Of a DNA stretch of 64,000 bases, positions 1 through 64,000 are shown piece by piece. The position numbers were made by a program, and so were the translations under genes. Source of the DNA: Desulfoscipio geothermicus (GTDB lineage: Bacteria > Bacillota > Desulfotomaculia > Desulfotomaculales > Desulfallaceae); assembly GCA_016841205.1 (NCBI GenBank), contig JAENZP010000009.1:65285-129284 (forward strand), read 5' to 3'. Every line of letters starts with the position of its first letter. Position 1 is the stretch's first letter. The notes under the pieces are model-generated. The model did not search any database and was not told where the DNA came from. It saw only the letters and a program-made list of their open reading frames with translations.

Positions 1-2
1 AC

Positions 3-977
3 CTAAAGCCAACCGTTCAGCAGCTAACAAAGTCGGAGCTAATGCAAATACAAACAGAAATAGCAGACATAAAGGGAGGTAAAACACCACAGCTGGCTGA
101 TACCACAAGCACACCAACCTTTTTGAACCGGTGGTGGCCCGAAGAAGCACAAAATACAAACCTAAAAACAATAAACACACCAGACGCAACAACAACACAC
201 ACCAGCCAGTCAAGCGCCGATCTGGAAATAACAGTTTCAAATAACCAGGACACTGAAAAGCTGGCAAATACGGCAGCAAAACAGCCAGTGCAGTCCATAA
301 ATCGACAGCCAAACCCTAAACTAAACACAGCCATACAACAGCAGGGAGAAGATAGCTTAGTTTATTTCAATGAAAAGCAAAGTTCAGGGACAACGTCACA
401 TGCCTCTTTTATAAAAGGTTCTGAAATGCCTGTTACAGACAGGCGGCAACAGATTAACGGTATACAAGTTGTATTAAACGTTAATGAATCTACATCCGGG
501 GCTACAAGGTTGGTTGCTGATGAGATGCTTAGTCGACATGTTAATAATACTTTATTATCACAAGTTGCTGAAGTTATTCGGCACAACGCAAGGAAGGATG
601 CTCGGGGGCAAACACAGGTAACATTGCAATTACATCCTCAAAATTTAGGAAAAGTTATTATTAAATTAACTTATCGTGATGGCAACATATCTACTCATTT
701 TTATGCAGCAACTGAACCGGTAAAACGTATAATTGAAAGCTTTTTGCCGCAGTTACGTGAAAACCTAGCTTCTTTTGAGCTTAATCTGCAAAATGCATCT
801 GTATCTGTCGGGGAAGACAGCGGCTTATGGGGGCAGCAAGGAAACCGACAAAGTCAATTTAAAAGACAACGCAATTCTTATATAAACGTTGCCGAAAAAT
901 CTGATGAAACGTTATCGGCAAAGACTGCCGGATCGATAGACAGAATAGATGCCAATAGATTTAATTATTTTGTATAG
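3..977 (+). CDS. fliK: Flagellar hook-length control protein FliK (5' end outside window)
   Basis: FliK measures hook length and switches the type III export gate from hook to filament substrates. The reading frame is open from the left edge; the first in-window ATG is at 42 but has no good ribosome binding site, so the start probably lies upstream. Counting from 42, the first 150 residues are polar, Thr/Gln-rich and low in complexity, as in FliK N-termini. A compact C-terminal hook-length domain follows at about residues 180-260, with the family-like stretch VTLQLHPQNLGKVIIKL and a helical segment ending in LRENLASFELNLQNASVSV. flgD follows after 14 bp. Identification rests on the C-terminal domain plus gene order. 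Confidence 0.85.
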   Translation, partial: LKPTVQQLTKSELMQIQTEIADIKGGKTPQLADTTSTPTFLNRWWPEEAQNTNLKTINTPDATTTHTSQSSADLEITVSNNQDTEKLANTAAKQPVQSINRQPNPKLNTAIQQQGEDSLVYFNEKQSSGTTSHASFIKGSEMPVTDRRQQINGIQVVLNVNESTSGATRLVADEMLSRHVNNTLLSQVAEVIRHNARKDARGQTQVTLQLHPQNLGKVIIKLTYRDGNISTHFYAATEPVKRIIESFLPQLRENLASFELNLQNASVSVGEDSGLWGQQGNRQSQFKRQRNSYINVAEKSDETLSAKTAGSIDRIDANRFNYFV

Positions 978-991
978 AAGGAGGGTAAGGC

Positions 992-1645
992 ATGGTTGAA
1001 AGCGTTAATAGCAACAATAATTTATATTTAATTGAAAATGAAACGTCTGCTACGAATAGTAGTATTGCCGATCCCGACACTTTTCTTAAGATCCTGGTGG
1101 CTCAGTTAAAATACCAGAACCCATTGGAACCTGAGGATAGCTCTACTTTTGTTAACCAGTTGTCTCAACTGGCGACAATGGAACAGATGTATAATGTTAG
1201 TCAAAGTATGGATAATCTTGCAACCGGTTATGAAACTTCCCGTTATTTGGATTTGATAGGGCAGCAAGTACAGTTGAGCCAAGAAGACGATATTGTAACC
1301 GGTAAAGTAGGCGGAGTTGTTTTTTATGATGGCGAGCCATGTTTTTATTTAGAGGGAGCTCAAGACGGAGATACTTATACGATAGATCAGGTTTTAAGTA
1401 TAAATACCCAAACCACTAATAACTATCTCCCTTATCTCTCACTTGTGGGCCGGCAGGTTGCGTTAGAAGATGATGATGGGGAAATATCAGGGATTGTTGA
1501 AAAAATTATTGCATCAAACGGAGATGTATCTGTTCAAGTTGACGGGCAAGTATACGGAGTAAACCTTATTAAAGAAATTTGCTGCGCATCTCAAGATTCG
1601 GAACCTGAAATACCAGAGTCCACCGATAATGGCGATGAAATTTAA
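992..1645 (+). CDS. flgD: Hook-capping protein FlgD
   Basis: FlgD is the scaffold that caps the growing hook and directs FlgE polymerisation outside the cell. The conserved FlgD N-terminal region is plain at about residues 27-60 (DPDTFLKILVAQLKYQNPLEP, then FVNQLSQLATMEQM). The remaining 150 residues form a beta-rich region typical of the FlgD fold, and the tail is acidic. The ATG at 992 sits behind a strong GGAGGG. The length, 217 aa, is normal. It lies between fliK and a small flagellar-operon gene, the usual clostridial order. Confidence 0.93.
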   Translation: MVESVNSNNNLYLIENETSATNSSIADPDTFLKILVAQLKYQNPLEPEDSSTFVNQLSQLATMEQMYNVSQSMDNLATGYETSRYLDLIGQQVQLSQEDDIVTGKVGGVVFYDGEPCFYLEGAQDGDTYTIDQVLSINTQTTNNYLPYLSLVGRQVALEDDDGEISGIVEKIIASNGDVSVQVDGQVYGVNLIKEICCASQDSEPEIPESTDNGDEI

Positions 1646-1676
1646 ATGGCAGCCGGTAAAGGTCGGGTGAATTAGA

Positions 1677-2069
1677 TTGCATATTAAGGGAATGCACATT
1701 ATCCCGGACCCCGTTGTTCAAAAAAACGTTGGTATTCAAAAGGAGTCTGACAAAGGAAAAACTACATCTTTTAGGGATGTATTATCGCAGCAGTTGGTTC
1801 AGCAACAGTGTTCAAGTATCAAGGTTTCCGCCCATGCCCAAAAGCGAATGCAGGAAAGAAATCTTCATCTTGACCAGCAAGATTGGAATAAAATCAATAA
1901 CGCTATTAATAAGGCAGAAGCCAAGGGAGTTAATAATTCTTTATTTATCCATGGAGAACTGGCATTAATAGTAAGCGTTAGGAATCGTACGGTAATATCG
2001 GCCATGGATGAAAAAGCTATGAAAGATCATGTTTTTACCAACATTGATAGTGCCGTAATTATAAAATAG
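1677..2069 (+). CDS. Small flagellar-operon protein (TIGR02530-like)
   Basis: A protein of about 130 residues lying between flgD and the hook genes, the position held in clostridia by the small family called flagellar operon protein (TIGR02530). The middle carries the basic helical stretch VSAHAQKRMQERNLHLDQQ, which I associate with that family, and the end is a beta-like segment (ELALIVSVRNRTVISAMDE). Its function is not established; a role in hook assembly is inferred only from position. The start is uncertain: TTG 1677 gives 130 aa and ATG 1692 gives 125 aa. Confidence 0.7.
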   Translation: MHIKGMHIIPDPVVQKNVGIQKESDKGKTTSFRDVLSQQLVQQQCSSIKVSAHAQKRMQERNLHLDQQDWNKINNAINKAEAKGVNNSLFIHGELALIVSVRNRTVISAMDEKAMKDHVFTNIDSAVIIK

Positions 2070-2161
2070 CAGCCGGACCTTCGGGAGGCTGTTGAATCGC
2101 TGAACGATTGAAGCGATGGTGCAAAATGCCTGAAAAATAAGCATAATAGGGGGTCGAGGTT

Positions 2162-2947
2162 ATGTTCAATTGTATGTATGTAGGTTTATCCGGTATGCGA
2201 AACCATCAAGTTCGCATGGATGTAATTGGAAATAATATGGCTAATTCAAATACAACAGGCTTTAAATCCGGGCGAGCTAATTTTGCAGATGCAATGTATA
2301 TGGCTTTGGATTCCAACGGTTCCCAAATAGGAAGTGGGCTTACTGTTCCAGATGTTTCAAATAATTTTACCCAAGGGCTGCTTATGCTAACGGGTAGAAC
2401 AATGGACCTTGCTATTAGTGGGAACGGATTCTTTGGTGTAACGGATGATGACGATAATTTGAGATTTACAAGAGACGGTTCTTTTTATATTGACAATGAT
2501 GGTTATATTGTTAATGCATCTGGTTTAAAATTAGTGGATTCAAACGAGGATTCGATACAGTTGGATTTAGCTGACGGGCAATCTATAGAAAATATTTATA
2601 TAAATGACAAGGGTGAAATAATGATTATTGATTCCAGTGAAGACGCTGATCAAAGTGATGACCCGGTTGCTCAGATAGGCCTTTATAACTTTAAGGACGT
2701 TAATGGATTAACAAATATTGGCGATAATTTATATATTGATAATAATATCTCAGGTGAGCCGATAGAAGGTGTTCCCGGGGAAGATTCTTTTGGAACGATT
2801 TCTTCCGGTTACTTGGAATCGTCAAATATAGATATGGTGCAAGAAATGACCGATCTAATCCAAACCCAGCGTGCTTATCAAGCCAGTACAAAGGTTTTCT
2901 CCACTGCCGATGAAGTATTACAGTTAATTGTTGATTTAAAGAGGTAG
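2162..2947 (+). CDS. FlgE/FlgG-type flagellar hook-basal body protein (first copy)
   Basis: An axial rod/hook-family protein of 261 aa. The N-terminal rod helix ([30 protein letters not shown]) and the C-terminal helix (ESSNIDMVQEMTDLIQTQRAYQASTKVFSTADEVLQ, given here in parts) are the two halves of the D0 coiled coil. In between is the D1 signature (GRTMDLAISGNGFFGV). Its N-terminus is close to that of the next gene, so the two look like a tandem duplication in which this copy kept the short core. It could be a second hook protein, a hook-rod junction protein, or a FlgG paralogue. ATG 2162 is preceded by GGGGGTCGAGG. Confidence 0.82.
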   Translation: MFNCMYVGLSGMRNHQVRMDVIGNNMANSNTTGFKSGRANFADAMYMALDSNGSQIGSGLTVPDVSNNFTQGLLMLTGRTMDLAISGNGFFGVTDDDDNLRFTRDGSFYIDNDGYIVNASGLKLVDSNEDSIQLDLADGQSIENIYINDKGEIMIIDSSEDADQSDDPVAQIGLYNFKDVNGLTNIGDNLYIDNNISGEPIEGVPGEDSFGTISSGYLESSNIDMVQEMTDLIQTQRAYQASTKVFSTADEVLQLIVDLKR

Positions 2948-3000
2948 CTAATTGACGTAGGTTAAGTTAGATATTATTAGTATTATAGGAGGGCATATGT

Positions 3001-5298
3001 ATGATCCGTTCCCTTTATTCTGGGGTTTCCGGCATGAAAAATCATCAAGTCCGAATGGACGTAATCGGAAATAATATTTCAAACGTAAATACAACGGGCT
3101 ATAAGGCAGGTAATGTCAATTTTTTAGATGCCATGTCTTTGGCCGTTAGTACTAAATCTACAGGTGAAAACCCGACTCAGGTAGGAACCGGTACTGCCAT
3201 AGGCAGTATTACAGGAGATTTTACTCAGGGGGGACAGCAGGATACAGGTAGAACGCTGGATCTATCTATAGACGGAAATGGCTTTTTTGTTTTAAAAGAT
3301 GAATATGGAAATAAGTTCTATACAAGGGATGGTGCTTTTTACATTGACGATGATGGATACCTGGTCAACAGTGACGGCCTAAAGGTCCAGTCTACCGAAG
3401 GAGATATAAAAGTATTTAATGGCCCGGTGGCATCAATCACTATTGGATCTGACGGAACTATTTCAGGTACTAATAGCGAAGGCCTGCCATTGCAATTGTC
3501 ATCTACTCCTATTACTGTTCCGGATCCGGTACCGGCGGTTGAAGCTGAGTTAATGGGGGAGAACATTTCAGATAAAGTTAAACCACAGGTAACTGAAGCC
3601 AAGGTGGAAGGTAATGCCATAGCTGTTGTCGATACTCAACTTGAGGAGGCAATGATAGAAGGTGATATATCTTATCCCGACATAGCGCCTCTGGGTATTA
3701 GTGGTGAACCAATTGATTTAAGTAGTGATCAGTTAACAATTATCTATGAGGATGGATCAGGTAGTGTAATCAATGTGGATCTTAATACCCAGTTAACTTC
3801 AGTCAGCAGTTGGTCCGACCTGGCAAGCCAGTTGCAATCTGCTATTGATAATTCGAGCTTAAATGGTAAAGTTAAGGTTTCTTATGATGGCGGTGCCGAT
3901 GGAGGCCTTGTATTTGAAACAATTACTGATCCGGACGCTGTAAATTCAAGCGGTGATCCTGTTACCCCTGAGATTACAATTACCGGGGATGGCAGCGGAA
4001 GCGAAAAAATATACATGGGTGACGTAACTGATTTAACAGATGAAGGACAAGCAGTTATCCCAACGGACTGGACAGGAAAATCTTTTAAAATAAATGCAGG
4101 TCAGGGATGGGAAGAGATAACGTTGGAGGCTAGTATTGTTGATATAAATGGGAATACGGTTGTAACCGGCCTGGATAAGGTAACAAGCGGTGAGGACTTG
4201 GTAAATAAAATTAATAATATTCTTATTATAAGGGCTGGTGGGGCAATACAGACAAATATTACTGTTCCAACCGCAATGGAAAGCAGCGTAGGTAATGTGG
4301 GTACGGGCGACGCAATTCTCACCGGGTTGTTTACCGGAACTGCGGACGAGACCTTGACGTTGCAGAAAACAGCCACCGGCTGGTCAATTGATGGTGGATT
4401 GACAGATGTGATAACCGGCGCACCAGGCGATACTACAATAACCTATGAAGGCATGGAGATAGATGTAAGTGGTATATCAGGTGCAGTGAATGGCGATAGC
4501 TGGAGTTACGATTTAACCGTGGAGAATGAAGTTCCGCTTAGTGTGAATATTGATTGGGATACGGATCACTTGGTTTTTGAAACAGTAGGGACAGCAGCGG
4601 ATGGAAAGACAATCCCCCAGATAGAACTTAGTGGATCGGATATTACCGATTTTATTGGCGATGCAGAGAAAACTAATGTGGGAGACAACTCCACTGATTG
4701 GACATCGAAAGATTTTAATATAACTTATAATGGAACGATCTACGAGTTTAGTGAATCTGAAAAAAATGTTGCGGGACTTAAAAATGTGACCAGTGGAGAG
4801 TCTTTGGCCAACTCTATGGAACAGTTAATCAATAATAAAATTGGTTCTGATGAGGACAAGGTAATTGTTGAATGGGTAGATGGCAAACTACATTTTCAAA
4901 CAGTAAATACAACCGCAGAAAATGTTAAGCCTTCCATATTAATAGGTGGAACTGATGCAGCCAATTTTGTAGGAAAAAATCCTATAGTTGGTGAAGGTAC
5001 CGAGATGATTCAGGACTTGCCGGAATCCCAAACAAGAATTATTCAAGTTGTAGCTTTCCAAAACGCTGAGGGCTTATCAAAGGAAGGCAACAGCTTATTT
5101 AAGGAAACCGAGGCATCCGGTGAAGCGTCTAGCGATGAGAATAGCACTATTGGTTCTGGTTACCTGGAAATGTCCAATGTTAACTTAGCCGACGAATTTG
5201 CTAATATGATTACCACCCAAAGGGGTTATCAAGCCAACTCCAGAGTTATAACGGTATCGGACACCCTATTGGAAGAACTGCTGAATCTGAAAAGATAG
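3001..5298 (+). CDS. flgE: Flagellar hook protein FlgE, enlarged
   Basis: The main hook subunit, exported and polymerised outside the cell. The N-terminal ([20 protein letters not shown]) and C-terminal ([20 protein letters not shown]) D0 segments and the D1 motif [16 protein letters not shown] are present. At 765 aa it is much longer than a minimal FlgE of about 260-440 aa. The extra central part, about residues 190-680, is built from imperfect repeats: [14 protein letters not shown] near 290, [15 protein letters not shown] near 513, [15 protein letters not shown] near 620, and DWTGKSF near 356 against DWTSKDF near 566, with shared VTSGE phrases. These should form surface-exposed D2/D3-like domains. 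ATG 3001 follows AGGAGGGCATAT. A strong hairpin lies directly behind the stop. Confidence 0.88.
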
Positions 5299-5341
5299 AG
5301 AGGTTTTACCCGCGCATTTAAAAAGCGCGGGTAAAACCTCT
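5299..5341 (+). repeat. Perfect 17-bp hairpin between flgE and fliL
   Basis: The arms at 5299-5315 and 5325-5341 are exact reverse complements around a 9-nt A/T loop (5316-5324), and the left arm begins right after the flgE stop. No run of T follows on the + strand, so it does not look like an ordinary intrinsic terminator. It may act as an mRNA-stability or processing element, or a weak attenuator, that separates highly expressed hook mRNA from the fli genes downstream. Confidence 0.75.
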
Positions 5342-5382
5342 GTTGGTTAATGAATAATCAATATTGATAAGGTGTGTGGCAA

Positions 5383-5859
5383 GTGAACACTAGCAAATCT
5401 AATAACTCAACCGAAAACAAGGGAAATGTTAATTTAAAATTAATTTTTGCATTAATGGTTGCGGTATTTTTAATTGGCGCAGGAGCAGCTTTTGGGTACT
5501 TTAAGTTTTTTGCTTCCGGCAATCAAGGTTCCCAAAGGGAGTCAGAAAAGGAAATAATTTTATCCGGAATAGAATTGGATGATATCGTTGTTAATCTGGA
5601 TGGTTCGGAGGGGCATTTTCTAAAGACAAAAATTGTTATCGAGTACCCGAAAGATGAAAAATTAGAAAAGCTGGTTAAAGAAAAGAAATCTCATATAATT
5701 GAAGCGGTGCTTGTAACCCTGCGTAAAAAAACCGTCGAAGAAGTCAGCCCGCCAAATGCATCGGAAAAATTAAAAGAAGAACTGATCAATAGCATTAACA
5801 ACCGGTTGAATAAAAAAGTTGTAAAGAATATCATTTTTACCCAATACATAGTTCAATAA
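5383..5859 (+). CDS. fliL: Flagellar basal body-associated protein FliL
   Basis: FliL is a single-pass inner-membrane protein around the stator that modulates motor torque. One transmembrane helix (LIFALMVAVFLIGAGAAFGYFKF) near the N-terminus is followed by the FliL domain with ELDDIVVNLDGSEGHFLKTKIVIEY and the C-terminal INNRLNKKVVKNIIFTQYIVQ. I prefer GTG 5383, which lies 8 nt behind AAGGTG; GTG 5374 would add three residues. The length of about 158 aa is normal. It opens the switch/export part of the operon. Confidence 0.92.
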   Translation: MNTSKSNNSTENKGNVNLKLIFALMVAVFLIGAGAAFGYFKFFASGNQGSQRESEKEIILSGIELDDIVVNLDGSEGHFLKTKIVIEYPKDEKLEKLVKEKKSHIIEAVLVTLRKKTVEEVSPPNASEKLKEELINSINNRLNKKVVKNIIFTQYIVQ

Positions 5860-5876
5860 TTTAAAGGAGAAAAGAA

Positions 5877-6272
5877 ATGCTTTCTCAAAACGAGCTAGAT
5901 GAATTTCTCGGCAAATTAAACAATCGTGAAACCACAATAAACAAAGTTAAATATCCTGAATTACAAGTACAGACCGTGCTGCCTCAAGCTAAGCTACCTA
6001 TAGATTTTTTTAATGATATTACCGTAAATATATTGGTGGAACTGGGACAAGCCACCCTTACTGTTAAAGAGGTTCTCAACATGAAAGAGGACATGGTTAT
6101 TGAGTTGGAAAAGGCTGCCGGGGAAACTGTTAACCTCAAAGTGAACTGTCAAAGTTTTGCTCGTGGTGAGGTTATTATAATTGGGAATAACTTGGGGATT
6201 CGTGTTGACCGGATAAATGACCTTAAATATCCCACCGGTGCCCGTCAGGCCAAGGATCTTAAAAATGGATAA
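5877..6272 (+). CDS. fliN: FliN-like flagellar switch protein (SpoA domain)
   Basis: A 131-aa protein with one SpoA (FliN C-terminal) domain at about residues 47-118 (DITVNILVELGQATLTVKEVL, then GEVIIIGNNLGIRVDRI). SpoA proteins form the cytoplasmic C-ring base. The N-terminus reads MLSQNELDEFLGKL, which resembles the CheY-P-binding peptide normally found on FliM and FliY; that is unusual for a plain FliN. A full FliY is encoded at the end of the operon, so this is an extra switch component. ATG 5877 has a good AAAGGAGAA site. It overlaps fliO by 8 bp. Confidence 0.87.
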   Translation: MLSQNELDEFLGKLNNRETTINKVKYPELQVQTVLPQAKLPIDFFNDITVNILVELGQATLTVKEVLNMKEDMVIELEKAAGETVNLKVNCQSFARGEVIIIGNNLGIRVDRINDLKYPTGARQAKDLKNG

Positions 6273-6594
6273 GGAGATTATTACCGCGCTGGTTCGGATA
6301 ATTATTTTACTGCCACTTATTTGTGGATTGGCCTATCTAACCGTAAAGTTCGGCTATGGCCGTACGAAGATGCCCTTTGTACAGGCTTCCAGGAGAATGC
6401 GTATATTGGAACGGTTATCCCTGGGTCCTAAAAGCGGGCTTACACTGGTTCAGGTGGGGGGAAAATATATACTTATGGCTCACCAGGAGAGGAACATTAT
6501 CCTAGTCAAGGAAATGGATGAATTGCCGGAGGAAATTGAATTTGCTACACCGGAATGGAAATTTAGCCAGTTATTTAATAAGCAAAAGCCATAA
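6265..6594 (+). CDS. fliO: Flagellar biosynthesis protein FliO (FliZ-type)
   Basis: FliO is a small membrane chaperone that helps FliP assemble in the export gate. Starting at ATG 6265 it has 109 aa, with one transmembrane helix at about residues 8-27 and the typical soluble tail (MRILERLSLGPKSGLTLVQVGGKYILMAHQE, shown in parts). ATG 6265 is preferred over upstream starts because it gives the family-like N-terminus and overlaps the fliN-like stop by 8 bp, suggesting coupling. fliP follows after 15 bp. Confidence 0.87.
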   Translation: MDKEIITALVRIIILLPLICGLAYLTVKFGYGRTKMPFVQASRRMRILERLSLGPKSGLTLVQVGGKYILMAHQERNIILVKEMDELPEEIEFATPEWKFSQLFNKQKP

Positions 6595-6609
6595 GGCGGG
6601 ACAATAACG

Positions 6610-7368
6610 ATGCGACTTGGAAAAGGACTTATAATTATTCCCCTGATATCGTTTGTCGGACTTTTTTTGATCCTTATTGAACCGGCATTGGCAGCGCCAC
6701 TACCGGGTATTGATTTAAATGTTCAACCTACGGAAGAGCCGACGCAGGTTGTTAACAGTATAAAAATATTAATAATGTTAACCTTGCTTTCCCTGGTGCC
6801 GGCTTTTTTACTAATGATGACTAGTTTTACTCGGATTATAGTGGTGTTATCACTACTGCGTGGCGCCCTGGGTACGCAGCAAACACCTCCGAACCAGGTG
6901 ATTATCGGCCTGGCTCTTTTCCTCACCGTATTTATCATGGCGCCTGTAGCAGGACAAATAAATGAAGAGGCTATAAAACCATATCTGGATAATCAAATAT
7001 CACAGGAACAAGCTTGGGATAAGGCGTACGGTCCTTTGCGAACGTTCATGCTGAAGCAAACCAGGGAAAAAGATTTGGCCTTGTTTGTTAAATTATCCGG
7101 TGCAGAAAAGCTTCAAAATAGGGAGAATGTGTCAGCCGTTGTTTTAATACCGGCATATGTGATCAGCGAATTGAAAACTGCCTTCCAAATAGGCTTTATG
7201 ATATATATACCATTTCTGGTTATCGATATGGTGGTGGCTAGTACCTTGATGGCTATGGGTATGTTTATGCTGCCGCCGGTAATGATTTCGTTGCCGTTTA
7301 AAATATTACTTTTTGTTATGGTGGACGGTTGGTATCTGGTGGTTAAGACTTTGGTGGAAAGTTTTTAG
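6610..7368 (+). CDS. fliP: Flagellar export gate protein FliP
   Basis: FliP forms, with FliQ and FliR, the export-gate pore of the flagellar type III secretion system. It has a cleavable-type signal segment (residues 1-28, ending PALAAPLPG), then the conserved [47 protein letters not shown] and a C-terminal membrane pair with [18 protein letters not shown] (quoted in pieces under the family consensus). The length, 252 aa, is standard. The order fliO-fliP-fliQ-fliR-flhB is fully conserved. Confidence 0.97.
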
Positions 7369-7379
7369 GGGGAGATTAT

Positions 7380-7649
7380 ATGACGGAAGCTTTAATAATT
7401 GAACTGGTTAGGGAAGCTATTTTTATGGTATGTATCGTTGCGCTGCCGCCCCTGGCGGTTTCCCTGATAGTGGGGCTGGTCATCAGTATATTCCAAGCTG
7501 CAACCCAGATACAGGAACAGTCCTTGACTTTTGTGCCTAAGATAATCGCTGTCTTTTTAACGCTTGCCGTAATGGCGCCCTGGACCGCCAGGATAATGGT
7601 AAACTTTACAAGCCGTTTATATAGCAGGATTCCCGATATACTTAGGTAA
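7380..7649 (+). CDS. fliQ: Flagellar export gate protein FliQ
   Basis: FliQ packs around the FliP-FliR gate in four copies in known systems. This 89-aa protein has the two-helix hairpin of the family and the motif VGLVISIFQAATQIQEQSL followed by FVPKIIAVFLTLAVMAPW. ATG 7380 is preceded by GGGGGAGA. fliR starts 1 bp after the stop, so translation is probably coupled. Confidence 0.97.
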   Translation: MTEALIIELVREAIFMVCIVALPPLAVSLIVGLVISIFQAATQIQEQSLTFVPKIIAVFLTLAVMAPWTARIMVNFTSRLYSRIPDILR

Positions 7650-7650
7650 G

Positions 7651-8427
7651 GTGTACAAATTGCTGGAAATTAATCAAGTGGCCTTATTCTTTCTTATTTT
7701 AGCTAGACTTTCTGCTTTTTTGGTTACGGGACCGTTGTTCTCTATGGCTAATATTCCGGGAATGGTTAAGATTGGACTGGCACTTTTAATAAGCATGATC
7801 ATTTTCCCGATTATATACCAGTCTATGCCTATGTATTCCGTAGATGGCTGGAATTATGTTTTTGGTCTGGTACGGGAGGTACTGGTTGGGCTGGCGCTTG
7901 GCTTTACCGCTAGTTTGGTACTCAGCGCGCTGATGTTTGCCGGTAACCTTATAGATATGCAAATTGGTTTTTCTATGAGCATGATTTTTGATCCGATGGC
8001 TTCAGCCATGTCCGGCATAATCTCCCGGTTTATATACCTCCTGGGGTTGGTAGTACTTCTTGCCTTTGACGGTCATCATATGATTTTAGCTGCTATTGTG
8101 CGCAGCTTTGAGGTAGTACCGTTAAACTCGGCGGTGGTTGCCGGGAACGCAGCCATGCATCTGATAAAAGTATCTGCCCATGCTATAAGTATTGGTGTGC
8201 AAATAGCAGCCCCTATAATAGCCGTTATGCTAATAATCGACGTTACGCTGGGCTTGTTAGCCCGCACAGCGCCCCAAATAAATGTGTTTATGCTGGGTTT
8301 TCCGATTAAAATTATTTTTGGTTTAATTACGCTCAGTATAATGGTCCCTGTATTGGTGCGCATTATTTATTCCCTCTGCGGGGTTATTGAGGAGGATATT
8401 GTGATTTTATTGAAGGGAATGACTTGA
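7651..8427 (+). CDS. fliR: Flagellar export gate protein FliR
   Basis: FliR caps the export-gate pore and contacts FlhB. The 258-aa protein is strongly hydrophobic, with about six membrane segments and the family stretches REVLVGLALGFTASLVLSAL and QIGFSMSMIFDPMASAMSG. The GTG start at 7651 follows TAAGGTG, which also contains the end of fliQ. Its TGA shares one base with the flhB ATG, a common coupling arrangement. Confidence 0.95.
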   Translation: MYKLLEINQVALFFLILARLSAFLVTGPLFSMANIPGMVKIGLALLISMIIFPIIYQSMPMYSVDGWNYVFGLVREVLVGLALGFTASLVLSALMFAGNLIDMQIGFSMSMIFDPMASAMSGIISRFIYLLGLVVLLAFDGHHMILAAIVRSFEVVPLNSAVVAGNAAMHLIKVSAHAISIGVQIAAPIIAVMLIIDVTLGLLARTAPQINVFMLGFPIKIIFGLITLSIMVPVLVRIIYSLCGVIEEDIVILLKGMT

Positions 8428-9494
8428 TGGCGGGCAATAATTCCCAGCAAAAAACAGAAGCGCCGACCCCACGAAAAATACAGGAGGCACGCAAGAAAGG
8501 GCAGGTACCCAAGAGCCGGGACTTTAGCGCAGCGGTTATTTTGTTGTCGGCCCTGGCGACAATTGCTTTTTTAAAGGATACTATAATTTCTTCAATGCAA
8601 AATCTGCTGGTTGATTACTTTAGTAACAGTTTAACAATAGATTTACCGGCAGAAAACCTGCCTGATTACCTGTTTGGTTTTTTAGTACGAATGAACTTAA
8701 TTTTGTTGCCTGTATTTATTATAGTTGTTATAGCTGCAGTAGCGGCTAATGTTGTGCAAACAGGTATTATATTTGCACCGCAGGCCTTGGAGCCCAAATT
8801 AGAACGGCTTAATCCGGTGGAAGGATTTAAAAGGATTTTTAGTAGGCGCAGCTTATTTGAGTTGGTAAAAAATTTATTAAAAATAGTTATTGTGACTGCA
8901 GCCGCCTATTTCATAGTTAAAAGCCGTCTCGCAGAAATGCTGTTGATGTACTTTAAAACCCCTGCTCAATTGCTGGATTTAATTGCCAATATTATGCTGG
9001 CAATTTCATTTGCAGGGGGTGGGGTATTCTTTGTTATTGCTGTATTTGACTTATTATTTCAAATATACGAGCACATTAAGAACCTGCGTATGTCCAAGCA
9101 GGAAGTTAAAGATGAATATAAACAAACTGAAGGAGACCCGATGGTAAAATCCTGGTTGCGCCGCAGGCAGCGTGAATTAGTTATGAATGCTATTCGCCAG
9201 GAAGTACCCAAAGCTACGGTAGTAATTACCAACCCTACTCATGTAGCTGTGGCTGTCAAATATGATGAGCAGCAAATGGGGGCTCCGGTGCTAACAGCCA
9301 AAGGGGCGGGGGAACTGGTGCAAGTGATGAAAAAGCTGGCCCGATTAAACAACGTACCTGTGGTGGAAAACCCACCTGTAGCCCGCGCACTATACCACAA
9401 TGTGGACTTAGGCCATGAAATACCAGTTGAACTTTACCAGGCCATCGCAGAGATAATTGCTATGGTTTATAAGTTAAAGGGCCAAGCAGGGTAA
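8427..9494 (+). CDS. flhB: Flagellar export switch protein FlhB
   Basis: FlhB controls export specificity through autocleavage of its cytoplasmic domain. The cleavage motif NPTH is present at residues 269-272, followed by the conserved VAVAVKYDEQQMGAPVLTAKG. Four membrane helices precede it, and the N-terminus has the typical QQKTEAPTPRKIQEARKKGQV. I choose ATG 8427, which overlaps the fliR stop by one base and lies behind GAAGGGA; the TTG one codon upstream is less likely. The 355-aa length is normal. Confidence 0.97.
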   Translation: MAGNNSQQKTEAPTPRKIQEARKKGQVPKSRDFSAAVILLSALATIAFLKDTIISSMQNLLVDYFSNSLTIDLPAENLPDYLFGFLVRMNLILLPVFIIVVIAAVAANVVQTGIIFAPQALEPKLERLNPVEGFKRIFSRRSLFELVKNLLKIVIVTAAAYFIVKSRLAEMLLMYFKTPAQLLDLIANIMLAISFAGGGVFFVIAVFDLLFQIYEHIKNLRMSKQEVKDEYKQTEGDPMVKSWLRRRQRELVMNAIRQEVPKATVVITNPTHVAVAVKYDEQQMGAPVLTAKGAGELVQVMKKLARLNNVPVVENPPVARALYHNVDLGHEIPVELYQAIAEIIAMVYKLKGQAG

Positions 9495-9523
9495 AAATAT
9501 TTTCTAGGGGAGGGGATATAAAG

Positions 9524-11605
9524 TTGGCAACGTATTCCCCGGCAAACATAAGACAGCATGTTAAGAATAATACTGATTTAGTAGTTGCCGCTGCCATTTT
9601 AGGGATTGTGCTACTGATAATAATTCCCCTGCCACCGATGGCATTGGATATTTTTCTTACTATCAGCATTACACTGTCACTGGTAATAATTATGATTACC
9701 ATGTTTACAACCGAACCGCTGCAATTTTCAATTTTCCCGACTTTGCTGCTGGTAACAACTTTGTACCGTTTAGCCTTAAACATTTCTTCAACCCGGTTAA
9801 TTTTGGGTGAGGCTGAGGCCGGCAAAATTATAAATGGCTTCGGCCAGTTTGTAATTGGCGGCGATTACGTGGTGGGGACCGTTGTATTTATTATCATTAC
9901 TGTAATCCAGTTCGTAGTTATTACCAGTGGTGCCGGAAGAGTTTCCGAGGTGGGGGCCCGGTTTACTCTTGACGCTATGCCCGGCAAGCAGATGAGTATT
10001 GACGCTGATTTTAACAGCGGTCTGATCACTGAAGACGAGGCCCGTGAACGTCGCCGCAAATTGCAGCGGGAAGCCGATTTTTTCGGAGCTATGGACGGCG
10101 CCAGCAAATTTATTCGCGGTGACGCCATAGCCGGTATTGTGATAATTATTATTAATATTATTGGCGGTATTACCATCGGTGTACTGCAAAAAGGTATGGA
10201 TGTGATGACTTCCGTACAGACATATACTATTTTAACCATTGGTGATGGCCTGGTTTCTCAGATACCGGCTTTGTTAATTTCAACTTCTTCAGGTATACTT
10301 GTCACTCGGGCCACTTCAGACGCTAGTTTTGGTACGGACCTGGCCCAGCAGTTTTTAAACTTCCCCAAAATATTGTTTGTAGTAGCGGGGGTTTTATTTG
10401 TTATTGGACTTATACCGGCTATGCCTGGGTTGGTTTTCTTAACCCTGTCAGTTGCGTTGGGTTTCTTGGGCTATAGATTGTTGAACGGCAAGAAGAAGCA
10501 TGAGCTTTATATACAGCAGGAAGATGCCAAGAGACAGGTACAGGAACCTCGTGAGCCTGAAAACGTTTTACAATATGTAGAAACTGACCCGTTGCAGATT
10601 CAGATCGGCTATAATCTGATACCTTTGACGGATGAAAGATCCGGTGGCAATCTGCTGCAGCGCTTGGCTGCCGTGAGAAGGCAGTGTGCCGTAGAAATGG
10701 GTATTTATGTACGGCCCATTCGCATTAGGGACAACCTTCAGCAGCCTCCGAACCAGTATTCATTTATTGTCCGCGGCGAAGAAATTGAAAGCGGTGAGTT
10801 AATGCCTGACCACTTTTTAGTGCTGAACCCTACTGGACAGGAGATTAACATTCATGGCATACCTACCACTGAGCCTACATTTGGGCTGTCGGCCTGGTGG
10901 GTCACCCAGGATCAGCAAGACCAGGTGGAAATGGCCGGTTTGACAGTGGTTGATTGCCCTACTGTATTAGTTACACATTTGACAGAATTCATTAAAAAGC
11001 ATGCTCATGAATTACTTGGGCGCCAAGATGTAAAAGAACTGATTGATGTAGTTAAAGAAAAGAACCCGGCGGTAGTTGAAGAACTTTTTCCTGCCCTTAT
11101 GTCGATAGGTGAAATACAAAAAGTGCTGCAGAATTTGCTGCTGGAAAATGTACCGGTTAAAGATATCATTACCATCCTCGAGGCATTGGGTGATGGAGCC
11201 CGTGCCAATAAAGATTTGGACTTTTTAATAGAAAGAGTTCGCCAGTCACTATCGCGCAGTATATGTCGCAGTTTACTTAACCATGAAAATAAATTACAAG
11301 TAATAACATTGCACCCGAGTATGGAAAAAATGCTGTCGGATTCAATACAACCCACCCAGTTGGGATCTTATCCCGTACTGGAACCGGGATTGGCCAGACA
11401 AGTATTAGAAAGTATTTCAAGAACCGTGGAAAAGGCATTGGACCGGGGATATGCACCGGTATTGCTTTGCTCAGCGCGCTTACGCTTGCCGCTTAAGAGA
11501 CTTATAGCTAGGCAGATACCGGCTACAGCTGTAATATCAGTAAATGAAGTTATACCTGACATAGAAATTGAAGCTGTGGGGACGGTGGTTATTGATGAAA
11601 ATTAA
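9524..11605 (+). CDS. flhA: Flagellar export protein FlhA
   Basis: FlhA is the large ion-driven export component. About eight membrane helices occupy the first 320 residues and include the FHIPEP-type region (GARFTLDAMPGKQMSIDADF and the following GLITEDEARERRR). A C-terminal cytoplasmic domain docks chaperone-substrate complexes. The length, 693 aa, is typical. The TTG start at 9524 is preceded by AGGGGAGGGG. The last 11 bp overlap flhF. Confidence 0.97.
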   Translation: MATYSPANIRQHVKNNTDLVVAAAILGIVLLIIIPLPPMALDIFLTISITLSLVIIMITMFTTEPLQFSIFPTLLLVTTLYRLALNISSTRLILGEAEAGKIINGFGQFVIGGDYVVGTVVFIIITVIQFVVITSGAGRVSEVGARFTLDAMPGKQMSIDADFNSGLITEDEARERRRKLQREADFFGAMDGASKFIRGDAIAGIVIIIINIIGGITIGVLQKGMDVMTSVQTYTILTIGDGLVSQIPALLISTSSGILVTRATSDASFGTDLAQQFLNFPKILFVVAGVLFVIGLIPAMPGLVFLTLSVALGFLGYRLLNGKKKHELYIQQEDAKRQVQEPREPENVLQYVETDPLQIQIGYNLIPLTDERSGGNLLQRLAAVRRQCAVEMGIYVRPIRIRDNLQQPPNQYSFIVRGEEIESGELMPDHFLVLNPTGQEINIHGIPTTEPTFGLSAWWVTQDQQDQVEMAGLTVVDCPTVLVTHLTEFIKKHAHELLGRQDVKELIDVVKEKNPAVVEELFPALMSIGEIQKVLQNLLLENVPVKDIITILEALGDGARANKDLDFLIERVRQSLSRSICRSLLNHENKLQVITLHPSMEKMLSDSIQPTQLGSYPVLEPGLARQVLESISRTVEKALDRGYAPVLLCSARLRLPLKRLIARQIPATAVISVNEVIPDIEIEAVGTVVIDEN

Positions 11606-12797
11606 AAAATTTGTAGCTCCCGATATGCAGCTGGCATTGCAGCAAATCCGCCAGGAACTGGGAGAAGACGCGGTTATAGTGAGTACTATCAAAGAACCCA
11701 TCAGGAATATTAGAGATCTTTTAGGACACCGGAATATAGAGGTAACAGCCGCTGTGGACGATGTAATTCAGAAAGCTGCGCAGCCTTATTTAATTACAGA
11801 TGGTAACAATGATCATGTACAACAAGTAGTTAGCAATGAATTGCCTGCGCAAATAATACCGGGCAGGTTAATTCCTGCCAAGCTGCCTGAGCCGATTTTA
11901 CCAATTGCCGGCCAGGAAGATAACGGGTGGTTTAAAGTTATATTGCAGCAAGAAATAGACAAGGAGGGTAACGGTATGGAGAACAGTATGGAGAATAATA
12001 CGGACGGTATAGTTTTAAAATGGAAAAAAATATTTCGTCATATGGAAGTCGATGAAACAGTTATCAATAATATCTTTAAGGATTTTGCTGAAAACAATAT
12101 TAATAATATTTTAGATGAAGATATTTTTAAAATACATATTCGGAATAAAATAATTGATCTACTAAAACCCGCTTATGATAAAAGCAAGTCAGCCCGCATT
12201 TATACATTTATTGGACCTTCGGGAGTAGGGAAGACGATTACTTTGGCCAAACTGGCTACCAAGTTAAAAGTGATAGAGAAAAAAGAAATAGGTCTGATTA
12301 GCATCTTTAACCACCGTTTTGGCACTACAGATAAATTAAAATTTTTTGGTGAAATCATTGGTATTCCTGTTGATATAGTGACAAATCCCGCTGAACTAAT
12401 TAGGGCAGTTGAGACCCACCGCAACAAAGAAGCAGTTTTTATTGATACTGAGGGCAGGCCTTCCAAGAACCGCAGTCAGGTGTTGGAGTTACAGTCCTTT
12501 TTAGGGGCAGTGGGTGAACAGCAAAATATTTGTCTTGTTTTAAGCACCCCCACCAAAAACCGGGACTTGATAAGAATTGCCAACGATTTTATGCCCACCG
12601 GTTTCGATAAGATAATCATGACTAAAGTAGATGAAACGGATACATACGGTTCCATGCTGAATCTTATCAGTAATACCGGCGTACCTGTAGTTTATGTTGC
12701 CAACGGGTCAAATGTGCCGGATGATATTGAACGTATAACTCCCAAACGTTTGGCTGAAATATTACTTGGGGGCGCGGGAAGCGATGAGGATTATTAA
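11595..12797 (+). CDS. flhF: Flagellar SRP-like GTPase FlhF
   Basis: FlhF is the third SRP-type GTPase and helps place flagella. From ATG 11595 the protein has 400 aa: an N-terminal region (MKIKKFVAPDMQLALQQIR), a charged linker, and an NG domain with P-loop GPSGVGKT at 207-214, DTEGRP as the G3-like motif (usually DTAGR), and TKVDET as the TKxD motif. The DTEGRP variant is a small departure from the family consensus. flhG is encoded next to it, as usual; FlhG normally stimulates FlhF GTP hydrolysis. Confidence 0.92.
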   Translation: MKIKKFVAPDMQLALQQIRQELGEDAVIVSTIKEPIRNIRDLLGHRNIEVTAAVDDVIQKAAQPYLITDGNNDHVQQVVSNELPAQIIPGRLIPAKLPEPILPIAGQEDNGWFKVILQQEIDKEGNGMENSMENNTDGIVLKWKKIFRHMEVDETVINNIFKDFAENNINNILDEDIFKIHIRNKIIDLLKPAYDKSKSARIYTFIGPSGVGKTITLAKLATKLKVIEKKEIGLISIFNHRFGTTDKLKFFGEIIGIPVDIVTNPAELIRAVETHRNKEAVFIDTEGRPSKNRSQVLELQSFLGAVGEQQNICLVLSTPTKNRDLIRIANDFMPTGFDKIIMTKVDETDTYGSMLNLISNTGVPVVYVANGSNVPDDIERITPKRLAEILLGGAGSDEDY

Positions 12798-13641
12798 ACG
12801 TATCTTTGCTCCCCAAAGGGCAGTACCAGCCTGGGGTCCCAGGATTATTACCATTACCAGCGGTAAAGGTGGTGTGGGAAAAACCAACTTGGCGGTTAAT
12901 CTGGCTATTGCTTTGTCACAGCTCGAACAGCGGGTGATTATATTTGATGCCGACCTGGGAATGGCTAATGTGGATGTGCTGCTTGGAGTAGCTCCGCAGT
13001 TAACCCTATATGACCACTTGTACAGAAATGTACCAATAGAAGATATTTTATTACCGGGACCCGGTGGAATTAAAATTATTGCCGGCGGATCAGGGTTTAT
13101 GGAGTTGGCCAATCTTTCCAATACCCAACGTGCCTGGCTGCTGGAAAATATAGAAGAGCTTAACAAACTGGCAGACTTTATACTAATTGATACAGGTGCG
13201 GGTATTTCCAGAGATGTTTTAGCTTTTTGTGCTGCTGCAAACGAGGTGGTTATGGTTATTACTCCTGAACCTACGTCATTAACTGACGCTTACGGGCTAA
13301 TTAAAGTGTTGGATAAGTTTAAACTGCATCGTGAAATTTACCTTATCGTCAACCAAGTTCACAGTCATAATGAATCTACGGGAGCGGTCAACCGGTTAAA
13401 GGCTGTGGCGGATAAATATCTATTTATTAAAATCAATTTTTTGGGCGATATAGTATATGATCAGTCAGTTGGCAAGGCAGTCCAAAGTCTTCGACCATTT
13501 ATATTACATAACCCTAGTGCCAAGGCAAGTGCTGCTGTTAAAAAAATTGCCTATACCATACTCTATAAAAGAGAACCCGAAATAAACGAAAATAGAGGTA
13601 TTCCAGGTTTTATAAATAAACTGAGCAGGTTATTCAGGTAA
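12784..13641 (+). CDS. flhG: FlhG/YlxH MinD-type ATPase
   Basis: A ParA/MinD-family ATPase that sets flagellar number and position with FlhF. The deviant Walker A motif SGKGGVGKT is at residues 26-34, and FDADLGMANVDVLLG and LIDTGAGISRDVLAF follow as the switch regions. The usual N-terminal FlhF-activating segment is replaced by a short basic stretch (MRIIKRIFAPQRAVPAWG). I take ATG 12784, overlapping flhF by 14 bp; TTG 12766 would add six residues. The length of about 285 aa is normal. Confidence 0.92.
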   Translation: MRIIKRIFAPQRAVPAWGPRIITITSGKGGVGKTNLAVNLAIALSQLEQRVIIFDADLGMANVDVLLGVAPQLTLYDHLYRNVPIEDILLPGPGGIKIIAGGSGFMELANLSNTQRAWLLENIEELNKLADFILIDTGAGISRDVLAFCAAANEVVMVITPEPTSLTDAYGLIKVLDKFKLHREIYLIVNQVHSHNESTGAVNRLKAVADKYLFIKINFLGDIVYDQSVGKAVQSLRPFILHNPSAKASAAVKKIAYTILYKREPEINENRGIPGFINKLSRLFR

Positions 13642-13656
13642 TGAGGAGGATTTATT

Positions 13657-14301
13657 TTGCCTGAAGATTTTGAACTTCGCATTAACCAAAAAATACAGGC
13701 GGCAAAAATACATGATGATCTGTGGTTTAATTCCATAATTCTAGACACTGGCGCACAAACTATCAGTATAGCCATACCCTTTAATAAAAAAAGGCCTTTG
13801 GTATTGCATCGAAATGAAATTGTACGAATTAGGTTTACTGCAAAAAATGCCAGTTATATGTTTAGCACTAAAGTAACCGGAATAGTGTTGGATAAAATTA
13901 ATTTGTATCAATTAGCTTATCCTAAAAAAATAGCAAGGATTCAGCAGCGGAAACACGTTCGTTTTCAAGTAATTAGTATGGATGTGGAATACGCTCATCA
14001 AGAAGATATAAATAATTATGTCAAAGGGACAGTTATCGACGTCAGTGGCGGTGGCATGAAAATGGCGGTCCGAAAAAACATTCCCAAGCATGAACGCTTA
14101 TTTTTGAAGTTAGTTTTACATTTGCAAAACAGAACAGAATTAATACAGGTAAAAGCCATTGTTGTTCGCAGTGAAAAAGCTGAACCTGACAGGGAGATAT
14201 ATCATTTGGGATTAAGATATGAGGATATAACAAATAAGCAGCAAGATTTAATTGTACGCTATGTCTTTGAAAGAATGGCTCAGCAAAGGCGCCTATATTA
14301 A
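13657..14301 (+). CDS. PilZ-domain c-di-GMP-binding protein (YcgR-like flagellar brake)
   Basis: A 214-aa protein with an N-terminal YcgR-type beta domain (about 1-95) and a C-terminal PilZ domain. Both c-di-GMP contact motifs are visible: RxxxR as RKHVR at 98-102 and DxSxxG as DVSGGG starting at 128. In other bacteria such proteins slow or bias the motor when c-di-GMP is high. Its place between flhG and fliA matches ylxH-adjacent PilZ genes in other clostridia. TTG 13657 follows a perfect GAGGAGG. Confidence 0.9.
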   Translation: MPEDFELRINQKIQAAKIHDDLWFNSIILDTGAQTISIAIPFNKKRPLVLHRNEIVRIRFTAKNASYMFSTKVTGIVLDKINLYQLAYPKKIARIQQRKHVRFQVISMDVEYAHQEDINNYVKGTVIDVSGGGMKMAVRKNIPKHERLFLKLVLHLQNRTELIQVKAIVVRSEKAEPDREIYHLGLRYEDITNKQQDLIVRYVFERMAQQRRLY

Positions 14302-14314
14302 ACGGGGTGAAAAA

Positions 14315-15037
14315 ATGGGCGACTTAACAAAATCCTCCTTATTTAAAGAACAATTAGTTTTGGAACATCTTAGTCTGGTAAAGTATCTAGCCGGTCGTTT
14401 GGCGGTTTATGCGCCGCCGGGTATGACTGGAGAAGATCTGGAGGGATATGGTGTTATAGGGCTGCTGGATGCCATTGAAAAGTATAACAGTAAGCTGGGT
14501 ACAAAATTTGCAAATTATGCTTATACCAGAATACGGGGATCAATGCTGGATGAGATTCGCAAGCAAAACTGGGTACCTCGGAGCAAATGGCAAAAATTCA
14601 ATGAGCTAAACAAGGCTAAAGATAGGTTATTGCAAAAGGGAAAATCCGCAAATGAAAAGGAGTTAGCTAATGAAATGGGCGTGGAAAGTACTCAATTAAG
14701 GCAGTTGGCAGCTGAATACAGCTATGCTTTCCCTTTATCTTTAGACTACAATGGGGGACAAGACAGTGAGGTTGCACTGGTGGAATCCATTTGTAATAAT
14801 CAGAGTCCAGATCCACTGGAACTTATCACTGAGCAGACTGAGAAAAAGATGCTGGTTGCCGCTATTAACGACTTGCCGGAAAGAGATAGGCTTATCTTGG
14901 CTCTTTACTATCAGGAAGAACTTACTTTAAAGGAAATTGGCAATATCCTTGAAGTTACGGAATCCAGGGTTAGCCAATTGCATACCAAGGCGATTCAAAG
15001 GTTAAGAGAATGTCTCACAGAAAGGAGCCTTCCATGA
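14315..15037 (+). CDS. fliA: Flagellar sigma factor FliA / SigD (sigma-28)
   Basis: The RNA polymerase sigma factor for late flagellar and chemotaxis promoters. Region 2 shows GYGVIGLLDAIEKYNSKLG and FANYAYTRIRGSMLDEIRK; region 4 shows LTLKEIGNILEVTESRVSQLHTKA (in parts). From ATG 14315, with GGGGTGA upstream, it has 240 aa. It ends in an ATGA overlap with flgF. No anti-sigma factor flgM gene is seen in this window. Confidence 0.95.
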   Translation: MGDLTKSSLFKEQLVLEHLSLVKYLAGRLAVYAPPGMTGEDLEGYGVIGLLDAIEKYNSKLGTKFANYAYTRIRGSMLDEIRKQNWVPRSKWQKFNELNKAKDRLLQKGKSANEKELANEMGVESTQLRQLAAEYSYAFPLSLDYNGGQDSEVALVESICNNQSPDPLELITEQTEKKMLVAAINDLPERDRLILALYYQEELTLKEIGNILEVTESRVSQLHTKAIQRLRECLTERSLP

Positions 15038-15810
15038 TTAGGGGAATATATTCCACAGTAGCAGGTATGAATGTGCAAATATCTAAAACTAATAATGCCT
15101 CTTACAATTTAAACAATGCTGGTTTACCTGGTTTTAAAAAAGATCGTGTAATTGTCAAACCATTTCAAGACCTTGTACAGTTAAGTACCAAGCAGTTAAA
15201 CAGCACAACCTTATTTTCAAACAGGAGTGTTTTGGGAGAAACCAATAACGGGGCTACAGTTGAACAAGTATATACGGACCTAACTATTGGACAATCAAAC
15301 ACAACAGGCAATAATACTGATTTCGCTTTACAAGGGCCTGGTTTTTTTACCTTAACGGATCCTGATAATGAAGAAAATATTTACTACACACGCAACGGAA
15401 ATTTTAGTGTCGACCCTGATGGGTATTTGGTAAATTATATGGGTTTTCGGGTCATGGGTACTGATGGCCCTATCACAGTTAATGATAAAAATAGCTTTTT
15501 AGTCGATAATAATGGAAACATAATGGAAGAAGATAATGTAATAAATACATTTGAAATTGTAACATTTGAAAATACAGATGATTTAGAGAGAGTTGGAAAT
15601 ACTTTATTTAAAGCTCAAAATAAGCAACCTATATCGCTGGAAGAACCGCTTGTAGCTCAAAATTATTTAGAAAATGCAAATGTTAATCTCGTTAATGAAG
15701 TTGTAGAATTGATCAGTGCTGCCCGGGCTTATGAATCCGGACAAAAGGTTATACAATCTCAGGATAGTATGTTGGATATGGCAATAAATAAAATTGGCTT
15801 ATTAAGGTAG
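15034..15810 (+). CDS. flgF: Distal/proximal rod protein FlgF-type (FlhO-like)
   Basis: An axial-family protein of 258 aa encoded directly after sigD, the position of flhO in Bacillus. The N-terminal rod segment is a looser version of the motif (IYSTVAGMNVQISKTNNASYN), while the core GNNTDFALQGPGFFTL and the C-terminal ANVNLVNEVVELISAARAYE are typical. ATG 15034 overlaps the fliA stop (ATGA) and lies behind GAAAGGAG. It is assigned to FlgF rather than FlgG by order and by the degenerate N-terminus. Confidence 0.82.
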   Translation: MIRGIYSTVAGMNVQISKTNNASYNLNNAGLPGFKKDRVIVKPFQDLVQLSTKQLNSTTLFSNRSVLGETNNGATVEQVYTDLTIGQSNTTGNNTDFALQGPGFFTLTDPDNEENIYYTRNGNFSVDPDGYLVNYMGFRVMGTDGPITVNDKNSFLVDNNGNIMEEDNVINTFEIVTFENTDDLERVGNTLFKAQNKQPISLEEPLVAQNYLENANVNLVNEVVELISAARAYESGQKVIQSQDSMLDMAINKIGLLR

Positions 15811-15826
15811 AGATGGGGCGGGTAAT

Positions 15827-16606
15827 ATGCTTAATTTACTTAATATTGAAGCATCTAATTTATCAGCTAAAGTACAAAAACTTGAAGTTATTGCTAATAA
15901 TATTACCAATCTTAACACTACTGGGTTTAAAAGGCAGTCTGTCTACTTTGTTGACCTATTGGAAAAAAGTCTGTTGCAAACAGACCAACAGGATGATAAT
16001 GAAAATAAGACTATCGGCGCACATGAGGGCGGTGGGCAAATGGTAGCTGATACCAAGCGCCACTTTGATCAAGGATTACTGAACTATACCGGAAGGCCAC
16101 TTGATCTGGCTATTGAAGGAAAGGGATTTTTTCAGTTAACCGGTGATGATGGTAAAGTTTATTATAGTAGGGATGGTAGTTTTCATGTAGATGCTGATGG
16201 TAGGATAGCAAATAGTCAGGGATATAAGTTCATAGACGAAGAATTGCCCGATAATTATACTAATCTGGTTTTTGATGATACCGGTAAAATCTCTTGTAAA
16301 GATGCAAACGGAGATTTACAGGATGTAGGGCAAATAGAACTTGCGGTTTTTAAGAGCCCGTCCCAGGAGCTCACTGCATTGGGTGATAATTTATATGTAC
16401 CTAATAATGAAGACGTAGAATTTGATAATGTAATTCCTGGAGAAGAATCGGGTTTTATTAGACAGAGTAATCTTGAATCGTCGAATGTGGATTTGGTTAC
16501 GGAAATGGCTTATTTAATTGAAACACAGCGATCTATTCAATTTAATGAAAAGACAATAACAACTGTTGATCAAATGTGGAATATCACAAACAACCTACAA
16601 AAGTAA
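15827..16606 (+). CDS. flgG: Rod protein FlgG-type (FlhP-like)
   Basis: The partner rod protein, 259 aa, with the D0 motif LEVIANNITNLNTTGFKRQ, the D1 signature GRPLDLAIEGKGFFQL and the C-terminal QSNLESSNVDLVTEMAYLIE (all FlgE/F/G family hallmarks). It would form the distal rod, exported through the type III gate. It lies 16 bp behind flgF with a GGGCGGG ribosome binding site. It is the fourth FlgE/F/G paralogue in this operon. Confidence 0.86.
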   Translation: MLNLLNIEASNLSAKVQKLEVIANNITNLNTTGFKRQSVYFVDLLEKSLLQTDQQDDNENKTIGAHEGGGQMVADTKRHFDQGLLNYTGRPLDLAIEGKGFFQLTGDDGKVYYSRDGSFHVDADGRIANSQGYKFIDEELPDNYTNLVFDDTGKISCKDANGDLQDVGQIELAVFKSPSQELTALGDNLYVPNNEDVEFDNVIPGEESGFIRQSNLESSNVDLVTEMAYLIETQRSIQFNEKTITTVDQMWNITNNLQK

Positions 16607-16624
16607 ATAGATACAGGTGATGCA

Positions 16625-17125
16625 ATGCAATTGGCAAAAAATATTATTGATCTTCATGTTGGCATTGGCGAATATAAGATTTCCAGGAGCCCAGGGCGTC
16701 TTGTGACTCTGGGGTTAGGGTCTTGCGTGGGAGTTAGTTTGTGGGATCCGAGAAATAGAGTAGGTGGCCTGCTGCACGTAATGCTGCCAAATAGTAAAGA
16801 TTTTATCAAAATAAATAAGCAAGAGAAATATGCTGATTTGGGCATACCACTTTTGATTCAAGAAATGATTAAGCAAGGTACCAGTAAGAATATGCTGCAA
16901 GCCAAGCTTATAGGGGGTGCCCAGATGTTTACCGGTGTTAATCAAAAAAAAATATTTAACATTGGTGAGAGAAATGTTGAAATGTCACGCAAAATATTAA
17001 AAGAAATGTCTATACGGATTATTGCTGAAGATGTAGGGGGAAATAAAGGTCGGACCATGTACCTGGATCTCGTAACAGGAGAAGTACTCGTAAAAACGTT
17101 GGGAAAAAATATAAAGGTGATTTAA
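16625..17125 (+). CDS. cheD: Chemoreceptor glutamine deamidase CheD
   Basis: CheD deamidates receptor glutamines and, in Bacillus, also binds and stimulates CheC. The catalytic pair is visible as Cys34 in LGLGSCVGVSLWD and His51 in GGLLHVMLP, with the downstream AKLIGGAQMF. The length, 166 aa, is normal. cheR begins on the next base after the stop, so the two are translationally linked. Confidence 0.96.
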   Translation: MQLAKNIIDLHVGIGEYKISRSPGRLVTLGLGSCVGVSLWDPRNRVGGLLHVMLPNSKDFIKINKQEKYADLGIPLLIQEMIKQGTSKNMLQAKLIGGAQMFTGVNQKKIFNIGERNVEMSRKILKEMSIRIIAEDVGGNKGRTMYLDLVTGEVLVKTLGKNIKVI

Positions 17126-17905
17126 ATGAATTTTAATGAGTTTAAAACCAAAATAATGGCCACTTTTCGTTTGGATTTACATAGTTACAAGGAAGGACAG
17201 TTAAAGCGTCGCCTTGATGCTTATATTATTAAATTAAAGTTACAAAGTTATGAAGAACTATATAATCAAATAGCCAAAGAAAAAGATTGTTATGAAAACT
17301 TTTTAGATTACTTAACTATTAATGTTTCAGAGTTTTTTAGGGATCCGCAGAGGTTTGCCTATTTAAAAGAAAAATACTTTCCGGAATTGTTCAAAGGCCG
17401 TCATCAAGTAAAGATATGGAGTGCCGCCTGCTCAAATGGATCGGAACCATATTCGATGGCTATTATTCTAGAGGAGTTGGGTCTGTCTTCAAGAACTAGC
17501 ATTCATGCAACTGATATAGATAAAACAATATTAAATAAAGCAATAGAAGCCAGGTATGGACGTGACAGCCTTAAAAATGTCAGTGAGGAAAGAATCAAAC
17601 GTTTTTTTAACAATCAAGGTAATTTATATTTATTAAATAAATCTATTAAAAAAAAGGTCTTATTCCGTTATCATAACCTACTAAATAATGATTATCAAAA
17701 AGGTTATGATCTCATATCCTGCCGTAATGTAACCATATATTTTACCAGGGAAGCACAAGATGAAATATACAAAAAGTTTAATCTTTCTTTAAATCCCGGG
17801 GGGGTGCTGTTTATTGGCGGAAGTGAAGTGTTATTTAATTGCCGGGAATTGGGTTTTGAAAGACTATCGCCTTGTTTCTATAGAAAACTGAACCGCTTGG
17901 GATGA
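17126..17905 (+). CDS. cheR: Chemotaxis methyltransferase CheR
   Basis: CheR methylates receptor glutamates with S-adenosylmethionine. It has the N-terminal alpha domain with NVSEFFRDPQRF and the Rossmann methyltransferase domain with IWSAACSNGSEPYSMAIIL and DLISCRNVTIYF. The length, 259 aa, is standard. No cheB methylesterase is in the window. Confidence 0.97.
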   Translation: MNFNEFKTKIMATFRLDLHSYKEGQLKRRLDAYIIKLKLQSYEELYNQIAKEKDCYENFLDYLTINVSEFFRDPQRFAYLKEKYFPELFKGRHQVKIWSAACSNGSEPYSMAIILEELGLSSRTSIHATDIDKTILNKAIEARYGRDSLKNVSEERIKRFFNNQGNLYLLNKSIKKKVLFRYHNLLNNDYQKGYDLISCRNVTIYFTREAQDEIYKKFNLSLNPGGVLFIGGSEVLFNCRELGFERLSPCFYRKLNRLG

Positions 17906-17918
17906 AAGGGTTGATAGC

Positions 17919-18539
17919 ATGTTTGTATCCAACAAATTAACAGAACTGCAAATTGATGCGCTGCGGGAAATAAGCAACATAGGGCTGGGGCATGCCGTAA
18001 CTTCACTGGCAGAGATGTTGGAAGGGAAAATTGGCATGGATGTTCCACATGCAAATTTTATTAGCATGGAAGAAGTAATAGAAATTCTCGGGGGATATGA
18101 GGAACTGGTCTCCTGTGTCAGCTTGGAGTTGGATGGTGATATTCAGGGCAGTGTATTTTATATTTTTAATAAATCCAGTACATACAAATTGGTGGACACG
18201 CTGATGGGGTTTGAAAGTGAGATAACAAACGGACTGGATGATATGGCCATATCTACTATTAATGAAATAGGTAATATCTTAACCGGATCATTTATATCAG
18301 CAATTAGCGATTTTACTAATTTAAAGATCATACCCTCACCGCCTATTTTCGCCTTTGATATGCTGGCAGCCATATTTACATCATTAATAATCGTCAGCGG
18401 TCAACCGGAGGGAGAGAATATTTTAACCATTAAAACCGAGATGTATAGAGATGACCGTATAATAAAAGGCTTTTTTTTCTTAATGCCGGATCCGGAGTCA
18501 TATGAAAAACTATTTTTTGCTTTAGGTGTTGGAGATTAA
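17919..18539 (+). CDS. cheC: CheY-P phosphatase CheC
   Basis: CheC removes the phosphate from CheY-P. Both active-site helices of the CheC family are present: EISNIGLGHAVTSLAEML at about residues 12-29 and INEIGNILTGSFISAIS at about 110-126, each with the key Glu and Asn. The length, 206 aa, is normal. It lies between cheR and cheY; FliY at the end of the operon is a second CheC-type phosphatase. Confidence 0.95.
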   Translation: MFVSNKLTELQIDALREISNIGLGHAVTSLAEMLEGKIGMDVPHANFISMEEVIEILGGYEELVSCVSLELDGDIQGSVFYIFNKSSTYKLVDTLMGFESEITNGLDDMAISTINEIGNILTGSFISAISDFTNLKIIPSPPIFAFDMLAAIFTSLIIVSGQPEGENILTIKTEMYRDDRIIKGFFFLMPDPESYEKLFFALGVGD

Positions 18540-18561
18540 TTTAGAGTGGAGGGATTATAAA

Positions 18562-18927
18562 ATGTCAATAAGAATTCTTGTAGTTGACGATGCAACTTTT
18601 ATGCGTATGATGATCAAAAATATTGTTACCAAACTTGGTTACGAAGTAGTGGGTGAGGCGGAAAATGGTAAAAAGGCTGTAGAAATGTATTCTGAGCTTA
18701 AACCGGATTTGGTAACTATGGATATAACAATGCCGGAAATGGACGGCATTGAAGGAGTCAAAGAAATTAAAAAATTAGACCCCGATGCTAGAGTTATTAT
18801 GTGCAGTGCCATGGGGCAGCAATCTATGGTAATGGAGGCTATTCAATCCGGGGCCAAGGACTTTATTGTCAAACCATTTAAGCAGGATAGGATTGCTCAA
18901 GCTATTGAAAGAGTAATGAATAGATAA
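18562..18927 (+). CDS. cheY: Chemotaxis response regulator CheY
   Basis: A single receiver domain of 121 aa. The acidic pocket is in VVDDATFMR, the phosphoacceptor is Asp54 in TMDITMPEMDG, and the conserved Lys104 is in IVKPF. ATG 18562 is chosen because it follows GTGGAGGG and gives the normal CheY N-terminus MSIRILVVDD. CheY-P binds the FliM/FliY N-terminal peptides encoded just downstream. Confidence 0.97.
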   Translation: MSIRILVVDDATFMRMMIKNIVTKLGYEVVGEAENGKKAVEMYSELKPDLVTMDITMPEMDGIEGVKEIKKLDPDARVIMCSAMGQQSMVMEAIQSGAKDFIVKPFKQDRIAQAIERVMNR

Positions 18928-18944
18928 ATAATTGGGGGATAAAA

Positions 18945-19943
18945 ATGCAAGAAATCCTTTCCCAAGGTGAAATTGACGCATTATTGGATGCATTAAATAC
19001 CGGCAATATCCCTGTAGAGGAAATTGAAACTTCAACCGGTCAAAAAACAAAAATAAAAAGCTACGACTTTCGCCGGCCAAATAAATTTTCCAAGGAACAT
19101 TTAAGAACCTTGGAAACGTTGCATAACCTTTTTACCAGGCATGCAACAAGTTTTTTATCAGGCTACTTAAGATCAAATATAAATATTGAATTAGTTTCTG
19201 TCAGCCAGATAATATTTGACGAATTTATACGTTCTATACCTACGCCTACTGTACTGACAATATTTGACTTGTTGCCACTGAATGGATCGGCTATATTGGA
19301 GGCCAATAATGCTTTTATATTCCCCGTAATTGATTTAATGTTTGGTGGAAACGGCTCTGCCGGAGATTTAAACAGGGAATTAACCGATATTGAAATTCAG
19401 GTAACCCAAAAAATCATGACCAAAATTTTAGAATACTTAATTCCTACCTGGCAGGATATTTTCGAAGCTAAACCGGAATTGCGTTCAATAGAAACAAACC
19501 CCCGCTTGCATCAGTTATATTCGCCAGACGAAGTGGTGGCACTCTTGACGTTTACTGTATCGCTGGGAGAGAACGACCAGGGAATGATAAATTTATGCTA
19601 CCCGTTTATTATGCTGGATCCCGTAATTACCAAACTTTCGGTGCGACAGCAGTTTATCAGGCAATTTTCATCCTCCCAGGAAGACGACTATGCTAATATT
19701 TTACACTGGTTAAACTACTGCGATTTAGAGATCACCGCTGTTCTGGGAGATGCTCAAATAACGGTTAACGACCTTTTGCAATTACAGCAAGGCGACGTTA
19801 TAGTGCTTGATAAGAATATCAATAGTGACATAAATGTATTAGTTGGAGAAGATTTGAAGTTTGGCGCTCAGGTGGGGTTAGTGGGCGATAATTTAGCCAT
19901 TCAAATTGTTTCGCTTATCGAAGGAGATTCTAAAAATGACTGA
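18945..19943 (+). CDS. fliM: Flagellar motor switch protein FliM
   Basis: The C-ring protein that receives CheY-P. The CheY-binding peptide LSQGEIDALLDAL is at residues 5-17, followed by the CheC-like middle domain (with FDLLPLNGSAILE and PVIDLMFGG) and a C-terminal SpoA domain (LEITAVLGDAQITVNDLLQLQ). The length, 332 aa, is standard. It overlaps fliY by 8 bp. Confidence 0.96.
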   Translation: MQEILSQGEIDALLDALNTGNIPVEEIETSTGQKTKIKSYDFRRPNKFSKEHLRTLETLHNLFTRHATSFLSGYLRSNINIELVSVSQIIFDEFIRSIPTPTVLTIFDLLPLNGSAILEANNAFIFPVIDLMFGGNGSAGDLNRELTDIEIQVTQKIMTKILEYLIPTWQDIFEAKPELRSIETNPRLHQLYSPDEVVALLTFTVSLGENDQGMINLCYPFIMLDPVITKLSVRQQFIRQFSSSQEDDYANILHWLNYCDLEITAVLGDAQITVNDLLQLQQGDVIVLDKNINSDINVLVGEDLKFGAQVGLVGDNLAIQIVSLIEGDSKND

Positions 19944-21153
19944 CAATAGGCTACTCCAACAAGAGGAAATAGATGCTCTGTTAAATGCCGATAATAACAG
20001 CGATTTAACACAAGATGAAATAGATAGGATACTTCGGGGCGCACAAGATAACCATAATCAAGATTTAAATCAAAATGATATTGACGCTCTAATAATGGCA
20101 GCACAAAACGACCGTCAGGAATTACTTGAAGGGAATTTAACTTTGGACTTGACTTCGGACTTAACGGTAGAAGAAAAGGACGCGCTGGGCGAGATTGGCA
20201 ACATTTCCATGGGGTCTTCCGCTACAACTTTATCCCAATTGTTAAACCAGCGTGTACAAATCACCAGCCCTACGGTATTTGTAACAAACCAACATGATTT
20301 TTTTAGTCAGTTTAATGTACCTTATTTAGTTATTAAAGTAAAGTTTACGGAGGGTTTTGATTGTTACAATGTTTTAATAATAAGATTGCATGATGCTATT
20401 GTTATGGCTAATTTGATGATGGGAGGCGACGGGACCGAACTTCCGGAAAAGATTTCTGAGTTGGAAATCAGTGCCGCTTCAGAGGCCATGAATCAAATGA
20501 TAGGCACCGCGTCAACAGCTTTGGCAGATCTTCTGGAACGAAAGTTTTATATATTGCCTCCGGAAACCGATATGGTTCATGAGACAGAAAAAAAGGAAAT
20601 TACATTACCATTCGGTGATCCTATAGTAGTTATTTCATTTCGTATGAAGATCGGGGATTTATTAGATACAACTATTATGCAGGTGCTGGATATAGAAACT
20701 GCTCGCGAACAGGCTATGCTGCTTTGGAAAAAGTTTAGTGGCGATGATGAAGCGGCAGCGGAGCCTGAAAAGGTGCCGGATCTTGAAACAAGCGCGGCAA
20801 CCGGGGAACAAATTCTTCATGAAGTAACGGAAGAGCCTTACCAACCACAAGATATAGAAAAAGATGTTTTGTCCGGTGTAGCACTTGATAAACTTAATTT
20901 GCTTTTGGATATACCTTTGCAAGTATCGGTAGTACTGGGTCGTGCTAAAAAACAAATTAAAGAGGTATTGCAGATGACCCCGGGAGCTATTATTGAATTG
21001 GAAACGCTGGTCGATGAACCTGTGGATATACTGGTAAATGGAAAGTTGATAGCAAAAGGCGAGATTGTGGTGGTGAATGAAAACTTCGGTATTAAAATTA
21101 ACAGTACAATATCTACCAGAGCTAGAATTAATACCCTAAAAGGTCATCAATAA
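19936..21153 (+). CDS. fliY: FliY: switch protein with CheC-type phosphatase and SpoA domains, three N-terminal EIDxLL motifs
   Basis: FliY combines a CheC-like CheY-P phosphatase domain (GEIGNISMGSSATTLSQLL near 90 and SEAMNQMIGTASTALADLL near 193) with a C-terminal SpoA domain (LLDIPLQVSVVLGRAKKQI), joined by an acidic linker at about 265-310. From ATG 19936 it has about 405 aa. The N-terminus is unusual: instead of one CheY-binding motif it shows three in tandem, EIDALL at 11-16, EIDRIL at 28-33 and DIDALI at 48-53. The start has AAGGAG and lies inside the end of fliM. Confidence 0.94.
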   Translation: MTDNRLLQQEEIDALLNADNNSDLTQDEIDRILRGAQDNHNQDLNQNDIDALIMAAQNDRQELLEGNLTLDLTSDLTVEEKDALGEIGNISMGSSATTLSQLLNQRVQITSPTVFVTNQHDFFSQFNVPYLVIKVKFTEGFDCYNVLIIRLHDAIVMANLMMGGDGTELPEKISELEISAASEAMNQMIGTASTALADLLERKFYILPPETDMVHETEKKEITLPFGDPIVVISFRMKIGDLLDTTIMQVLDIETAREQAMLLWKKFSGDDEAAAEPEKVPDLETSAATGEQILHEVTEEPYQPQDIEKDVLSGVALDKLNLLLDIPLQVSVVLGRAKKQIKEVLQMTPGAIIELETLVDEPVDILVNGKLIAKGEIVVVNENFGIKINSTISTRARINTLKGHQ

Positions 21154-21176
21154 TTGCGCTGAGTCGTGGGGTCTTT

Positions 21177-21211
21177 TAAAAAATGGAGAGGCCATAGCCT
21201 CCCCATTTTTA
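21177..21211. terminator. Shared terminator between fliY and the convergent MCP gene
   Basis: A hairpin with arms about 21179-21192 and 21197-21210, one mismatch, flanked by A-tract on the left and T-tract on the right, so it can terminate both the + strand flagellar operon and the - strand receptor gene. The MCP stop codon lies inside its right edge. Confidence 0.8.
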
Positions 21212-22771
21212 CGCTATTTTAAATTGTTTGGACAAATTGTCAAGCTCCTCAGCCATCCCGGCAAGGTTCTGACTGGTCGAAGAAACCTCTTCTATACTTG
21301 CCGTTTGTTCTTCGGCTGTTGCAGCAACATTTTGCACACCCGAAGACATTTGCTCTGCGGCTGCCGCTACAGACTGTATTTCTTCCGAAAGGTTTTGCAC
21401 TGCCGAAATGATTTTTTCAAATGTTACACCTACATCCGATACAACAGTTGCCCCTTCTTTCACCTGAGAAATATTCTCAGCCATACTTTGAACAGCTTTA
21501 TTTGTTTCCTGCTGGATTGATGTAATAAGCTTGTGAATTTCCTTGGCGGCGTCTGCTGATTGTACGGCAAGCTTTCTTACCTCTTCGGCAACCACTGCGA
21601 ACCCACGACCTCGTTCCCCCGCCCTAGCTGCCTCAATAGCAGCGTTTAAAGATAGTAAATTAGTTTGTTCAGCGATTTGGGTAATTAGTTCTACAATTTG
21701 GGATATCTTTTCAGTAGATTCATACAATTGGTTAATTACTTCACCATTATTGGTAGTAGCGTTTTTAATAACCTCCATCTGTATACCTACGCGGTTTATT
21801 CCCTGGTTTCCTTCCCGGGCATATGTAGTAGCCTGTTCAGAAGTTTCTGCTATGTGCTGTATATTTACAGTTACTTGTTCAACGGTATTGGCCGTTTGAC
21901 TGGTTGTTGATGCTGTTTCCTGAGCACCTGAGGCTACATTTTGGGAACTTGCTGAAAGTTGCATTGAAGATGAGGCTATAACCTGAGATTTTTCCTGAAT
22001 TTGATTAACTATATCCTTTAAAGTTTGCAACATTTTATTGAAATTCTTTGCCAACTGGCCTACCTCATCTTTCGTTTGAACATCTAATTCTTTAACAGTT
22101 AGGTCACCCTCAGCAATTTTAGCCGATGCTTCGGCAACAAGTTTGATTTGTTTGGAGATTGAGCGGGCAAGGAAAAAACCTACCAGCAAGCCCACTAGCA
22201 AAGCTATAATTGAGCTATATAACGCCACTCTCTGCATAGCGGCAAAATCCAGATTGGCATTTTGGATTATTTTCGCAAGATTATTGTTTTTTTCTTCCGC
22301 GTACGAATTAATAACGTTATTAATGGCGGTGGATAGTGGCCGTCCTTCGTTAGCGGATACTACACTGACCTCATCTTCTTGACCCTGTTGAATAAGGGGA
22401 ACAATTTTGTTAAGCATTAAAGCATTTTGTTGATTCTGGTAATCCTTTAATTCCATTAATTGTTCTTTAGCGGTATTATTAGTGGCTGTGTTTATCATGG
22501 TTTGAATTGTGGAGTTATTTTCCTCACCTAGTTGCCTGATCTGTTCTACATAAGAATCCTGTTTGTAATACAAATACCCTCGAACGGCAGCCTGCTGAGA
22601 AACAATATTATATTTAATGTTATTTAGTTGCATAATACTTTGAAACTCAAAAGGGATGCTTTCCACCCGAGCCTGTACGTCTTCAATTCGGTTATAAACA
22701 ATACCTGCAGCAATTGTAAATAGGGCTATAACACCAATAAAGCCACTAAGAATTTTTAATTGTAAAGACAT
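21209..22771 (-). CDS. Methyl-accepting chemotaxis protein
   Basis: A membrane chemoreceptor of 520 aa: first transmembrane helix near residues 6-28, a four-helix-bundle-type extracellular domain of about 150 residues, second transmembrane helix ([15 protein letters not shown]), HAMP, then a long signalling coiled coil with the highly conserved tip around [15 protein letters not shown] and [12 protein letters not shown]. The start at 22771 is chosen because GGGGGAGAG lies just upstream; the frame stays open to 22906. The ligand cannot be predicted. It is adjacent and convergent to the che genes. Confidence 0.93.
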
Positions 22772-22909
22772 ATTCTTCTCTCCCCCAAAAAATAAAGCAT
22801 TCTTTTCTTCGGCAAAAAACATTACTTGTTTTGTTATTAAATCCATCACCTCGTTTAATAATTCAAAATGTTTAAGCAACAACTTCTTCCCAATATTAAT
22901 TTCCAAAAA

Positions 22910-23340
22910 ACTTTTTGCTTGAAGAACTCATTAAATGCTATTACTAATTTTTTATACTAATTTTAGTTATTTCAAGATATATCATATTTTAATGTCAAAG
23001 CATGTCAAATAATGTTTATATATTAACATTATTTTCATGTAGCATCAATAAAATTTTCCAATTATAGTTGTAGCAAACAATGTACCTAGCTGTTGGCCAG
23101 GAAAATGGCTTACTTACATTCGCAAACCGGATATATTGTTTTTCAAAGCCCTTCATGAGCGGTCCGGTGTTAACTTTGCTGGATAAATACGGCGGACGCC
23201 GCCGATATTTTATTTATATAAAATAATGCCAAATGTGAAGTTGGGCGTACGATTAGGTTTCCCACAATGTGACTAGTTTTGACATCGTATGCACCATGCA
23301 CCAAAAGGCTGGGCCTGGCATAGTATGATTCGGGAGGTGG
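22910..23340. other. AT-rich intergenic region upstream of the MCP gene and ymxH
   Basis: No gene is supported here. The left half (to about 23060) is very AT-rich and should hold the MCP promoter, but I see no clear consensus on the - strand. At 23190-23204 lies a short GC hairpin (cggcgg/ccgccg) followed by a T-rich run. A GCCGATAT box at 23201-23208 has TAAA 13 nt upstream, reminiscent of a sigma-28 promoter on the + strand but with spacing shorter than usual. Confidence 0.4.
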
Positions 23341-23346
23341 CCCGCG

Positions 23347-23580
23347 ATGTTTAAAATTACTGAGCTTAGCAGCAAGGATATTATTAATTTAAAAGACGGT
23401 GCCAAGTTGGGTGCGGTAAAGGATGTGCATATTGATATGGCTGAGGGAAAGGTGCGGGCCATTGTTTTGGAGGGCCCGCGGAAATATTTCCGGCTGTTGG
23501 GTGCGGGTGGAGATATTGTGGTGCCCTGGGAAAAGATTAAAAAAATCGGTATTGATGCGGTGCTGGTTGAGGTGGATTGA
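23347..23580 (+). CDS. ymxH: YlmC/YmxH family sporulation protein (PRC-barrel)
   Basis: A 77-aa PRC-barrel protein of the YlmC/YmxH family found in spore formers. The barrel shows ELSSKDIINLKDGAKLG, KVRAIVLEGPRKY and DIVVPWEKIKKIGIDAVLV. Its exact role is unknown; the family is linked to sporulation by distribution and expression. ATG 23347 lies behind GGGAGGTGG. It is a stand-alone gene ended by a hairpin shared with the opposing tRNA. Confidence 0.85.
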   Translation: MFKITELSSKDIINLKDGAKLGAVKDVHIDMAEGKVRAIVLEGPRKYFRLLGAGGDIVVPWEKIKKIGIDAVLVEVD

Positions 23581-23605
23581 TGGTAGGGTTATATATGTTA
23601 TATAT

Positions 23606-23637
23606 AAAAGGAGTTCAAGTTATGAACTCCTTTTTTT
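23606..23637. terminator. Bidirectional terminator between ymxH and tRNA-Lys
   Basis: Perfect arms 23606-23617 and 23623-23634 around a 5-nt loop, with T7 at 23631-23637 on the + strand and a TTTT run on the - strand side. The T-tract ends exactly where the tRNA CCA end begins, so one structure serves both converging genes. Confidence 0.85.
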
Positions 23638-23712
23638 GGTGGGCCATTAGGGACTCGAACCCTAAACCTGACGATTAAGAGTCGCCTGCTCTACCAATTG
23701 AGCTAATGACCC
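23637..23712 (-). tRNA. tRNA-Lys (anticodon CUU)
   Basis: A full cloverleaf reads on the - strand from G at 23712. The acceptor pairs GGGTCAT with ATGGCCC, the D stem is GCTC/GAGC, the anticodon stem is GGCGA/TCGTC with loop CTCTTAA (anticodon CTT), and the T arm contains TTCGAGT. The CCA end is encoded (23637-23639 on the + strand as TGG). It is 76 nt long. Confidence 0.96.
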
Positions 23713-23820
23713 TTGTTTGTTACCATATAAGTATAGCATAACATTTCAAAATTACAAAATATTTTTTTTGCATCTTTAAGAATTAATAGCTGTTTATGTA
23801 TAAAAATGTCGTAAACTTTG

Positions 23821-23849
23821 TTGACAGTAATTTCTACCTTTGCTAGAAT
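23821..23849 (+). promoter_or_regulatory. Sigma-A promoter for metK
   Basis: TTGACA at 23821-23826, 17-nt spacer, TAGAAT at 23844-23849. The predicted start near 23856 leaves a leader of about 97 nt before metK. I do not see the S-box (SAM-I) consensus in it, only a small hairpin around ctgca..tgcag near 23915-23935 shortly before the ribosome binding site. Confidence 0.8.
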
Positions 23850-23952
23850 AAAACATGGTTTAACAACAGAGGGAAAAGCTGATGTAGATAGTCGAGTTTG
23901 AGATTGTTCCGGTCTGCATGCTGTTGGTGCAGCCGTTAAGGAGGTATTTAAT

Positions 23953-25143
23953 TTGGTAAAGCGCCTGTTTACTTCTGAGTCGGTTACCGAGGGGCACCCC
24001 GATAAGATAGCCGATCAGATTTCTGATGCTATATTGGACGAGATTATCGGACAGGACCCTTACGCCCGGGTGGCCTGTGAAACCTTTGTTACTACCGGCT
24101 TGGTGCTGGTGGGGGGGGAGATAACCACGAGGTGTTACGTGGACATCCCTCATGTAGTCCGGGAGACGGTGCGGGAAATTGGCTATACCAGGGCCAAGTA
24201 CGGCTTTGATTGTGATACCTGTGCAGTGCTTACTTCCATTGATGAGCAGTCCTCGGATATCGCTATGGGCGTGGATAAGGCTCTGGAGGCCCGTTCCGGT
24301 GAAAGTATGGACGAAAAGCTGGAGATTACCGGGGCTGGGGATCAAGGTATGATGTTTGGTTATGCTACCAATGAAACGCCGGAGATGATGCCTCTGCCCA
24401 TTTCCCTGGCCCACCGCATGGCCCGTCGTCTGGCCACGGTGCGCAAGGCCGGGGAGTTGTCTTACCTGCGGCCTGATGGCAAGGTGCAGGTGACTGTGGA
24501 ATATGAAGATGGCCGGCCTGTGCGGCTGGATACAATTATTGTATCTACCCAGCACTCCCCCCGGGTGGAATTAGGTGTCATCCGGGAGGACATTATTGAA
24601 AAGGTGGTCAAACCCATGGTGCCTGCGGAAATGATCGATGCGGGCACCCGGTACCTGATTAACCCCACCGGGCGGTTTGTGGTGGGTGGGCCGCAGGGTG
24701 ACGCCGGGCTTACGGGGCGCAAGATTATTGTAGATACATACGGCGGCATGGCCCGGCACGGAGGTGGTGCCTTTTCGGGTAAGGATCCCACCAAGGTTGA
24801 CCGCTCAGCTTGCTATGCTGTGCGTTATGTGGCTAAAAACATTGTGGCCGCCGGTTTGGCGGACAAGTGCGAGGTGCAGGTGGCCTACGCTATTGGGGTG
24901 GCCCGCCCGGTGTCGGTGATGATGGAGACCTTTGGCACCGGGAGGGTGGCTGAGGAGAAATTGGTGCAGGTGGTGCAGGAAGTATTTGACCTGCGTCCTG
25001 CCGCTATTATCAGGGACCTGGACCTGCGCCGGCCGATTTACAGAAACACTGCGGCATACGGCCATTTTGGCCGTACGGATATTGCGCTTCCCTGGGAATG
25101 TACCGACAAGGTTGAAATATTGCGCAGTGCGTTTAACCTGTAG
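23953..25143 (+). CDS. metK: S-adenosylmethionine synthetase
   Basis: MetK makes S-adenosylmethionine from ATP and methionine. Signatures are the N-terminal [20 protein letters not shown], the ATP-binding [12 protein letters not shown] and the glycine-rich P-loop-like [17 protein letters not shown]. The length, 396 aa, is standard. The TTG start at 23953 lies behind AAGGAGG. Transcribed from its own consensus promoter and closed by a hairpin, so it appears monocistronic. Confidence 0.98.
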
Positions 25144-25152
25144 TAGTTGGAT

Positions 25153-25180
25153 AATCCCCCGTAATGGGGGATTCCCTTTT
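25153..25180 (+). terminator. metK terminator
   Basis: Arms aatccccc (25153-25160) and gggggatt (25166-25173) around a 5-nt loop, followed by CCCTTTT. Confidence 0.8.
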
Positions 25181-25190
25181 CGTTACAGGG

Positions 25191-25499
25191 TTATCTTGCA
25201 GTTATTCTAATGTGAACCATATATCCATTTTGGTCAACGAAGCAAATCTCCGCATTATCATTTTCAACAAATTCAATGCTTTCATCAGTGATAGGTATTT
25301 GCGTTTTATCGTTTACTATTAACATATCTCCGTTAAATTTAATATTTGCGGTAGATATAGCCTGATTTGTTACCAGACTCCCTTCGTCTATCGAGATAAG
25401 GATTAAAATACGTTCTTTCCCATCTAACATTTTTATTAACACATCTTTTTTATTCAGTTCAAATGGCCTCATCTGCCCAGCGAATGTATCATTTAGCAT
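25191..25499 (-). CDS. Conserved-looking hypothetical, beta-rich, 102 aa
   Basis: I do not recognise this protein. It is 102 aa, with no signal peptide or membrane segment and a mostly beta-strand pattern (KDVLIKMLDGKERILILIS, then VENDNAEICFVDQNGYMVHI). It is probably real because ATG 25499 lies 9 nt behind GAAAGGGGG and it has its own space, convergent to metK. Base composition is poorer in G+C than metK. No neighbour suggests a role. Confidence 0.6.
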   Translation of the reverse strand: MLNDTFAGQMRPFELNKKDVLIKMLDGKERILILISIDEGSLVTNQAISTANIKFNGDMLIVNDKTQIPITDESIEFVENDNAEICFVDQNGYMVHIRITAR

Positions 25500-25689
25500 T
25501 TTTATTTACCCCCTTTCACCGTTACCATTGGCAAAAAATAAGCTTATCCTTGACAAATTTTACAACATATTATTTAAGCAGACAAGCTGTTCCTTTGGTA
25601 TGCTAATAAAATAACCTATTTGGCCCCTATTAACCGCTGTTATGCCATTTGCATATGGTGGTGTAAAGAGAACTATGGGGGGCTGATGT

Positions 25690-26178
25690 ATGATAGCGGT
25701 GTATGGGCTAGCGGGGCTGTTTATAGGCTGGCTGGTGGTGATGTTTTACCGGGTGCGGCAGATGTCGCTTACCTGCAAGGCAATCGGTGGCTGTTATACC
25801 AGGGGGCTTGGTCTAGGCATGGCAAATGCTGGTGCTGCTGGCGGTAACTGCTGCGCAGGTAATGACAGTAACTCCGAAGCGTGGTCGAATTGCCTGGCGG
25901 TGCTGGTGCAGGATCAAGCCGATGGCGTGGAGGGTTTGGTACACAGGCTGGCAGTGGGTTTGCACAGCTGTCCGGAGCTGCTGGTAGCTTTGCTGGACGG
26001 AGGCTCTGCCGACGAAACCGGCTTAATTTTGGAACGCCTGGCTAAACGATATAACATGGAGTTCTACCAGCTTGCGGATGATGGACCCGGAGTTTACCAT
26101 TGGCCGGTGCGCTGCCTGGATTTACGAGGCATTTCCGTTAAAGATTTGTTAAAATTTGATTTGTCTGTCATAACTTAG
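25690..26178 (+). CDS. Hypothetical protein with N-terminal membrane anchor
   Basis: An unrecognised 162-aa protein. An N-terminal helix (AVYGLAGLFIGWLVVMFY) probably anchors it, followed by a short Gly/Ala/Cys-rich stretch (about 30-55) and a soluble domain ending RCLDLRGISVKDLLKFDLS. ATG 25690 follows GGGGGG. It lies 87 bp upstream of the GGDEF gene and could be co-transcribed with it; that is inference from spacing only. Confidence 0.55.
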   Translation: MIAVYGLAGLFIGWLVVMFYRVRQMSLTCKAIGGCYTRGLGLGMANAGAAGGNCCAGNDSNSEAWSNCLAVLVQDQADGVEGLVHRLAVGLHSCPELLVALLDGGSADETGLILERLAKRYNMEFYQLADDGPGVYHWPVRCLDLRGISVKDLLKFDLSVIT

Positions 26179-26265
26179 ATTGTTTGTTGCGGAATAATTT
26201 GCCTGCCTATTCGGAGGTTATTAAGTTTCTTTTGTCGAATTTTATATCAAAAGCGATAGACAGAA

Positions 26266-27948
26266 ATGGGTGAAACTGATTTGCTCAAAGTCAGGAGGTT
26301 ATCCTTTGTTATATATACCTGGTTGGTTATTGGGCTGGGTGTAGGACTACTTTGTTACACATTCCCCCTGCTGAACCTGGATTTGGGGCGGGAGCTGCTG
26401 ATTATGGTAGGTTTTGGCATGCTAGCCGAGTGGCTGGCCGTGGCTTTTCCTCAGGGACAGCTAACCGGGGGCTTTGCTGTTATTCTAGCCACGTATCTGA
26501 TTTACGGGCCTGTGCCCGCGGCTTGGGTAAACGCTCTGGCTGCGCTGCTCGGGCAGGGTGTGGCCAACCGCGGCAAACCACTGCGGACCACGTTGTTTAA
26601 TGCCGCCCAGTATGTTCCTGTAGTACTGGGGGCTAATTTTCTTTATGTGCTGGCGGGTGGTGCGCCCGGCAGAGGATTGGATTGGGAGAACGGTTGGCCC
26701 CTGGTGTTGTTTATTCTCTCATACTATCTATTGAACCAGTTATTTGCTCATATATATACTTTACCAGTGCGGGACGGTTACCCTTTATTGCGGTGGCCAA
26801 ACTCTTTGCTCTGGGGTTGTTTTACATATTTGGTTGCTGTGCCTATTGGTCTCTTAATGGCTTTATTATATCACCATATTGGTATATATGGTACACTGCT
26901 GTTGTTTATACCCATGCTGGCGGTGCAGTTTGCGCTGCGGATTTATTTGAACTTGGTTCAGGCTAATCGGGAATTGAGAATGCTTTACGAGGTGGCCTGG
27001 CGGCTTGGAGGTAATTCAAAATTAAAGGAAATATTTGATATGATGCTGCGGGAGAGTCGTCAGGTGATTAATTTTTGTGATGGCGTAATTTACCTGCGGT
27101 CAGAGGATCAAAAATGCTATTTGGTGGAAGCCGTCTTGGGAACACACGCCGAGCTGCTCCGGGTCTCAGTGGTACAGCGGGGTGAGGGATTTTTGGGCCG
27201 GGTGGCCGAAAGTGGGGAGTACCACTTGGTGGATGATACCAGGGAAGATGAGCGTGTAACGGGGGATATGGGATTGATCCAGTTATATCGATCTCTGGTG
27301 GTGATACCTTTAATGGCGGGGTCCGAGGTGTTGGGCCTACTGGTGCTGGGGGACAGGCGTCCCGGTTTTTTCGAGGAAAAACATGTTCAGGTGCTGACTA
27401 TCCTTGGCCGGCAAGCTGCAGAGGCTATCGCTAATGTGCAGCTAGGCCGCCGGTTAAACCAGGCGGTTATTTCCGATGAGCTAACTGGTCTTTATAATTA
27501 CCGGTACTTTTATCACCGCGCCCAGGGCGAGCTGGAGCGGGCCCGCCGGTTTGAAGAGCATATATCACTGGTTATGCTGGATATCGATAATTTTAAACAT
27601 GTGAACAACCGGTATGGCCTCCCGGCCGGGGACACGGTGCTGGCCGGGGTAACCGGCGTGATTCGTGACCAAATACGCAACTGTGATCTGGCAGCCCGCT
27701 ACGGGAGCGATGAATTTGCCGTGCTACTGCCTCAAACAGGTCCTGTTGAGGCTAAGCATGTGGCAGATAGACTGTGTTTGGCCGTGCGGGAGTGTGTGTT
27801 TGAGGCTGGCGATGAGCGCATTTATGTGCGTGTTACTTCAAGCATAGCCACTTTCCCGGACGGAGCAGCCGACGTGGATGACCTATTTAAGACTGCAATT
27901 AAGGAATTAGAGAGTGAACCGGGAGTTGAGGGAGGGGTCAGACCTTGA
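26266..27948 (+). CDS. Membrane GAF-GGDEF protein (putative diguanylate cyclase)
   Basis: A sensor of 560 aa: roughly six membrane helices (about 12-225), a GAF domain (about 245-390), and a GGDEF domain (about 400-550) with DELTGLYNYRYF, VMLDIDNFKHVNNRYG and the signature RYGSDEF. The signature is GSDEF rather than GGDEF, and the usual C-terminal DxALYxAKxxGRN segment is missing: the last residues run into a REP-like palindrome that supplies the stop codon. It may therefore be weak or inactive as a cyclase. It could feed c-di-GMP to the PilZ protein of the flagellar operon. The start at ATG 26266 has only a weak ribosome site; TTG 26281 is an alternative. Confidence 0.83.
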   Translation: MGETDLLKVRRLSFVIYTWLVIGLGVGLLCYTFPLLNLDLGRELLIMVGFGMLAEWLAVAFPQGQLTGGFAVILATYLIYGPVPAAWVNALAALLGQGVANRGKPLRTTLFNAAQYVPVVLGANFLYVLAGGAPGRGLDWENGWPLVLFILSYYLLNQLFAHIYTLPVRDGYPLLRWPNSLLWGCFTYLVAVPIGLLMALLYHHIGIYGTLLLFIPMLAVQFALRIYLNLVQANRELRMLYEVAWRLGGNSKLKEIFDMMLRESRQVINFCDGVIYLRSEDQKCYLVEAVLGTHAELLRVSVVQRGEGFLGRVAESGEYHLVDDTREDERVTGDMGLIQLYRSLVVIPLMAGSEVLGLLVLGDRRPGFFEEKHVQVLTILGRQAAEAIANVQLGRRLNQAVISDELTGLYNYRYFYHRAQGELERARRFEEHISLVMLDIDNFKHVNNRYGLPAGDTVLAGVTGVIRDQIRNCDLAARYGSDEFAVLLPQTGPVEAKHVADRLCLAVRECVFEAGDERIYVRVTSSIATFPDGAADVDDLFKTAIKELESEPGVEGGVRP

Positions 27949-27979
27949 CATTTATGTCAATTGTCAAGGTCTGACCCCT
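27933..27979. repeat. REP-like 18-bp palindrome (GGGGTCAGACC type)
   Basis: Arms 27933-27950 (aggggtcagaccttgaca) and 27962-27979 (its exact reverse complement) around an 11-nt loop. The GGGGTCAG-type ends resemble palindromes mobilised by REP-associated tyrosine transposases in many genomes; that link is from general knowledge. It overlaps the last codons and stop of the GGDEF gene. No transposase is seen nearby. Confidence 0.75.
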
Positions 27980-28006
27980 TTGGGAAGCAAGGGAAGGTGA
28001 TGTTAG

Positions 28007-28750
28007 GTGTGGAGGGATCTACTGCAAGCTGTTATAGAATTAATTTACCCGTCACGATTGCAGTGCCCTTTATGCGGTGCACACCGCCCGGACGAATTGC
28101 TATGCCCGGATTGCCGGCAACTGCTGGCTGGCTATGCCGGGGAGCAGGTTTGTTCTATTTGCGGGAGCTTTATTGGGGCGGAAGGCGGTCGGGGTAAGTT
28201 AATCTGTCCCGCATGTCTGGCCGAAGCCCGCCCGTTTGACTTGGCTCGTGCGGTGGCACCTTATGAGGGGCCGGTGCGGGAGGCGGTGCACCGGTTTAAG
28301 TACCGGGGTATGCAGCCGCTGGCCCGGCCACTAGCAAAATTAATGGCTGATGCGGCGCTGCGCGAAACGGCATTTGCCCTTGCAGATGCTCTGGTGCCTG
28401 TGCCCCTGCACCCGCGACGGGAGCGCGAGCGGGGCTACAACCAGTCGGTGCTGCTGGCCTGTGCTTTGGGGGAATCACTGCAGGTGCCTGTACTTGATCG
28501 GGCGCTTGTTAAAATAAGGCAAACACCTTCCCAAACCGGTTTGTCCGGCCAGAAAAGGCGGCAAAACTTGCAGCAGTCTTTTGCTGTTGCCGCGCCCGAC
28601 CTCGTAAAAGGTAAAATAATTATCATTGTTGACGATGTTTTTACTACGGGCAGTACGGTTTCCATATTATCCCACTTATTGCGACAAGCCGGAGCTACCA
28701 GTGTGCTGGTGCTAACCTTTGCTGGAACGCGACAAAGCGTGAAAAAGTGA
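28007..28750 (+). CDS. comF: ComF family phosphoribosyltransferase-like protein
   Basis: ComF is needed for DNA uptake in naturally competent Firmicutes; widespread orthologues have unclear roles. The N-terminus carries zinc-finger Cys pairs (C20-C23, C33-C36, C49-C52 and a fourth pair). The C-terminal PRTase domain has RERGYNQSVLLA, TPSQTGLSGQKRRQNL and the PRPP loop IIIVDDVFTTGSTV near residue 205. The length, 247 aa, is normal. GTG 28007 follows GGGAAGGTG. Confidence 0.93.
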   Translation: MWRDLLQAVIELIYPSRLQCPLCGAHRPDELLCPDCRQLLAGYAGEQVCSICGSFIGAEGGRGKLICPACLAEARPFDLARAVAPYEGPVREAVHRFKYRGMQPLARPLAKLMADAALRETAFALADALVPVPLHPRRERERGYNQSVLLACALGESLQVPVLDRALVKIRQTPSQTGLSGQKRRQNLQQSFAVAAPDLVKGKIIIIVDDVFTTGSTVSILSHLLRQAGATSVLVLTFAGTRQSVKK

Positions 28751-29045
28751 CACTGCTATCTATTCTGCTATTGTATATTTTGACATGCTTCCACTTAAAT
28801 TTTAAAATAATCACAACTGCAAACCCTTGAAATACGGGTTATTAACAGACTTATCCACATTATCCACAGGTTTTAGCATAAAAACAGGTTTCAACAAAGT
28901 AATAATTCGACATTAGGGGACACATATACTTTTAACATCGGGCACTTTAAAATGGCATTAGTTATATTGGTAACATGCACTACTAATTAAAGATTGTGTG
29001 CAGCAAACCCTACCAGTTTGCCGGTACTTCGTTATACCCTGTGGC
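28751..29045 (+). other. Intergenic region with a promoter and two tandem DnaA boxes
   Basis: No gene is evident. A sigma-A-like promoter (TTGACA 28780-28785, 17-nt spacer, TAAAAT 28803-28808) points right. Just downstream are two adjoining perfect TTATCCACA boxes at 28851-28859 and 28860-28868, and between them and the promoter a weak aaccc/gggtt hairpin (about 28821-28840). The cold-shock gene has its own promoter further on, so this promoter may make a small RNA or an extended csp leader. Confidence 0.6.
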
Positions 29046-29050
29046 AAGTC

Positions 29051-29079
29051 TTGACAGGTATAGGGTGATGTGATACGAT
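29051..29079 (+). promoter_or_regulatory. Promoter of the cold-shock gene
   Basis: TTGACA at 29051-29056, 17-nt spacer, TACGAT at 29074-29079. The predicted start near 29086 gives a leader of about 45 nt, shorter than classic cspA leaders. Confidence 0.75.
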
Positions 29080-29132
29080 AACTCTACGTGAGTTTATAAT
29101 CACACGGATTATTTTTTAGGAGGAATGTTTTA

Positions 29133-29330
29133 GTGTTAGGTAAGGTCAAGTGGTTTAATAAGGACAAGGGTTACGGCTTTATTGAAAGGGATGACGGCGG
29201 CGATGTTTTTGTACACTTTTCGGCCATTCAAGAGGATGGTTTTAAAACCTTGTTAGAAGGCCAGGAAGTGGAATTCGATATAGTTGAGGGTGCTCGTGGT
29301 CCGCAAGCTGCCAACGTAGTTAAATTATAG
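29133..29330 (+). CDS. csp: Cold-shock domain protein (CspA family)
   Basis: A 65-aa single OB-fold RNA/DNA chaperone. RNP1 (KGYGFIER) and RNP2 (DVFVHFSAI) are both intact, preceded by the family N-terminus [13 protein letters not shown] 29133 lies behind TAGGAGGAA. It has its own promoter and terminator, so it is monocistronic. Confidence 0.97.
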
Positions 29331-29338
29331 CACACAAG

Positions 29339-29363
29339 GCCCCGGCTATAGCCGGGGCTTTTC
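29339..29363 (+). terminator. csp terminator
   Basis: Arms gccccggc (29339-29346) and gccggggc (29351-29358) around TATA, followed by TTTTC. Confidence 0.88.
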
Positions 29364-29500
29364 TTATTATTAATAAAACCGTTACGTCATTGATTATTTT
29401 TTTCTGCGAATATGCAAACAAATTGTGTAGATTTTGCAGGAAATATCACAATTTTCGGGAATAATAATAGCTACTACTCGCTCGAAAGGAGTTGGGAGTT

Positions 29501-30031
29501 ATGAAGGTTTTAGTAAGAGGTAGAAATGTTGAGGTTACAGATGCCCTGAGGGATTACGTTGAAAAACGGGTGGGTAAGCTGGGTAAGTTTCTGGACGGCG
29601 CCAACGAGGCAACAGTGATTTTAATGGTGGAAGGTGACTCGCACAAGGTCGAGGTTACAGTGCCTTTTAACGGAATGATACTGCGTGGTGAAGAAGCTAG
29701 CGGCGATATGTATTCTTCCATTGACTTGATTGGGGATAAGCTGGAAAAGCAAATTGAGAAATACAAGGGGAAACTTTCTCGCCGCCGGGTCGCCGGTGAA
29801 CAAAAGGCGTTTCTTGAACCCCAGGTTCATGATGAGGATGATAATGATGGACTGCAGGTGGTTAAAACCAAGCGTTTTGCTATCAAGCCCATGCCTGTGG
29901 ATGAAGCGGTGATGCAAATGAATTTGCTGGGCCATAGTTTTTTCGTTTTTTCTAATGCAGACACCGAGCAGGTGAATGTGGTTTACAAGCGCAAGGACGG
30001 TAAGTATGGACTGATTGAACCCGAGTTTTGA
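29501..30031 (+). CDS. hpf: Long-form ribosome hibernation promoting factor
   Basis: Long HPF inactivates and dimerises 70S ribosomes into 100S particles. The N-terminal S30AE domain (KVLVRGRNVEVTDALRDYV, then YSSIDLIGDKLEKQIEKYK) and the C-terminal dimerisation domain (KTKRFAIKPMPVDEAVMQM, then VVYKRKDGKYGLIEP) are joined by a charged linker. From ATG 29501, behind AAAGGAG, it has 176 aa. The secA gene follows, as in many Firmicutes. Confidence 0.96.
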   Translation: MKVLVRGRNVEVTDALRDYVEKRVGKLGKFLDGANEATVILMVEGDSHKVEVTVPFNGMILRGEEASGDMYSSIDLIGDKLEKQIEKYKGKLSRRRVAGEQKAFLEPQVHDEDDNDGLQVVKTKRFAIKPMPVDEAVMQMNLLGHSFFVFSNADTEQVNVVYKRKDGKYGLIEPEF

Positions 30032-30073
30032 AGATCGGTTTACCGTAATTAAAAAATTTAAATCTCCCGCTGG

Positions 30074-30105
30074 GATCTCCGTTCTGTTTTTGCAGGGCGG
30101 GGATC
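30074..30105 (+). other. GU-containing hairpin in the hpf-secA gap
   Basis: A 13-bp RNA stem (30074-30086 with 30093-30105) containing three G-U pairs and a 6-nt T-rich loop. No T-tract follows. It may be a structured part of the secA leader; function unknown. Confidence 0.45.
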
Positions 30106-30186
30106 AAAGGCGGGTTTGTTTATGAGGTAGCAAGCCTGGGGAGTTGCAGGGTTGCAGCCAATTTGTTAGAATAGTAGTGTATATTT

Positions 30187-30224
30187 AGGGGAACCATATG
30201 GTTCCCTTGCTTTTATTTTTAGAA
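30187..30224 (+). terminator. Terminator-like hairpin before secA
   Basis: The palindrome aggggaaccatatggttccct (30187-30207 region) is followed by TTGCTTTTATTTTT. It probably ends hpf transcription, or attenuates read-through into secA, whose ribosome binding site begins right after it. Confidence 0.65.
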
Positions 30225-30235
30225 AGGTGATAACC

Positions 30236-32860
30236 ATGTTAAATTTTATACGCAATTGGTTAGATGATAATTCAAGGGAAATAAAGAAACTGCAAAAAAC
30301 TGTTAACCAGATAAATGAGCTTGAAACGGAAATAAGCGTTCTTACGGATGATCAGCTGCAGGCCAAAACGCCACAGTTTATAGAACGTCTGGAACAGGGT
30401 GCTTCGCTGGACGACCTGCTACCGGATGCCTTTGCCGTGGTGCGGGAGGCTTCCAAACGTGTGTTGGGCATGCGTCATTTTGATGTACAGCTGTTGGGCG
30501 GTATGGTGCTGCATAGTGGCAAGATTGCCGAGATGCGCACTGGTGAAGGTAAAACGCTGGTGGCCACGCTGCCGGTCTACTTAAATGCCTTGCTGGGCAA
30601 GGGTGTGCATGTGGTAACAGTGAACGATTACCTGGCCCGCCGGGATAGCGAGTGGATGGGCCGCCTTTACAAGTTCCTGGGATTGTCCGTGGGTCTGATT
30701 GTGCACGGGCTCAGCTGGGATGAACGTAAATATTCCTATAACTGCGACGTTACTTATGGCACTAACAACGAGTTTGGCTTTGACTACCTGCGGGATAACA
30801 TGGCGCTGCGGGCGGAGCAGTTGGTGCAGCGGCCGCTGCATTACGCCATCGTTGACGAAGTGGACAGTATTCTAATTGACGAGGCCCGTACCCCGCTGAT
30901 AATATCCGGTCAGGCTGATAAGGCCACGGACCACTATTTTACCTTTGCTAAGCTGGTGCCACGGCTGCATAAGGACACCGACTTTACCGTGGATGAAAAG
31001 GCGCATACTGTGGTGCTCACTGAAGAGGGCGTGACCCGGGTGGAACAGATGCTGGGGGTGGAGAACCTTTACGATGATGTGAACATGGAGCTTACCCACC
31101 ACCTGAACCAGGCCTTAAAGGCTCATGCCTTAATGAAGCGAGACCGTGACTACGTGGTTAAGGATGGCGAAGTTATTATCGTCGATGAGTTCACCGGTCG
31201 CTTAATGTTCGGGCGCCGCTACAGCGATGGGCTGCACCAGGCCATTGAGGCCAAGGAGGGCGTGCGTGTTGAGCGGGAGTCCCAGACGCTGGCTACGATC
31301 ACTTTCCAGAACTATTTTCGAATGTACGGAAAGCTGGCCGGGATGACGGGTACTGCTGAGACCGAACAGGAGGAATTCCGCAAGATTTACAATCTTGACG
31401 TCGTGGTGATTCCCACTAATAAGACGATGGCCCGCCAGGAACTGCCCGATGTGGTGTACAAAACCGAACCGGCTAAGTTTTATGCGGTGGTGGAGGAAAT
31501 TGCCCAAAAGCATGCTAACGGTCAGCCTGTGCTGGTGGGCACCATTTCCATTGAGAAGTCCGAAATTTTACATGAATTGCTGCGCCGGCGGGGGATACCC
31601 CATCAGGTGCTGAATGCCAAGTTTCATGAAAAGGAAGCCGAAATTGTGGCTCAGGCCGGCCGGCTGGGGGCTGTGACCATTGCTACCAACATGGCCGGGC
31701 GCGGTACTGATATAGTGTTGGGAGGCAACCCTGAGTTTTTAGCTCAGGCTGAATTGCGCAGCCACAAGGATTATGATCCCGATGATCCCGTAGCGGAGGG
31801 AAAACTGTACCAGCAGCTGCTGGAAAAATATGAGCAGCAGTGCGCTGATGAACACCGTCAGGTGGTGGAGCTGGGAGGCCTGCATATTATCGGTACCGAG
31901 CGGCATGAGAGCCGTCGCATAGATAACCAGCTGCGGGGCCGCTCGGGACGCCAAGGAGACCCGGGAGCCAGCCAGTTTTTCAGTTCTCTGGAGGACGATT
32001 TGATGCGGCTGTTCGGATCTGATAATATTGCCGGAATAATGGATAAACTGGGTTTGGAGGAGGATGTACCTATTGAGCATGGCTTAATCAGCCGTTCCAT
32101 TGAAAGTGCCCAGAAACGGGTAGAGAACCGCAATTTTGACATCCGTAAGCATGTTCTGGAATACGATGATGTAATGAACCAGCAGCGTGAGGTAATTTAC
32201 CGGCAGCGCATGCAAGTGCTGCTTGATGAGAACCTCAAGGATGTAGTACTGCAGATGATCACCGACTCGGTAGAGTCTGCGGTGGAAGTATACGCACCGA
32301 ACGGGGTGATTCCTGAGGAATGGGATTTGGATGGTCTATTGACCTACGCCGATCAGATTTTCCTGCCTGATCACGGTCTGCAGGCAGAGGAGCTGGAAGA
32401 TATGGGGCGCGGGGAGCTAAAAGAGTTCCTGCTGGAAAAATCACTGGCCGCCTATGAGGCCCGCGAAACTGAACTGGGTGCCGAAGTGATGCGCGAGCTG
32501 GAGCGGATGGTGCTACTGCGCATGGTGGACGAAAAGTGGATGGACCACCTGGACGCTATGGACCAGTTACGGGAGGGCATTGGTCTGAGGGCTTACGGCC
32601 AAAAAAACCCCCTGATTGAATACAAGTTCGAAAGCTACCAAATGTTCCAAAACATGGTAGATATCATCCGGGATGATGTGGTGCGCTACGTATTCAGGGT
32701 GAACGTGGTGCAGGCTCCCCAGCAGCAACGCCAAACTATTGAGAACAAATACCAGAACGAAGCTGCACCGGGCCCTGTGCACCGCGAAGTCAAAATCGGC
32801 CGCAACGATCCCTGCCCCTGCGGCAGCGGCAAAAAATACAAAAAATGCTGCGGTAGATAA
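30236..32860 (+). CDS. secA: Preprotein translocase ATPase SecA
   Basis: The motor of Sec export. Visible are the Walker A region [14 protein letters not shown], the DEAD-type [20 protein letters not shown], motif [15 protein letters not shown], the arginine-finger region [13 protein letters not shown] and the C-terminal zinc-binding tail [17 protein letters not shown]. It has 874 aa, a typical length. ATG 30236 lies behind GAAAGGTGA. prfB follows 68 bp later, the usual Firmicutes pair. Confidence 0.98.
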
Positions 32861-32928
32861 GCTTTGGTGTGGTGTGGCAAGTGGAAAGTTGAAAGTGTTG
32901 GGTTACCTGTAATAAGGGAGGAATCGCT

Positions 32929-34018
32929 TTGTTCAGTGAATTACGCAGAGAATTAGAGCCCCTGAAAAAACGCATTGCGGATTTGAGGGTTTCTCTTTGA
33001 CATAACCGGCAAGGAACAAAAAATAGCGGAGCTGGAAAATGAAATGACCTGGGAGGGGTTCTGGGAAGAACAAGCTCGTGCCCAGGAAGTGATGCAGACT
33101 GTCACTAATTTAAAGGAACGTATTGCCGCCTTTGGTGAGCTAAAAGCGGCTCTGGAAGACTTGGGGGTACTGATTGACCTGGGGGAAGAGGAAAACGAGG
33201 AAGGCCTGGTGGAAGAGGTCACCGCTGCTCTAGCCGATTTAAGTCGGCGGGTGGCCGACATGGAACTGCAGGTGATGTTTAGCGGGCCACACGATGCTTG
33301 TAATGCCATTGTGTCCATGCACGCCGGCGCCGGTGGTACTGAGGCCCAGGATTGGGTGGAAATGCTTCTGCGCATGTTTACCCGCTGGGCGGAAAATCAT
33401 CGTCTTAAGGTTAGTATCATGGATATGCTGCCTGGTGACGAGGCGGGTGTAAAAAGTGTCACTTTTTCGGTAACAGGACCAAATGCCTTTGGTTATCTTA
33501 AGTCCGAAAAGGGTGTCCACCGGTTGGTGCGTATTTCCCCCTTCGATGCTGCTGGCCGACGGCATACTTCTTTTGCCTCGGTGGATGTGCTGCCCGAGGT
33601 ACAGGACGATGTTGAGGTGCAGATTGACCCTGAGGATCTTAGAATAGATACCTACCGCTCCGGGGGGGCCGGCGGGCAGCACGTTAATAAGACGGATTCG
33701 GCGGTGCGCATCACCCACCTACCCACCGGCATTGTGGTACAATGCCAGAATGAACGCTCTCAGATCTCCAATCGTAATACGGCCATGAAGGTACTAAAAG
33801 CCAAGTTAATGGACCTGGAAATGCAGAAAAAGGAAGCTGAACTGGCCCAGATGCGCGGTGAGAACAAGGAAATCGCCTGGGGCAGCCAGATTCGTTCCTA
33901 CGTGTTCCATCCCTACTCTTTGGTTAAGGACCACCGGACCGGGGTGGAGGTGGGCAACGTGGACGCTGTTATGGATGGCGAGCTGGACGAGTTTATCACT
34001 GCTTACCTGCTGGGGTAA
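32929..34018 (+). CDS. prfB: Peptide chain release factor 2, programmed +1 frameshift
   Basis: RF2 terminates at UGA and UAA. The gene is read in two frames. From TTG 32929 (behind AAGGGAGG) 23 codons lead to the in-frame TGA at 32998-33000, within the context CTT-TGA-C, preceded by an AGGG internal Shine-Dalgarno-like site. A +1 shift at CTT continues as DITGKEQKIAELENEMTW to 34018. The joined protein has 362 aa, with the stop-codon tripeptide SPF at 203-205 and GGQ at 248-250. The frameshift is the known RF2 autoregulation: low RF2 lets the ribosome shift. It is not a mutation. Confidence 0.97.
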
Positions 34019-34039
34019 GCCCTTGACATTGATATTTAT

Positions 34040-34080
34040 AGCTTCCGGTGCCTTTATCTAAGGCACCGGAAGCTTTTTTT
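34040..34080 (+). terminator. prfB terminator
   Basis: Perfect 15-bp arms (34040-34054, 34060-34074) around TATCT, followed by a run of T to 34080. Confidence 0.93.
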
Positions 34081-34105
34081 ATCGTATAGGTGCTGCTATG
34101 CCGCT

Positions 34106-34621
34106 CTACTTATAAACGTTTGATATCTGCAAGTGCTCGGTTTCGATTTCAGCCAGGGCGCGGAATATTTCCTTTGCCCGGGGGTCTTGGCCCCCGGCGG
34201 CGGACTCCAGATAATATTTAATGGCCCGGTGTTCCCGCAGGTGAGCTTCTTCGAACTTTTCCTTATCATTGTCAGGGCAGCTTTCTTCGGTGAAATTGGG
34301 CATTTGCTCGCCCATCATGCGGGCCAGTACTTCGGCGTGCTCCATTTCTTGCTTGGTCAGCCGCTTAAAGATAGCCTGGTTGAATATGTTTTCGGATTTA
34401 TCTGCGCAGCATTTGTAGAAGGTCCAGTTGCTAATTTCAAACCCCAGGGCGGTACGGCATTTTTCCATATCGTTTTGGTCCAAGTTCAACTTAATATAAT
34501 CAATCCATTCCGCAGCGTGCACCATTTGCCTGCCGGCGGCTCCGCAGAAGGGACAACGGTCAGGCACCTGATCCCCCAGGTAAACTTCTCCACACACTTG
34601 ACAGCGCATGGGTTTCATCAT
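34106..34621 (-). CDS. Rubrerythrin-family protein with N-terminal rubredoxin-like zinc ribbon
   Basis: A 171-aa oxidative-stress or iron protein. Two CxxC pairs at the N-terminus (CQVCGEVY and CPFCGAAG) form a rubredoxin-like site. A ferritin-like four-helix domain follows, with candidate diiron ligands in EISNWTFYK, EMEHAEVLARM, EAHLREHRAIKYYLE and AEIETEHLQ. The rubredoxin part comes first, the reverse of classical rubrerythrin. ATG 34621 is behind GAGGTGATGG; ATG 34618 would also fit. Confidence 0.82.
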   Translation of the reverse strand: MMKPMRCQVCGEVYLGDQVPDRCPFCGAAGRQMVHAAEWIDYIKLNLDQNDMEKCRTALGFEISNWTFYKCCADKSENIFNQAIFKRLTKQEMEHAEVLARMMGEQMPNFTEESCPDNDKEKFEEAHLREHRAIKYYLESAAGGQDPRAKEIFRALAEIETEHLQISNVYK

Positions 34622-34837
34622 TTTCCATCACCTCAAGGTTATTTTTTGCCCGGGATAGCCTAGGGTATACAATTTGCTTTTCCTTTTTTCGACAGCAGAG
34701 AAGGATTTTTTTCAGAAAACAAGAATATATTTGGAGCATGTACACAGACAAACTGCGCATATCCAGGACGGTCGGAATATGATAAAAAAGCAGGGAAAAA
34801 CTAAGGGTATATCGTGGCCAACTGCGGGGAGATTTAA

Positions 34838-35695
34838 ATGTCCTGGAAAACATTAATCAGGTTTTTTTGGGTAACTATGGGAGTGGCGATTACTGCTTTT
34901 GGCTTGGACATGTTCCTGGTGCCAAGTAAGATTGCCGCCGGTGGAACGAGTGGTGTTGCTACCATATTGCATTATTTGATCGGCACCCCTGTGGGTATGA
35001 CCATGCTGGCACTGGATGTACCGCTGTATGCCCTAGGTATATACAGGCTGGGGTTGGCTTTTGGGCTTCGCTCATTATATGGTTCGGTAAGCCTGGCGAT
35101 ATTGGTGGACGTTTGCAGTCTGTTTGTGCCGGTACCCACCAGGGATCCACTTTTGGCCAGCCTGTTCGGGGGCGTGTTGGTGGGACTGGGGTTGGGACTG
35201 GTTTTCCGCTTTCGGGGGACTACCGGGGGAACCGATCTGGCCGCGGCTATTTTACGCACTTACACGGGTGTAAATATCGGCCAATTGCTGTTTCTGTTGG
35301 ACGGTATGGTGGTGGCGGCAGCGGGTTTGGTTTTCCAGTCCTGGGAATTAGCCTTATACGCGTTGATTGCTATATTTGTCTTTACCCGTGTGATTGATAC
35401 GGTCCAGGAGGGTATCAGTTACGCCAAGGCATTTTTTATTATCTCCAACCATACTGACATTATTGCCGGTAGGATATTGAATGATTTAGACCGGGGTGCC
35501 ACTGCTCTTAAGGGGCGGGGGCTGTATACCGGCAACGACCGGGAGGTGATCTTTACCGTGGTCAACCGTTCCGAGGTCAGCCGGCTTAAGGAGATAGTCT
35601 ACGAAGTTGATCCCCGGGCTTTTATCATATTAGCCGATGTGCGGGAGGTGCTCGGGGAAGGTTTTAAAGGATATGGGCATGGCAAGGACAGTTAA
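34838..35695 (+). CDS. YitT family membrane protein (DUF161-DUF2179)
   Basis: A 285-aa protein with five or six membrane helices (about residues 8-200, including FWVTMGVAITAFGLDMFLVPSKIAAGG and the conserved FRFRGTTGGTDLAA) and a C-terminal DUF2179 domain (GRGLYTGNDREVIFTVVNR and LKEIVYEVDPRAFIILADV, shown in parts). Family members are widespread in Firmicutes and of unknown transport function. ATG 34838 lies behind GGGGAGA. Confidence 0.88.
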   Translation: MSWKTLIRFFWVTMGVAITAFGLDMFLVPSKIAAGGTSGVATILHYLIGTPVGMTMLALDVPLYALGIYRLGLAFGLRSLYGSVSLAILVDVCSLFVPVPTRDPLLASLFGGVLVGLGLGLVFRFRGTTGGTDLAAAILRTYTGVNIGQLLFLLDGMVVAAAGLVFQSWELALYALIAIFVFTRVIDTVQEGISYAKAFFIISNHTDIIAGRILNDLDRGATALKGRGLYTGNDREVIFTVVNRSEVSRLKEIVYEVDPRAFIILADVREVLGEGFKGYGHGKDS

Positions 35696-35752
35696 TTGGC
35701 GCCGAGTGTTGAAAGTTGCTTATGGGACTAGAATTGATCGGGAGGTTTAAGG

Positions 35753-36574
35753 ATGAGTAAAAAAACGGAAAAATTGGCGAAGCTGCGGGATCAGGCCCGG
35801 CAGATCAGGCGCTATATTGTTTCCATGGTGGGGGAGGCCGGTTCCGGCCACCCGGGCGGGTCATTGTCGGCGACCGATATAGTTACTGCATTGTATTTTG
35901 ATGTTATGCGTATAGATCCCCAAAATCCGGGTTGGCCGGATCGGGACCGTTTTGTCTTATCAAAAGGGCACGCTGCGCCGGTATTGTATGCCGCACTGGC
36001 CGAGCGGGGATTTTTCCCGGTAGAGAAATTGCGCACGCTGCGCCAGCTGGGCAGCCCGCTCCAGGGACACCCGGATATGCGCAAGGTGCCGGGGGTGGAA
36101 ATGTCCACCGGGTCACTGGGGCAGGGATTGTCCGCGGCCAACGGCATGGCTCTTGCCGGCAAGCTTGACGATAGGGATTACCGGGTGTTTGTGCTGTTGG
36201 GGGACGGTGAAATTGAGGAAGGGCAGGTCTGGGAGGCCGCTATGGCTGCTGCCCACTATAAGCTGGACAACGTGACCGCCTTTTTGGATCATAACGGTTT
36301 GCAAATCGACGGTCCCACTGATGTGGTCATGTCCGCTGAGCCTTTGGCCGATAAGTGGCGTGCCTTTGGCTGGGAGGTTCAGGAAATCGATGGGCACGAT
36401 ATGGAACAAATCCTGTCTGCTCTTGCCCGGGCCCGGGAAACACGGGGCAAGCCCAGCATAATTATCGCCCGGACAGTAAAGGGCAAAGGCGTTTCCTTCA
36501 TGGAAAACGAGGTAAATTGGCACGGTACGGCACCCAAGCCTGAGCAAGTGGAAAAGGCGCTGGCTGAGCTATAA
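35753..36574 (+). CDS. Transketolase, N-terminal subunit
   Basis: The first half of a split transketolase, 273 aa, which binds thiamine diphosphate. It shows [50 protein letters not shown] and the GDG..N diphosphate site [22 protein letters not shown]. With the next gene it would carry out pentose-phosphate or related two-carbon transfer. ATG 35753 follows GGAGG. The two halves are 59 bp apart. Confidence 0.95.
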
Positions 36575-36633
36575 AGGGCTTAATTTGAATTAAATACTTT
36601 CCAACCAGTTTCAAAATAGGAGGTTTTCACCAA

Positions 36634-37581
36634 ATGACCAAAAAAATAGCCACCCGGGAGGCATATGGTGCGGCGCTGGTGGAGTTGGGGCAAAAAAACC
36701 CCGCCGTTGTAGTGCTGGATGCGGATTTATCCAAGTCCACCAAAACCTATGATTTCAGCCAAAAGTTCTCCAACCGTTTTTTTAATATCGGGATAGCCGA
36801 GCAAAACATGATGGGAACTGCCGCCGGGCTGGCCGCGGCGGGTAAAATAGCCTTTACCAGTACATTTGCCGTATTTGCCACCGGGCGGGTTTATGACCAG
36901 ATCAGGAATAGTATTGCTTACCCCCGGCTCAACGTCAAAATAGGCGCCACCCACGCCGGTCTTACCGTGGGTGAGGACGGTGCCTCCCACCAGTCGGTGG
37001 AGGACATCGCGCTGATGCGTTGTTTGCCCAATATGACTGTTCTTGTGCCCGCTGATAGCGTTGAGGCCAGGGCCGCGGTGTTGGCCGCGGCGGACATTGA
37101 CGGGCCGGTTTACATAAGATTGGGTCGTTCCGAAGTACCCGTGCTGCATGATGAAGCGAACTTTAATTTTGTCCCCGGCAAGGCGATAACTCTTCGCGAA
37201 GGTAAGGACGCTGCCATCATTGCCTGCGGCATCATGGTAAGCGCTGCCCTGGAAGCAGCGGAACAGCTGGCTAACCAGGGCGTTTCCGTACAGGTTCTGG
37301 ACATGCATACAATTAAGCCCCTGGACGTGGAGGCAGTGGTGGAAGCGGCCCGGGCTACGGGTGCGGTAGTCACTGCGGAAGAACACAGTATTTATGGCGG
37401 TCTTGGTGGTGCCGTGGCCGAGGCGCTGGTAGAAAATTATCCGGTACCCATGCGCCGGGTAGGCGTACGGGATACCTTCGGTGAATCCGGTAAACCCCAG
37501 GAATTACTGGAAAAATATGGCCTTACAGCTTCCGATCTAGTGCGGGTTGTATACGAGGTACTGAAGCGCAAAGGTAAGTAG
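36634..37581 (+). CDS. Transketolase, C-terminal subunit
   Basis: The second half of the split enzyme, 315 aa: pyrimidine-binding domain (VVLDADLSKSTKTYDF, FFNIGIAEQNMMGTAAGLA with the catalytic Glu) and C-terminal domain (IKPLDVEAVVEAARATGAVVTAEEHS). ATG 36634 follows AGGAGG. A terminator closes the pair. Split transketolases are common in clostridia and archaea. Confidence 0.95.
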   Translation: MTKKIATREAYGAALVELGQKNPAVVVLDADLSKSTKTYDFSQKFSNRFFNIGIAEQNMMGTAAGLAAAGKIAFTSTFAVFATGRVYDQIRNSIAYPRLNVKIGATHAGLTVGEDGASHQSVEDIALMRCLPNMTVLVPADSVEARAAVLAAADIDGPVYIRLGRSEVPVLHDEANFNFVPGKAITLREGKDAAIIACGIMVSAALEAAEQLANQGVSVQVLDMHTIKPLDVEAVVEAARATGAVVTAEEHSIYGGLGGAVAEALVENYPVPMRRVGVRDTFGESGKPQELLEKYGLTASDLVRVVYEVLKRKGK

Positions 37582-37622
37582 ATAGCCTCGACAGTGTTTT
37601 TGAAAACTGAACAAACCCCAAC

Positions 37623-37650
37623 AAAATACCCTGCGGGGTATTTTTGTTTT
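37623..37650 (+). terminator. Transketolase terminator
   Basis: Arms aaaataccc (37623-37631) and gggtatttt (37636-37644), followed by TGTTTT. Confidence 0.82.
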
Positions 37651-37774
37651 CCTTTTGCTGAAGGATTTACTTTTCTGCCGTCGAAATGCCAATTAAGTTA
37701 AAGGAATTATTATTACAACTGTCGAATTAAATTACGAAACTGAATAACCGAAGATTAACATATGAGGTATATGT

Positions 37775-38461
37775 ATGATTCAATTGTACAATGTCTCCAA
37801 AAAATATCCGAATAAAGTTCAAGCCCTTAACGACATAACCTTGAACATTCAGAAAGGGGAATTTGTATTTTTAGTGGGCCCCAGCGGGGCGGGCAAGTCT
37901 ACCCTGACAAAACTAATTTGCCGGGAAGAATTGCCTAGCCGCGGGCAAGTTATCGTGAACGGACGCAGCTTGTTAAGAATGAAAAACCGGGAAGTTCCTT
38001 ATCTGCGGCGGAAAATTGGCATGGTATACCAGGATTTCCGCCTTATTCCTAACAAAACTGTTTTTGAAAACATAGCTTTTGCCTTGGAAATAATCGGTGC
38101 CTCACACAAGGAGATTAAACAGGTAGTGCCGGCGGTGCTGCGCATGGTGGGCATGGAAACAAAAATCAATATGCTGCCGGCCCAGCTTTCGGGTGGTGAA
38201 CAACAGCGTACCGCCGTGGCCCGGGCCATAGTTAATAACCCCGTACTGATCCTGGCGGATGAACCCACCGGCAATCTTGACCCCGATACATCCTGGGAGC
38301 TGATGAAACTTTTTATGGATATCAACCGCCGGGGTACTACGATTTTGATGTCCACTCATGCCTGGGATATTGTTGATAACATGAAAAAGAGGGTGATTCA
38401 GCTCGACAATGGTGTTATTGTCCGGGACGAAGAAGGTGGGGTTTACAGCCATGATCATTAA
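37775..38461 (+). CDS. ftsE: Cell division ABC ATPase FtsE
   Basis: The ATPase that with FtsX activates a wall hydrolase at the septum or side wall. Walker [10 protein letters not shown], signature LSGGEQQR, Walker [12 protein letters not shown] and H-loop MSTHAWDIV are all present in 228 aa. ATG 37775 follows GAGGT. It overlaps ftsX by 11 bp. Confidence 0.97.
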
Positions 38462-39338
38462 CACCATTATATATTATTTCCGTGAGGCCGCTACATCCTT
38501 AATCCGCAATGCTTGGCTGACTGTTGCTTCGATGGGCACTATTATTATATCGCTGCTTATTTTGGGCAGTTCGGTGCTGCTGGTGCTAAATGTGCGTCAG
38601 ATTGCGTCAGATTTGGAGTCCAGTTTGGAAATTACTGTTTTCCTGGAAGATGGTTTGGAGCAGGATCGGCTGGATGAACTGAGGGAAGAGATTAAGTTTG
38701 TACCCGGGGTGACCGTGGTGAATTTTGTTGCTAAGGAACAGGCCCTGGAGGATTTAGAAGAAAGCTTCGGTGATAAGGCTGAACTGCTCAGCGGTCTGGA
38801 GGATAATAATCCCCTACCTAATTCATATACGGTGAAAACCAGGGAGGCTAATCTGGTACCCGAGGCAGCCCGGGAGCTGGAAAAGCTGGAGGGTGTTGAG
38901 CAGGTGCGCTACGGGCAGGGTGTGGTTGAGAAACTGCTTGCCCTCACTCACTGGGTACGCATTTGGGGCTCTCTGGCCTTGCTGGTGCTGGGCGTGGCCG
39001 CTGTATTACTAATCGCCACAACCATCCGTATGTCGGTTTTTGCCCGACGACGGGAGATTGGTATTATGAAAATGCTGGGGGCCACTAATATTTTTGTGCG
39101 TATGCCCTTTATGCTGGAGGGTATGATCATTGGGTTGACGGGCGGTCTTGTTGCCGTCTTGATTATTAATTTCGGTTACCTGTCGCTGCTGAACAAGGTA
39201 ATGCTTGCATTGCCCTTTATTCAGTTAGTTGACGATCCTGGAAATATTTATTTGGTGCTGGGCAGTCTTTTGGGGGCGGGTTTTGTAATCGGCACTCTTG
39301 GCAGTACTATATCGCTGCGCCGTTTTTTGCGGGTATAG
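38451..39338 (+). CDS. ftsX: Cell division membrane protein FtsX
   Basis: The FtsE partner, 295 aa, with an N-terminal helix (LTVASMGTIIISLLILGSSV), a large extracellular loop (about 55-165) that would touch the hydrolase, and three C-terminal helices with ARRREIGIMKMLGATN. ATG 38451 inside the ftsE end is preferred over the longer ATG 38409 reading because it gives the usual short N-terminus. The likely partner hydrolase is encoded next. Confidence 0.95.
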   Translation: MIINTIIYYFREAATSLIRNAWLTVASMGTIIISLLILGSSVLLVLNVRQIASDLESSLEITVFLEDGLEQDRLDELREEIKFVPGVTVVNFVAKEQALEDLEESFGDKAELLSGLEDNNPLPNSYTVKTREANLVPEAARELEKLEGVEQVRYGQGVVEKLLALTHWVRIWGSLALLVLGVAAVLLIATTIRMSVFARRREIGIMKMLGATNIFVRMPFMLEGMIIGLTGGLVAVLIINFGYLSLLNKVMLALPFIQLVDDPGNIYLVLGSLLGAGFVIGTLGSTISLRRFLRV

Positions 39339-39446
39339 TGGGACTCTGTACTCTACGAGCGGCACCAGCGTTAGCATTAAATAGAGCTAATATTTGAGTT
39401 TGGTTAGCTAATTATTTGTTAGTGAAAAATGATTGGAGGACCTCAG

Positions 39447-40586
39447 GTGCGTTCGGTTGGTAATTTAAGCTGGAAAAAAAGGTTGATCGCATTTACACTG
39501 GCTGCTGCCATGGTTTTGGGGTGTGGCACGGCGTACGGGGCTAGCCTACAAGAATTGCTCCAGCAAACCAGGCAAAAGATTAGTCAGATTAAGCAGCAGC
39601 AAATGGAAAAGAAAGAGGAAATTAAAGATTATTCCAGTGAGACGGCTGCACTAGACCAGCAAATTGAGCAAAAGAACCGGGAAATAAACGGTTTGCGGGA
39701 GCAGCTGGATGTGGCTATGACCAGACTGGCTCAAAATGAAAGGGAAATAACCCGGGCGCAAGAAGAACTGCAAAAAAGCACTGATGAATTGCACAAACGG
39801 GTGCGGGGAATGTATATTAACGGTAACGTGCAATTTATTGAGGTGCTCCTGGCTTCCACTAGTTTTGGGGAATTTTTAAATCGCTATGAACTACTCAAAC
39901 GTGTGGTTGATAGAGATGTGGGCGTGGTCAAAGAAGTGGAGGAGCGTAAGCAAGAACTCGAGAACATGCGCCAGGCGCTGGCTCAACAGAAGGAAAACAT
40001 TGCTACTTTAATGCGCCGGCAGGAGATGGCTCGCCAGGATCTGGCCTCCAGGAGCGCGCAAAAAAAGCAAGTGGTTGCCCGGGCACAGCAGGAAATGACC
40101 AAATACCAATCTGAAGTGGACCGGCTGGAACAGCAGGAGGAGGATATTATCCGGCGTATTACCACGCAAAGTGCCAGCAGTGGTCAGCCTACGGCCACGG
40201 GCGCTTATCTCTGGCCGGTGCCGGGTCATACATCTGTTTCTTCACCGTATGGTTATCGGATTCACCCTATATTAAAAACCCAGCGGCTGCACAGCGGCAT
40301 TGATATTCCCGCCCCTTCGGGCTCAACTGTGCTGGCCACCCAAGGAGGACGGGTGATTAATGTAAGCTATATGAGCGGTTACGGTAATGTAGTAATGATT
40401 GACCATGGCGGGGGCATTGTTTCGTTGTATGGACATTTGTCCGCCCAACTGGTGAGCAGTGGTGCAGTGGTAACCAAGGGACAGGCCATCGCCAGGGTGG
40501 GCAGCACAGGTATGTCTACGGGGCCTCACCTGCATTTTGAAATAAGGGTCAATGGTTCAGCAGTGAACCCGAGGAATTACGTGTAA
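39447..40586 (+). CDS. Secreted M23 peptidase with coiled coil (EnvC-like)
   Basis: A putative FtsEX-controlled wall hydrolase or activator. A signal peptide (about 1-31, with [19 protein letters not shown]) leads to a long coiled coil (about 35-245, rich in Q, K, E) and a C-terminal LytM/M23 domain with [28 protein letters not shown] and [12 protein letters not shown]. The zinc ligands H, D and HxH are intact, so it may be catalytic, unlike E. coli EnvC. GTG 39447 lies 6 nt behind GGAGGA; ATG 39429 would add six residues. Confidence 0.92.
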
Positions 40587-40627
40587 CCTGGCGATGTAAG
40601 GATATAGGAGGGAAAGGGTTACTTAAT

Positions 40628-40670
40628 AAGGGATAGTCGTTTCCACAAGATGGAGACGATTGTCCCTTTT
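40628..40670 (+). terminator. Terminator after the M23 gene
   Basis: A 17-bp stem with a few G-U pairs (40628-40644 with 40652-40668) around a 7-nt loop, ending in TTTT. A TATAAT box for the next gene follows at 40705-40710. Confidence 0.8.
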
Positions 40671-40751
40671 GAAATTTCTTGTAATTCAAATTATATTTAT
40701 GTAGTATAATATGGTATGTGATTTTATGGAAAATGGCAGGTGGCTTTAGAT

Positions 40752-41903
40752 ATGAATGGATACAGGCATAAAAGTGGCGGCATCTCCCGTTGGTTAACGG
40801 TGCTGGCCATTGTTTTTTTTACTTTGTTTGTACTGACGGGCGCTATTATAGGCAGCAATTACCAGAATGTGGGCAATTTGATCAAAGTGATTTCATTGGT
40901 GCGAACTCAATATATCGAGCCGGTGCAGACCACCAGTTTGGTGGACGGGGCCATGCGAGGGATAGTCGAATCACTGCAGGACCCCTATTCGGTTTACCTG
41001 GATGCGGATACTTTTAAACGGCTGCAGGAACAGATTAGCGGTACTTTTGGCGGCCTGGGCATACTAGTGGGAGTTAATAAGGAAGAATTTCTTACGGTGG
41101 TGCGGGTGTATGAAGATACACCCGCTGCCGGTGAGGGTGTGCAGGCAGGGGATATAATTGTGGGTATAGATGGCCGCGATGTTCAGGGGTTGGATTTGGA
41201 TACAGCCATTAATCTGATGCGCGGCCCGGTGGATAGTAAAATTAAGCTCAGCATAATGCGGGAGGGACGGCCGGAGCCAATTGAGTTTAACATTACCAGG
41301 CAGGAAATTAGTGTGCCCAGCGTCGAGGGGCGGATGTTGCCTAATTCACGTATTGGCTACATAACCATCAGCCAGTTTACTGAAAAAACTCCGGATGAAA
41401 TGCTGCAGGTGCTGGCCAAGCTACGGGATCAGAACATGAAGGGTATAATTCTTGATTTGCGCGATAATCCCGGCGGTGAACTGACTTCCGCTACCCGGGT
41501 TGCTGATAACTTTATCCCCGAAGGACCAATAGTGTATATCGATTACCGGACGGGTGCCGAAGATGTAAAAAGAGCAGACGATAATTACCTGCACCTGCCT
41601 ATGGCCGTGCTGGTTAACGAAGGCAGTGCCAGCGCAGCCGAAATACTGGCTGGGGCCGTCAAGGATACCAAAGCCGGTGTTTTGGTAGGCACTCGGACCT
41701 TCGGTAAGGGCATTGTGCAAACTGTATTTACCCTGAATAAAGGCGCTGGTTTAAAACTAACTACTGCTCGCTACCTGACCCCTAAGAAAAAGGATATTCA
41801 TAAAAAGGGTATCATGCCCGATGTGCTGGTGGAAAACCTGCCGGACAAAGCCGGTGACGAGCAGCTGGATAAAGCCATTAGCCTGGTGGAACAAGAATTA
41901 TAG
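40752..41903 (+). CDS. C-terminal processing protease (S41, Ctp) with PDZ domain
   Basis: A membrane-anchored serine protease. One N-terminal helix (LTVLAIVFFTLFVLTGAII), a PDZ domain (GGLGILVGVNKEEFL to DLDTAINLMRGPV) and the S41 domain. The catalytic Ser is in NEGSASAAEIL and the Lys in GTRTFGKGIVQ. ATG 40752 has AGGTGG 8 nt upstream; GTG 40740 is possible. The order ftsE-ftsX-ctp-PDZ gene matches Bacillus ftsE-ftsX-ctpB-minJ. Confidence 0.93.
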   Translation: MNGYRHKSGGISRWLTVLAIVFFTLFVLTGAIIGSNYQNVGNLIKVISLVRTQYIEPVQTTSLVDGAMRGIVESLQDPYSVYLDADTFKRLQEQISGTFGGLGILVGVNKEEFLTVVRVYEDTPAAGEGVQAGDIIVGIDGRDVQGLDLDTAINLMRGPVDSKIKLSIMREGRPEPIEFNITRQEISVPSVEGRMLPNSRIGYITISQFTEKTPDEMLQVLAKLRDQNMKGIILDLRDNPGGELTSATRVADNFIPEGPIVYIDYRTGAEDVKRADDNYLHLPMAVLVNEGSASAAEILAGAVKDTKAGVLVGTRTFGKGIVQTVFTLNKGAGLKLTTARYLTPKKKDIHKKGIMPDVLVENLPDKAGDEQLDKAISLVEQEL

Positions 41904-41960
41904 CCGCTTTGTTAACCGCCTGCTCATCTGGTTTTTAACTTTGTTTTGAGGTGAATTTTA

Positions 41961-43211
41961 TTGTTTCCTTTTGGTGATATTTTCCCCCTGATTATTGTTA
42001 ATATGGGGAGTGTACTGCGGGAGCCTGTATTCTGGGTTGTGGTGCTACTGATTGGGCTGCAGTACCGGCGTATGAACGGAACGCGGGAAAGTATTTACAG
42101 GGCGCCGCTTAAAGTCTCCATTTGGACTGACGTGAGCACCGTCATACTAATGGGGCTGTTGGGCGGCCTACTGGGCAGTTTACTAATGGTGTTTATCGGG
42201 GTGACCCTTACCGGTACCGGGCTAATTTATATCTGGCCCCTAGCCTTATTGCTGATGCTAATCGACGCCCGGTTTATTTGTTTTGCTTATGCCGGGGGGC
42301 TACTAGCCCTTTCCGGGTTGTTGTTTGGTTTTCCCCAGGTTAATGTTTCCCAGGTGCTGGCCCTAGTGGCTGTGCTGCATATGGTAGAAAGTATGCTGAT
42401 ATTTTTTAGTGGGCATCTCGGTGCGGTGCCTGCTTTTTTTAGGGATCGTGCCGGTCGGGTGGTAGGCGGCTTTACGTTGCAAAAATTCTGGCCTATCCCT
42501 ATCACAGCCCTGGCCATTATGGCGGGTGTTAATATTCCGCCGGGTAGTGTTGATATGCCCGACTGGTGGCCGCTCATTAGCCCTGGTGTTGAAAATGCGG
42601 GTAATATTGCCTATACACTGATGCCCGTGGTGGCGGCGCTGGGCTATGGTGATATGGCGATTGCCCGGAGCCCGCGGCAAAAAGGCCGGATATCTGCGGG
42701 TTATTTAGCGCTGTATAGTCTCCTATTGCTCATTCTGGCTGTGCTGGCTGACCGCTCCCTATTGCTGGGGGTATTGGCGGCCTTGTTTTCGCCCCTGGGC
42801 CATGAAACGGTAATTCACATCGGACGCCGACTGGAAATACAGGGTGACCCCATCCATGTGCCCCGTACTGGTGGGTTGGCCGTGCTGGATGTGGTCCCGG
42901 AGTCTCCTGCCTGGCAGGCCGGGCTGCGTTCGGGTGACCTGCTGGTACAGGTCAACGGGGTGCCGGTGCGCAGCCGGGCGGATTTGGCGGCTATGTTATC
43001 TGACGTGGACCCGCCCTTGCAATTAGATTGCGTCAATCGCCAGGGGCGGCGCTTCCGGCGGGAATTACCACCACATAACAATAATGACCCGCTGGGTATT
43101 TTACTCGTTCCAGAGGGTAACGAGCAAGAAGCGGTCATTGAATTAAGCTCTGCCGGCCCGCTAGGTCGCTATTTTACCACTCTTTGGCGGTGGCTGGGTA
43201 AGAAAAGGTGA
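41961..43211 (+). CDS. Polytopic membrane protein with C-terminal PDZ domain (MinJ-like)
   Basis: A 416-aa protein with about eight membrane helices (to about residue 285) and a C-terminal PDZ domain (LAVLDVVPESPAWQAGLRSGD and the following LVQVNGVPVRSRADLAAML). In Bacillus the gene in this place is minJ, which links DivIVA to MinD. Domain layout and synteny support the same family; the sequence alone does not prove the same role. TTG 41961 follows GAGGTGA. Confidence 0.8.
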   Translation: MFPFGDIFPLIIVNMGSVLREPVFWVVVLLIGLQYRRMNGTRESIYRAPLKVSIWTDVSTVILMGLLGGLLGSLLMVFIGVTLTGTGLIYIWPLALLLMLIDARFICFAYAGGLLALSGLLFGFPQVNVSQVLALVAVLHMVESMLIFFSGHLGAVPAFFRDRAGRVVGGFTLQKFWPIPITALAIMAGVNIPPGSVDMPDWWPLISPGVENAGNIAYTLMPVVAALGYGDMAIARSPRQKGRISAGYLALYSLLLLILAVLADRSLLLGVLAALFSPLGHETVIHIGRRLEIQGDPIHVPRTGGLAVLDVVPESPAWQAGLRSGDLLVQVNGVPVRSRADLAAMLSDVDPPLQLDCVNRQGRRFRRELPPHNNNDPLGILLVPEGNEQEAVIELSSAGPLGRYFTTLWRWLGKKR

Positions 43212-43250
43212 TTCATGTTTGTGGGTGAGACTGGTACCACAAATTATGCG

Positions 43251-43280
43251 TTGACATGCCTATTTGCGTGGAGCTATAAT
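43251..43280 (+). promoter_or_regulatory. Consensus promoter upstream of the CooT-like gene
   Basis: TTGACA at 43251-43256, 18-nt spacer, TATAAT at 43275-43280. Both boxes are perfect. The predicted start near 43287 gives a leader of about 110 nt. Confidence 0.85.
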
Positions 43281-43286
43281 TTAACA

Positions 43287-43396
43287 AAGGGGAGCCAGGG
43301 AGGCTCTCAAGATGAGCAGCGTTAACGGCCACGGAGGTTCGACGCATTAAGCGTAACCGAGGTGGTTTTTCGTCTCTTTATGGGGAGGTGAAATTT
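43287..43396 (+). promoter_or_regulatory. Structured leader of the CooT-like gene, possible riboswitch or attenuator
   Basis: The leader has a first hairpin gagcc/ggctc (43292-43306) and a second composite stem: CCAC (43329-43332) with GTGG (43362-43365), GGTT (43336-43339) with AACC (43355-43358), ACGC (43342-43345) with GCGT (43351-43354), closed by loop ATTAA. TTTTT follows at 43366-43370, so the second stem looks like a terminator placed before the gene. I do not recognise a known riboswitch consensus. Confidence 0.55.
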
Positions 43397-43597
43397 ATGT
43401 GCGAAGCAAACGCGTACCTACGCCAGGACGGCAAAGAGGAAATATTTATGGAAATGGTGGACAAGGTGATTCCGGAAGCAGACGGTATAGTACTTGAGGA
43501 TATTTTCGGTCGCCGCAAGGTGATCAAAGCAAGAATTGCCGAGCTAGCCCTGGTGGACCACCGTATCATCCTGGAACAAGATGATGGCCAAGCTTAA
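43397..43597 (+). CDS. CooT-family small (nickel-binding) protein
   Basis: A 66-aa protein beginning MCEANAYL, the hallmark of the CooT family, whose members bind nickel through the N-terminal Cys after Met; CooT was found with the CO dehydrogenase maturation genes. The body is a small beta barrel (VDKVIPEADGIVLEDIFGR then ALVDHRIILEQ). ATG 43397 lies behind GGGGAGGTG. No CO dehydrogenase gene is near, but larB, for a nickel cofactor, is 8.4 kb downstream. Confidence 0.82.
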   Translation: MCEANAYLRQDGKEEIFMEMVDKVIPEADGIVLEDIFGRRKVIKARIAELALVDHRIILEQDDGQA

Positions 43598-43657
43598 GCT
43601 TTCTTAAACTACTGCAATATTTAAATAATCCAATATTTTTTAAGCTAACAATGCAAC

Positions 43658-43700
43658 AAAGCCCGCCGCTAGGTGCTGTACGCAGCCATCGGCGGGCTTT
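43658..43700 (+). terminator. Terminator after the CooT-like gene
   Basis: Arms aaagcccgccg (43658-43668) and cggcgggcttt (43690-43700) around a 21-nt loop. Confidence 0.85.
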
Positions 43701-43740
43701 ATGCATATGTGTGCACCTTTTAAGTCTGTAGGCAAGGATT

Positions 43741-43787
43741 TTGAGTTATTTTGAAGAAATTGTACAATATATGGCATATGTACAATT
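43741..43787 (+). promoter_or_regulatory. Likely promoter and dyad operator of the HAM1-SIR2 operon
   Basis: A plausible promoter is TTGAGT at 43741-43746, 16-nt spacer, TACAAT at 43763-43768. Its -10 box lies in the left arm of a perfect 9-bp inverted repeat: aattgtaca at 43758-43766 and tgtacaatt at 43779-43787, 21 bp apart from arm to arm (two helical turns). This looks like a site for a dimeric repressor. Confidence 0.55.
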
Positions 43788-43837
43788 GCGCTAAAAATAA
43801 CAGGGACGGCTATTAGAGGAGAGTCTGTGATGTTAAA

Positions 43838-44401
43838 GTGCTAAAACCAATGCGTTTTGTAACCGGCAACCAGCAAAAAATAACTGAATATGAACACCTG
43901 CTGGCTCCACATCAGTTTATTCCGGTTCGTTTAGATGTTCGGCAACCCCAGGGAGATGACCAGCGAGAGGTGGTTCGCGACAAGCTGTTATTAGCTTATA
44001 CTGAAAAAAGAGCCCGGCTTTTTGTAGATCATACCGGAATCAGCGTTAAAGCCTGGAACGGTTTGCCCGGCGGTATGACAAAGGAAATCTGGGGGCAGCT
44101 AGGCATAGCCGGTTTTCTGCGGCTGCTGCAGTGTGATACCAACCGGCAGGCCACGGTACGTACCATTATCGGGTATTGTAGCGGCCGCCGCATTTATATT
44201 TTCGAGGCCGACCTACAGGGTGTCATAGCTGCCGAACCAGATGGACTTACGGACACCTGGGAAAGTTTATTTATTCCTGAAGGGTGTGCCAGATCGTTGG
44301 CCGCTTTGCCACTGGAAGAGAAATTGAAAATATCGGCTCGGGGCCAGGTGGCCCAAAAATTTAAGGAATTTTTATCCCAGCAGGCGGTGAGAACATGGTG
44401 A
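43838..44401 (+). CDS. HAM1/ITPase-fold protein with altered active site (KomB-like)
   Basis: A 187-aa HAM1 (RdgB/ITPA) fold protein. Family enzymes hydrolyse (d)ITP and (d)XTP. The nucleotide-binding start TGNQQKITE (9-17) and GISVKAWNGLPGG are kept, but three normally conserved positions differ: the acidic DDSG/EDTG motif is DHTG (64-67), the FGWDP region is DTWESLF (139-145), and ISHR is ISAR (165-168). This suggests weak or lost hydrolysis and a binding or sensing role. It overlaps the SIR2 gene by 7 bp. The combination matches KomB of the Kongming anti-phage system. The start is GTG 43838 or ATG 43850; GGAGAG upstream is better placed for a 4-codon ORF at 43830. Confidence 0.85.
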   Translation: MLKPMRFVTGNQQKITEYEHLLAPHQFIPVRLDVRQPQGDDQREVVRDKLLLAYTEKRARLFVDHTGISVKAWNGLPGGMTKEIWGQLGIAGFLRLLQCDTNRQATVRTIIGYCSGRRIYIFEADLQGVIAAEPDGLTDTWESLFIPEGCARSLAALPLEEKLKISARGQVAQKFKEFLSQQAVRTW

Positions 44402-45207
44402 GCTATAATAAGCTGATGGACGAACTAGCCCAGGATATTTTTGAAAAGAAAATCATTCCCTTTGTAGGGGCCGGTCTTTCCCGTAATCTGGGGCTGCCGG
44501 AATGGGATGTTTTAATGGCCAAGGTGGCCGAAGATCTGGATATTGATCCGGAGATATTGTCCATCCATGGGGACTCGTTACAGATTGCTGAATATCATAT
44601 CATCTGTCATGGCGGTAGTAAAAACCGCATTAGTAAAATCATTGACCGTAACCTGCGTTCCACTGAGGTGGATATTGGTGCATCAATAGTGCACAAGTGC
44701 CTTATTGATATGCACTTCCCCAAAATATATACCACAAATTTTGATGAAGCTATTGAAAGGGCCTTCCGGTATCATGGAGAACCCTATTATTCCATTGCCA
44801 CCCTCGATGATATTTTGGCTGCCCCGGACAACGTGCCACAGATTGTTAAGTTTCATGGCACCCTGGATCTTGACGAAACGCTGGTCATCAGTGAAACCGA
44901 CTATCACAACCGGCTGGACATGGAAGGTCCCCTGGATATTAAATTACGTGCGGATCTGCTGGGCAAAACCGTGCTATTTTTAGGATACAGCTTCCGGGAC
45001 CTGAATATCCGGTACATGTGGAGCAAGCTCTTTAAAATAATGCAGGCCAACTGTAAGGCTTTCATGGTGACCATGAAGCCCAACTATGTATTTGAAACGA
45101 TATACGGTAAAAAGGGCATGAAAATTATCTGCTTGGATTCGGATGATTTTCGCGCTGATTTTACTAAATTTATGGTGGATTTGCGCAGTCGGGTACTGAA
45201 AGGATAG
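44395..45207 (+). CDS. SIR2-family protein, likely NADase (KomC-like)
   Basis: A 270-aa single-domain SIR2-like protein of the type found in anti-phage NADase effectors. NAD-binding and catalytic motifs are intact: GAGLS at 25-29, TTNFD at 113-117 (Asn115), KFHGTLD with His154, and GYSFRDLNI at 197-205. There are no zinc-binding Cys pairs of a deacetylase sirtuin, so NAD+ hydrolysis is more likely. ATG 44395 lies inside the HAM1 gene end, giving tight translational coupling, as expected for a toxic effector held with its sensor. G+C content is like its neighbours, with no sign of recent transfer. Confidence 0.87.
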   Translation: MVSYNKLMDELAQDIFEKKIIPFVGAGLSRNLGLPEWDVLMAKVAEDLDIDPEILSIHGDSLQIAEYHIICHGGSKNRISKIIDRNLRSTEVDIGASIVHKCLIDMHFPKIYTTNFDEAIERAFRYHGEPYYSIATLDDILAAPDNVPQIVKFHGTLDLDETLVISETDYHNRLDMEGPLDIKLRADLLGKTVLFLGYSFRDLNIRYMWSKLFKIMQANCKAFMVTMKPNYVFETIYGKKGMKIICLDSDDFRADFTKFMVDLRSRVLKG

Positions 45208-45260
45208 GTAATCTGAGCAATATGATGAGCAATATGAAATGAAAATGAAGGTGTTTTTTA

Positions 45261-45857
45261 GTGAATGATAAACTCGATCGCTGGAACCAGGTAAAAGAGG
45301 TTTGCCTGCGCTGCGGCGCTTGCCCGCTGGCAGCCCGTCGGAATAATGTGGTTTTTGGGGAAGGGGTGTTGGAGGCGCCGGTGATGTTTGTGGGTGAGGG
45401 CCCCGGGGAGCAGGAAGATTTACAGGGGCGGCCATTTGTCGGTCCGGCCGGGCAGCTGCTGGATCGGATGCTGGCCGCCATTGATCTTAGACGTGAAAAA
45501 AACGCCATCATCTGTAATATTGTCAAGTGCCGCCCACCTGGCAACCGGGAGCCCACTCCGGAGGAGGGTGCCAAGTGCCTGCCTTTTTTAAGGGCTCAGG
45601 TGGATATAGTACGGCCCAGGATCATTGTATGCCTGGGAGCAACAGCGGTACGGCATATCATTGGTCCCGAGGCCCGTATCACTCGTGTAAGGGGGCAGTG
45701 GACAGAGCGTAAAGGGTTCTGGATTATCGCTACTTATCACCCCGCCGCACTGCTGCGGGATACTTCTCGCAAAGGACAAGCCTGGTCGGATATGATGGCC
45801 ATTCGCGCCAAACTGATCGAGTTGGAGCTGGTACCTCCGGCCTTCGATCATAAATAA
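45261..45857 (+). CDS. udg: Family-4 uracil-DNA glycosylase (UDGa), Fe-S type
   Basis: Excises uracil from DNA. Residues 45-54 GEGPGEQEDL, 57-62 GRPFVG and the C-terminal YHPAALLRD are the family active-site motifs. Four cysteines suited to a 4Fe-4S cluster are visible (Cys15 and Cys18 in CLRC, Cys90 in VKCRPP, Cys106 in AKCLPF). The length, 198 aa, is normal. GTG 45261 is 53 bp behind the SIR2 gene with no terminator between, so it may belong to the same operon. The ribosome site is weak (GAAGGTG). Confidence 0.93.
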   Translation: MNDKLDRWNQVKEVCLRCGACPLAARRNNVVFGEGVLEAPVMFVGEGPGEQEDLQGRPFVGPAGQLLDRMLAAIDLRREKNAIICNIVKCRPPGNREPTPEEGAKCLPFLRAQVDIVRPRIIVCLGATAVRHIIGPEARITRVRGQWTERKGFWIIATYHPAALLRDTSRKGQAWSDMMAIRAKLIELELVPPAFDHK

Positions 45858-45900
45858 GACTTAGCTTTTCCTCGCGTACCCGGCGGTAACGTTGATAGCT

Positions 45901-45935
45901 TACAGCCTGATTATTTGCTGGGCTGTAGTTTTTTT
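45901..45935 (+). terminator. Terminator of the HAM1-SIR2-udg operon
   Basis: Arms tacagcc (45901-45907) and ggctgta (45921-45927), followed by a T7 run. Confidence 0.75.
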
Positions 45936-46057
45936 AATAGTAGCATTGCTTTAACATTTAGGTGGCAGTAAATCTGCTATAAAGTTTGATATACTTATTT
46001 CCCCTGTAGCAATAAGTTAGAAAACCTTGTGGTTTATCAATGCCTGTGTCTAAAACG

Positions 46058-46369
46058 TTACTCTTGTTTGTTAGCTTGTTCCTCCGTTGTTTGGGACGCT
46101 TCGCTAGTTGCGGTGCAGTACGGTTCTATTTGCCATGCCGTGATATTTTGCTGTCTTGCTTGTTCAAGAATTGCCATGTATTGCCTCTCGTTGGCCTTGA
46201 TCTTGAGCACTGTATAATCAATAAGGTTTTTGTCGCTGATATAATTAAAATCATACTGCGCTTGTTGCCAATCCCGCCTAGCCGAATTAACAGCTTCCAG
46301 CAGCCCAAACGGCTCTTTTTTTAAGGGTGTTAACCAAGTTAAAAATTGATCCAGATATATTTTAAACAC
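46058..46369 (-). CDS. DUF2508 (YaaL-like) protein
   Basis: A 103-aa soluble helical protein with the DUF2508 pattern: EAVNSARRDWQQAQYDFNY, then NLIDYTVLKIKANERQYMAIL. Family members are small proteins of unknown function often found beside recR or bofA in Bacillus, but here it stands alone. The GTG start at 46369 lies behind GGAGGTGA; ATG 46384 would put the Shine-Dalgarno inside the gene. The C-terminal tail is rich in Glu, Thr and Gln. Confidence 0.78.
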   Translation of the reverse strand: MFKIYLDQFLTWLTPLKKEPFGLLEAVNSARRDWQQAQYDFNYISDKNLIDYTVLKIKANERQYMAILEQARQQNITAWQIEPYCTATSEASQTTEEQANKQE

Positions 46370-46384
46370 AAAGTCACCTCCCAA

Positions 46385-46651
46385 AAAATACCTATATAAA
46401 TAATTATTATGCCGGTCAATTCCTATTTAACACAGTTTGTCAAAAGGCTGGGGTTTGAACTTTCCCACCAGGAAGAATTCACACTGAACTACTTTGAATA
46501 AAGACCTGCTAAGCAGCACAGCCTAAATAAAGCTTTGAAATACCGTCAACGCCGCTGTATGGCATTGACGTACAGTGCAAGCTACACTGCAAGAAGGGGA
46601 AATTATCACTTTGTTGTTGATTTAGAATGAAACATGCCCGGAGGTGGGTAA
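46385..46651. other. Divergent intergenic region
   Basis: The region holds the upstream ends of the DUF2508 and lipoprotein genes. A 30-codon + strand ORF (46409-46501) has no ribosome binding site and is not called. A small hairpin (cagtg 46573-46577 with cactg 46585-46589) lies about 60 bp before the lipoprotein start. No clear promoter is seen. Confidence 0.4.
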
Positions 46652-48211
46652 ATGCGTGGGCTCAGGTTTAGAGGCTATGGGCAATCAAGGGCTTTATCAG
46701 TGGTTGTTTTTCTAATGATATTCACGCTTTTATTGGCCGGCTGTGGCAGCAAACCGCAGTACAAACCCGCTCAAGCGCCGGTTAAGATAGCCTTTGCGTT
46801 AGCTGATATGAACCGGGACGGCAATAAAACGATAAAAAAAGTAGTGGATGAGCAAAAAAGGCAAGTGAATGCAGATGTAACCTGGTTGGATGCCCAAAAC
46901 GACTCCGCTGAGCAACAAAAACAGCTGGACGGGTTGGCTAATAAAAAGGTCAAGGCAGTGGTACTGCAGCCTGTTGATACTAGTATGGCACAGAATTTGA
47001 TAGATAAATTGACCCGTTCCGGTATCAAGGTGGTGGCGCTGGAGAATCTACCGGTGAATACCCCGGTGGAAGGTTATATTGCCTCGGATCACGCTATGGT
47101 GGGGCGATTGCAGGCCCGTTTTGTGCTAGAGGCACTGAGGCGAACTGCTGAGGCCCGAAGTGGTGCTCAATTTACGCCGCCGCAAGCGGGTACTATTATT
47201 CGGTCGGGTGAGGAACAGAGCGAACCCTCCCAAGGTGCGCAATCGCCGGGCGGGTCGGACCAGGGGAATAACAGTGGGCAGCAGAGCAGTGCCGGGTCCG
47301 GTCAGGGAAATAGCAGTGGGCAAGGGTTGGTTACCGGGGCGGTGGATTACAGTGTGGTGGCCCAGCTGCCCCGGCAGCGCCCTCTAAACCTTGTCATACT
47401 GCAGGGGGACCCGCATGATCAGGTGGCCCTGGATATTACCGCCGCCAACCAGGCAGCATTGCAGGGGGAAAAGGACATCAACATTGTGCAAGTTTTTGAA
47501 CACCCTCATTGGGACCCGTCCAGCATTGCTGCCAACCTGGCTGAGGTCATCAGCCGGGACGGCCGAATCGATGTCGTACTGGCCAATGATAGCACCTTGG
47601 CTATGGCGGCGGTAGAGTTTTTAAAAACGGGTGGCTATGATAAAAGTGTTTTAACAGTGGGCGCCGGTGCCGATGAAAAAGCTTCACAAGCGCTAATCAG
47701 CGGCGAACATGACGCGGAGGTGGACGTGCAGCCCGAGATGTTGGGGCGGTTTGCTCTGGAAGCGGCGGTGGGTCTAGCCAGAACCGGTTACTGGCAATAC
47801 GGTGAAAAGGTGAACAATGGGGATTATAGCGTGCCTGCCCGGATAGTGCCGGTGCGCCTGATTACCGCAAAAAATGCTTATTTGCTGGAAGAACGTTGGA
47901 AAGCGTTAAAGAAAGCCCAGGGGAAAGAGTCCAGTCAGCAGCAGTCGCAGTCACAGGGCGGACAGCAAGGTAGCAAGCAGGATAGTGGGCAGGGCCAGGG
48001 CGACCAAAGCCAGCAGGGACAGCAGAATAAGAGCAGTCAGCAGGGCGGGCAAAGCCAGCAGGGTAAAACAATGCTGCGTATTACCACCCAGGATGGTAAA
48101 ACGATGGAAGTGCAGATAGACGGTCAGGTTAAAAAAATAGAATCATCAGGTCAGCAAGGTGGACAACAAGGCAGCCAGCAAGGCGGCGGGCAGGGCCAGG
48201 GGGGCAGTTAG
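46652..48211 (+). CDS. Substrate-binding-type lipoprotein with Gln/Ser/Gly-rich segments
   Basis: A 519-aa lipoprotein: signal peptide with lipobox LLAGC (Cys34) and a type-1 periplasmic-binding fold like ribose-type sugar-binding proteins (KIAFALADMNRDGNKTI, VKAVVLQPVDTSMAQNLI, GRIDVVLANDSTLAMAAV). Two low-complexity inserts stand out: a Ser/Gly/Gln stretch at about 180-225 splitting the fold, and a long Gln/Gly/Ser tail at about 428-519 interrupted by a short structured piece (MLRITTQDGKTMEVQIDGQ). ATG 46652 follows GGAGGTGGG. No permease or ATPase gene is adjacent, so transport is doubtful; it may be a sensor or surface protein. Confidence 0.8.
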   Translation: MRGLRFRGYGQSRALSVVVFLMIFTLLLAGCGSKPQYKPAQAPVKIAFALADMNRDGNKTIKKVVDEQKRQVNADVTWLDAQNDSAEQQKQLDGLANKKVKAVVLQPVDTSMAQNLIDKLTRSGIKVVALENLPVNTPVEGYIASDHAMVGRLQARFVLEALRRTAEARSGAQFTPPQAGTIIRSGEEQSEPSQGAQSPGGSDQGNNSGQQSSAGSGQGNSSGQGLVTGAVDYSVVAQLPRQRPLNLVILQGDPHDQVALDITAANQAALQGEKDINIVQVFEHPHWDPSSIAANLAEVISRDGRIDVVLANDSTLAMAAVEFLKTGGYDKSVLTVGAGADEKASQALISGEHDAEVDVQPEMLGRFALEAAVGLARTGYWQYGEKVNNGDYSVPARIVPVRLITAKNAYLLEERWKALKKAQGKESSQQQSQSQGGQQGSKQDSGQGQGDQSQQGQQNKSSQQGGQSQQGKTMLRITTQDGKTMEVQIDGQVKKIESSGQQGGQQGSQQGGGQGQGGS

Positions 48212-48236
48212 TAAATCATTGACGCATAAACGAGCG

Positions 48237-48280
48237 GTGAGCGAGTTGCTTTGAAAAGTAGGCGGCTCGCTCACTTTTTT
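48237..48280 (+). terminator. Terminator after the lipoprotein gene
   Basis: Arms gtgagcgag (48237-48245) and ctcgctcac (48266-48274) around a 20-nt loop, then T6. Confidence 0.85.
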
Positions 48281-48400
48281 GTGGTTTTGGGGTGGGGGTG
48301 TTGTTAATTCGTACTATAATAAAACTTGTCTTACTCGAGTTTGACAGTTTACCGTTATTTTTATATAAACTAAATAAAGGTGTAGATTAGGAGAAGTGAG

Positions 48401-48639
48401 TTGATAAAAAACTATGCAGCAGAGTTTTATTCCGGAGCATGGGGAAAACAGCCGGTTTAGCTCATATGTGGCAAAAACTGATTGCTATGGCAAAGGTATC
48501 TACAAACAAATAAATAGCCGATTATTGTGATGAATAGGAACATTTGGAAGATAAAGAAGGTAAAATTCCGGATGCAATATCCACTAAAATATTATTTGTA
48601 TTACGACCATGCGTTGTAAACATTCAGGATATGGCTTAA
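48401..48639 (+). pseudogene. Decayed ORF of unknown family
   Basis: From TTG 48401 (behind GGAGAAGTGAG) a coherent protein-like reading, NYAAEFYSGAWGK, passes by one frameshift into AGLAHMWQKLIAMAK, and after in-frame stops continues as KEGKIPDAISTKILFVLRP to the stop at 48637. The pieces read as one broken gene. I cannot name the family. Confidence 0.45.
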
Positions 48640-48666
48640 CGTCTTAACTATATAGGAGGTATTATC

Positions 48667-49314
48667 ATGTACAAAGAAATTTGTTTTAAAACAGATGAAG
48701 TATTTAAAAAAGACGATATATTGTCACATTGGATAATTGACTTAGCTTTAATTAGAAATGATTTATTATATTCAAATGAATATGCTTTTAATCATTTCGA
48801 AAGAGAGATTGAATTGGAAAATGGTAGATTTATACAGTATTTTAGAATTATTGTATCACATTATATAGAAGCAATGAAGTTTTTAGATAAATATAAAAGT
48901 GGACCTGAAATTATTAGCTTTATAGAAAAATTAGATGCTAGAAATAAAGAGAAATATTTAAGTATTCTTAATAATGTAACCCCTTATGATAGTTCTTTTG
49001 TCAAAAATAAATGCGTACCTGTTATAAACGCAACAATGCACTATGCAGATAATAGAGATAACTTAGTTAGATATCTTGCATGTTACCAAGAGGGTAAAAT
49101 AATTATTAAGGGGAACAAAGCAAGATATGTTGATTTGGAATTTGCGGATGATTGTGCTACCTGTTTGAGTTTTGCACATATTGAGCCTGAAAAGGTAGAG
49201 ATCTTTTGTAAAGAAATAAGTGAAAAATTACTAGAGTTAATGTCTTTTATTGAAGAAATTATCCCTATTTATTTGTCTCAAAATATGGACAATGCTATAA
49301 AGGACGTCGATTAG
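48667..49314 (+). CDS. AT-rich hypothetical protein, 215 aa
   Basis: I do not recognise this protein. It is soluble and helical, rich in Glu, Ile, Lys and Asn (NHFEREIELENGRFIQYF near residue 43, EKLLELMSFIEEIIPIYLS near the end). Codon use is strongly A/T-biased compared with the flanking genes, a sign of transfer. ATG 48667 has a strong AGGAGG. It follows a decayed ORF and precedes the hydrolase gene by 11 bp. It could be part of a small accessory insertion; no toxin or defence motif is clear. Confidence 0.65.
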   Translation: MYKEICFKTDEVFKKDDILSHWIIDLALIRNDLLYSNEYAFNHFEREIELENGRFIQYFRIIVSHYIEAMKFLDKYKSGPEIISFIEKLDARNKEKYLSILNNVTPYDSSFVKNKCVPVINATMHYADNRDNLVRYLACYQEGKIIIKGNKARYVDLEFADDCATCLSFAHIEPEKVEIFCKEISEKLLELMSFIEEIIPIYLSQNMDNAIKDVD

Positions 49315-49325
49315 CAGGATGTGAC

Positions 49326-50102
49326 ATGATGGCGGGAACAATAGTGATGATTCACGGGATGATGACCGGTGCCTGGTGCTGGGATAAATATAAGGAGTTT
49401 TTTGAAACTAGGGGTTACCGGTGCATTGTTCCCGTGCTGCGTTACCACGATATGGATCCACCCGGTAAGCCTGATTCACGCTTGGGGGCCACCAGTTTAT
49501 TGGATTACGTCCGGGATTTGGAAAGAGAGATAGGGCAAATGGCTGAGCCGCCTGTGCTGCTGGGACATTCGATGGGCGGGCTGTTGGCGCAAATTTTAGG
49601 CAGTCAGGGTCTGGCTCGGGCGCTGGTATTACTTGCCCCGGCGGCCCCCGCCGGTATATTGCCTGTTAGTAATTCTGTTGTAAAAAGCTTTTTTGTTATG
49701 CTGTCTCAAATGAAATGTTGGCGAGGATCCTTTCGCATATCTTTCCAGGCAGCTGTGTACGCCATGCTGCACCGGCTGCCTGCTAGTGAGCAGAAAGATG
49801 TTTACAGCCGGATGGTGTATGAATCAGGCCGGGCGGCTTTAGAAATGGCCTTCTGGTTCATGGATCCCTGCCGTGCTTCTCGGGTTGACGTTCAAAAGAT
49901 TAAGTGTCCGGTACTGGTTATTGCCGGTAAAGATGATAAAATAATTCCTGCATCAGTGATTAAAAAAGTAGCCTGTAAGTATAAACAGGTGGTTACTTAC
50001 GAGGAATTTGACCATACCCACTGGATAATAGGCGAACCAGGTTGGGAAATTATTGCCGGGTATGTTGATAAGTGGCTTGGTGGCCAAACTTGGGCTGAAT
50101 AA
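49326..50102 (+). CDS. Alpha/beta-hydrolase fold protein
   Basis: A 258-aa serine hydrolase or lipase-like enzyme. The oxyanion region VMIHGMMTGAWCWDKY, nucleophile elbow GHSMGG, acid in VIAGKDDKIIP and catalytic His in EFDHTHWIIGE form a full triad. The substrate is unknown. ATG 49326 (or 49329) lies behind AGGATGTGA. A perfect hairpin separates it from the convergent GH18 gene. Confidence 0.9.
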   Translation: MMAGTIVMIHGMMTGAWCWDKYKEFFETRGYRCIVPVLRYHDMDPPGKPDSRLGATSLLDYVRDLEREIGQMAEPPVLLGHSMGGLLAQILGSQGLARALVLLAPAAPAGILPVSNSVVKSFFVMLSQMKCWRGSFRISFQAAVYAMLHRLPASEQKDVYSRMVYESGRAALEMAFWFMDPCRASRVDVQKIKCPVLVIAGKDDKIIPASVIKKVACKYKQVVTYEEFDHTHWIIGEPGWEIIAGYVDKWLGGQTWAE

Positions 50103-50107
50103 TTACA

Positions 50108-50142
50108 AAGCCCTTATTCCCCTTTTGGAGGAATAAGGGCTT
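50108..50142. terminator. Hairpin between convergent hydrolase and GH18 genes
   Basis: Perfect 13-bp arms (50108-50120, 50130-50142) around a 9-nt loop. The T-tract is poor on both sides, but its place suggests bidirectional termination. Confidence 0.7.
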
Positions 50143-50191
50143 GAGGGGGAACTCTATGAGTAAAGCCCGCTAGGGCGAAATTTTTCCCCTT

Positions 50192-51505
50192 TTATTTTAC
50201 AAATTTACTCGCAATGACCCGCCAATAATCAGGGTCTTCCATACCCAGGCGCCACAGGGCAATGCCTTTTAGGTTATACTTATTTACCGCGTCCAGCTTA
50301 AAGGCCAGACTGCTGGAGTTTTCAAAATAAACGCTGTGCCAGTAGCCGTTCTGGTCGGTATAGCTATAGTAGGGAGCTTGACTGCCGCTATCCCACTGCA
50401 CGCTTTTATTATATTTTTTAGCGGTTTCCATAGCCATTTGATAAGAAAGATAACGGGAGTTGCCTATGCCGTAATTCCAATCAAAGCCATAGCCTGCAAT
50501 ACCCAGGAGTATCTTTTCCGGCGGCAGCTTAGCCAGTGTATACTTGATTACTTGTTCAAGGTAGGCCGGGGAGGCTATAGGACCGGCCTGGCTGCCCGAG
50601 GAGTGTTCGTCATATGCCATTACGGCTATCATATCGGCATACCGACCTACTTTGGTAAAATCAAAGTTGTCACCCCAGCCGCCGGTGGCTTGGTCAGTGG
50701 TTTTGGCGGGGACACAGGCAATTATTTCGTAACCCGCAGGTTTTAACTGGGCGGAGAGCTCGGCTAAAAATTGGATATACAGCTGCCGGTCCCATGCATG
50801 CATATCTTCAATATCTATACACACACCGTCAAAACCATTTTCTTTCAGCAGATTGAATATATTCATCACCAGTGTCCAGCGGGTATTCGGGTCAGCCAGC
50901 ATTGTATGCAGCACATTTCGACCCACGGATGTTTGACCGTAAAGCAAATTATGTATAAGGGCATAATTTTTAATATTGTTTTCTTTGGCCAGCTTGAGCA
51001 CTTGCTTGATTTCCTGTGCTGTATCGCTGCCGTATTGTTCCAGTTTACCCGGGTTATTTCTATCCAGCCTGTACCAGAAAGGGGATATGGAGGTTATAAT
51101 GTCCTTCTGCTTTTCCAGGGTAGCGTAAGAAGCTGGTATTGAGTACTCATTGCCAACGTAAAAACCAAGCACTTCCTTTGGAGACTTGGAGGATGGGGCG
51201 TAACCCAGCAATTTGTTAATTATTTGATTAGTTTGCGGGCCTACAATGCCGTCTACTTTTAATTGATAATCGGCTTGTAGTTTTATTATTGAGTTAGTGG
51301 TGATGGGACCAAAATAACCGGTGGGATTGGTTTGAAAGTAACCTAGGGTCTGCAGCTGCTGCTGCAAGGTAAGTACATTAGTGCTTCGGTCTCCTTGTTT
51401 TAGCGGCAGCGGAGCTGCCTGGGATGAGGGTATGCTAATTATTAAAAAAGAAAACAGCAAAGCGGTAAGGGCCAGAGAAAGAAGCTTTTTCCATGATGTT
51501 ATCAT
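50192..51505 (-). CDS. Secreted GH18-family glycosidase with peptidoglycan-binding domain (YaaH/SleL-like)
   Basis: A 437-aa exported protein: signal peptide (about 1-31), a PG_binding_1 domain (LKQGDRSTNVLTLQQQLQ, then LKVDGIVGPQTNQ) and a GH18 domain with FDGVCIDIEDM, where the second acidic residue is the catalytic Glu. Related enzymes cleave N-acetylglucosamine linkages in spore cortex or cell wall. The start at 51505 is set by TAAGGAGG directly upstream. A spore or wall role is inferred from family. Confidence 0.9.
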   Translation of the reverse strand: MITSWKKLLSLALTALLFSFLIISIPSSQAAPLPLKQGDRSTNVLTLQQQLQTLGYFQTNPTGYFGPITTNSIIKLQADYQLKVDGIVGPQTNQIINKLLGYAPSSKSPKEVLGFYVGNEYSIPASYATLEKQKDIITSISPFWYRLDRNNPGKLEQYGSDTAQEIKQVLKLAKENNIKNYALIHNLLYGQTSVGRNVLHTMLADPNTRWTLVMNIFNLLKENGFDGVCIDIEDMHAWDRQLYIQFLAELSAQLKPAGYEIIACVPAKTTDQATGGWGDNFDFTKVGRYADMIAVMAYDEHSSGSQAGPIASPAYLEQVIKYTLAKLPPEKILLGIAGYGFDWNYGIGNSRYLSYQMAMETAKKYNKSVQWDSGSQAPYYSYTDQNGYWHSVYFENSSSLAFKLDAVNKYNLKGIALWRLGMEDPDYWRVIASKFVK

Positions 51506-51706
51506 AATGGCCTCCTTACAAATATTTTTTTTCACATATAAATTATAGAATAAATGGACAAGCAAAGCATTGATCAAATATATGCTCCGTTGACAGAAGT
51601 TTCAAAGTATTAATAAGTCTGGTATTAAGGAATAGAAAGGCCAGAGCATAAATTAGCCGGGCATTTACCACAATATAATTATTACATTAAGATGGAGGTT
51701 TATCTA

Positions 51707-51904
51707 ATGGCAGAAAGACCATATCACCTGGATTTTAAACATGATGAGCCCGAGCTGCAGCAGGATTTGCACCGGCCGGTGGGGGCACCACGGGCCAGGG
51801 AGATTAAGTCCCAGGAGGCCCAGTTGAACAGTGGGCACCGGCACGGCACGAATAAGGGTGTAAAAATGGGTATGTCCGAGAAAACCGGGCTAAAAAATGA
51901 ATAA
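51707..51904 (+). CDS. Small hydrophilic protein of unknown function
   Basis: A 65-aa charged protein (MAERPYHLDFKHDEPELQQD at the start, EKTGLKNE at the end) with no membrane helix. ATG 51707 lies 8 nt behind GGAGG and the gene ends 2 nt before a strong terminator, so it is probably expressed alone. Not recognised; it does not match the SASP signature. Confidence 0.6.
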   Translation: MAERPYHLDFKHDEPELQQDLHRPVGAPRAREIKSQEAQLNSGHRHGTNKGVKMGMSEKTGLKNE

Positions 51905-51906
51905 GT

Positions 51907-51936
51907 AAAAAAAGCCCCACCCGGGGGCTTTTTTTT
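51907..51936 (+). terminator. Terminator of the small 51707 gene
   Basis: GCCCC (51914-51918) pairs with GGGGC (51924-51928), flanked by an A-run on the left and T8 on the right. Confidence 0.9.
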
Positions 51937-52023
51937 GAGTTTCATGCCCCGGTGTGGATTATAATGTAAGCAGCGAAGTCAAGGAAATATGGGTGTGTAA
52001 ATGTATGAGGGTTAGGAGAATGT

Positions 52024-52782
52024 ATGATGAGTAGTGATGAACTGCGGCAATTATTAATAAATGTAAATGAGGGCCGTCTGGATGTTGATGCGGCCTTGGA
52101 TAAGTTGAAGACTTTGCCTTATGAAGACATAGGTTTTGCCAAACTTGACCATCACCGGGCGCTACGCAAGGGTTTCCCGGAGGTGGTCTTGTGTCAGGGT
52201 AAAACTACTGAGCAAATTGTGGAAATAATGAAGAAACTAGGTCAAAGTAATAATACTGTCCTGGCCACACGGGCCGGGCGGGAGGTCTTTGCTGCGGTGC
52301 GTGCTGAATTAAACGATGCGGTTTATTCGGAGCTGGCCCGCACCATTGTGGTCCAGCGCGGGCGGCAACCGGTGCCCGGAGGCAATGTGCTGGTGGTGAC
52401 GGCCGGCACTGCGGATCTTCCGGTGGCGGAAGAAGCGGCCATTACCGCCGAGGTAATGGGCAATCAGGTGCGCAGGTGTTATGACGTGGGTGTGGCGGGC
52501 ATCCACCGTTTGTTTGATAAGCTGGATATGTTTAAATGGGCGCAGGTAGTCATTGTGGTGGCGGGCATGGATGGCGCCCTGGCCAGCGTGGTGGGCGGGC
52601 TGGTGGAACAGCCGGTGATTGCAGTACCCACCAGTATGGGTTACGGGGCTAGTTTCCAGGGTCTGTCGGCACTGCTCAGCATGCTGAACAGCTGTGCTCC
52701 TGGTGTTGGCGTCGTGAATATCGACAATGGTTTTGGAGCCGCCACACTGGCTAACGCGATTACCCGTCTTTTCTATCATTAA
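52024..52782 (+). CDS. larB: Nickel-pincer cofactor biosynthesis protein LarB
   Basis: LarB carboxylates nicotinic acid adenine dinucleotide in nickel-pincer nucleotide synthesis. The 252-aa protein has the LarB N-terminal domain (DDLRQLL-like helix, FAKLDHHRALRKGFPEVVLCQ, given in part) and a PurE-like domain with VVTAGTADLPVAEEA, VVVAGMDGALASVVGGL and AVPTSMGYGAS. larC and larE are not beside it. Its end overlaps the convergent MscS gene by 23 bp. Confidence 0.95.
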   Translation: MMSSDELRQLLINVNEGRLDVDAALDKLKTLPYEDIGFAKLDHHRALRKGFPEVVLCQGKTTEQIVEIMKKLGQSNNTVLATRAGREVFAAVRAELNDAVYSELARTIVVQRGRQPVPGGNVLVVTAGTADLPVAEEAAITAEVMGNQVRRCYDVGVAGIHRLFDKLDMFKWAQVVIVVAGMDGALASVVGGLVEQPVIAVPTSMGYGASFQGLSALLSMLNSCAPGVGVVNIDNGFGAATLANAITRLFYH

Positions 52783-53878
52783 TTTCCATTTCCCATTGCA
52801 TATTCTTCAGCAGGGCCGTATCCACACTGCGCAGGTGAATATCGCGCTGTGGGAAGGGTATCTCCACGCCATGCTCCTGCAATAGGTCGTTAATGCGGTA
52901 GTTCAGGTCACTTTTTATCTGAATGCGCAACACAGGATCGGGTATCCAGAATTGTAATCTAAAATCCAGCGAGGATTCCCCGAAATTGAGAAAGTCCACC
53001 TGTGGTGGTGGGTCGTCCAGCACTTTTTCGTGCTCGTGGGCTGCCTGCAGCAGCAGTTTTTCCAATAGCCGCACGTTTGAGCCGTATGCCACGCCAATGT
53101 AGATTATTTCCCTTATTGTAGGGTCACCGTAAGACCAGTTGATGATTTGATTCTCGATAAACTGGCTGTTGGGTATGATGATGTGCTCGTTACTTGCGGT
53201 ACATACTACTGTGGAGCGGATATTAATATGCTGTACGTCGCAGGGGATGTCGTTGATTTTTATTTTATCTCCTACTTTTATAGGGCGTTCAAAAAGTAAG
53301 ATCAGGCCGGATATAAAGTTGGAGATAATATTTTGCGTACCGAAGCCTATGCCAATACCTGCTACTCCGGCGAAAACAGTGAGGACGCTCAGGTCAAAGC
53401 CAATCAGGGGTAAAGACACCAAGACAGCAATAACGATAATGGTGTAGTGCAGTAGCCGGTTAAAGGTATACTGCATCCCCTGGTCCATTTCATGCCGGTT
53501 GTATACCCGCTGCAAAAAGAGGCGGGAAAAAAAATTGGAGAACTTGATGCTCAAGCTAATGATGATGGCAGGTATGATAAAGGTCAGCGTGGTAACCGGC
53601 GTATTGCCAATTTTAAACCAGGTTTCCCCCAGCCAAAAGGTATCTTTGAAGTATACAATGGCGTATAAAACTATGGCATAAAAAGTACCCCAGTTAATCA
53701 GGGACTGTTTGAAAGGGGCCAGATCATTTTTATCCATTCTGTCTGCAAGCGAAGTGTTAAATTTCTTAAGTATCCAAGAACGCAGCAGGAAAAATAGCGG
53801 AATAAATATTAGAAAGTTTACTTCATTATGGTACCGGTAATGCTGCCAAAGCTCGTACCATTCTCGTATGCCTTCCAT
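52760..53878 (-). CDS. MscS-family mechanosensitive channel
   Basis: A 372-aa membrane protein: four to five helices, then the MscS pore helix and beta domain with LTVFAGVAGIGIGFGTQN and NFISGLILLFERPIKVGDKI (family signature), and a C-terminal alpha/beta domain. It would relieve turgor under hypo-osmotic shock. ATG 53878 follows GGAGGGG on the - strand. Confidence 0.95.
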   Translation of the reverse strand: MEGIREWYELWQHYRYHNEVNFLIFIPLFFLLRSWILKKFNTSLADRMDKNDLAPFKQSLINWGTFYAIVLYAIVYFKDTFWLGETWFKIGNTPVTTLTFIIPAIIISLSIKFSNFFSRLFLQRVYNRHEMDQGMQYTFNRLLHYTIIVIAVLVSLPLIGFDLSVLTVFAGVAGIGIGFGTQNIISNFISGLILLFERPIKVGDKIKINDIPCDVQHINIRSTVVCTASNEHIIIPNSQFIENQIINWSYGDPTIREIIYIGVAYGSNVRLLEKLLLQAAHEHEKVLDDPPPQVDFLNFGESSLDFRLQFWIPDPVLRIQIKSDLNYRINDLLQEHGVEIPFPQRDIHLRSVDTALLKNMQWEMEINDRKDG

Positions 53879-54032
53879 GCCAGCCCCTCCATAAATATTA
53901 TTTATTGCTTCATTTCCTCAATATATAATAACATATTTTTTAAACTCATACGCAAATAGCTACCCGGTCATAATAAGCTTAAAGTTCAAATATAAGCGAT
54001 GTTACATTTTTTAACGAAAGGAATGGTGGATA

Positions 54033-54569
54033 ATGCCGGGTAAGCCTGAAGACAAAGATAAAGCACTGCAGCACAAAGTCCAACAATTACTTGATCAAGA
54101 TAAAGATTTGCAGGGTTATGCTTTAAAAGCCCATGTAATCGATGGTGAGGTGCAGGTGAGCGGTGTGGTGGACGCGCTGGCAGAGCAAAACAGGCTCAGG
54201 GAAACGCTTACTAAGATGCCCGGGGTTAAAAGAGTGGAACTGGGACTGGCGGTAAGCACGGATGGGGCCATTGACGATAACGCGGTGACCGCGGAGGTCA
54301 TGGAGGAACTGCAAGCTAATCCCAAGGTGAATCTGCGCCATGTGGGGGCCAAGTCGGTTGACGGAACGGTTTTCCTGATGGGCCGGGTAGCTACGCCGGA
54401 GGAAGAGCAAGAAGCTATAGCCAGCGCGTCCAAGGCCCGGGGAGTAACCAGGGTGGTCAGCCAGCTGAAAAATAGGCCCGGTGACGGTTATGACGAAGAA
54501 AGCATTGAGGAAATTTTTCATCACCAGGTAAACAATGATAAGGAAGATGATGTGCTGAGAATTTTTTAA
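54033..54569 (+). CDS. Protein with two BON-like domains
   Basis: A 178-aa protein with no signal peptide and two BON-type repeats: VQQLLDQDKDLQGYALKAHV to GVKRVELGLAV, and VMEELQANPKVNLRHVGAKSV to GVTRVVSQLKN (each quoted at its ends). The tail is acidic. BON domains often bind membranes or ligands, and the role here is unknown. It is 15 bp upstream of adhE and could be co-transcribed. ATG 54033 has only a moderate GAAAGGAATGG site. Confidence 0.8.
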   Translation: MPGKPEDKDKALQHKVQQLLDQDKDLQGYALKAHVIDGEVQVSGVVDALAEQNRLRETLTKMPGVKRVELGLAVSTDGAIDDNAVTAEVMEELQANPKVNLRHVGAKSVDGTVFLMGRVATPEEEQEAIASASKARGVTRVVSQLKNRPGDGYDEESIEEIFHHQVNNDKEDDVLRIF

Positions 54570-54584
54570 GGATGGGGGGATACA

Positions 54585-57203
54585 GTGAGCGAGCCAAATA
54601 ACGGGCCGGATATTAAATATATTGGCGATGAGCAGAAGTTAATGGTGGACAAGCTGGTAGAAAACGCGGGGCAGGCCCAGCAGGCTTTAATGCGCTTATC
54701 CCAGCAACAAATTGATGAAATAGTCAAGACTATGGCTCTTGCCGGGCTGGACCGGCACATGGAACTGGCCAGACTGGCGGTGGAGGAAACCAAAAAGGGC
54801 GTTTATGAAGACAAATCGATTAAAAATATATTCGCTACCGAATCGATCTACCATAGTATCAAGTATAAAAAAACCGTAGGGGTTATCAGTCTCAATGAGG
54901 AAGAAGACTTAATAGAAGTGGCTGAGCCGGTGGGGGTGATTGCCGCCGTGATCCCCGTGACCAACCCCACTTCCACAACTATGTTTAAATCGTTGATTTG
55001 CCTAAAAACGGCCAATCCGCTGATTTTTAGTTTTCACCCCGGGGGACAAAATTGCAGCGAGGCAGCTGCCCGGGTGATGTACGACGCGGCGCTGGCCGCC
55101 GGGGCACCGGAAAATTGTATTAGTTGGATAGAGCAGCCTTCGCTTGAGGCTACCAGCTACCTGATGAACCATCCCGGAGTGCAATTGATCCTGGCTACCG
55201 GGGGAGCCGGCCTAGTGCGGGCCGCTTATAGTACGGGCAAGCCGGCCTTGGGGGTGGGACCGGGCAATGTGCCCTGCTATATAGAAAAATCAGCCAATGT
55301 CAAACGAGCAGTAACCGATTTGATTTTAAGTAAAACGTTTGATAACGGCCTGATTTGCGCTTCGGAACAGTCGGTGGTTATTGACCGGGAAATTTATCAG
55401 GAAGTCTCCGGGCTAATGCAAGATTATGGCTGTTATTTTCTGAACGGGCAAGAAACTGAGATGCTTGAAGCTATGGCAGTAAAAGGTGAAAAATGTGCTT
55501 TAAACCCGGCTATTGTAGGGCAACCCGCTTATGCTATCGCACAGATGGCGGGGTTTGAGGTGCCCAAGGATACCAAAGTACTGGTGGCACCCCAGCAGGA
55601 AGTTGGGTTGGGACATCCCCTGTCTATGGAAAAGCTGAGCCCTATTCTGGCCTGCTACCAGGTAGCCGATTATCATGAAGGTATTAAGCGTTGTGAGGAA
55701 ATAGTTGGCTTTGGCGGCCTGGGCCATTCGGCGGTGCTGCATACCGAAGATAAAGATGTTCTGGCTGAATTTTCCCGGCGCATGCGGACCGGGCGGATTA
55801 TCATTAATTCCCCGGCCACCCACGGGGCCATCGGTGACATATACAATGTTAACACACCTTCGCTGACCCTGGGCTGTGGCTCGATGGGCCGCAATGCTAC
55901 CACCTCCAATGTCAGCGTGGATAACTTGATTAATATTAAGCGGGTTACCGGGAGGCGGGACAAGCTGCAGTGGTTCAGGGTGCCCGAGCGCATTTACTTC
56001 ACTTCGGGTTCGGTGCAGTATTTGCAAAAAATGCAGGGTGTAACTAGAGCCCTCATAGTTACTGACCCGGGTATTGTTAAGCTTGGTTTTGTAGATAAAG
56101 TGGTCTACCATTTAAATAAGCGCAATAGCCCGGTCAGGGTTGAAGTATTCTCGAATGTGGAGCCTGACCCGTCGGTGGAGACGGTACAAAAGGGCGTCGA
56201 GGTAATGAAGCAATTCCGCCCGGACACCATTATTGCTTTGGGGGGCGGCTCGCCCATTGACGCCGCCAAGGCTATGTGGCTGTTTTATGAACATCCCGAG
56301 GTGGAGTTTGACTTTCTGCGCCTGAAATTCATGGATATTCGCGAGCGCACTTACAAATATCCCAAGCTGGGGAGGAAGGCTCAGTTGGTGGCTATACCAA
56401 CCACCAGCGGAACCGGCTCGGAGGTGAGTGCCTTCGCGGTGATTACCCACAAGGGCCAGAATATCAAGTATCCCCTGGCCGATTACGAACTGACTCCCGA
56501 TGTGGCAATTATTGATCCGGACTTTGTCGGCACATTGCCCCCGGCGGTTATCGCAGACACCGGTCTTGATGTGCTGACCCATGCCCTGGAAGCTTATGTT
56601 TCTGTGATGGCTTCGGATTATACCGATGCTATGGCTATGAAGGCTACCGAGCTGGTGTTTAATTATCTGCCCGCCAGTTATGGGGAAAAGGATAATTTTG
56701 AGGCCCGGAGCAAAATGCATAACGCCTCTTGTATAGCGGGCATGGCTTTCACCAACGCTTTTTTAGGGATCAACCACAGTCTGGCTCATAAACTTGGCGG
56801 TGAATTTCACATTACCCACGGCCGGGCCAATGCTGTCTTGCTGCCACATGTAATCAGGTATAATGCGGGGTTGCCCAGTAAGTTCGCCTCTTTCCCGCAA
56901 TACGAATATTTCCAGGCTCCGGAAAAATACCGGCAGATGGCTGCTTTTTTGGGAATGCCGGCGCGTACGGTGGAAGAGGGGGTAAACAGCCTTATTTCCG
57001 GGGTTGAAGAGCTGCGGGCCAGGGTAGGCATACCGGATACTATTGCCCAATGCGGTATTAACGAAGCGTTCTTTAAGCAAAAGGTGCCCGAGCTGGCCGA
57101 GAAAGCCTTCGAGGACCAGTCTACCAGCGCCAACCCGCGCATGCCTTTGATTGAAGAACTGGCTGCCATTTTGCTGCGCGCCTACGACAACCCGCACGCA
57201 TAG
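54585..57203 (+). CDS. adhE: Bifunctional acetaldehyde/alcohol dehydrogenase AdhE
   Basis: AdhE reduces acetyl-CoA to ethanol in two steps. The N-terminal aldehyde dehydrogenase half has AVIPVTNPTSTTMFKSL and the catalytic Cys in NGLICASEQSVV. The C-terminal iron alcohol dehydrogenase half has GGGSPIDAAKAMW, TTSGTGSEVSAFAVIT, LDVLTHALEAYVS and HSLAHKLGGEFHITHGRAN with metal-binding His residues. The length, 872 aa, is standard and both halves are intact. GTG 54585 follows GGGGGGA. Confidence 0.98.
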   Translation: MSEPNNGPDIKYIGDEQKLMVDKLVENAGQAQQALMRLSQQQIDEIVKTMALAGLDRHMELARLAVEETKKGVYEDKSIKNIFATESIYHSIKYKKTVGVISLNEEEDLIEVAEPVGVIAAVIPVTNPTSTTMFKSLICLKTANPLIFSFHPGGQNCSEAAARVMYDAALAAGAPENCISWIEQPSLEATSYLMNHPGVQLILATGGAGLVRAAYSTGKPALGVGPGNVPCYIEKSANVKRAVTDLILSKTFDNGLICASEQSVVIDREIYQEVSGLMQDYGCYFLNGQETEMLEAMAVKGEKCALNPAIVGQPAYAIAQMAGFEVPKDTKVLVAPQQEVGLGHPLSMEKLSPILACYQVADYHEGIKRCEEIVGFGGLGHSAVLHTEDKDVLAEFSRRMRTGRIIINSPATHGAIGDIYNVNTPSLTLGCGSMGRNATTSNVSVDNLINIKRVTGRRDKLQWFRVPERIYFTSGSVQYLQKMQGVTRALIVTDPGIVKLGFVDKVVYHLNKRNSPVRVEVFSNVEPDPSVETVQKGVEVMKQFRPDTIIALGGGSPIDAAKAMWLFYEHPEVEFDFLRLKFMDIRERTYKYPKLGRKAQLVAIPTTSGTGSEVSAFAVITHKGQNIKYPLADYELTPDVAIIDPDFVGTLPPAVIADTGLDVLTHALEAYVSVMASDYTDAMAMKATELVFNYLPASYGEKDNFEARSKMHNASCIAGMAFTNAFLGINHSLAHKLGGEFHITHGRANAVLLPHVIRYNAGLPSKFASFPQYEYFQAPEKYRQMAAFLGMPARTVEEGVNSLISGVEELRARVGIPDTIAQCGINEAFFKQKVPELAEKAFEDQSTSANPRMPLIEELAAILLRAYDNPHA

Positions 57204-57220
57204 CGGGTAAATTCGGGTAT

Positions 57221-57251
57221 GGGAAGCATGGGGACGGTTCTCTTGCTTTCC
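57221..57251. repeat. Small hairpin with GGGGACGGTTCTC motif
   Basis: ggaagca (57222-57228) can pair with tgctttcc (57244-57251) with one bulge. The loop holds ggggacggttctct, a phrase I associate with short dispersed repeats in clostridial genomes. It may end adhE transcription weakly. Confidence 0.4.
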
Positions 57252-57386
57252 TTAGTCATATAATTTATGGGCAGCAAGAAGGACTCTTTTATGCTGGATG
57301 ACTAGTTCTATAAAATCTAACTATAGAAGGGGGTAAGGCCTGGTAGGAGAGAGTGGTTTTGTAAAGTCTAATGCCAGGCTGTTGTA

Positions 57387-57665
57387 ATGGCTCAAGTAAT
57401 TTTGGATCGGGAACGTAATTTTAAACTGACGGAAGAAACGATGACTCGGATAAATGATAAGTATAGCTCTGTTGAGGCTGCGATTGAGGAACTGAAACAA
57501 GTTAATCTGCATGCCTTTATTACCGTAGTCTGGGCGCTTTTGGCTGAGGATGACCCGGAACTTACCTTTGAAGATACCGCCCGGTTGCTTTACGCTAAGA
57601 CAGAAATAATGAAACAGGTTGATGAGGCTATTGTTGTTGCGTTTACAGAGCAAATTGTTCCGTAG
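57387..57665 (+). CDS. Hypothetical protein, possibly phage tail-assembly-chaperone-like
   Basis: A 92-aa protein (AQVILDRERNFKLTEETMTR, then HAFITVVWALLAEDDPELTFED). The W-A-L-L-x-E-D-D-P-x-L-T-x-E-D pattern resembles small phage tail assembly chaperones, but no other phage gene is near, so this is tentative. The ribosome binding site is weak. It could be a leftover of a prophage. Confidence 0.45.
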   Translation: MAQVILDRERNFKLTEETMTRINDKYSSVEAAIEELKQVNLHAFITVVWALLAEDDPELTFEDTARLLYAKTEIMKQVDEAIVVAFTEQIVP

Positions 57666-57722
57666 TTCCGCATTAAGGGAAGGAACTATTTGCTCTGTTC
57701 GACTAATTTAAGCGGCAAGTGA

Positions 57723-57881
57723 TCAATCTTCTTTAGCCTCCCGGGATACATATATAGCACCGCTGCCGTAATGGCTGGGAGATGTTGTTTGCCCGCGGGT
57801 ATTGTCAATATGGGCGGATTTGGCATGGTACTTATCTAGATTGCTCTTTTTAATGATTGGTTTACTACTTTTGGTTTTCAT
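57723..57881 (-). CDS. Short basic protein, 52 aa
   Basis: A short - strand gene starting at ATG 57881 behind AGAGGTGTTATC and ending TGA at 57725-57723. The product (MKTKSSKPIIKKSNLDKYHA at the start, GAIYVSREAKED at the end) is strongly basic at the N-terminus and hydrophilic. Not recognised. It is called because of the ribosome site and the lack of any competing gene. Confidence 0.45.
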   Translation of the reverse strand: MKTKSSKPIIKKSNLDKYHAKSAHIDNTRGQTTSPSHYGSGAIYVSREAKED

Positions 57882-58110
57882 GATAACACCTCTGTGTAAT
57901 TTCCCTTTATGATAGTATTATATCCCTGCGGCCGGTTAAATATTGTTTTCAGCTGCATAATACTTATGTGCAGGAATATCACTAATTCTAGGCAAATTTC
58001 CAAAGCAAATACTGGAATTAGAACCGATATGGGTATTAAGCAGGTGATCCTGCCTAGGATAAAAACGACAGAGTTTCCCAATAAACACACCAAGGGGGTG
58101 AGATGTGGAA

Positions 58111-58308
58111 ATGAACCAGACGCTTAAAGTGGAAGGCATGAGCTGCCATCATTGTGAAATGGCCGTGGAGAAAGCAGTTAAAGGCATTGCCGGTGTGGAA
58201 AACGTGCAGGTAGATTTAATTAAAAAGGAAGTAATGGTAACTGGTTCTGCAGACCGGGAGCAAATAGCCAGGGCTATTAAGGAAGCCGGTTATGAAGTAG
58301 TGAGTTAG
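58111..58308 (+). CDS. copZ: CopZ-like copper chaperone (HMA domain)
   Basis: A 65-aa heavy-metal-associated domain with the metal site GMSCHHCEMAV and the usual ferredoxin-like pattern (GVENVQVDLIKKEVMVTG, then IKEAGYEV). It would carry Cu(I) in the cytosol. No copper ATPase or CsoR gene is beside it. ATG 58111 is preferred, with GGGGGTGAG upstream; GTG 58105 adds two residues. The upstream 200 bp hold small inverted repeats (ctaggca 57988, tgcctag 58051). Confidence 0.88.
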   Translation: MNQTLKVEGMSCHHCEMAVEKAVKGIAGVENVQVDLIKKEVMVTGSADREQIARAIKEAGYEVVS

Positions 58309-58317
58309 GAACCTCGC

Positions 58318-58507
58318 GGCCTGGCTTATAAAGCCAGGCCGTAGGATTTCAGGCGGCTGATTTTGCGCACGATGGTGGACTGGTCCACCTTTAAGGCCTA
58401 GGTTGACGTTCCGAGGCCAGTAATAGCGTAACAAGGAGTCAAAAACCCGGTGACTTATTTTTTTACGAATACCGTACTTCCTTCATAATTTTGTTTAAAG
58501 GCACAAG
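58318..58507 (-). pseudogene. Deleted copy of the sigma-54 regulator 3' end
   Basis: This stretch is a diverged copy of 63235-63640, the 3' part of the sigma-54 regulator gene, including its terminal hairpin ggcctggctt-ata-aagccaggcc (58318-58340). The first part (to about 58400) and the last part (from about 58405) match, but roughly 216 bp between them are missing. The reading frame is broken. Confidence 0.88.
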
Positions 58508-58879
58508 ACTACCCACCCTGCTTTTCCCCAGGAAGCCGTTTAAGCGGTTATCTTAAGAAGTGTTATGTTTATATAGCTATCAGAGTGCGCAATGTTCCAT
58601 GCCTCGGATTTATGTATTTCGGCATAACGATGTATTTTTTCATAACCTCGTAAAAACCTGCGTTGGTATAAGAATTTTTGTATGGTATATGCAAGATTGC
58701 AAAATTGCTGGTCGCTTTGAATGAATAGCTTAGTATGTAATTGCAGTGAGTATCTGCAGTAAGTACATTGTGCTTGTTAAAAAAATTACCATAGAAGTAA
58801 AAAAATAGACCAGAATTTATTGCTTTGCTAACATCTAAATGGAAGATATAACACCATTTTAATTCAGCCTTTTTTTGAC

Positions 58880-59290
58880 TCGGCTGCGCAGAAAACTGGG
58901 CGAACTTCAATTGAAGGTCGAAGAATTTACCGTGATCTTTGGCAAAGGCACAATACGAAAAAGAATTTTGCCGAATTGGATGCTTCTGGAGTTCCCTATG
59001 TAGCTTCGCCAGGGACAAATCCGCGGTTTTACATTAAGTCTTGACAAAAAACAGCAACAATTACAGGAACTTGAAAGCAGATTAAATAATCCTCAGGCCC
59101 GGAACGAAAAAAGGAAGCGCTAGAAGCGGAAAGCATTGCGGCCTATCAGGGACAAAGGCGTATTGAACGGGCTTTTAAATAATTGAAGAATTCCCATCAT
59201 TATGCTATGACGCCGCAATATCACTGGACCGACCAAAAAATCAAGATACATACATTTATTTGTCTTACCGGCCTACTGCTCTCCTAACTG
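58880..59290 (+). pseudogene. Relic of an IS1634-like (IS4-group) transposase
   Basis: Around 59126-59287 one frame reads LEAESIAAYQGQRRIERAFK, a stop, then LKNSHHYAMTPQY and HWTDQKIKIHTFICLTGLLL, the C-terminal region typical of IS1634-type transposases. Upstream (about 59041-59120) another frame gives DKKQQQLQELESRLNNPQ. Stops and frameshifts show it is dead. No terminal inverted repeats were found by eye. Confidence 0.7.
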
Positions 59291-59596
59291 TTATGGAAGA
59301 AGGCACGGGAAGCCGGTTGCCGGATGAATGTGGAAACGTTATTGGATCGCCTCGGAAATCCGCATGGCTGAAATTATCATTGTGGGAAACTCACGCTAGG
59401 ATATATTGGCTAAAAGCGAGACATGGACGATGTCTGGCACTAATATTGCTTATTTAAACAACGGTAACTAAATGCCGGTTGCAGTTTCATTATTTCTTTA
59501 GAGGAAAACAGGTATTGTTGTTGAATATACAAGTAAACCATTGATTTTGTCAGCTTATGGATTATGCACAATGCTTAAATGAGAGGGGGCTATGAT

Positions 59597-59704
59597 ATGG
59601 ACGCGCAAACTTAGGTTGTTTTAGCCGGTACTATTTTTTTGATTGCCTATGCAATGATTATGTGGGAAAAAGTCCACAGAACAGTGATTTTGGTCAAAAA
59701 TTGA
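59597..59704 (+). pseudogene. N-terminal stub of an ArsB/NhaD-type transporter
   Basis: From ATG 59597 (behind GAGAGGGGG) the frame has an early TAG at 59612 and then reads FLIAYAMIMWEKVHRTVI, matching FLVVYAIIVSEKIHRTVI of the intact transporter at 61671. It ends at TGA 59702. It is the dead first segment of a paralogue. Confidence 0.75.
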
Positions 59705-59792
59705 AGCGCACAATCGGAATTATGGGTTATTTATCAGTGTATGCCAGTTCAATATTATAATATTCATTTAATGGAAGGGAGGTTATGCATGT

Positions 59793-59933
59793 ATGGAAAC
59801 TGCCATAGCAGTGTGTATATCGGGATTAGGGTCTGTTTTCGCGGTGCTGTTAATTTTGCAAATTGGTATACAAATAACTGGCAGTGTGATAGACAGTATG
59901 GCTAAAAAACAAACACAACAACAAAATGGATAA
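59793..59933 (+). CDS. OadG-like small subunit of a sodium-pump decarboxylase
   Basis: A 46-aa single-helix protein (CISGLGSVFAVLLILQIGIQ) followed by a polar tail rich in Lys and Gln. It resembles gamma subunits of oxaloacetate or methylmalonyl-CoA decarboxylase sodium pumps, which stabilise the alpha-beta complex. ATG 59793 is 10 nt behind AAGGGAGG. The oadB gene follows 178 bp later. The gamma subunit is short but could be intact. Confidence 0.65.
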   Translation: METAIAVCISGLGSVFAVLLILQIGIQITGSVIDSMAKKQTQQQNG

Positions 59934-60044
59934 GTCAAAAAGAATGATCTACTGGTTACCCTGGAAGCTATGAAAATGCATATTAAAGTGTACTCGTTCA
60001 GCGACGGCGAAAAAGCTGAAGTAAATGTGGTTCCTGTGATGTAG
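59934..60044 (+). pseudogene. Fragment of a biotin carrier domain
   Basis: Directly after the oadG-like stop, in the same frame, comes VKKNDLLVTLEAMKMHIKVY, which contains the biotin-attachment motif EAMKM, and it ends at TAG 60042. The front half of the carrier domain and a start codon are missing, so it is probably a relic of the decarboxylase biotin carrier, joined to oadG by a deletion. Confidence 0.75.
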
Positions 60045-60110
60045 TGAACATTGATACTGTTCTAGTTTTGGAATAATTATATTAAAAAATAATAAACAGG
60101 AGGATTGGGC

Positions 60111-61223
60111 ATGCAACAGGTTGCTGATATTTTCAGTAATATTGGACTTTTATATTTAAATGCAGGACAGGTTGGCATGTGGCTGATAGCCTTTGTCCTC
60201 TTTTATCTGGCCATTAAGAAAGGTGTTGAGCCGCTGCTCCTGGTGCCTATCGCATTTGGAATATTTGCGACCAACTTCCCTCATACCGGCCTGACAGAAG
60301 AGGGCGGACTGTTTTATATCTTTTACAATTACGGTATTGCTAATGAATTAATCCCACCCCTTATTTTCCTGGGTCTGGGTGCGATGACGGACTTTGGGCC
60401 GGTGCTTGCTAATCCCAAAACATTGCTTTTAGGTGCGGCAGGTCAGATTGGTGTTTACGTGGCGTTTTTCGGTGCCATACTGATCGGCTTCACTCCGAAC
60501 GAGGCGGCCACCATTGGTATAATCGGTGGTGCTGACGGCCCGACTTCCATATATCTTGCTGCCAATCTGGCCCCGCACTTGTTGGGAACGGTGGCGGTGG
60601 CGGCTTATTCTTACATGGCGTTGGTGCCAATAATCATTCCGCCCGTTGCCAAAGCGCTGACTACCCAGAAAGAACGGGAAATGGTTATGCAAATGGTGCG
60701 TACACCAAGTAAGACGGAAAGAATTGTTTTCCCTATTTTGGTATCCATTATTGTTATGCTGTTGGTGCCCATGGCGGCCCCGCTGATTGCCATGTTCATG
60801 CTGGGTAACTTGTTCATGGAAAGCGGTGTGGTGGAGCGTCTGACCACGGTTAGCCGTGAAGCTTTAATGAATATAGTTACCATTTTCCTTGGTGTAGCCG
60901 TTGGCTCCACCATGACTGCGGAAACTTTCCTGAACGCTAAAACCCTCGGTGTGTTTGCAATGGGCATAGTAGCCTTTGCCTTTGCTACGGCTGGCGGTGT
61001 ATTAATAGCCAAGCTAATGAACCTGTTCGTTAAGAACAAGGTCAACCCGCTTATCGGTGCTGCGGGTGTATCCGCTGTACCCATGGCAGCTCGGGTGGTC
61101 CAGAATATGGGTATGGAGGCTAACCAGCAAAACTACCTGCTGATGCACGCTATGGGGCCCAACGTGGCCGGTGTTATCGGCACGGCTGTGGCGGCCGGTG
61201 CGTTTATTGCGGCTTTAACGTAG
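60111..61223 (+). CDS. oadB: Sodium-pumping decarboxylase beta subunit (OadB/MmdB/GcdB)
   Basis: A 370-aa polytopic membrane protein that couples decarboxylation of carboxybiotin to Na+ export. It has LTEEGGLFYIFYNYGIANEL, PPLIFLGLGAMTDFGP, the key Asp region GIIGGADGPTSIYLA and the C-terminal GPNVAGVIGTAVAAG. It appears intact. ATG 60111 lies behind AGGAGG. The carboxyltransferase alpha subunit is not in the window and the biotin carrier next to it is broken, so other partners would be needed. Confidence 0.94.
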   Translation: MQQVADIFSNIGLLYLNAGQVGMWLIAFVLFYLAIKKGVEPLLLVPIAFGIFATNFPHTGLTEEGGLFYIFYNYGIANELIPPLIFLGLGAMTDFGPVLANPKTLLLGAAGQIGVYVAFFGAILIGFTPNEAATIGIIGGADGPTSIYLAANLAPHLLGTVAVAAYSYMALVPIIIPPVAKALTTQKEREMVMQMVRTPSKTERIVFPILVSIIVMLLVPMAAPLIAMFMLGNLFMESGVVERLTTVSREALMNIVTIFLGVAVGSTMTAETFLNAKTLGVFAMGIVAFAFATAGGVLIAKLMNLFVKNKVNPLIGAAGVSAVPMAARVVQNMGMEANQQNYLLMHAMGPNVAGVIGTAVAAGAFIAALT

Positions 61224-61366
61224 CAGTTTAGGATAATTAACTCATCTTGCGGTGTTGGCAAAAAACTATAATTGTGCCGTCTTCATATATAACCTAGCTT
61301 TCAAGAAATTAGGCAAATTATCTATGATTCTAAAATAAACTTACTGACTTTGATTAACTAGTAACC

Positions 61367-61447
61367 AAGCAAAGCACTTTTTTCTCAGGTTTTGGTATGG
61401 TTACCAATATTAACTCAGAAAAAGAGTGTTTTGCTTATTTTTTTTCG
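61367..61447 (+). terminator. Long imperfect terminator after oadB
   Basis: A large stem pairs aagcaaagcacttttttct (from 61367) with agaaaaagagtgttttgctt (to about 61436), with one bulge and one mismatch, enclosing a smaller tggt/acca hairpin, followed by a run of eight T. The rest of 61224-61670 shows no gene. Confidence 0.7.
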
Positions 61448-61670
61448 TACAAAAATACCATTTATATCAGAATTTTAGCCAATCTTGAACCCCGAAAGTT
61501 TAGTTGAGTTTGTAAGTAGCTTTTCTGTTTATTGCTTTTTTTACGCGTGGTAATAGTATGTTTCACCAAAGTGGCCTTTGGGGTGCATAACTATAATTTC
61601 CGACAAATATGAATTTAAAAATTAGCTTGCTTAAGGTTTACATTGCTTTGTAGAGAAAGGGGGAATAAAT

Positions 61671-63074
61671 TTGCCGGAGCATTTACAAATTTATTTTGCT
61701 ACTGCAGTTTTTTTAGTTGTTTACGCCATCATTGTATCTGAAAAGATTCACCGGACTGTCATTGCTTTGGTAGGCGCGGCATTGGTTGTCGTATTCGGTA
61801 TTGTGAGCGCTGAGAGTGCAGTGGAGCACATTGATTTCAATACCCTTGGCCTTTTGGTGGGTATGATGATTATTGTGGGCATTACGCGCCAGACAGGTGT
61901 TTTCGAGTTCCTTGCCATTAAGGCCGCCAAAGGCTCCAAGGGTGAGCCGCTCAAAATTATGGCGGCGTTATCCATGGTTACAGCTGTTCTATCGGCGCTT
62001 CTTGATAATGTCACCACGGTGCTGCTCATTGTTCCGGTGACCTTTGCTATTGCCAAAAAACTTAAAATCAACCCCATGCCGATATTAATAGCAGAGATAT
62101 TGTCATCTAACATAGGCGGTACTTCTACATTAATTGGTGATCCGCCCAACATTATGATCGGCAGTGCAACTCACTTGGGTTTCATGGACTTTATTATTAA
62201 TCTAACTCCAGTTGTCGTGGTTGTTTATGTGGTTACTTTGACGCTGCTGCGCTTGATTTACCGGTCTCAACTAGTTTGCGACCCGAAACTGCAAGCGTCA
62301 ATAATGGAATTAGACGAGCGCGCTGAACTTAAAGATATGAAGTTGTTGAGTAAATGTTTGGTTGTACTGGCACTTACCATAACCGGTTTTGTTCTGCATC
62401 AGTACTTAGGCCTGGAGTCTTCGGTGATTGCCCTGACCGGAGCCAGTTTACTGCTTTTGGTCAGCCGTCAGGAGCCGGAACACGCCCTGCAAGCTGTGGA
62501 GTGGCCCGTAATATTCTTCTTTATTGGCTTGTTTGTGCTGGTAGGCGGCCTGGTTGAAACGGGGGTTATTGCTATGATAGCCGCCGGAGCTATGGATTTG
62601 ACCGGTGGTGCCATGATTCCCACTTCCATGCTGATATTATGGCTTTCGGGAATTGCCTCAGCCTTTGTAGATAATATTCCCTTTGTGGCGACCATGATTC
62701 CTATGATTCATGACATGGGCAGATTAATGGGTATAACCGATCCCAATGCTTTGAATTTGTTCTGGTGGTCACTGTCCCTGGGGGCCTGCCTGGGTGGAAA
62801 CGGTACGATAATCGGTGCCTCCGCTAACGTTGTGGTAATTGGTATGTCTGAAAAGCGGGGTGTCCTTATAACTTTCATGAAATATTTTGTGGTAGCTTTT
62901 CCGCTGATGTTGATATCGCTGGTGGTGTGTACCGGATACTTGTTGCTATGGCATCTTTATTCAGAATCAATAGTTATTGTTGTAACACTGGGCTTTGGCT
63001 TACTGGTTGCATTAGCCGCCATGCCAATTAACAAAATGTTGGAAAAGCAGGCTGCTTCAAAAACATTAAACTAA
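61671..63074 (+). CDS. ArsB/NhaD-type anion or Na+/H+ transporter
   Basis: A 467-aa protein with about 11 membrane helices of the ion transporter superfamily. It shows EKIHRTVIALVGAALVVVFG, SALLDNVTTVLLIVPVTFAI and SSNIGGTSTLIGDPPNIMIG near the middle, and a repeat of the pattern in LSGIASAFVDNIPFVATMIP and LGACLGGNGTIIGASANVV. These two inverted-repeat DN/GG motifs fit NhaD, P-protein and ArsB families. Beside a sodium-pump subunit, Na+/H+ exchange is plausible. The TTG start at 61671 follows GAAAGGGGGAA. Confidence 0.88.
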   Translation: MPEHLQIYFATAVFLVVYAIIVSEKIHRTVIALVGAALVVVFGIVSAESAVEHIDFNTLGLLVGMMIIVGITRQTGVFEFLAIKAAKGSKGEPLKIMAALSMVTAVLSALLDNVTTVLLIVPVTFAIAKKLKINPMPILIAEILSSNIGGTSTLIGDPPNIMIGSATHLGFMDFIINLTPVVVVVYVVTLTLLRLIYRSQLVCDPKLQASIMELDERAELKDMKLLSKCLVVLALTITGFVLHQYLGLESSVIALTGASLLLLVSRQEPEHALQAVEWPVIFFFIGLFVLVGGLVETGVIAMIAAGAMDLTGGAMIPTSMLILWLSGIASAFVDNIPFVATMIPMIHDMGRLMGITDPNALNLFWWSLSLGACLGGNGTIIGASANVVVIGMSEKRGVLITFMKYFVVAFPLMLISLVVCTGYLLLWHLYSESIVIVVTLGFGLLVALAAMPINKMLEKQAASKTLN

Positions 63075-63099
63075 ATGCGTAAGAAATTAATTGTTTGAT

Positions 63100-63125
63100 A
63101 AAGGCACCCCTTGTGGGGTGCCTTT
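63100..63125 (+). terminator. Terminator of the transporter gene
   Basis: Arms aaaggcacccc (63100-63110) and ggggtgccttt (63115-63125) around TTGT. Confidence 0.85.
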
Positions 63126-63234
63126 ACCCGTAAAAGCCGGGTTTTTCCCTGTCTACAATGATTTGGTATCAATGGCCAGGTTACTTAGCATGGCATGTCG
63201 GACCTACTGCTTTGAGGAAATATTTGGCTTTGGA

Positions 63235-63257
63235 GGCCTGGCTTATAAAGCCAGGCC
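63235..63257 (-). terminator. Hairpin at the end of the sigma-54 regulator
   Basis: ggcctggctt (63235-63244) pairs perfectly with aagccaggcc (63248-63257) around ATA; the right arm contains the last codons. The same hairpin appears at 58318-58340. Confidence 0.65.
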
Positions 63258-64000
63258 GTTTGATTTTAGACGGCTTATTTTGCGCACGATGGTGGACTGA
63301 TCCACCTTTAAGGCTTGGGCGGCCCGGTTGGCACTACCGCATTCCTTGATGGCAGTGCTGATTAACTGCCGCTCGACCTCCATAACGGCGTTTTTTAATG
63401 GCATGATACCCTTCACATACACTTCGGGCAGTTGCTGTTCAAGGTTTTCAAAAACGTGTTCCGGCAGGTGGTCCACGGAAATTTCATCATCAGCGGTGGT
63501 TACCATCAGCCTTTCCATCATATTATCCAATTCTCTAACGTTCCCGGGCCAGTAATAGCGTAAAAGGGCGTCAAAAACCCGGGGACTTATTTTTTTGCGA
63601 ATGCCGTACTTTTCTTCATACTTATGTTTAAAGGCACAAGCCAGCGGTATGATGTCTTCTTTGCGCTCTCGCAGTGGGCAAATATAAAGTGGTACCACGT
63701 TGACGCGGAAGTATAGATCCTCCCTGAACTGGCCTGCTTTAACCATCGTTTCCAGATTGCGATTGGTAGCCGCCAGGATTCGTACATTAACAGGTTTTGG
63801 TTTGCTGCCGCCCACCCGGAGCACTTCCCTTTCCTGGATAGCCCGGAGCAACTTAACCTGAAAGCTCATCGGCAGATCGCCAATTTCATCCAATAACAGC
63901 GTGCCGTTATTGGCTAGCTCAAACATGCCCGCTTTGCCCTCCCGGTTGGCCCCGGTAAAGGCACCTCGCTCATAGCCGAACATCTCCGATTCCAGCAGGT
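63243..64000 (-). CDS. Sigma-54-dependent transcriptional activator (5' part outside window)
   Basis: The C-terminal half of a bacterial enhancer-binding protein. The frame is open to the right edge and starts LLESEMFGYERGAFTGAN, with the sigma-54 contact loop GAFTGA. Then come Walker B (GTLLLDEIGDLP), the arginine-finger region LAATNRNLE..REDLYFRVNVVPLYICPLRERKED and YYWPGNVRELDNMMERL, and a C-terminal helix-turn-helix (NRAAQALKVDQSTIVRKISRL). The sensory domain lies outside, so the signal is unknown. It is convergent to the transporter and may control it or the decarboxylase locus. Confidence 0.95.
   Translation of the reverse strand, partial: LLESEMFGYERGAFTGANREGKAGMFELANNGTLLLDEIGDLPMSFQVKLLRAIQEREVLRVGGSKPKPVNVRILAATNRNLETMVKAGQFREDLYFRVNVVPLYICPLRERKEDIIPLACAFKHKYEEKYGIRKKISPRVFDALLRYYWPGNVRELDNMMERLMVTTADDEISVDHLPEHVFENLEQQLPEVYVKGIMPLKNAVMEVERQLISTAIKECGSANRAAQALKVDQSTIVRKISRLKSNGLAL

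Follow-up and report, generated by a model that had tools for sequence, protein, structure and literature searches.

Why should a flagellar motor switch protein carry a CheY-docking peptide three times over? The question is raised by fliY in the 64,000-nucleotide stretch of Desulfoscipio geothermicus DNA analysed here (hereafter the window), in which an initial annotation made from the sequence had noted three EIDALL-like motifs at the FliY N-terminus; in the available part of PMC9126983, EIDALL of FliM and FliY is given as the docking site of CheY-P. The fliY gene (19936..21153, forward strand; 405 aa from the ATG) lies directly 3′ of fliM (18945..19943, forward strand; 332 aa), whose stop is overlapped 8 bases by the fliY start. 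Its product is laid out as a motif array at about residues 1-72, a CheC-like domain (PF04509, 9.3e-23), and a FliN-like C-terminal domain (FliMN_C, PF01052, 2.9e-23), the latter two being the domains that define FliY, and it scored 399.8 bits with NF005995 (flagellar motor switch phosphatase FliY), above the cut-off of 218. The same-strand gene cluster also encodes CheD, CheC (a further CheC-family gene at 17919..18539, forward strand; CheC 1.1e-20), and CheY (18562..18927, forward strand; 121 aa; Response_reg 3.5e-34), the last being the likely ligand of the motif, judging from sequence. The best solved relatives of this CheY were the CheY chains 1tmy (2.5e-52) and 4iga (2.8e-52), the second of which we take to be the complex of Thermotoga CheY with the FliM peptide. 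Three FliMN_C matches were found at E 0.001 in the window's genome (G000, 3.38 Mb in 36 contigs), namely FliM, FliY, and a short FliN-like protein (5877..6272, forward strand).

Translation and scoring against a profile built from FliM only (29 distinct N-terminal 10-mers from 110 FliM loci) bore out the three FliY motifs at the positions and spacings first described. Copy 1, LQQEEIDALL (19954..19983, forward strand; residues 7-16), scored 23.9 bits and corresponds by position to the sole motif of other FliY proteins; copy 2, LTQDEIDRIL (20005..20034, forward strand; residues 24-33), scored 20.5 bits; and copy 3, LNQNDIDALI (20065..20094, forward strand; residues 44-53), scored 17.6 bits. The cores EIDALL (11-16), EIDRIL (28-33), and DIDALI (48-53) are spaced 17 and 20 residues apart, with L-x-Q before each. 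All three fell below the window's FliM (32.0 bits; single motif LSQGEIDALL at 18957-18986) and below the lowest training 10-mer (28.0 bits); by these scores the copies are clearly related to the FliM peptides yet weaker, copy 3 being the weakest. Chance or composition as the source of the extra motifs was ruled out, given that shuffling residues 17-74 100,000 times produced 23 sequences with one site scoring at least as high as copy 3 and 0 with two. The start of the first CheC helix, LTVEEKDALG (20161..20190, forward strand; residues 76-85; 5.1 bits), was weighed as a fourth copy and rejected, the look-alike being present in single-motif FliY too. In all 15 FliY loci with exactly two matches of at least 8 bits the second match was this helix, although the scan ended close to it and further cases may be missed. 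The helix start, LTxEE[IK]DALGEIGN, resembles the docking peptide at up to 15.8 bits (second match in 15 of 110 loci), a likeness that may be a mere shared helix-cap pattern or a hint to the peptide's origin. Since the FliM profile also matches the first CheC helix, a profile match is not proof of docking.

An AlphaFold2 model of the window FliY, computed from 31 FliY sequences (mean pLDDT 70.8), placed helices at residues 9-17, 26-37, and 46-64, where 10-residue pLDDT means of 49-67 denote low confidence, and gave values below 50 for stretches 1-7, 19-24, 40-42, and 60-71. The prediction fits, with low confidence, an N-terminus made of three short helices strung together flexibly.

How general the array is was assessed at the N-termini of 110 FliY loci (30 from a search of relatives and 80 named ones; with 11 locus pairs each taken as one genome, about 99 genomes), for which reading frames were chosen by BLAST and motif copies counted with a fixed loose pattern. 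One copy was found in 102 of the 110 loci and three to five copies in the other 8, which belong to 6 genomes, all of the window's family, taken to be Desulfallaceae: three copies in the window, five in G003 (two loci), three in G005, four in G006, five in G001, and three in G010 (two loci). FliM bore one motif in 108 of 110 loci; of the remaining two, L021 has a frame cut by the locus end and L024 a motif altered to LSRAEIGSLL. No extra motif on FliM was found among the 110 loci. The premises of the initial annotation, that FliM has its usual single EIDALL and that FliM and FliY normally carry one such peptide, thus held in the window FliM and across these loci, and the triple motif as a general FliY trait, which that annotation had named as a result that would refute it, was ruled out for the loci read. 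Restriction of the array to the window genome was likewise ruled out, with five further genomes carrying arrays; the five-motif array of G001, used as a query against 113 genomes of the order, matched these six and no other. Within the genus, 5 of 7 genomes had a FliY match and all 5 had arrays; within the family, 12 of 16 had a FliY match, one of them partial, and the 11 N-termini comprised 6 arrays and 5 single motifs. The nearest named relative was the metagenome bin Desulfoscipio geothermicus BL5_bin.4 (L034). Two genomes of the genus, G002 and G004, gave no FliY or FliN match despite completeness of 93 and 100, which suggests from gene content that they have lost flagella. In the fliY of Pelotomaculum sp. 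UBA10960 (L063), unknown bases lie between motif 1 and the CheC domain, and a gap or masking there could hide an array.

The arrays differ in ways that record how copies come and go. A tree of 23 FliY cores, from which the N-terminus had been removed, required one switch between single motif and array in the family and four copy-number changes, the branch uniting all family arrays having weak support (70/71). The FliY of the sister species G003 is 91% identical to that of the window and carries an additional 39-residue unit bearing two motifs, which appears in its DNA as a tandem repeat with a period of 117 bases, 2.2 copies, and 94% matches. G001 has three near-identical 20-residue (60-base) units, and G006 two 28-residue (84-base) units differing in one residue plus a third similar unit; distances between neighbouring copies range from 17 to 28 residues. 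The window copies are old, with 18-19 of 30 bases agreeing between copies, and a tandem-repeat program run on the window fliY called no motif array, only a 12-base period elsewhere in the gene, because the copies have diverged. In G005 (L006), LSQSDKDQNL between copies 2 and 3 is an apparent decayed copy, decayed copies being counted at 8 bits or more only, and in G001 copy 1 is weakened to LQQDEIEALI (12.2 bits). Read from these sequences, in-frame tandem duplication adds copies and decay also removes them, so that the chemotaxis switch seems to have acquired a docking array capable of expansion.

Such turnover might also be neutral, with repeat slippage in a disordered linker producing copies of which one suffices while the others are tolerated as hitch-hikers. 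The near-identical, recent units of G001 and G006 and the decayed and weakened copies just described are what slippage would leave behind, but the older copies retain the motif while their synonymous sites change, the six family arrays hold 23 intact copies against one decayed copy found, and long N-termini elsewhere (L050, L051) carry one motif; we therefore regard neutral slippage as improbable. The substitution patterns behind this judgement are as follows. Over the 10-residue motif, pS exceeded pN in 30 of 35 within-gene copy pairs, the other 5 being mostly very recent copies, although few changes were available to count, and choosing the 10-residue windows by pattern biases them towards conservation. 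The strongest contrast came from the second and third copies of G010, which over 18 residues showed 11.0 synonymous differences in 11.8 sites and 3.0 nonsynonymous in 42.2, and the window copies compared among themselves gave a modest contrast (pS 0.51-0.69, pN 0.29-0.37). Between the window and G003, matching units had pN of 0, 0.021, and 0.017 and pS of 0.32, 0.35, and 0.13, and the 200 core residues had pN of 0.050 and pS of 0.21. A loose pattern asking for neither L, Q, nor I recovered 23 copies in the six family arrays, of which 23 of 23 had L-x-Q and I and 21 of 23 had D. Together these comparisons of coding sequence point to selection that keeps the motif in the copies.

The kind of residue that is kept also bears on whether the repeats merely make the N-terminal tether longer or stiffer, or aid self-association of FliY, with the motif serving as a handy amphipathic helix. 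The FliY of T. maritima homodimerises via its N-terminal domain, according to the portion of PMC7355467 at hand, and the variable spacing of the copies would suit a tether; the conserved residues, however, include the polar Q and D and not a hydrophobic face alone, and some members of the family and order have long N-termini without extra motifs. This structural reading seems to us the least probable of the alternatives, below even neutral slippage.

The reading that we prefer, at roughly even odds (about 50%), is that the motif copies dock several CheY or CheY-P molecules per FliY, raise the capacity for CheY-P and its rebinding, and feed the phosphatase domain. Each short N-terminal helix would then repeat the CheY-docking peptide of FliM and FliY; in-frame tandem duplication would add copies and decay would remove them while the motif within is conserved; several CheY(-P) molecules would dock on each FliY, giving more CheY-P at the switch and more rebinding; and docked CheY-P would be passed to the CheC-type phosphatase domain, which starts 25 to 62 residues further on. 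What the sequences show is the repeat, the lineage that has it, the way it grows, and signs that it is constrained; that CheY is the ligand we infer from the motif, and we likewise infer that one FliY is occupied at several sites and that switching or dephosphorylation would be affected at all. That the array adjoins a CheC-type domain, as the initial annotation had it, was confirmed, and both E-x-x-N pairs of that domain (E86/N89 and E183/N186, one in each CheC-like half-site), which we take to be its phosphatase residues, are invariant across 31 aligned FliY sequences. One CheY takes up one FliM peptide. The avidity that had been proposed to arise from several, supposedly low-affinity sites is consequently a poor fit for monomeric CheY-P, and the extra FliY copies would raise capacity and rebinding instead.

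Published work bears on this docking of CheY in more than one direction. The accessible text of PMC340952 identifies FliY as the B. subtilis CheY phosphatase, and the likeliest effect of the array would therefore be that more CheY-P is handled per switch subunit. Excerpts of a review (PMC7355467) name a complex of CheY with the FliM peptide and state that CheY also contacts FliN, so that, by analogy, binding of CheY at two different sites (a FliM-type peptide and FliN) is possible. The same excerpts report that T. maritima FliY has no higher affinity for activated than for inactive CheY (PMC7355467), which by analogy would count against a reading specific to CheY-P. Going further, we tentatively consider FliY arrays to be a gain control open to evolution, invented at least twice, in which the length of a tandem repeat sets the number of CheY docking sites per switch subunit; this is possible but falls well short of probable. 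If it were true, lineages would tune how much CheY-P is captured and dephosphorylated at the motor by lengthening and shortening an in-frame repeat.

The idea of at least two inventions comes from the wider phylum, the only one sampled, in which FliY was matched at 1e-30 in at least 204 of 299 sampled genomes. From the matches listed, 80 N-terminal stretches were picked by hand and hence non-randomly (20 drawn from the longest frames new to the set, then 60 others), at least 6 of which appear to repeat loci already counted. Parsing succeeded for 77 of the 80: 68 had a single motif, 6 had none by pattern (L125, L126, L127, L139, L171, and L193), L124 had a spurious motif match only, the second motif of L129 was rejected as a look-alike too weak to count, and L130, from genome G118 of another family, had an array. 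The G118 FliY has three intact copies, LSQEEIDALL and LSQEDIDAML twice, 27 residues apart, scoring 31.5, 25.4, and 25.4 bits and all with L-x-Q, I, and D, while the G118 FliM has one motif. Used as a query, the G118 array matched 4 of 397 phylum genomes (G118, G010, G192, and G114), of which G114 and G192 were ruled out as further arrays, each having one FliY motif. In its own order (1 of 21) and class (1 of 46) the query matched G118 itself only, and in the class of G134 it gave 1 match in 398, a chance match; G737 was dismissed as a further array, having one site (8.7 bits) in an unrelated 456-residue frame. These genome sets overlap, many of the genomes may be without fliY, and array queries may overlook arrays with two copies or with a very different sequence, the G001 query having found G010 at just 9.8e-4. 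As far as such sequence searches reach, FliY arrays are rare in the sampled phylum. With unlike repeat units in hosts that are only distantly related, arrays probably arose twice, once in the family and once in G118, although the N-terminus may instead have been transferred, the tree of 23 FliY cores being one without G118.

The strongest rival to CheY docking, and a real one that the initial annotation had not raised, is that FlhG, a partner of the FliY N-terminus in Bacillaceae, is the main ligand of the array in place of CheY or ahead of it; we judge it unlikely, though less so than neutral slippage. An ATP-dependent FlhG dimer with two FliY sites could bridge motifs of one FliY or of neighbouring ones, giving true avidity while FliM and FliY are loaded onto FliG during C-ring assembly. 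The same gene cluster as fliY holds an flhG-like gene for a MinD-type ATPase (12766..13641, forward strand; FleN 2.8e-59, 4rz2/4rz3 1.2e-49), which in NCBIfam matched MinD-type models only, below their cut-offs, and adjoins an FlhF-like gene (TIGR03499, 158.4 bits, under the cut-off of 174.15). In the part of PMC12327844 available to us, the first 36 residues of FliY, the same N-terminal region as the array, are both required and enough for it to bind FlhG, whose dimer has two sites for FliY or GpsB; the available text of PMC12826062 adds that B. subtilis FlhG binds FliY and not FliM. Such a preference would explain why FliY expanded and FliM did not. The FliY of the FlhG-FliY N36 study reportedly carries one motif. 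The FliY-binding residues K177, R207, and F215 of Geobacillus FlhG align to K180, R210, and Y218 of the window protein, with a chain offset of 8 that was deduced and with the arginine printed once as 277 in the passages at hand (PMC12327844); these residues are, however, partly common to FleN, which makes their presence weak evidence. Two further points weigh against FlhG: its binding to FliY is independent of ATP, and hence of the dimer, in the same partial source (PMC12327844), and the residues copied in FliY are those of the FliM profile, which FliM has without binding FlhG in B. subtilis.

Compared with known systems, the window FliY is like Bacillus-type FliY (NF005995) in domain order, E-x-x-N pairs, place after fliM, and an N-terminal EIDALL, and differs in having three copies, with three to five in five relatives, against one in most loci. 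Its copies share the 10-residue consensus LSQxEIDALL of the CheY-binding peptide of FliM, which, in contrast, is single; residue 2 is S in just 6 of 26 array copies (otherwise Q 7, T 4, N 4, D 3, and G 2), the pattern used for those copies itself requiring L, Q, and I. The initial annotation had added a fourth motif on the FliN-like protein, and its N-terminal LSQNELDEFL (5880-5909) was present as described, following the initial methionine and with the core ELDEFL, but is a weak match (12.8 bits with the FliM profile), family-wide, and not tied to the array. By eye, L[ST]Qx[ED]LD[ED]FL occurred in 12 of 12 family FliN proteins (the window and the L208-L219 set; 4.0-15.8 bits), while among 18 FliN from outside the family E-I-[RKQ] occurred in 14 and E-[IL]-D in none; from these sequences it looks like a separate FliN helix and not part of the array. 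Full or degenerate EIDAL motifs on FliN and FliY were recorded in a survey of 12 bacteria, tandem copies not being mentioned in the sections available (PMC6946799), and searches of open-licence PMC papers listed no report of tandem, repeated, or multivalent EIDALL arrays. The motif on FliY and FliN is thus already known, and tandem arrays of three to five on FliY seem to be new as far as those searches reach.

Any account of how sharply the motor switches has to include the number of docking sites, of which FliM and FliY normally have one each. Related species in which the sites on FliY vary from one to five while FliM stays at one are natural variants, and they make both the role of docking-site number and the identity of its main user, CheY or FlhG, directly testable. 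Variation in FliY extends beyond the N-terminus: L021 (793-2526) and L124-L127 hold FliY-like frames 542-805 residues long, in each of which the FliY core is matched twice, as if, judging from sequence, the CheC-like part had been doubled.
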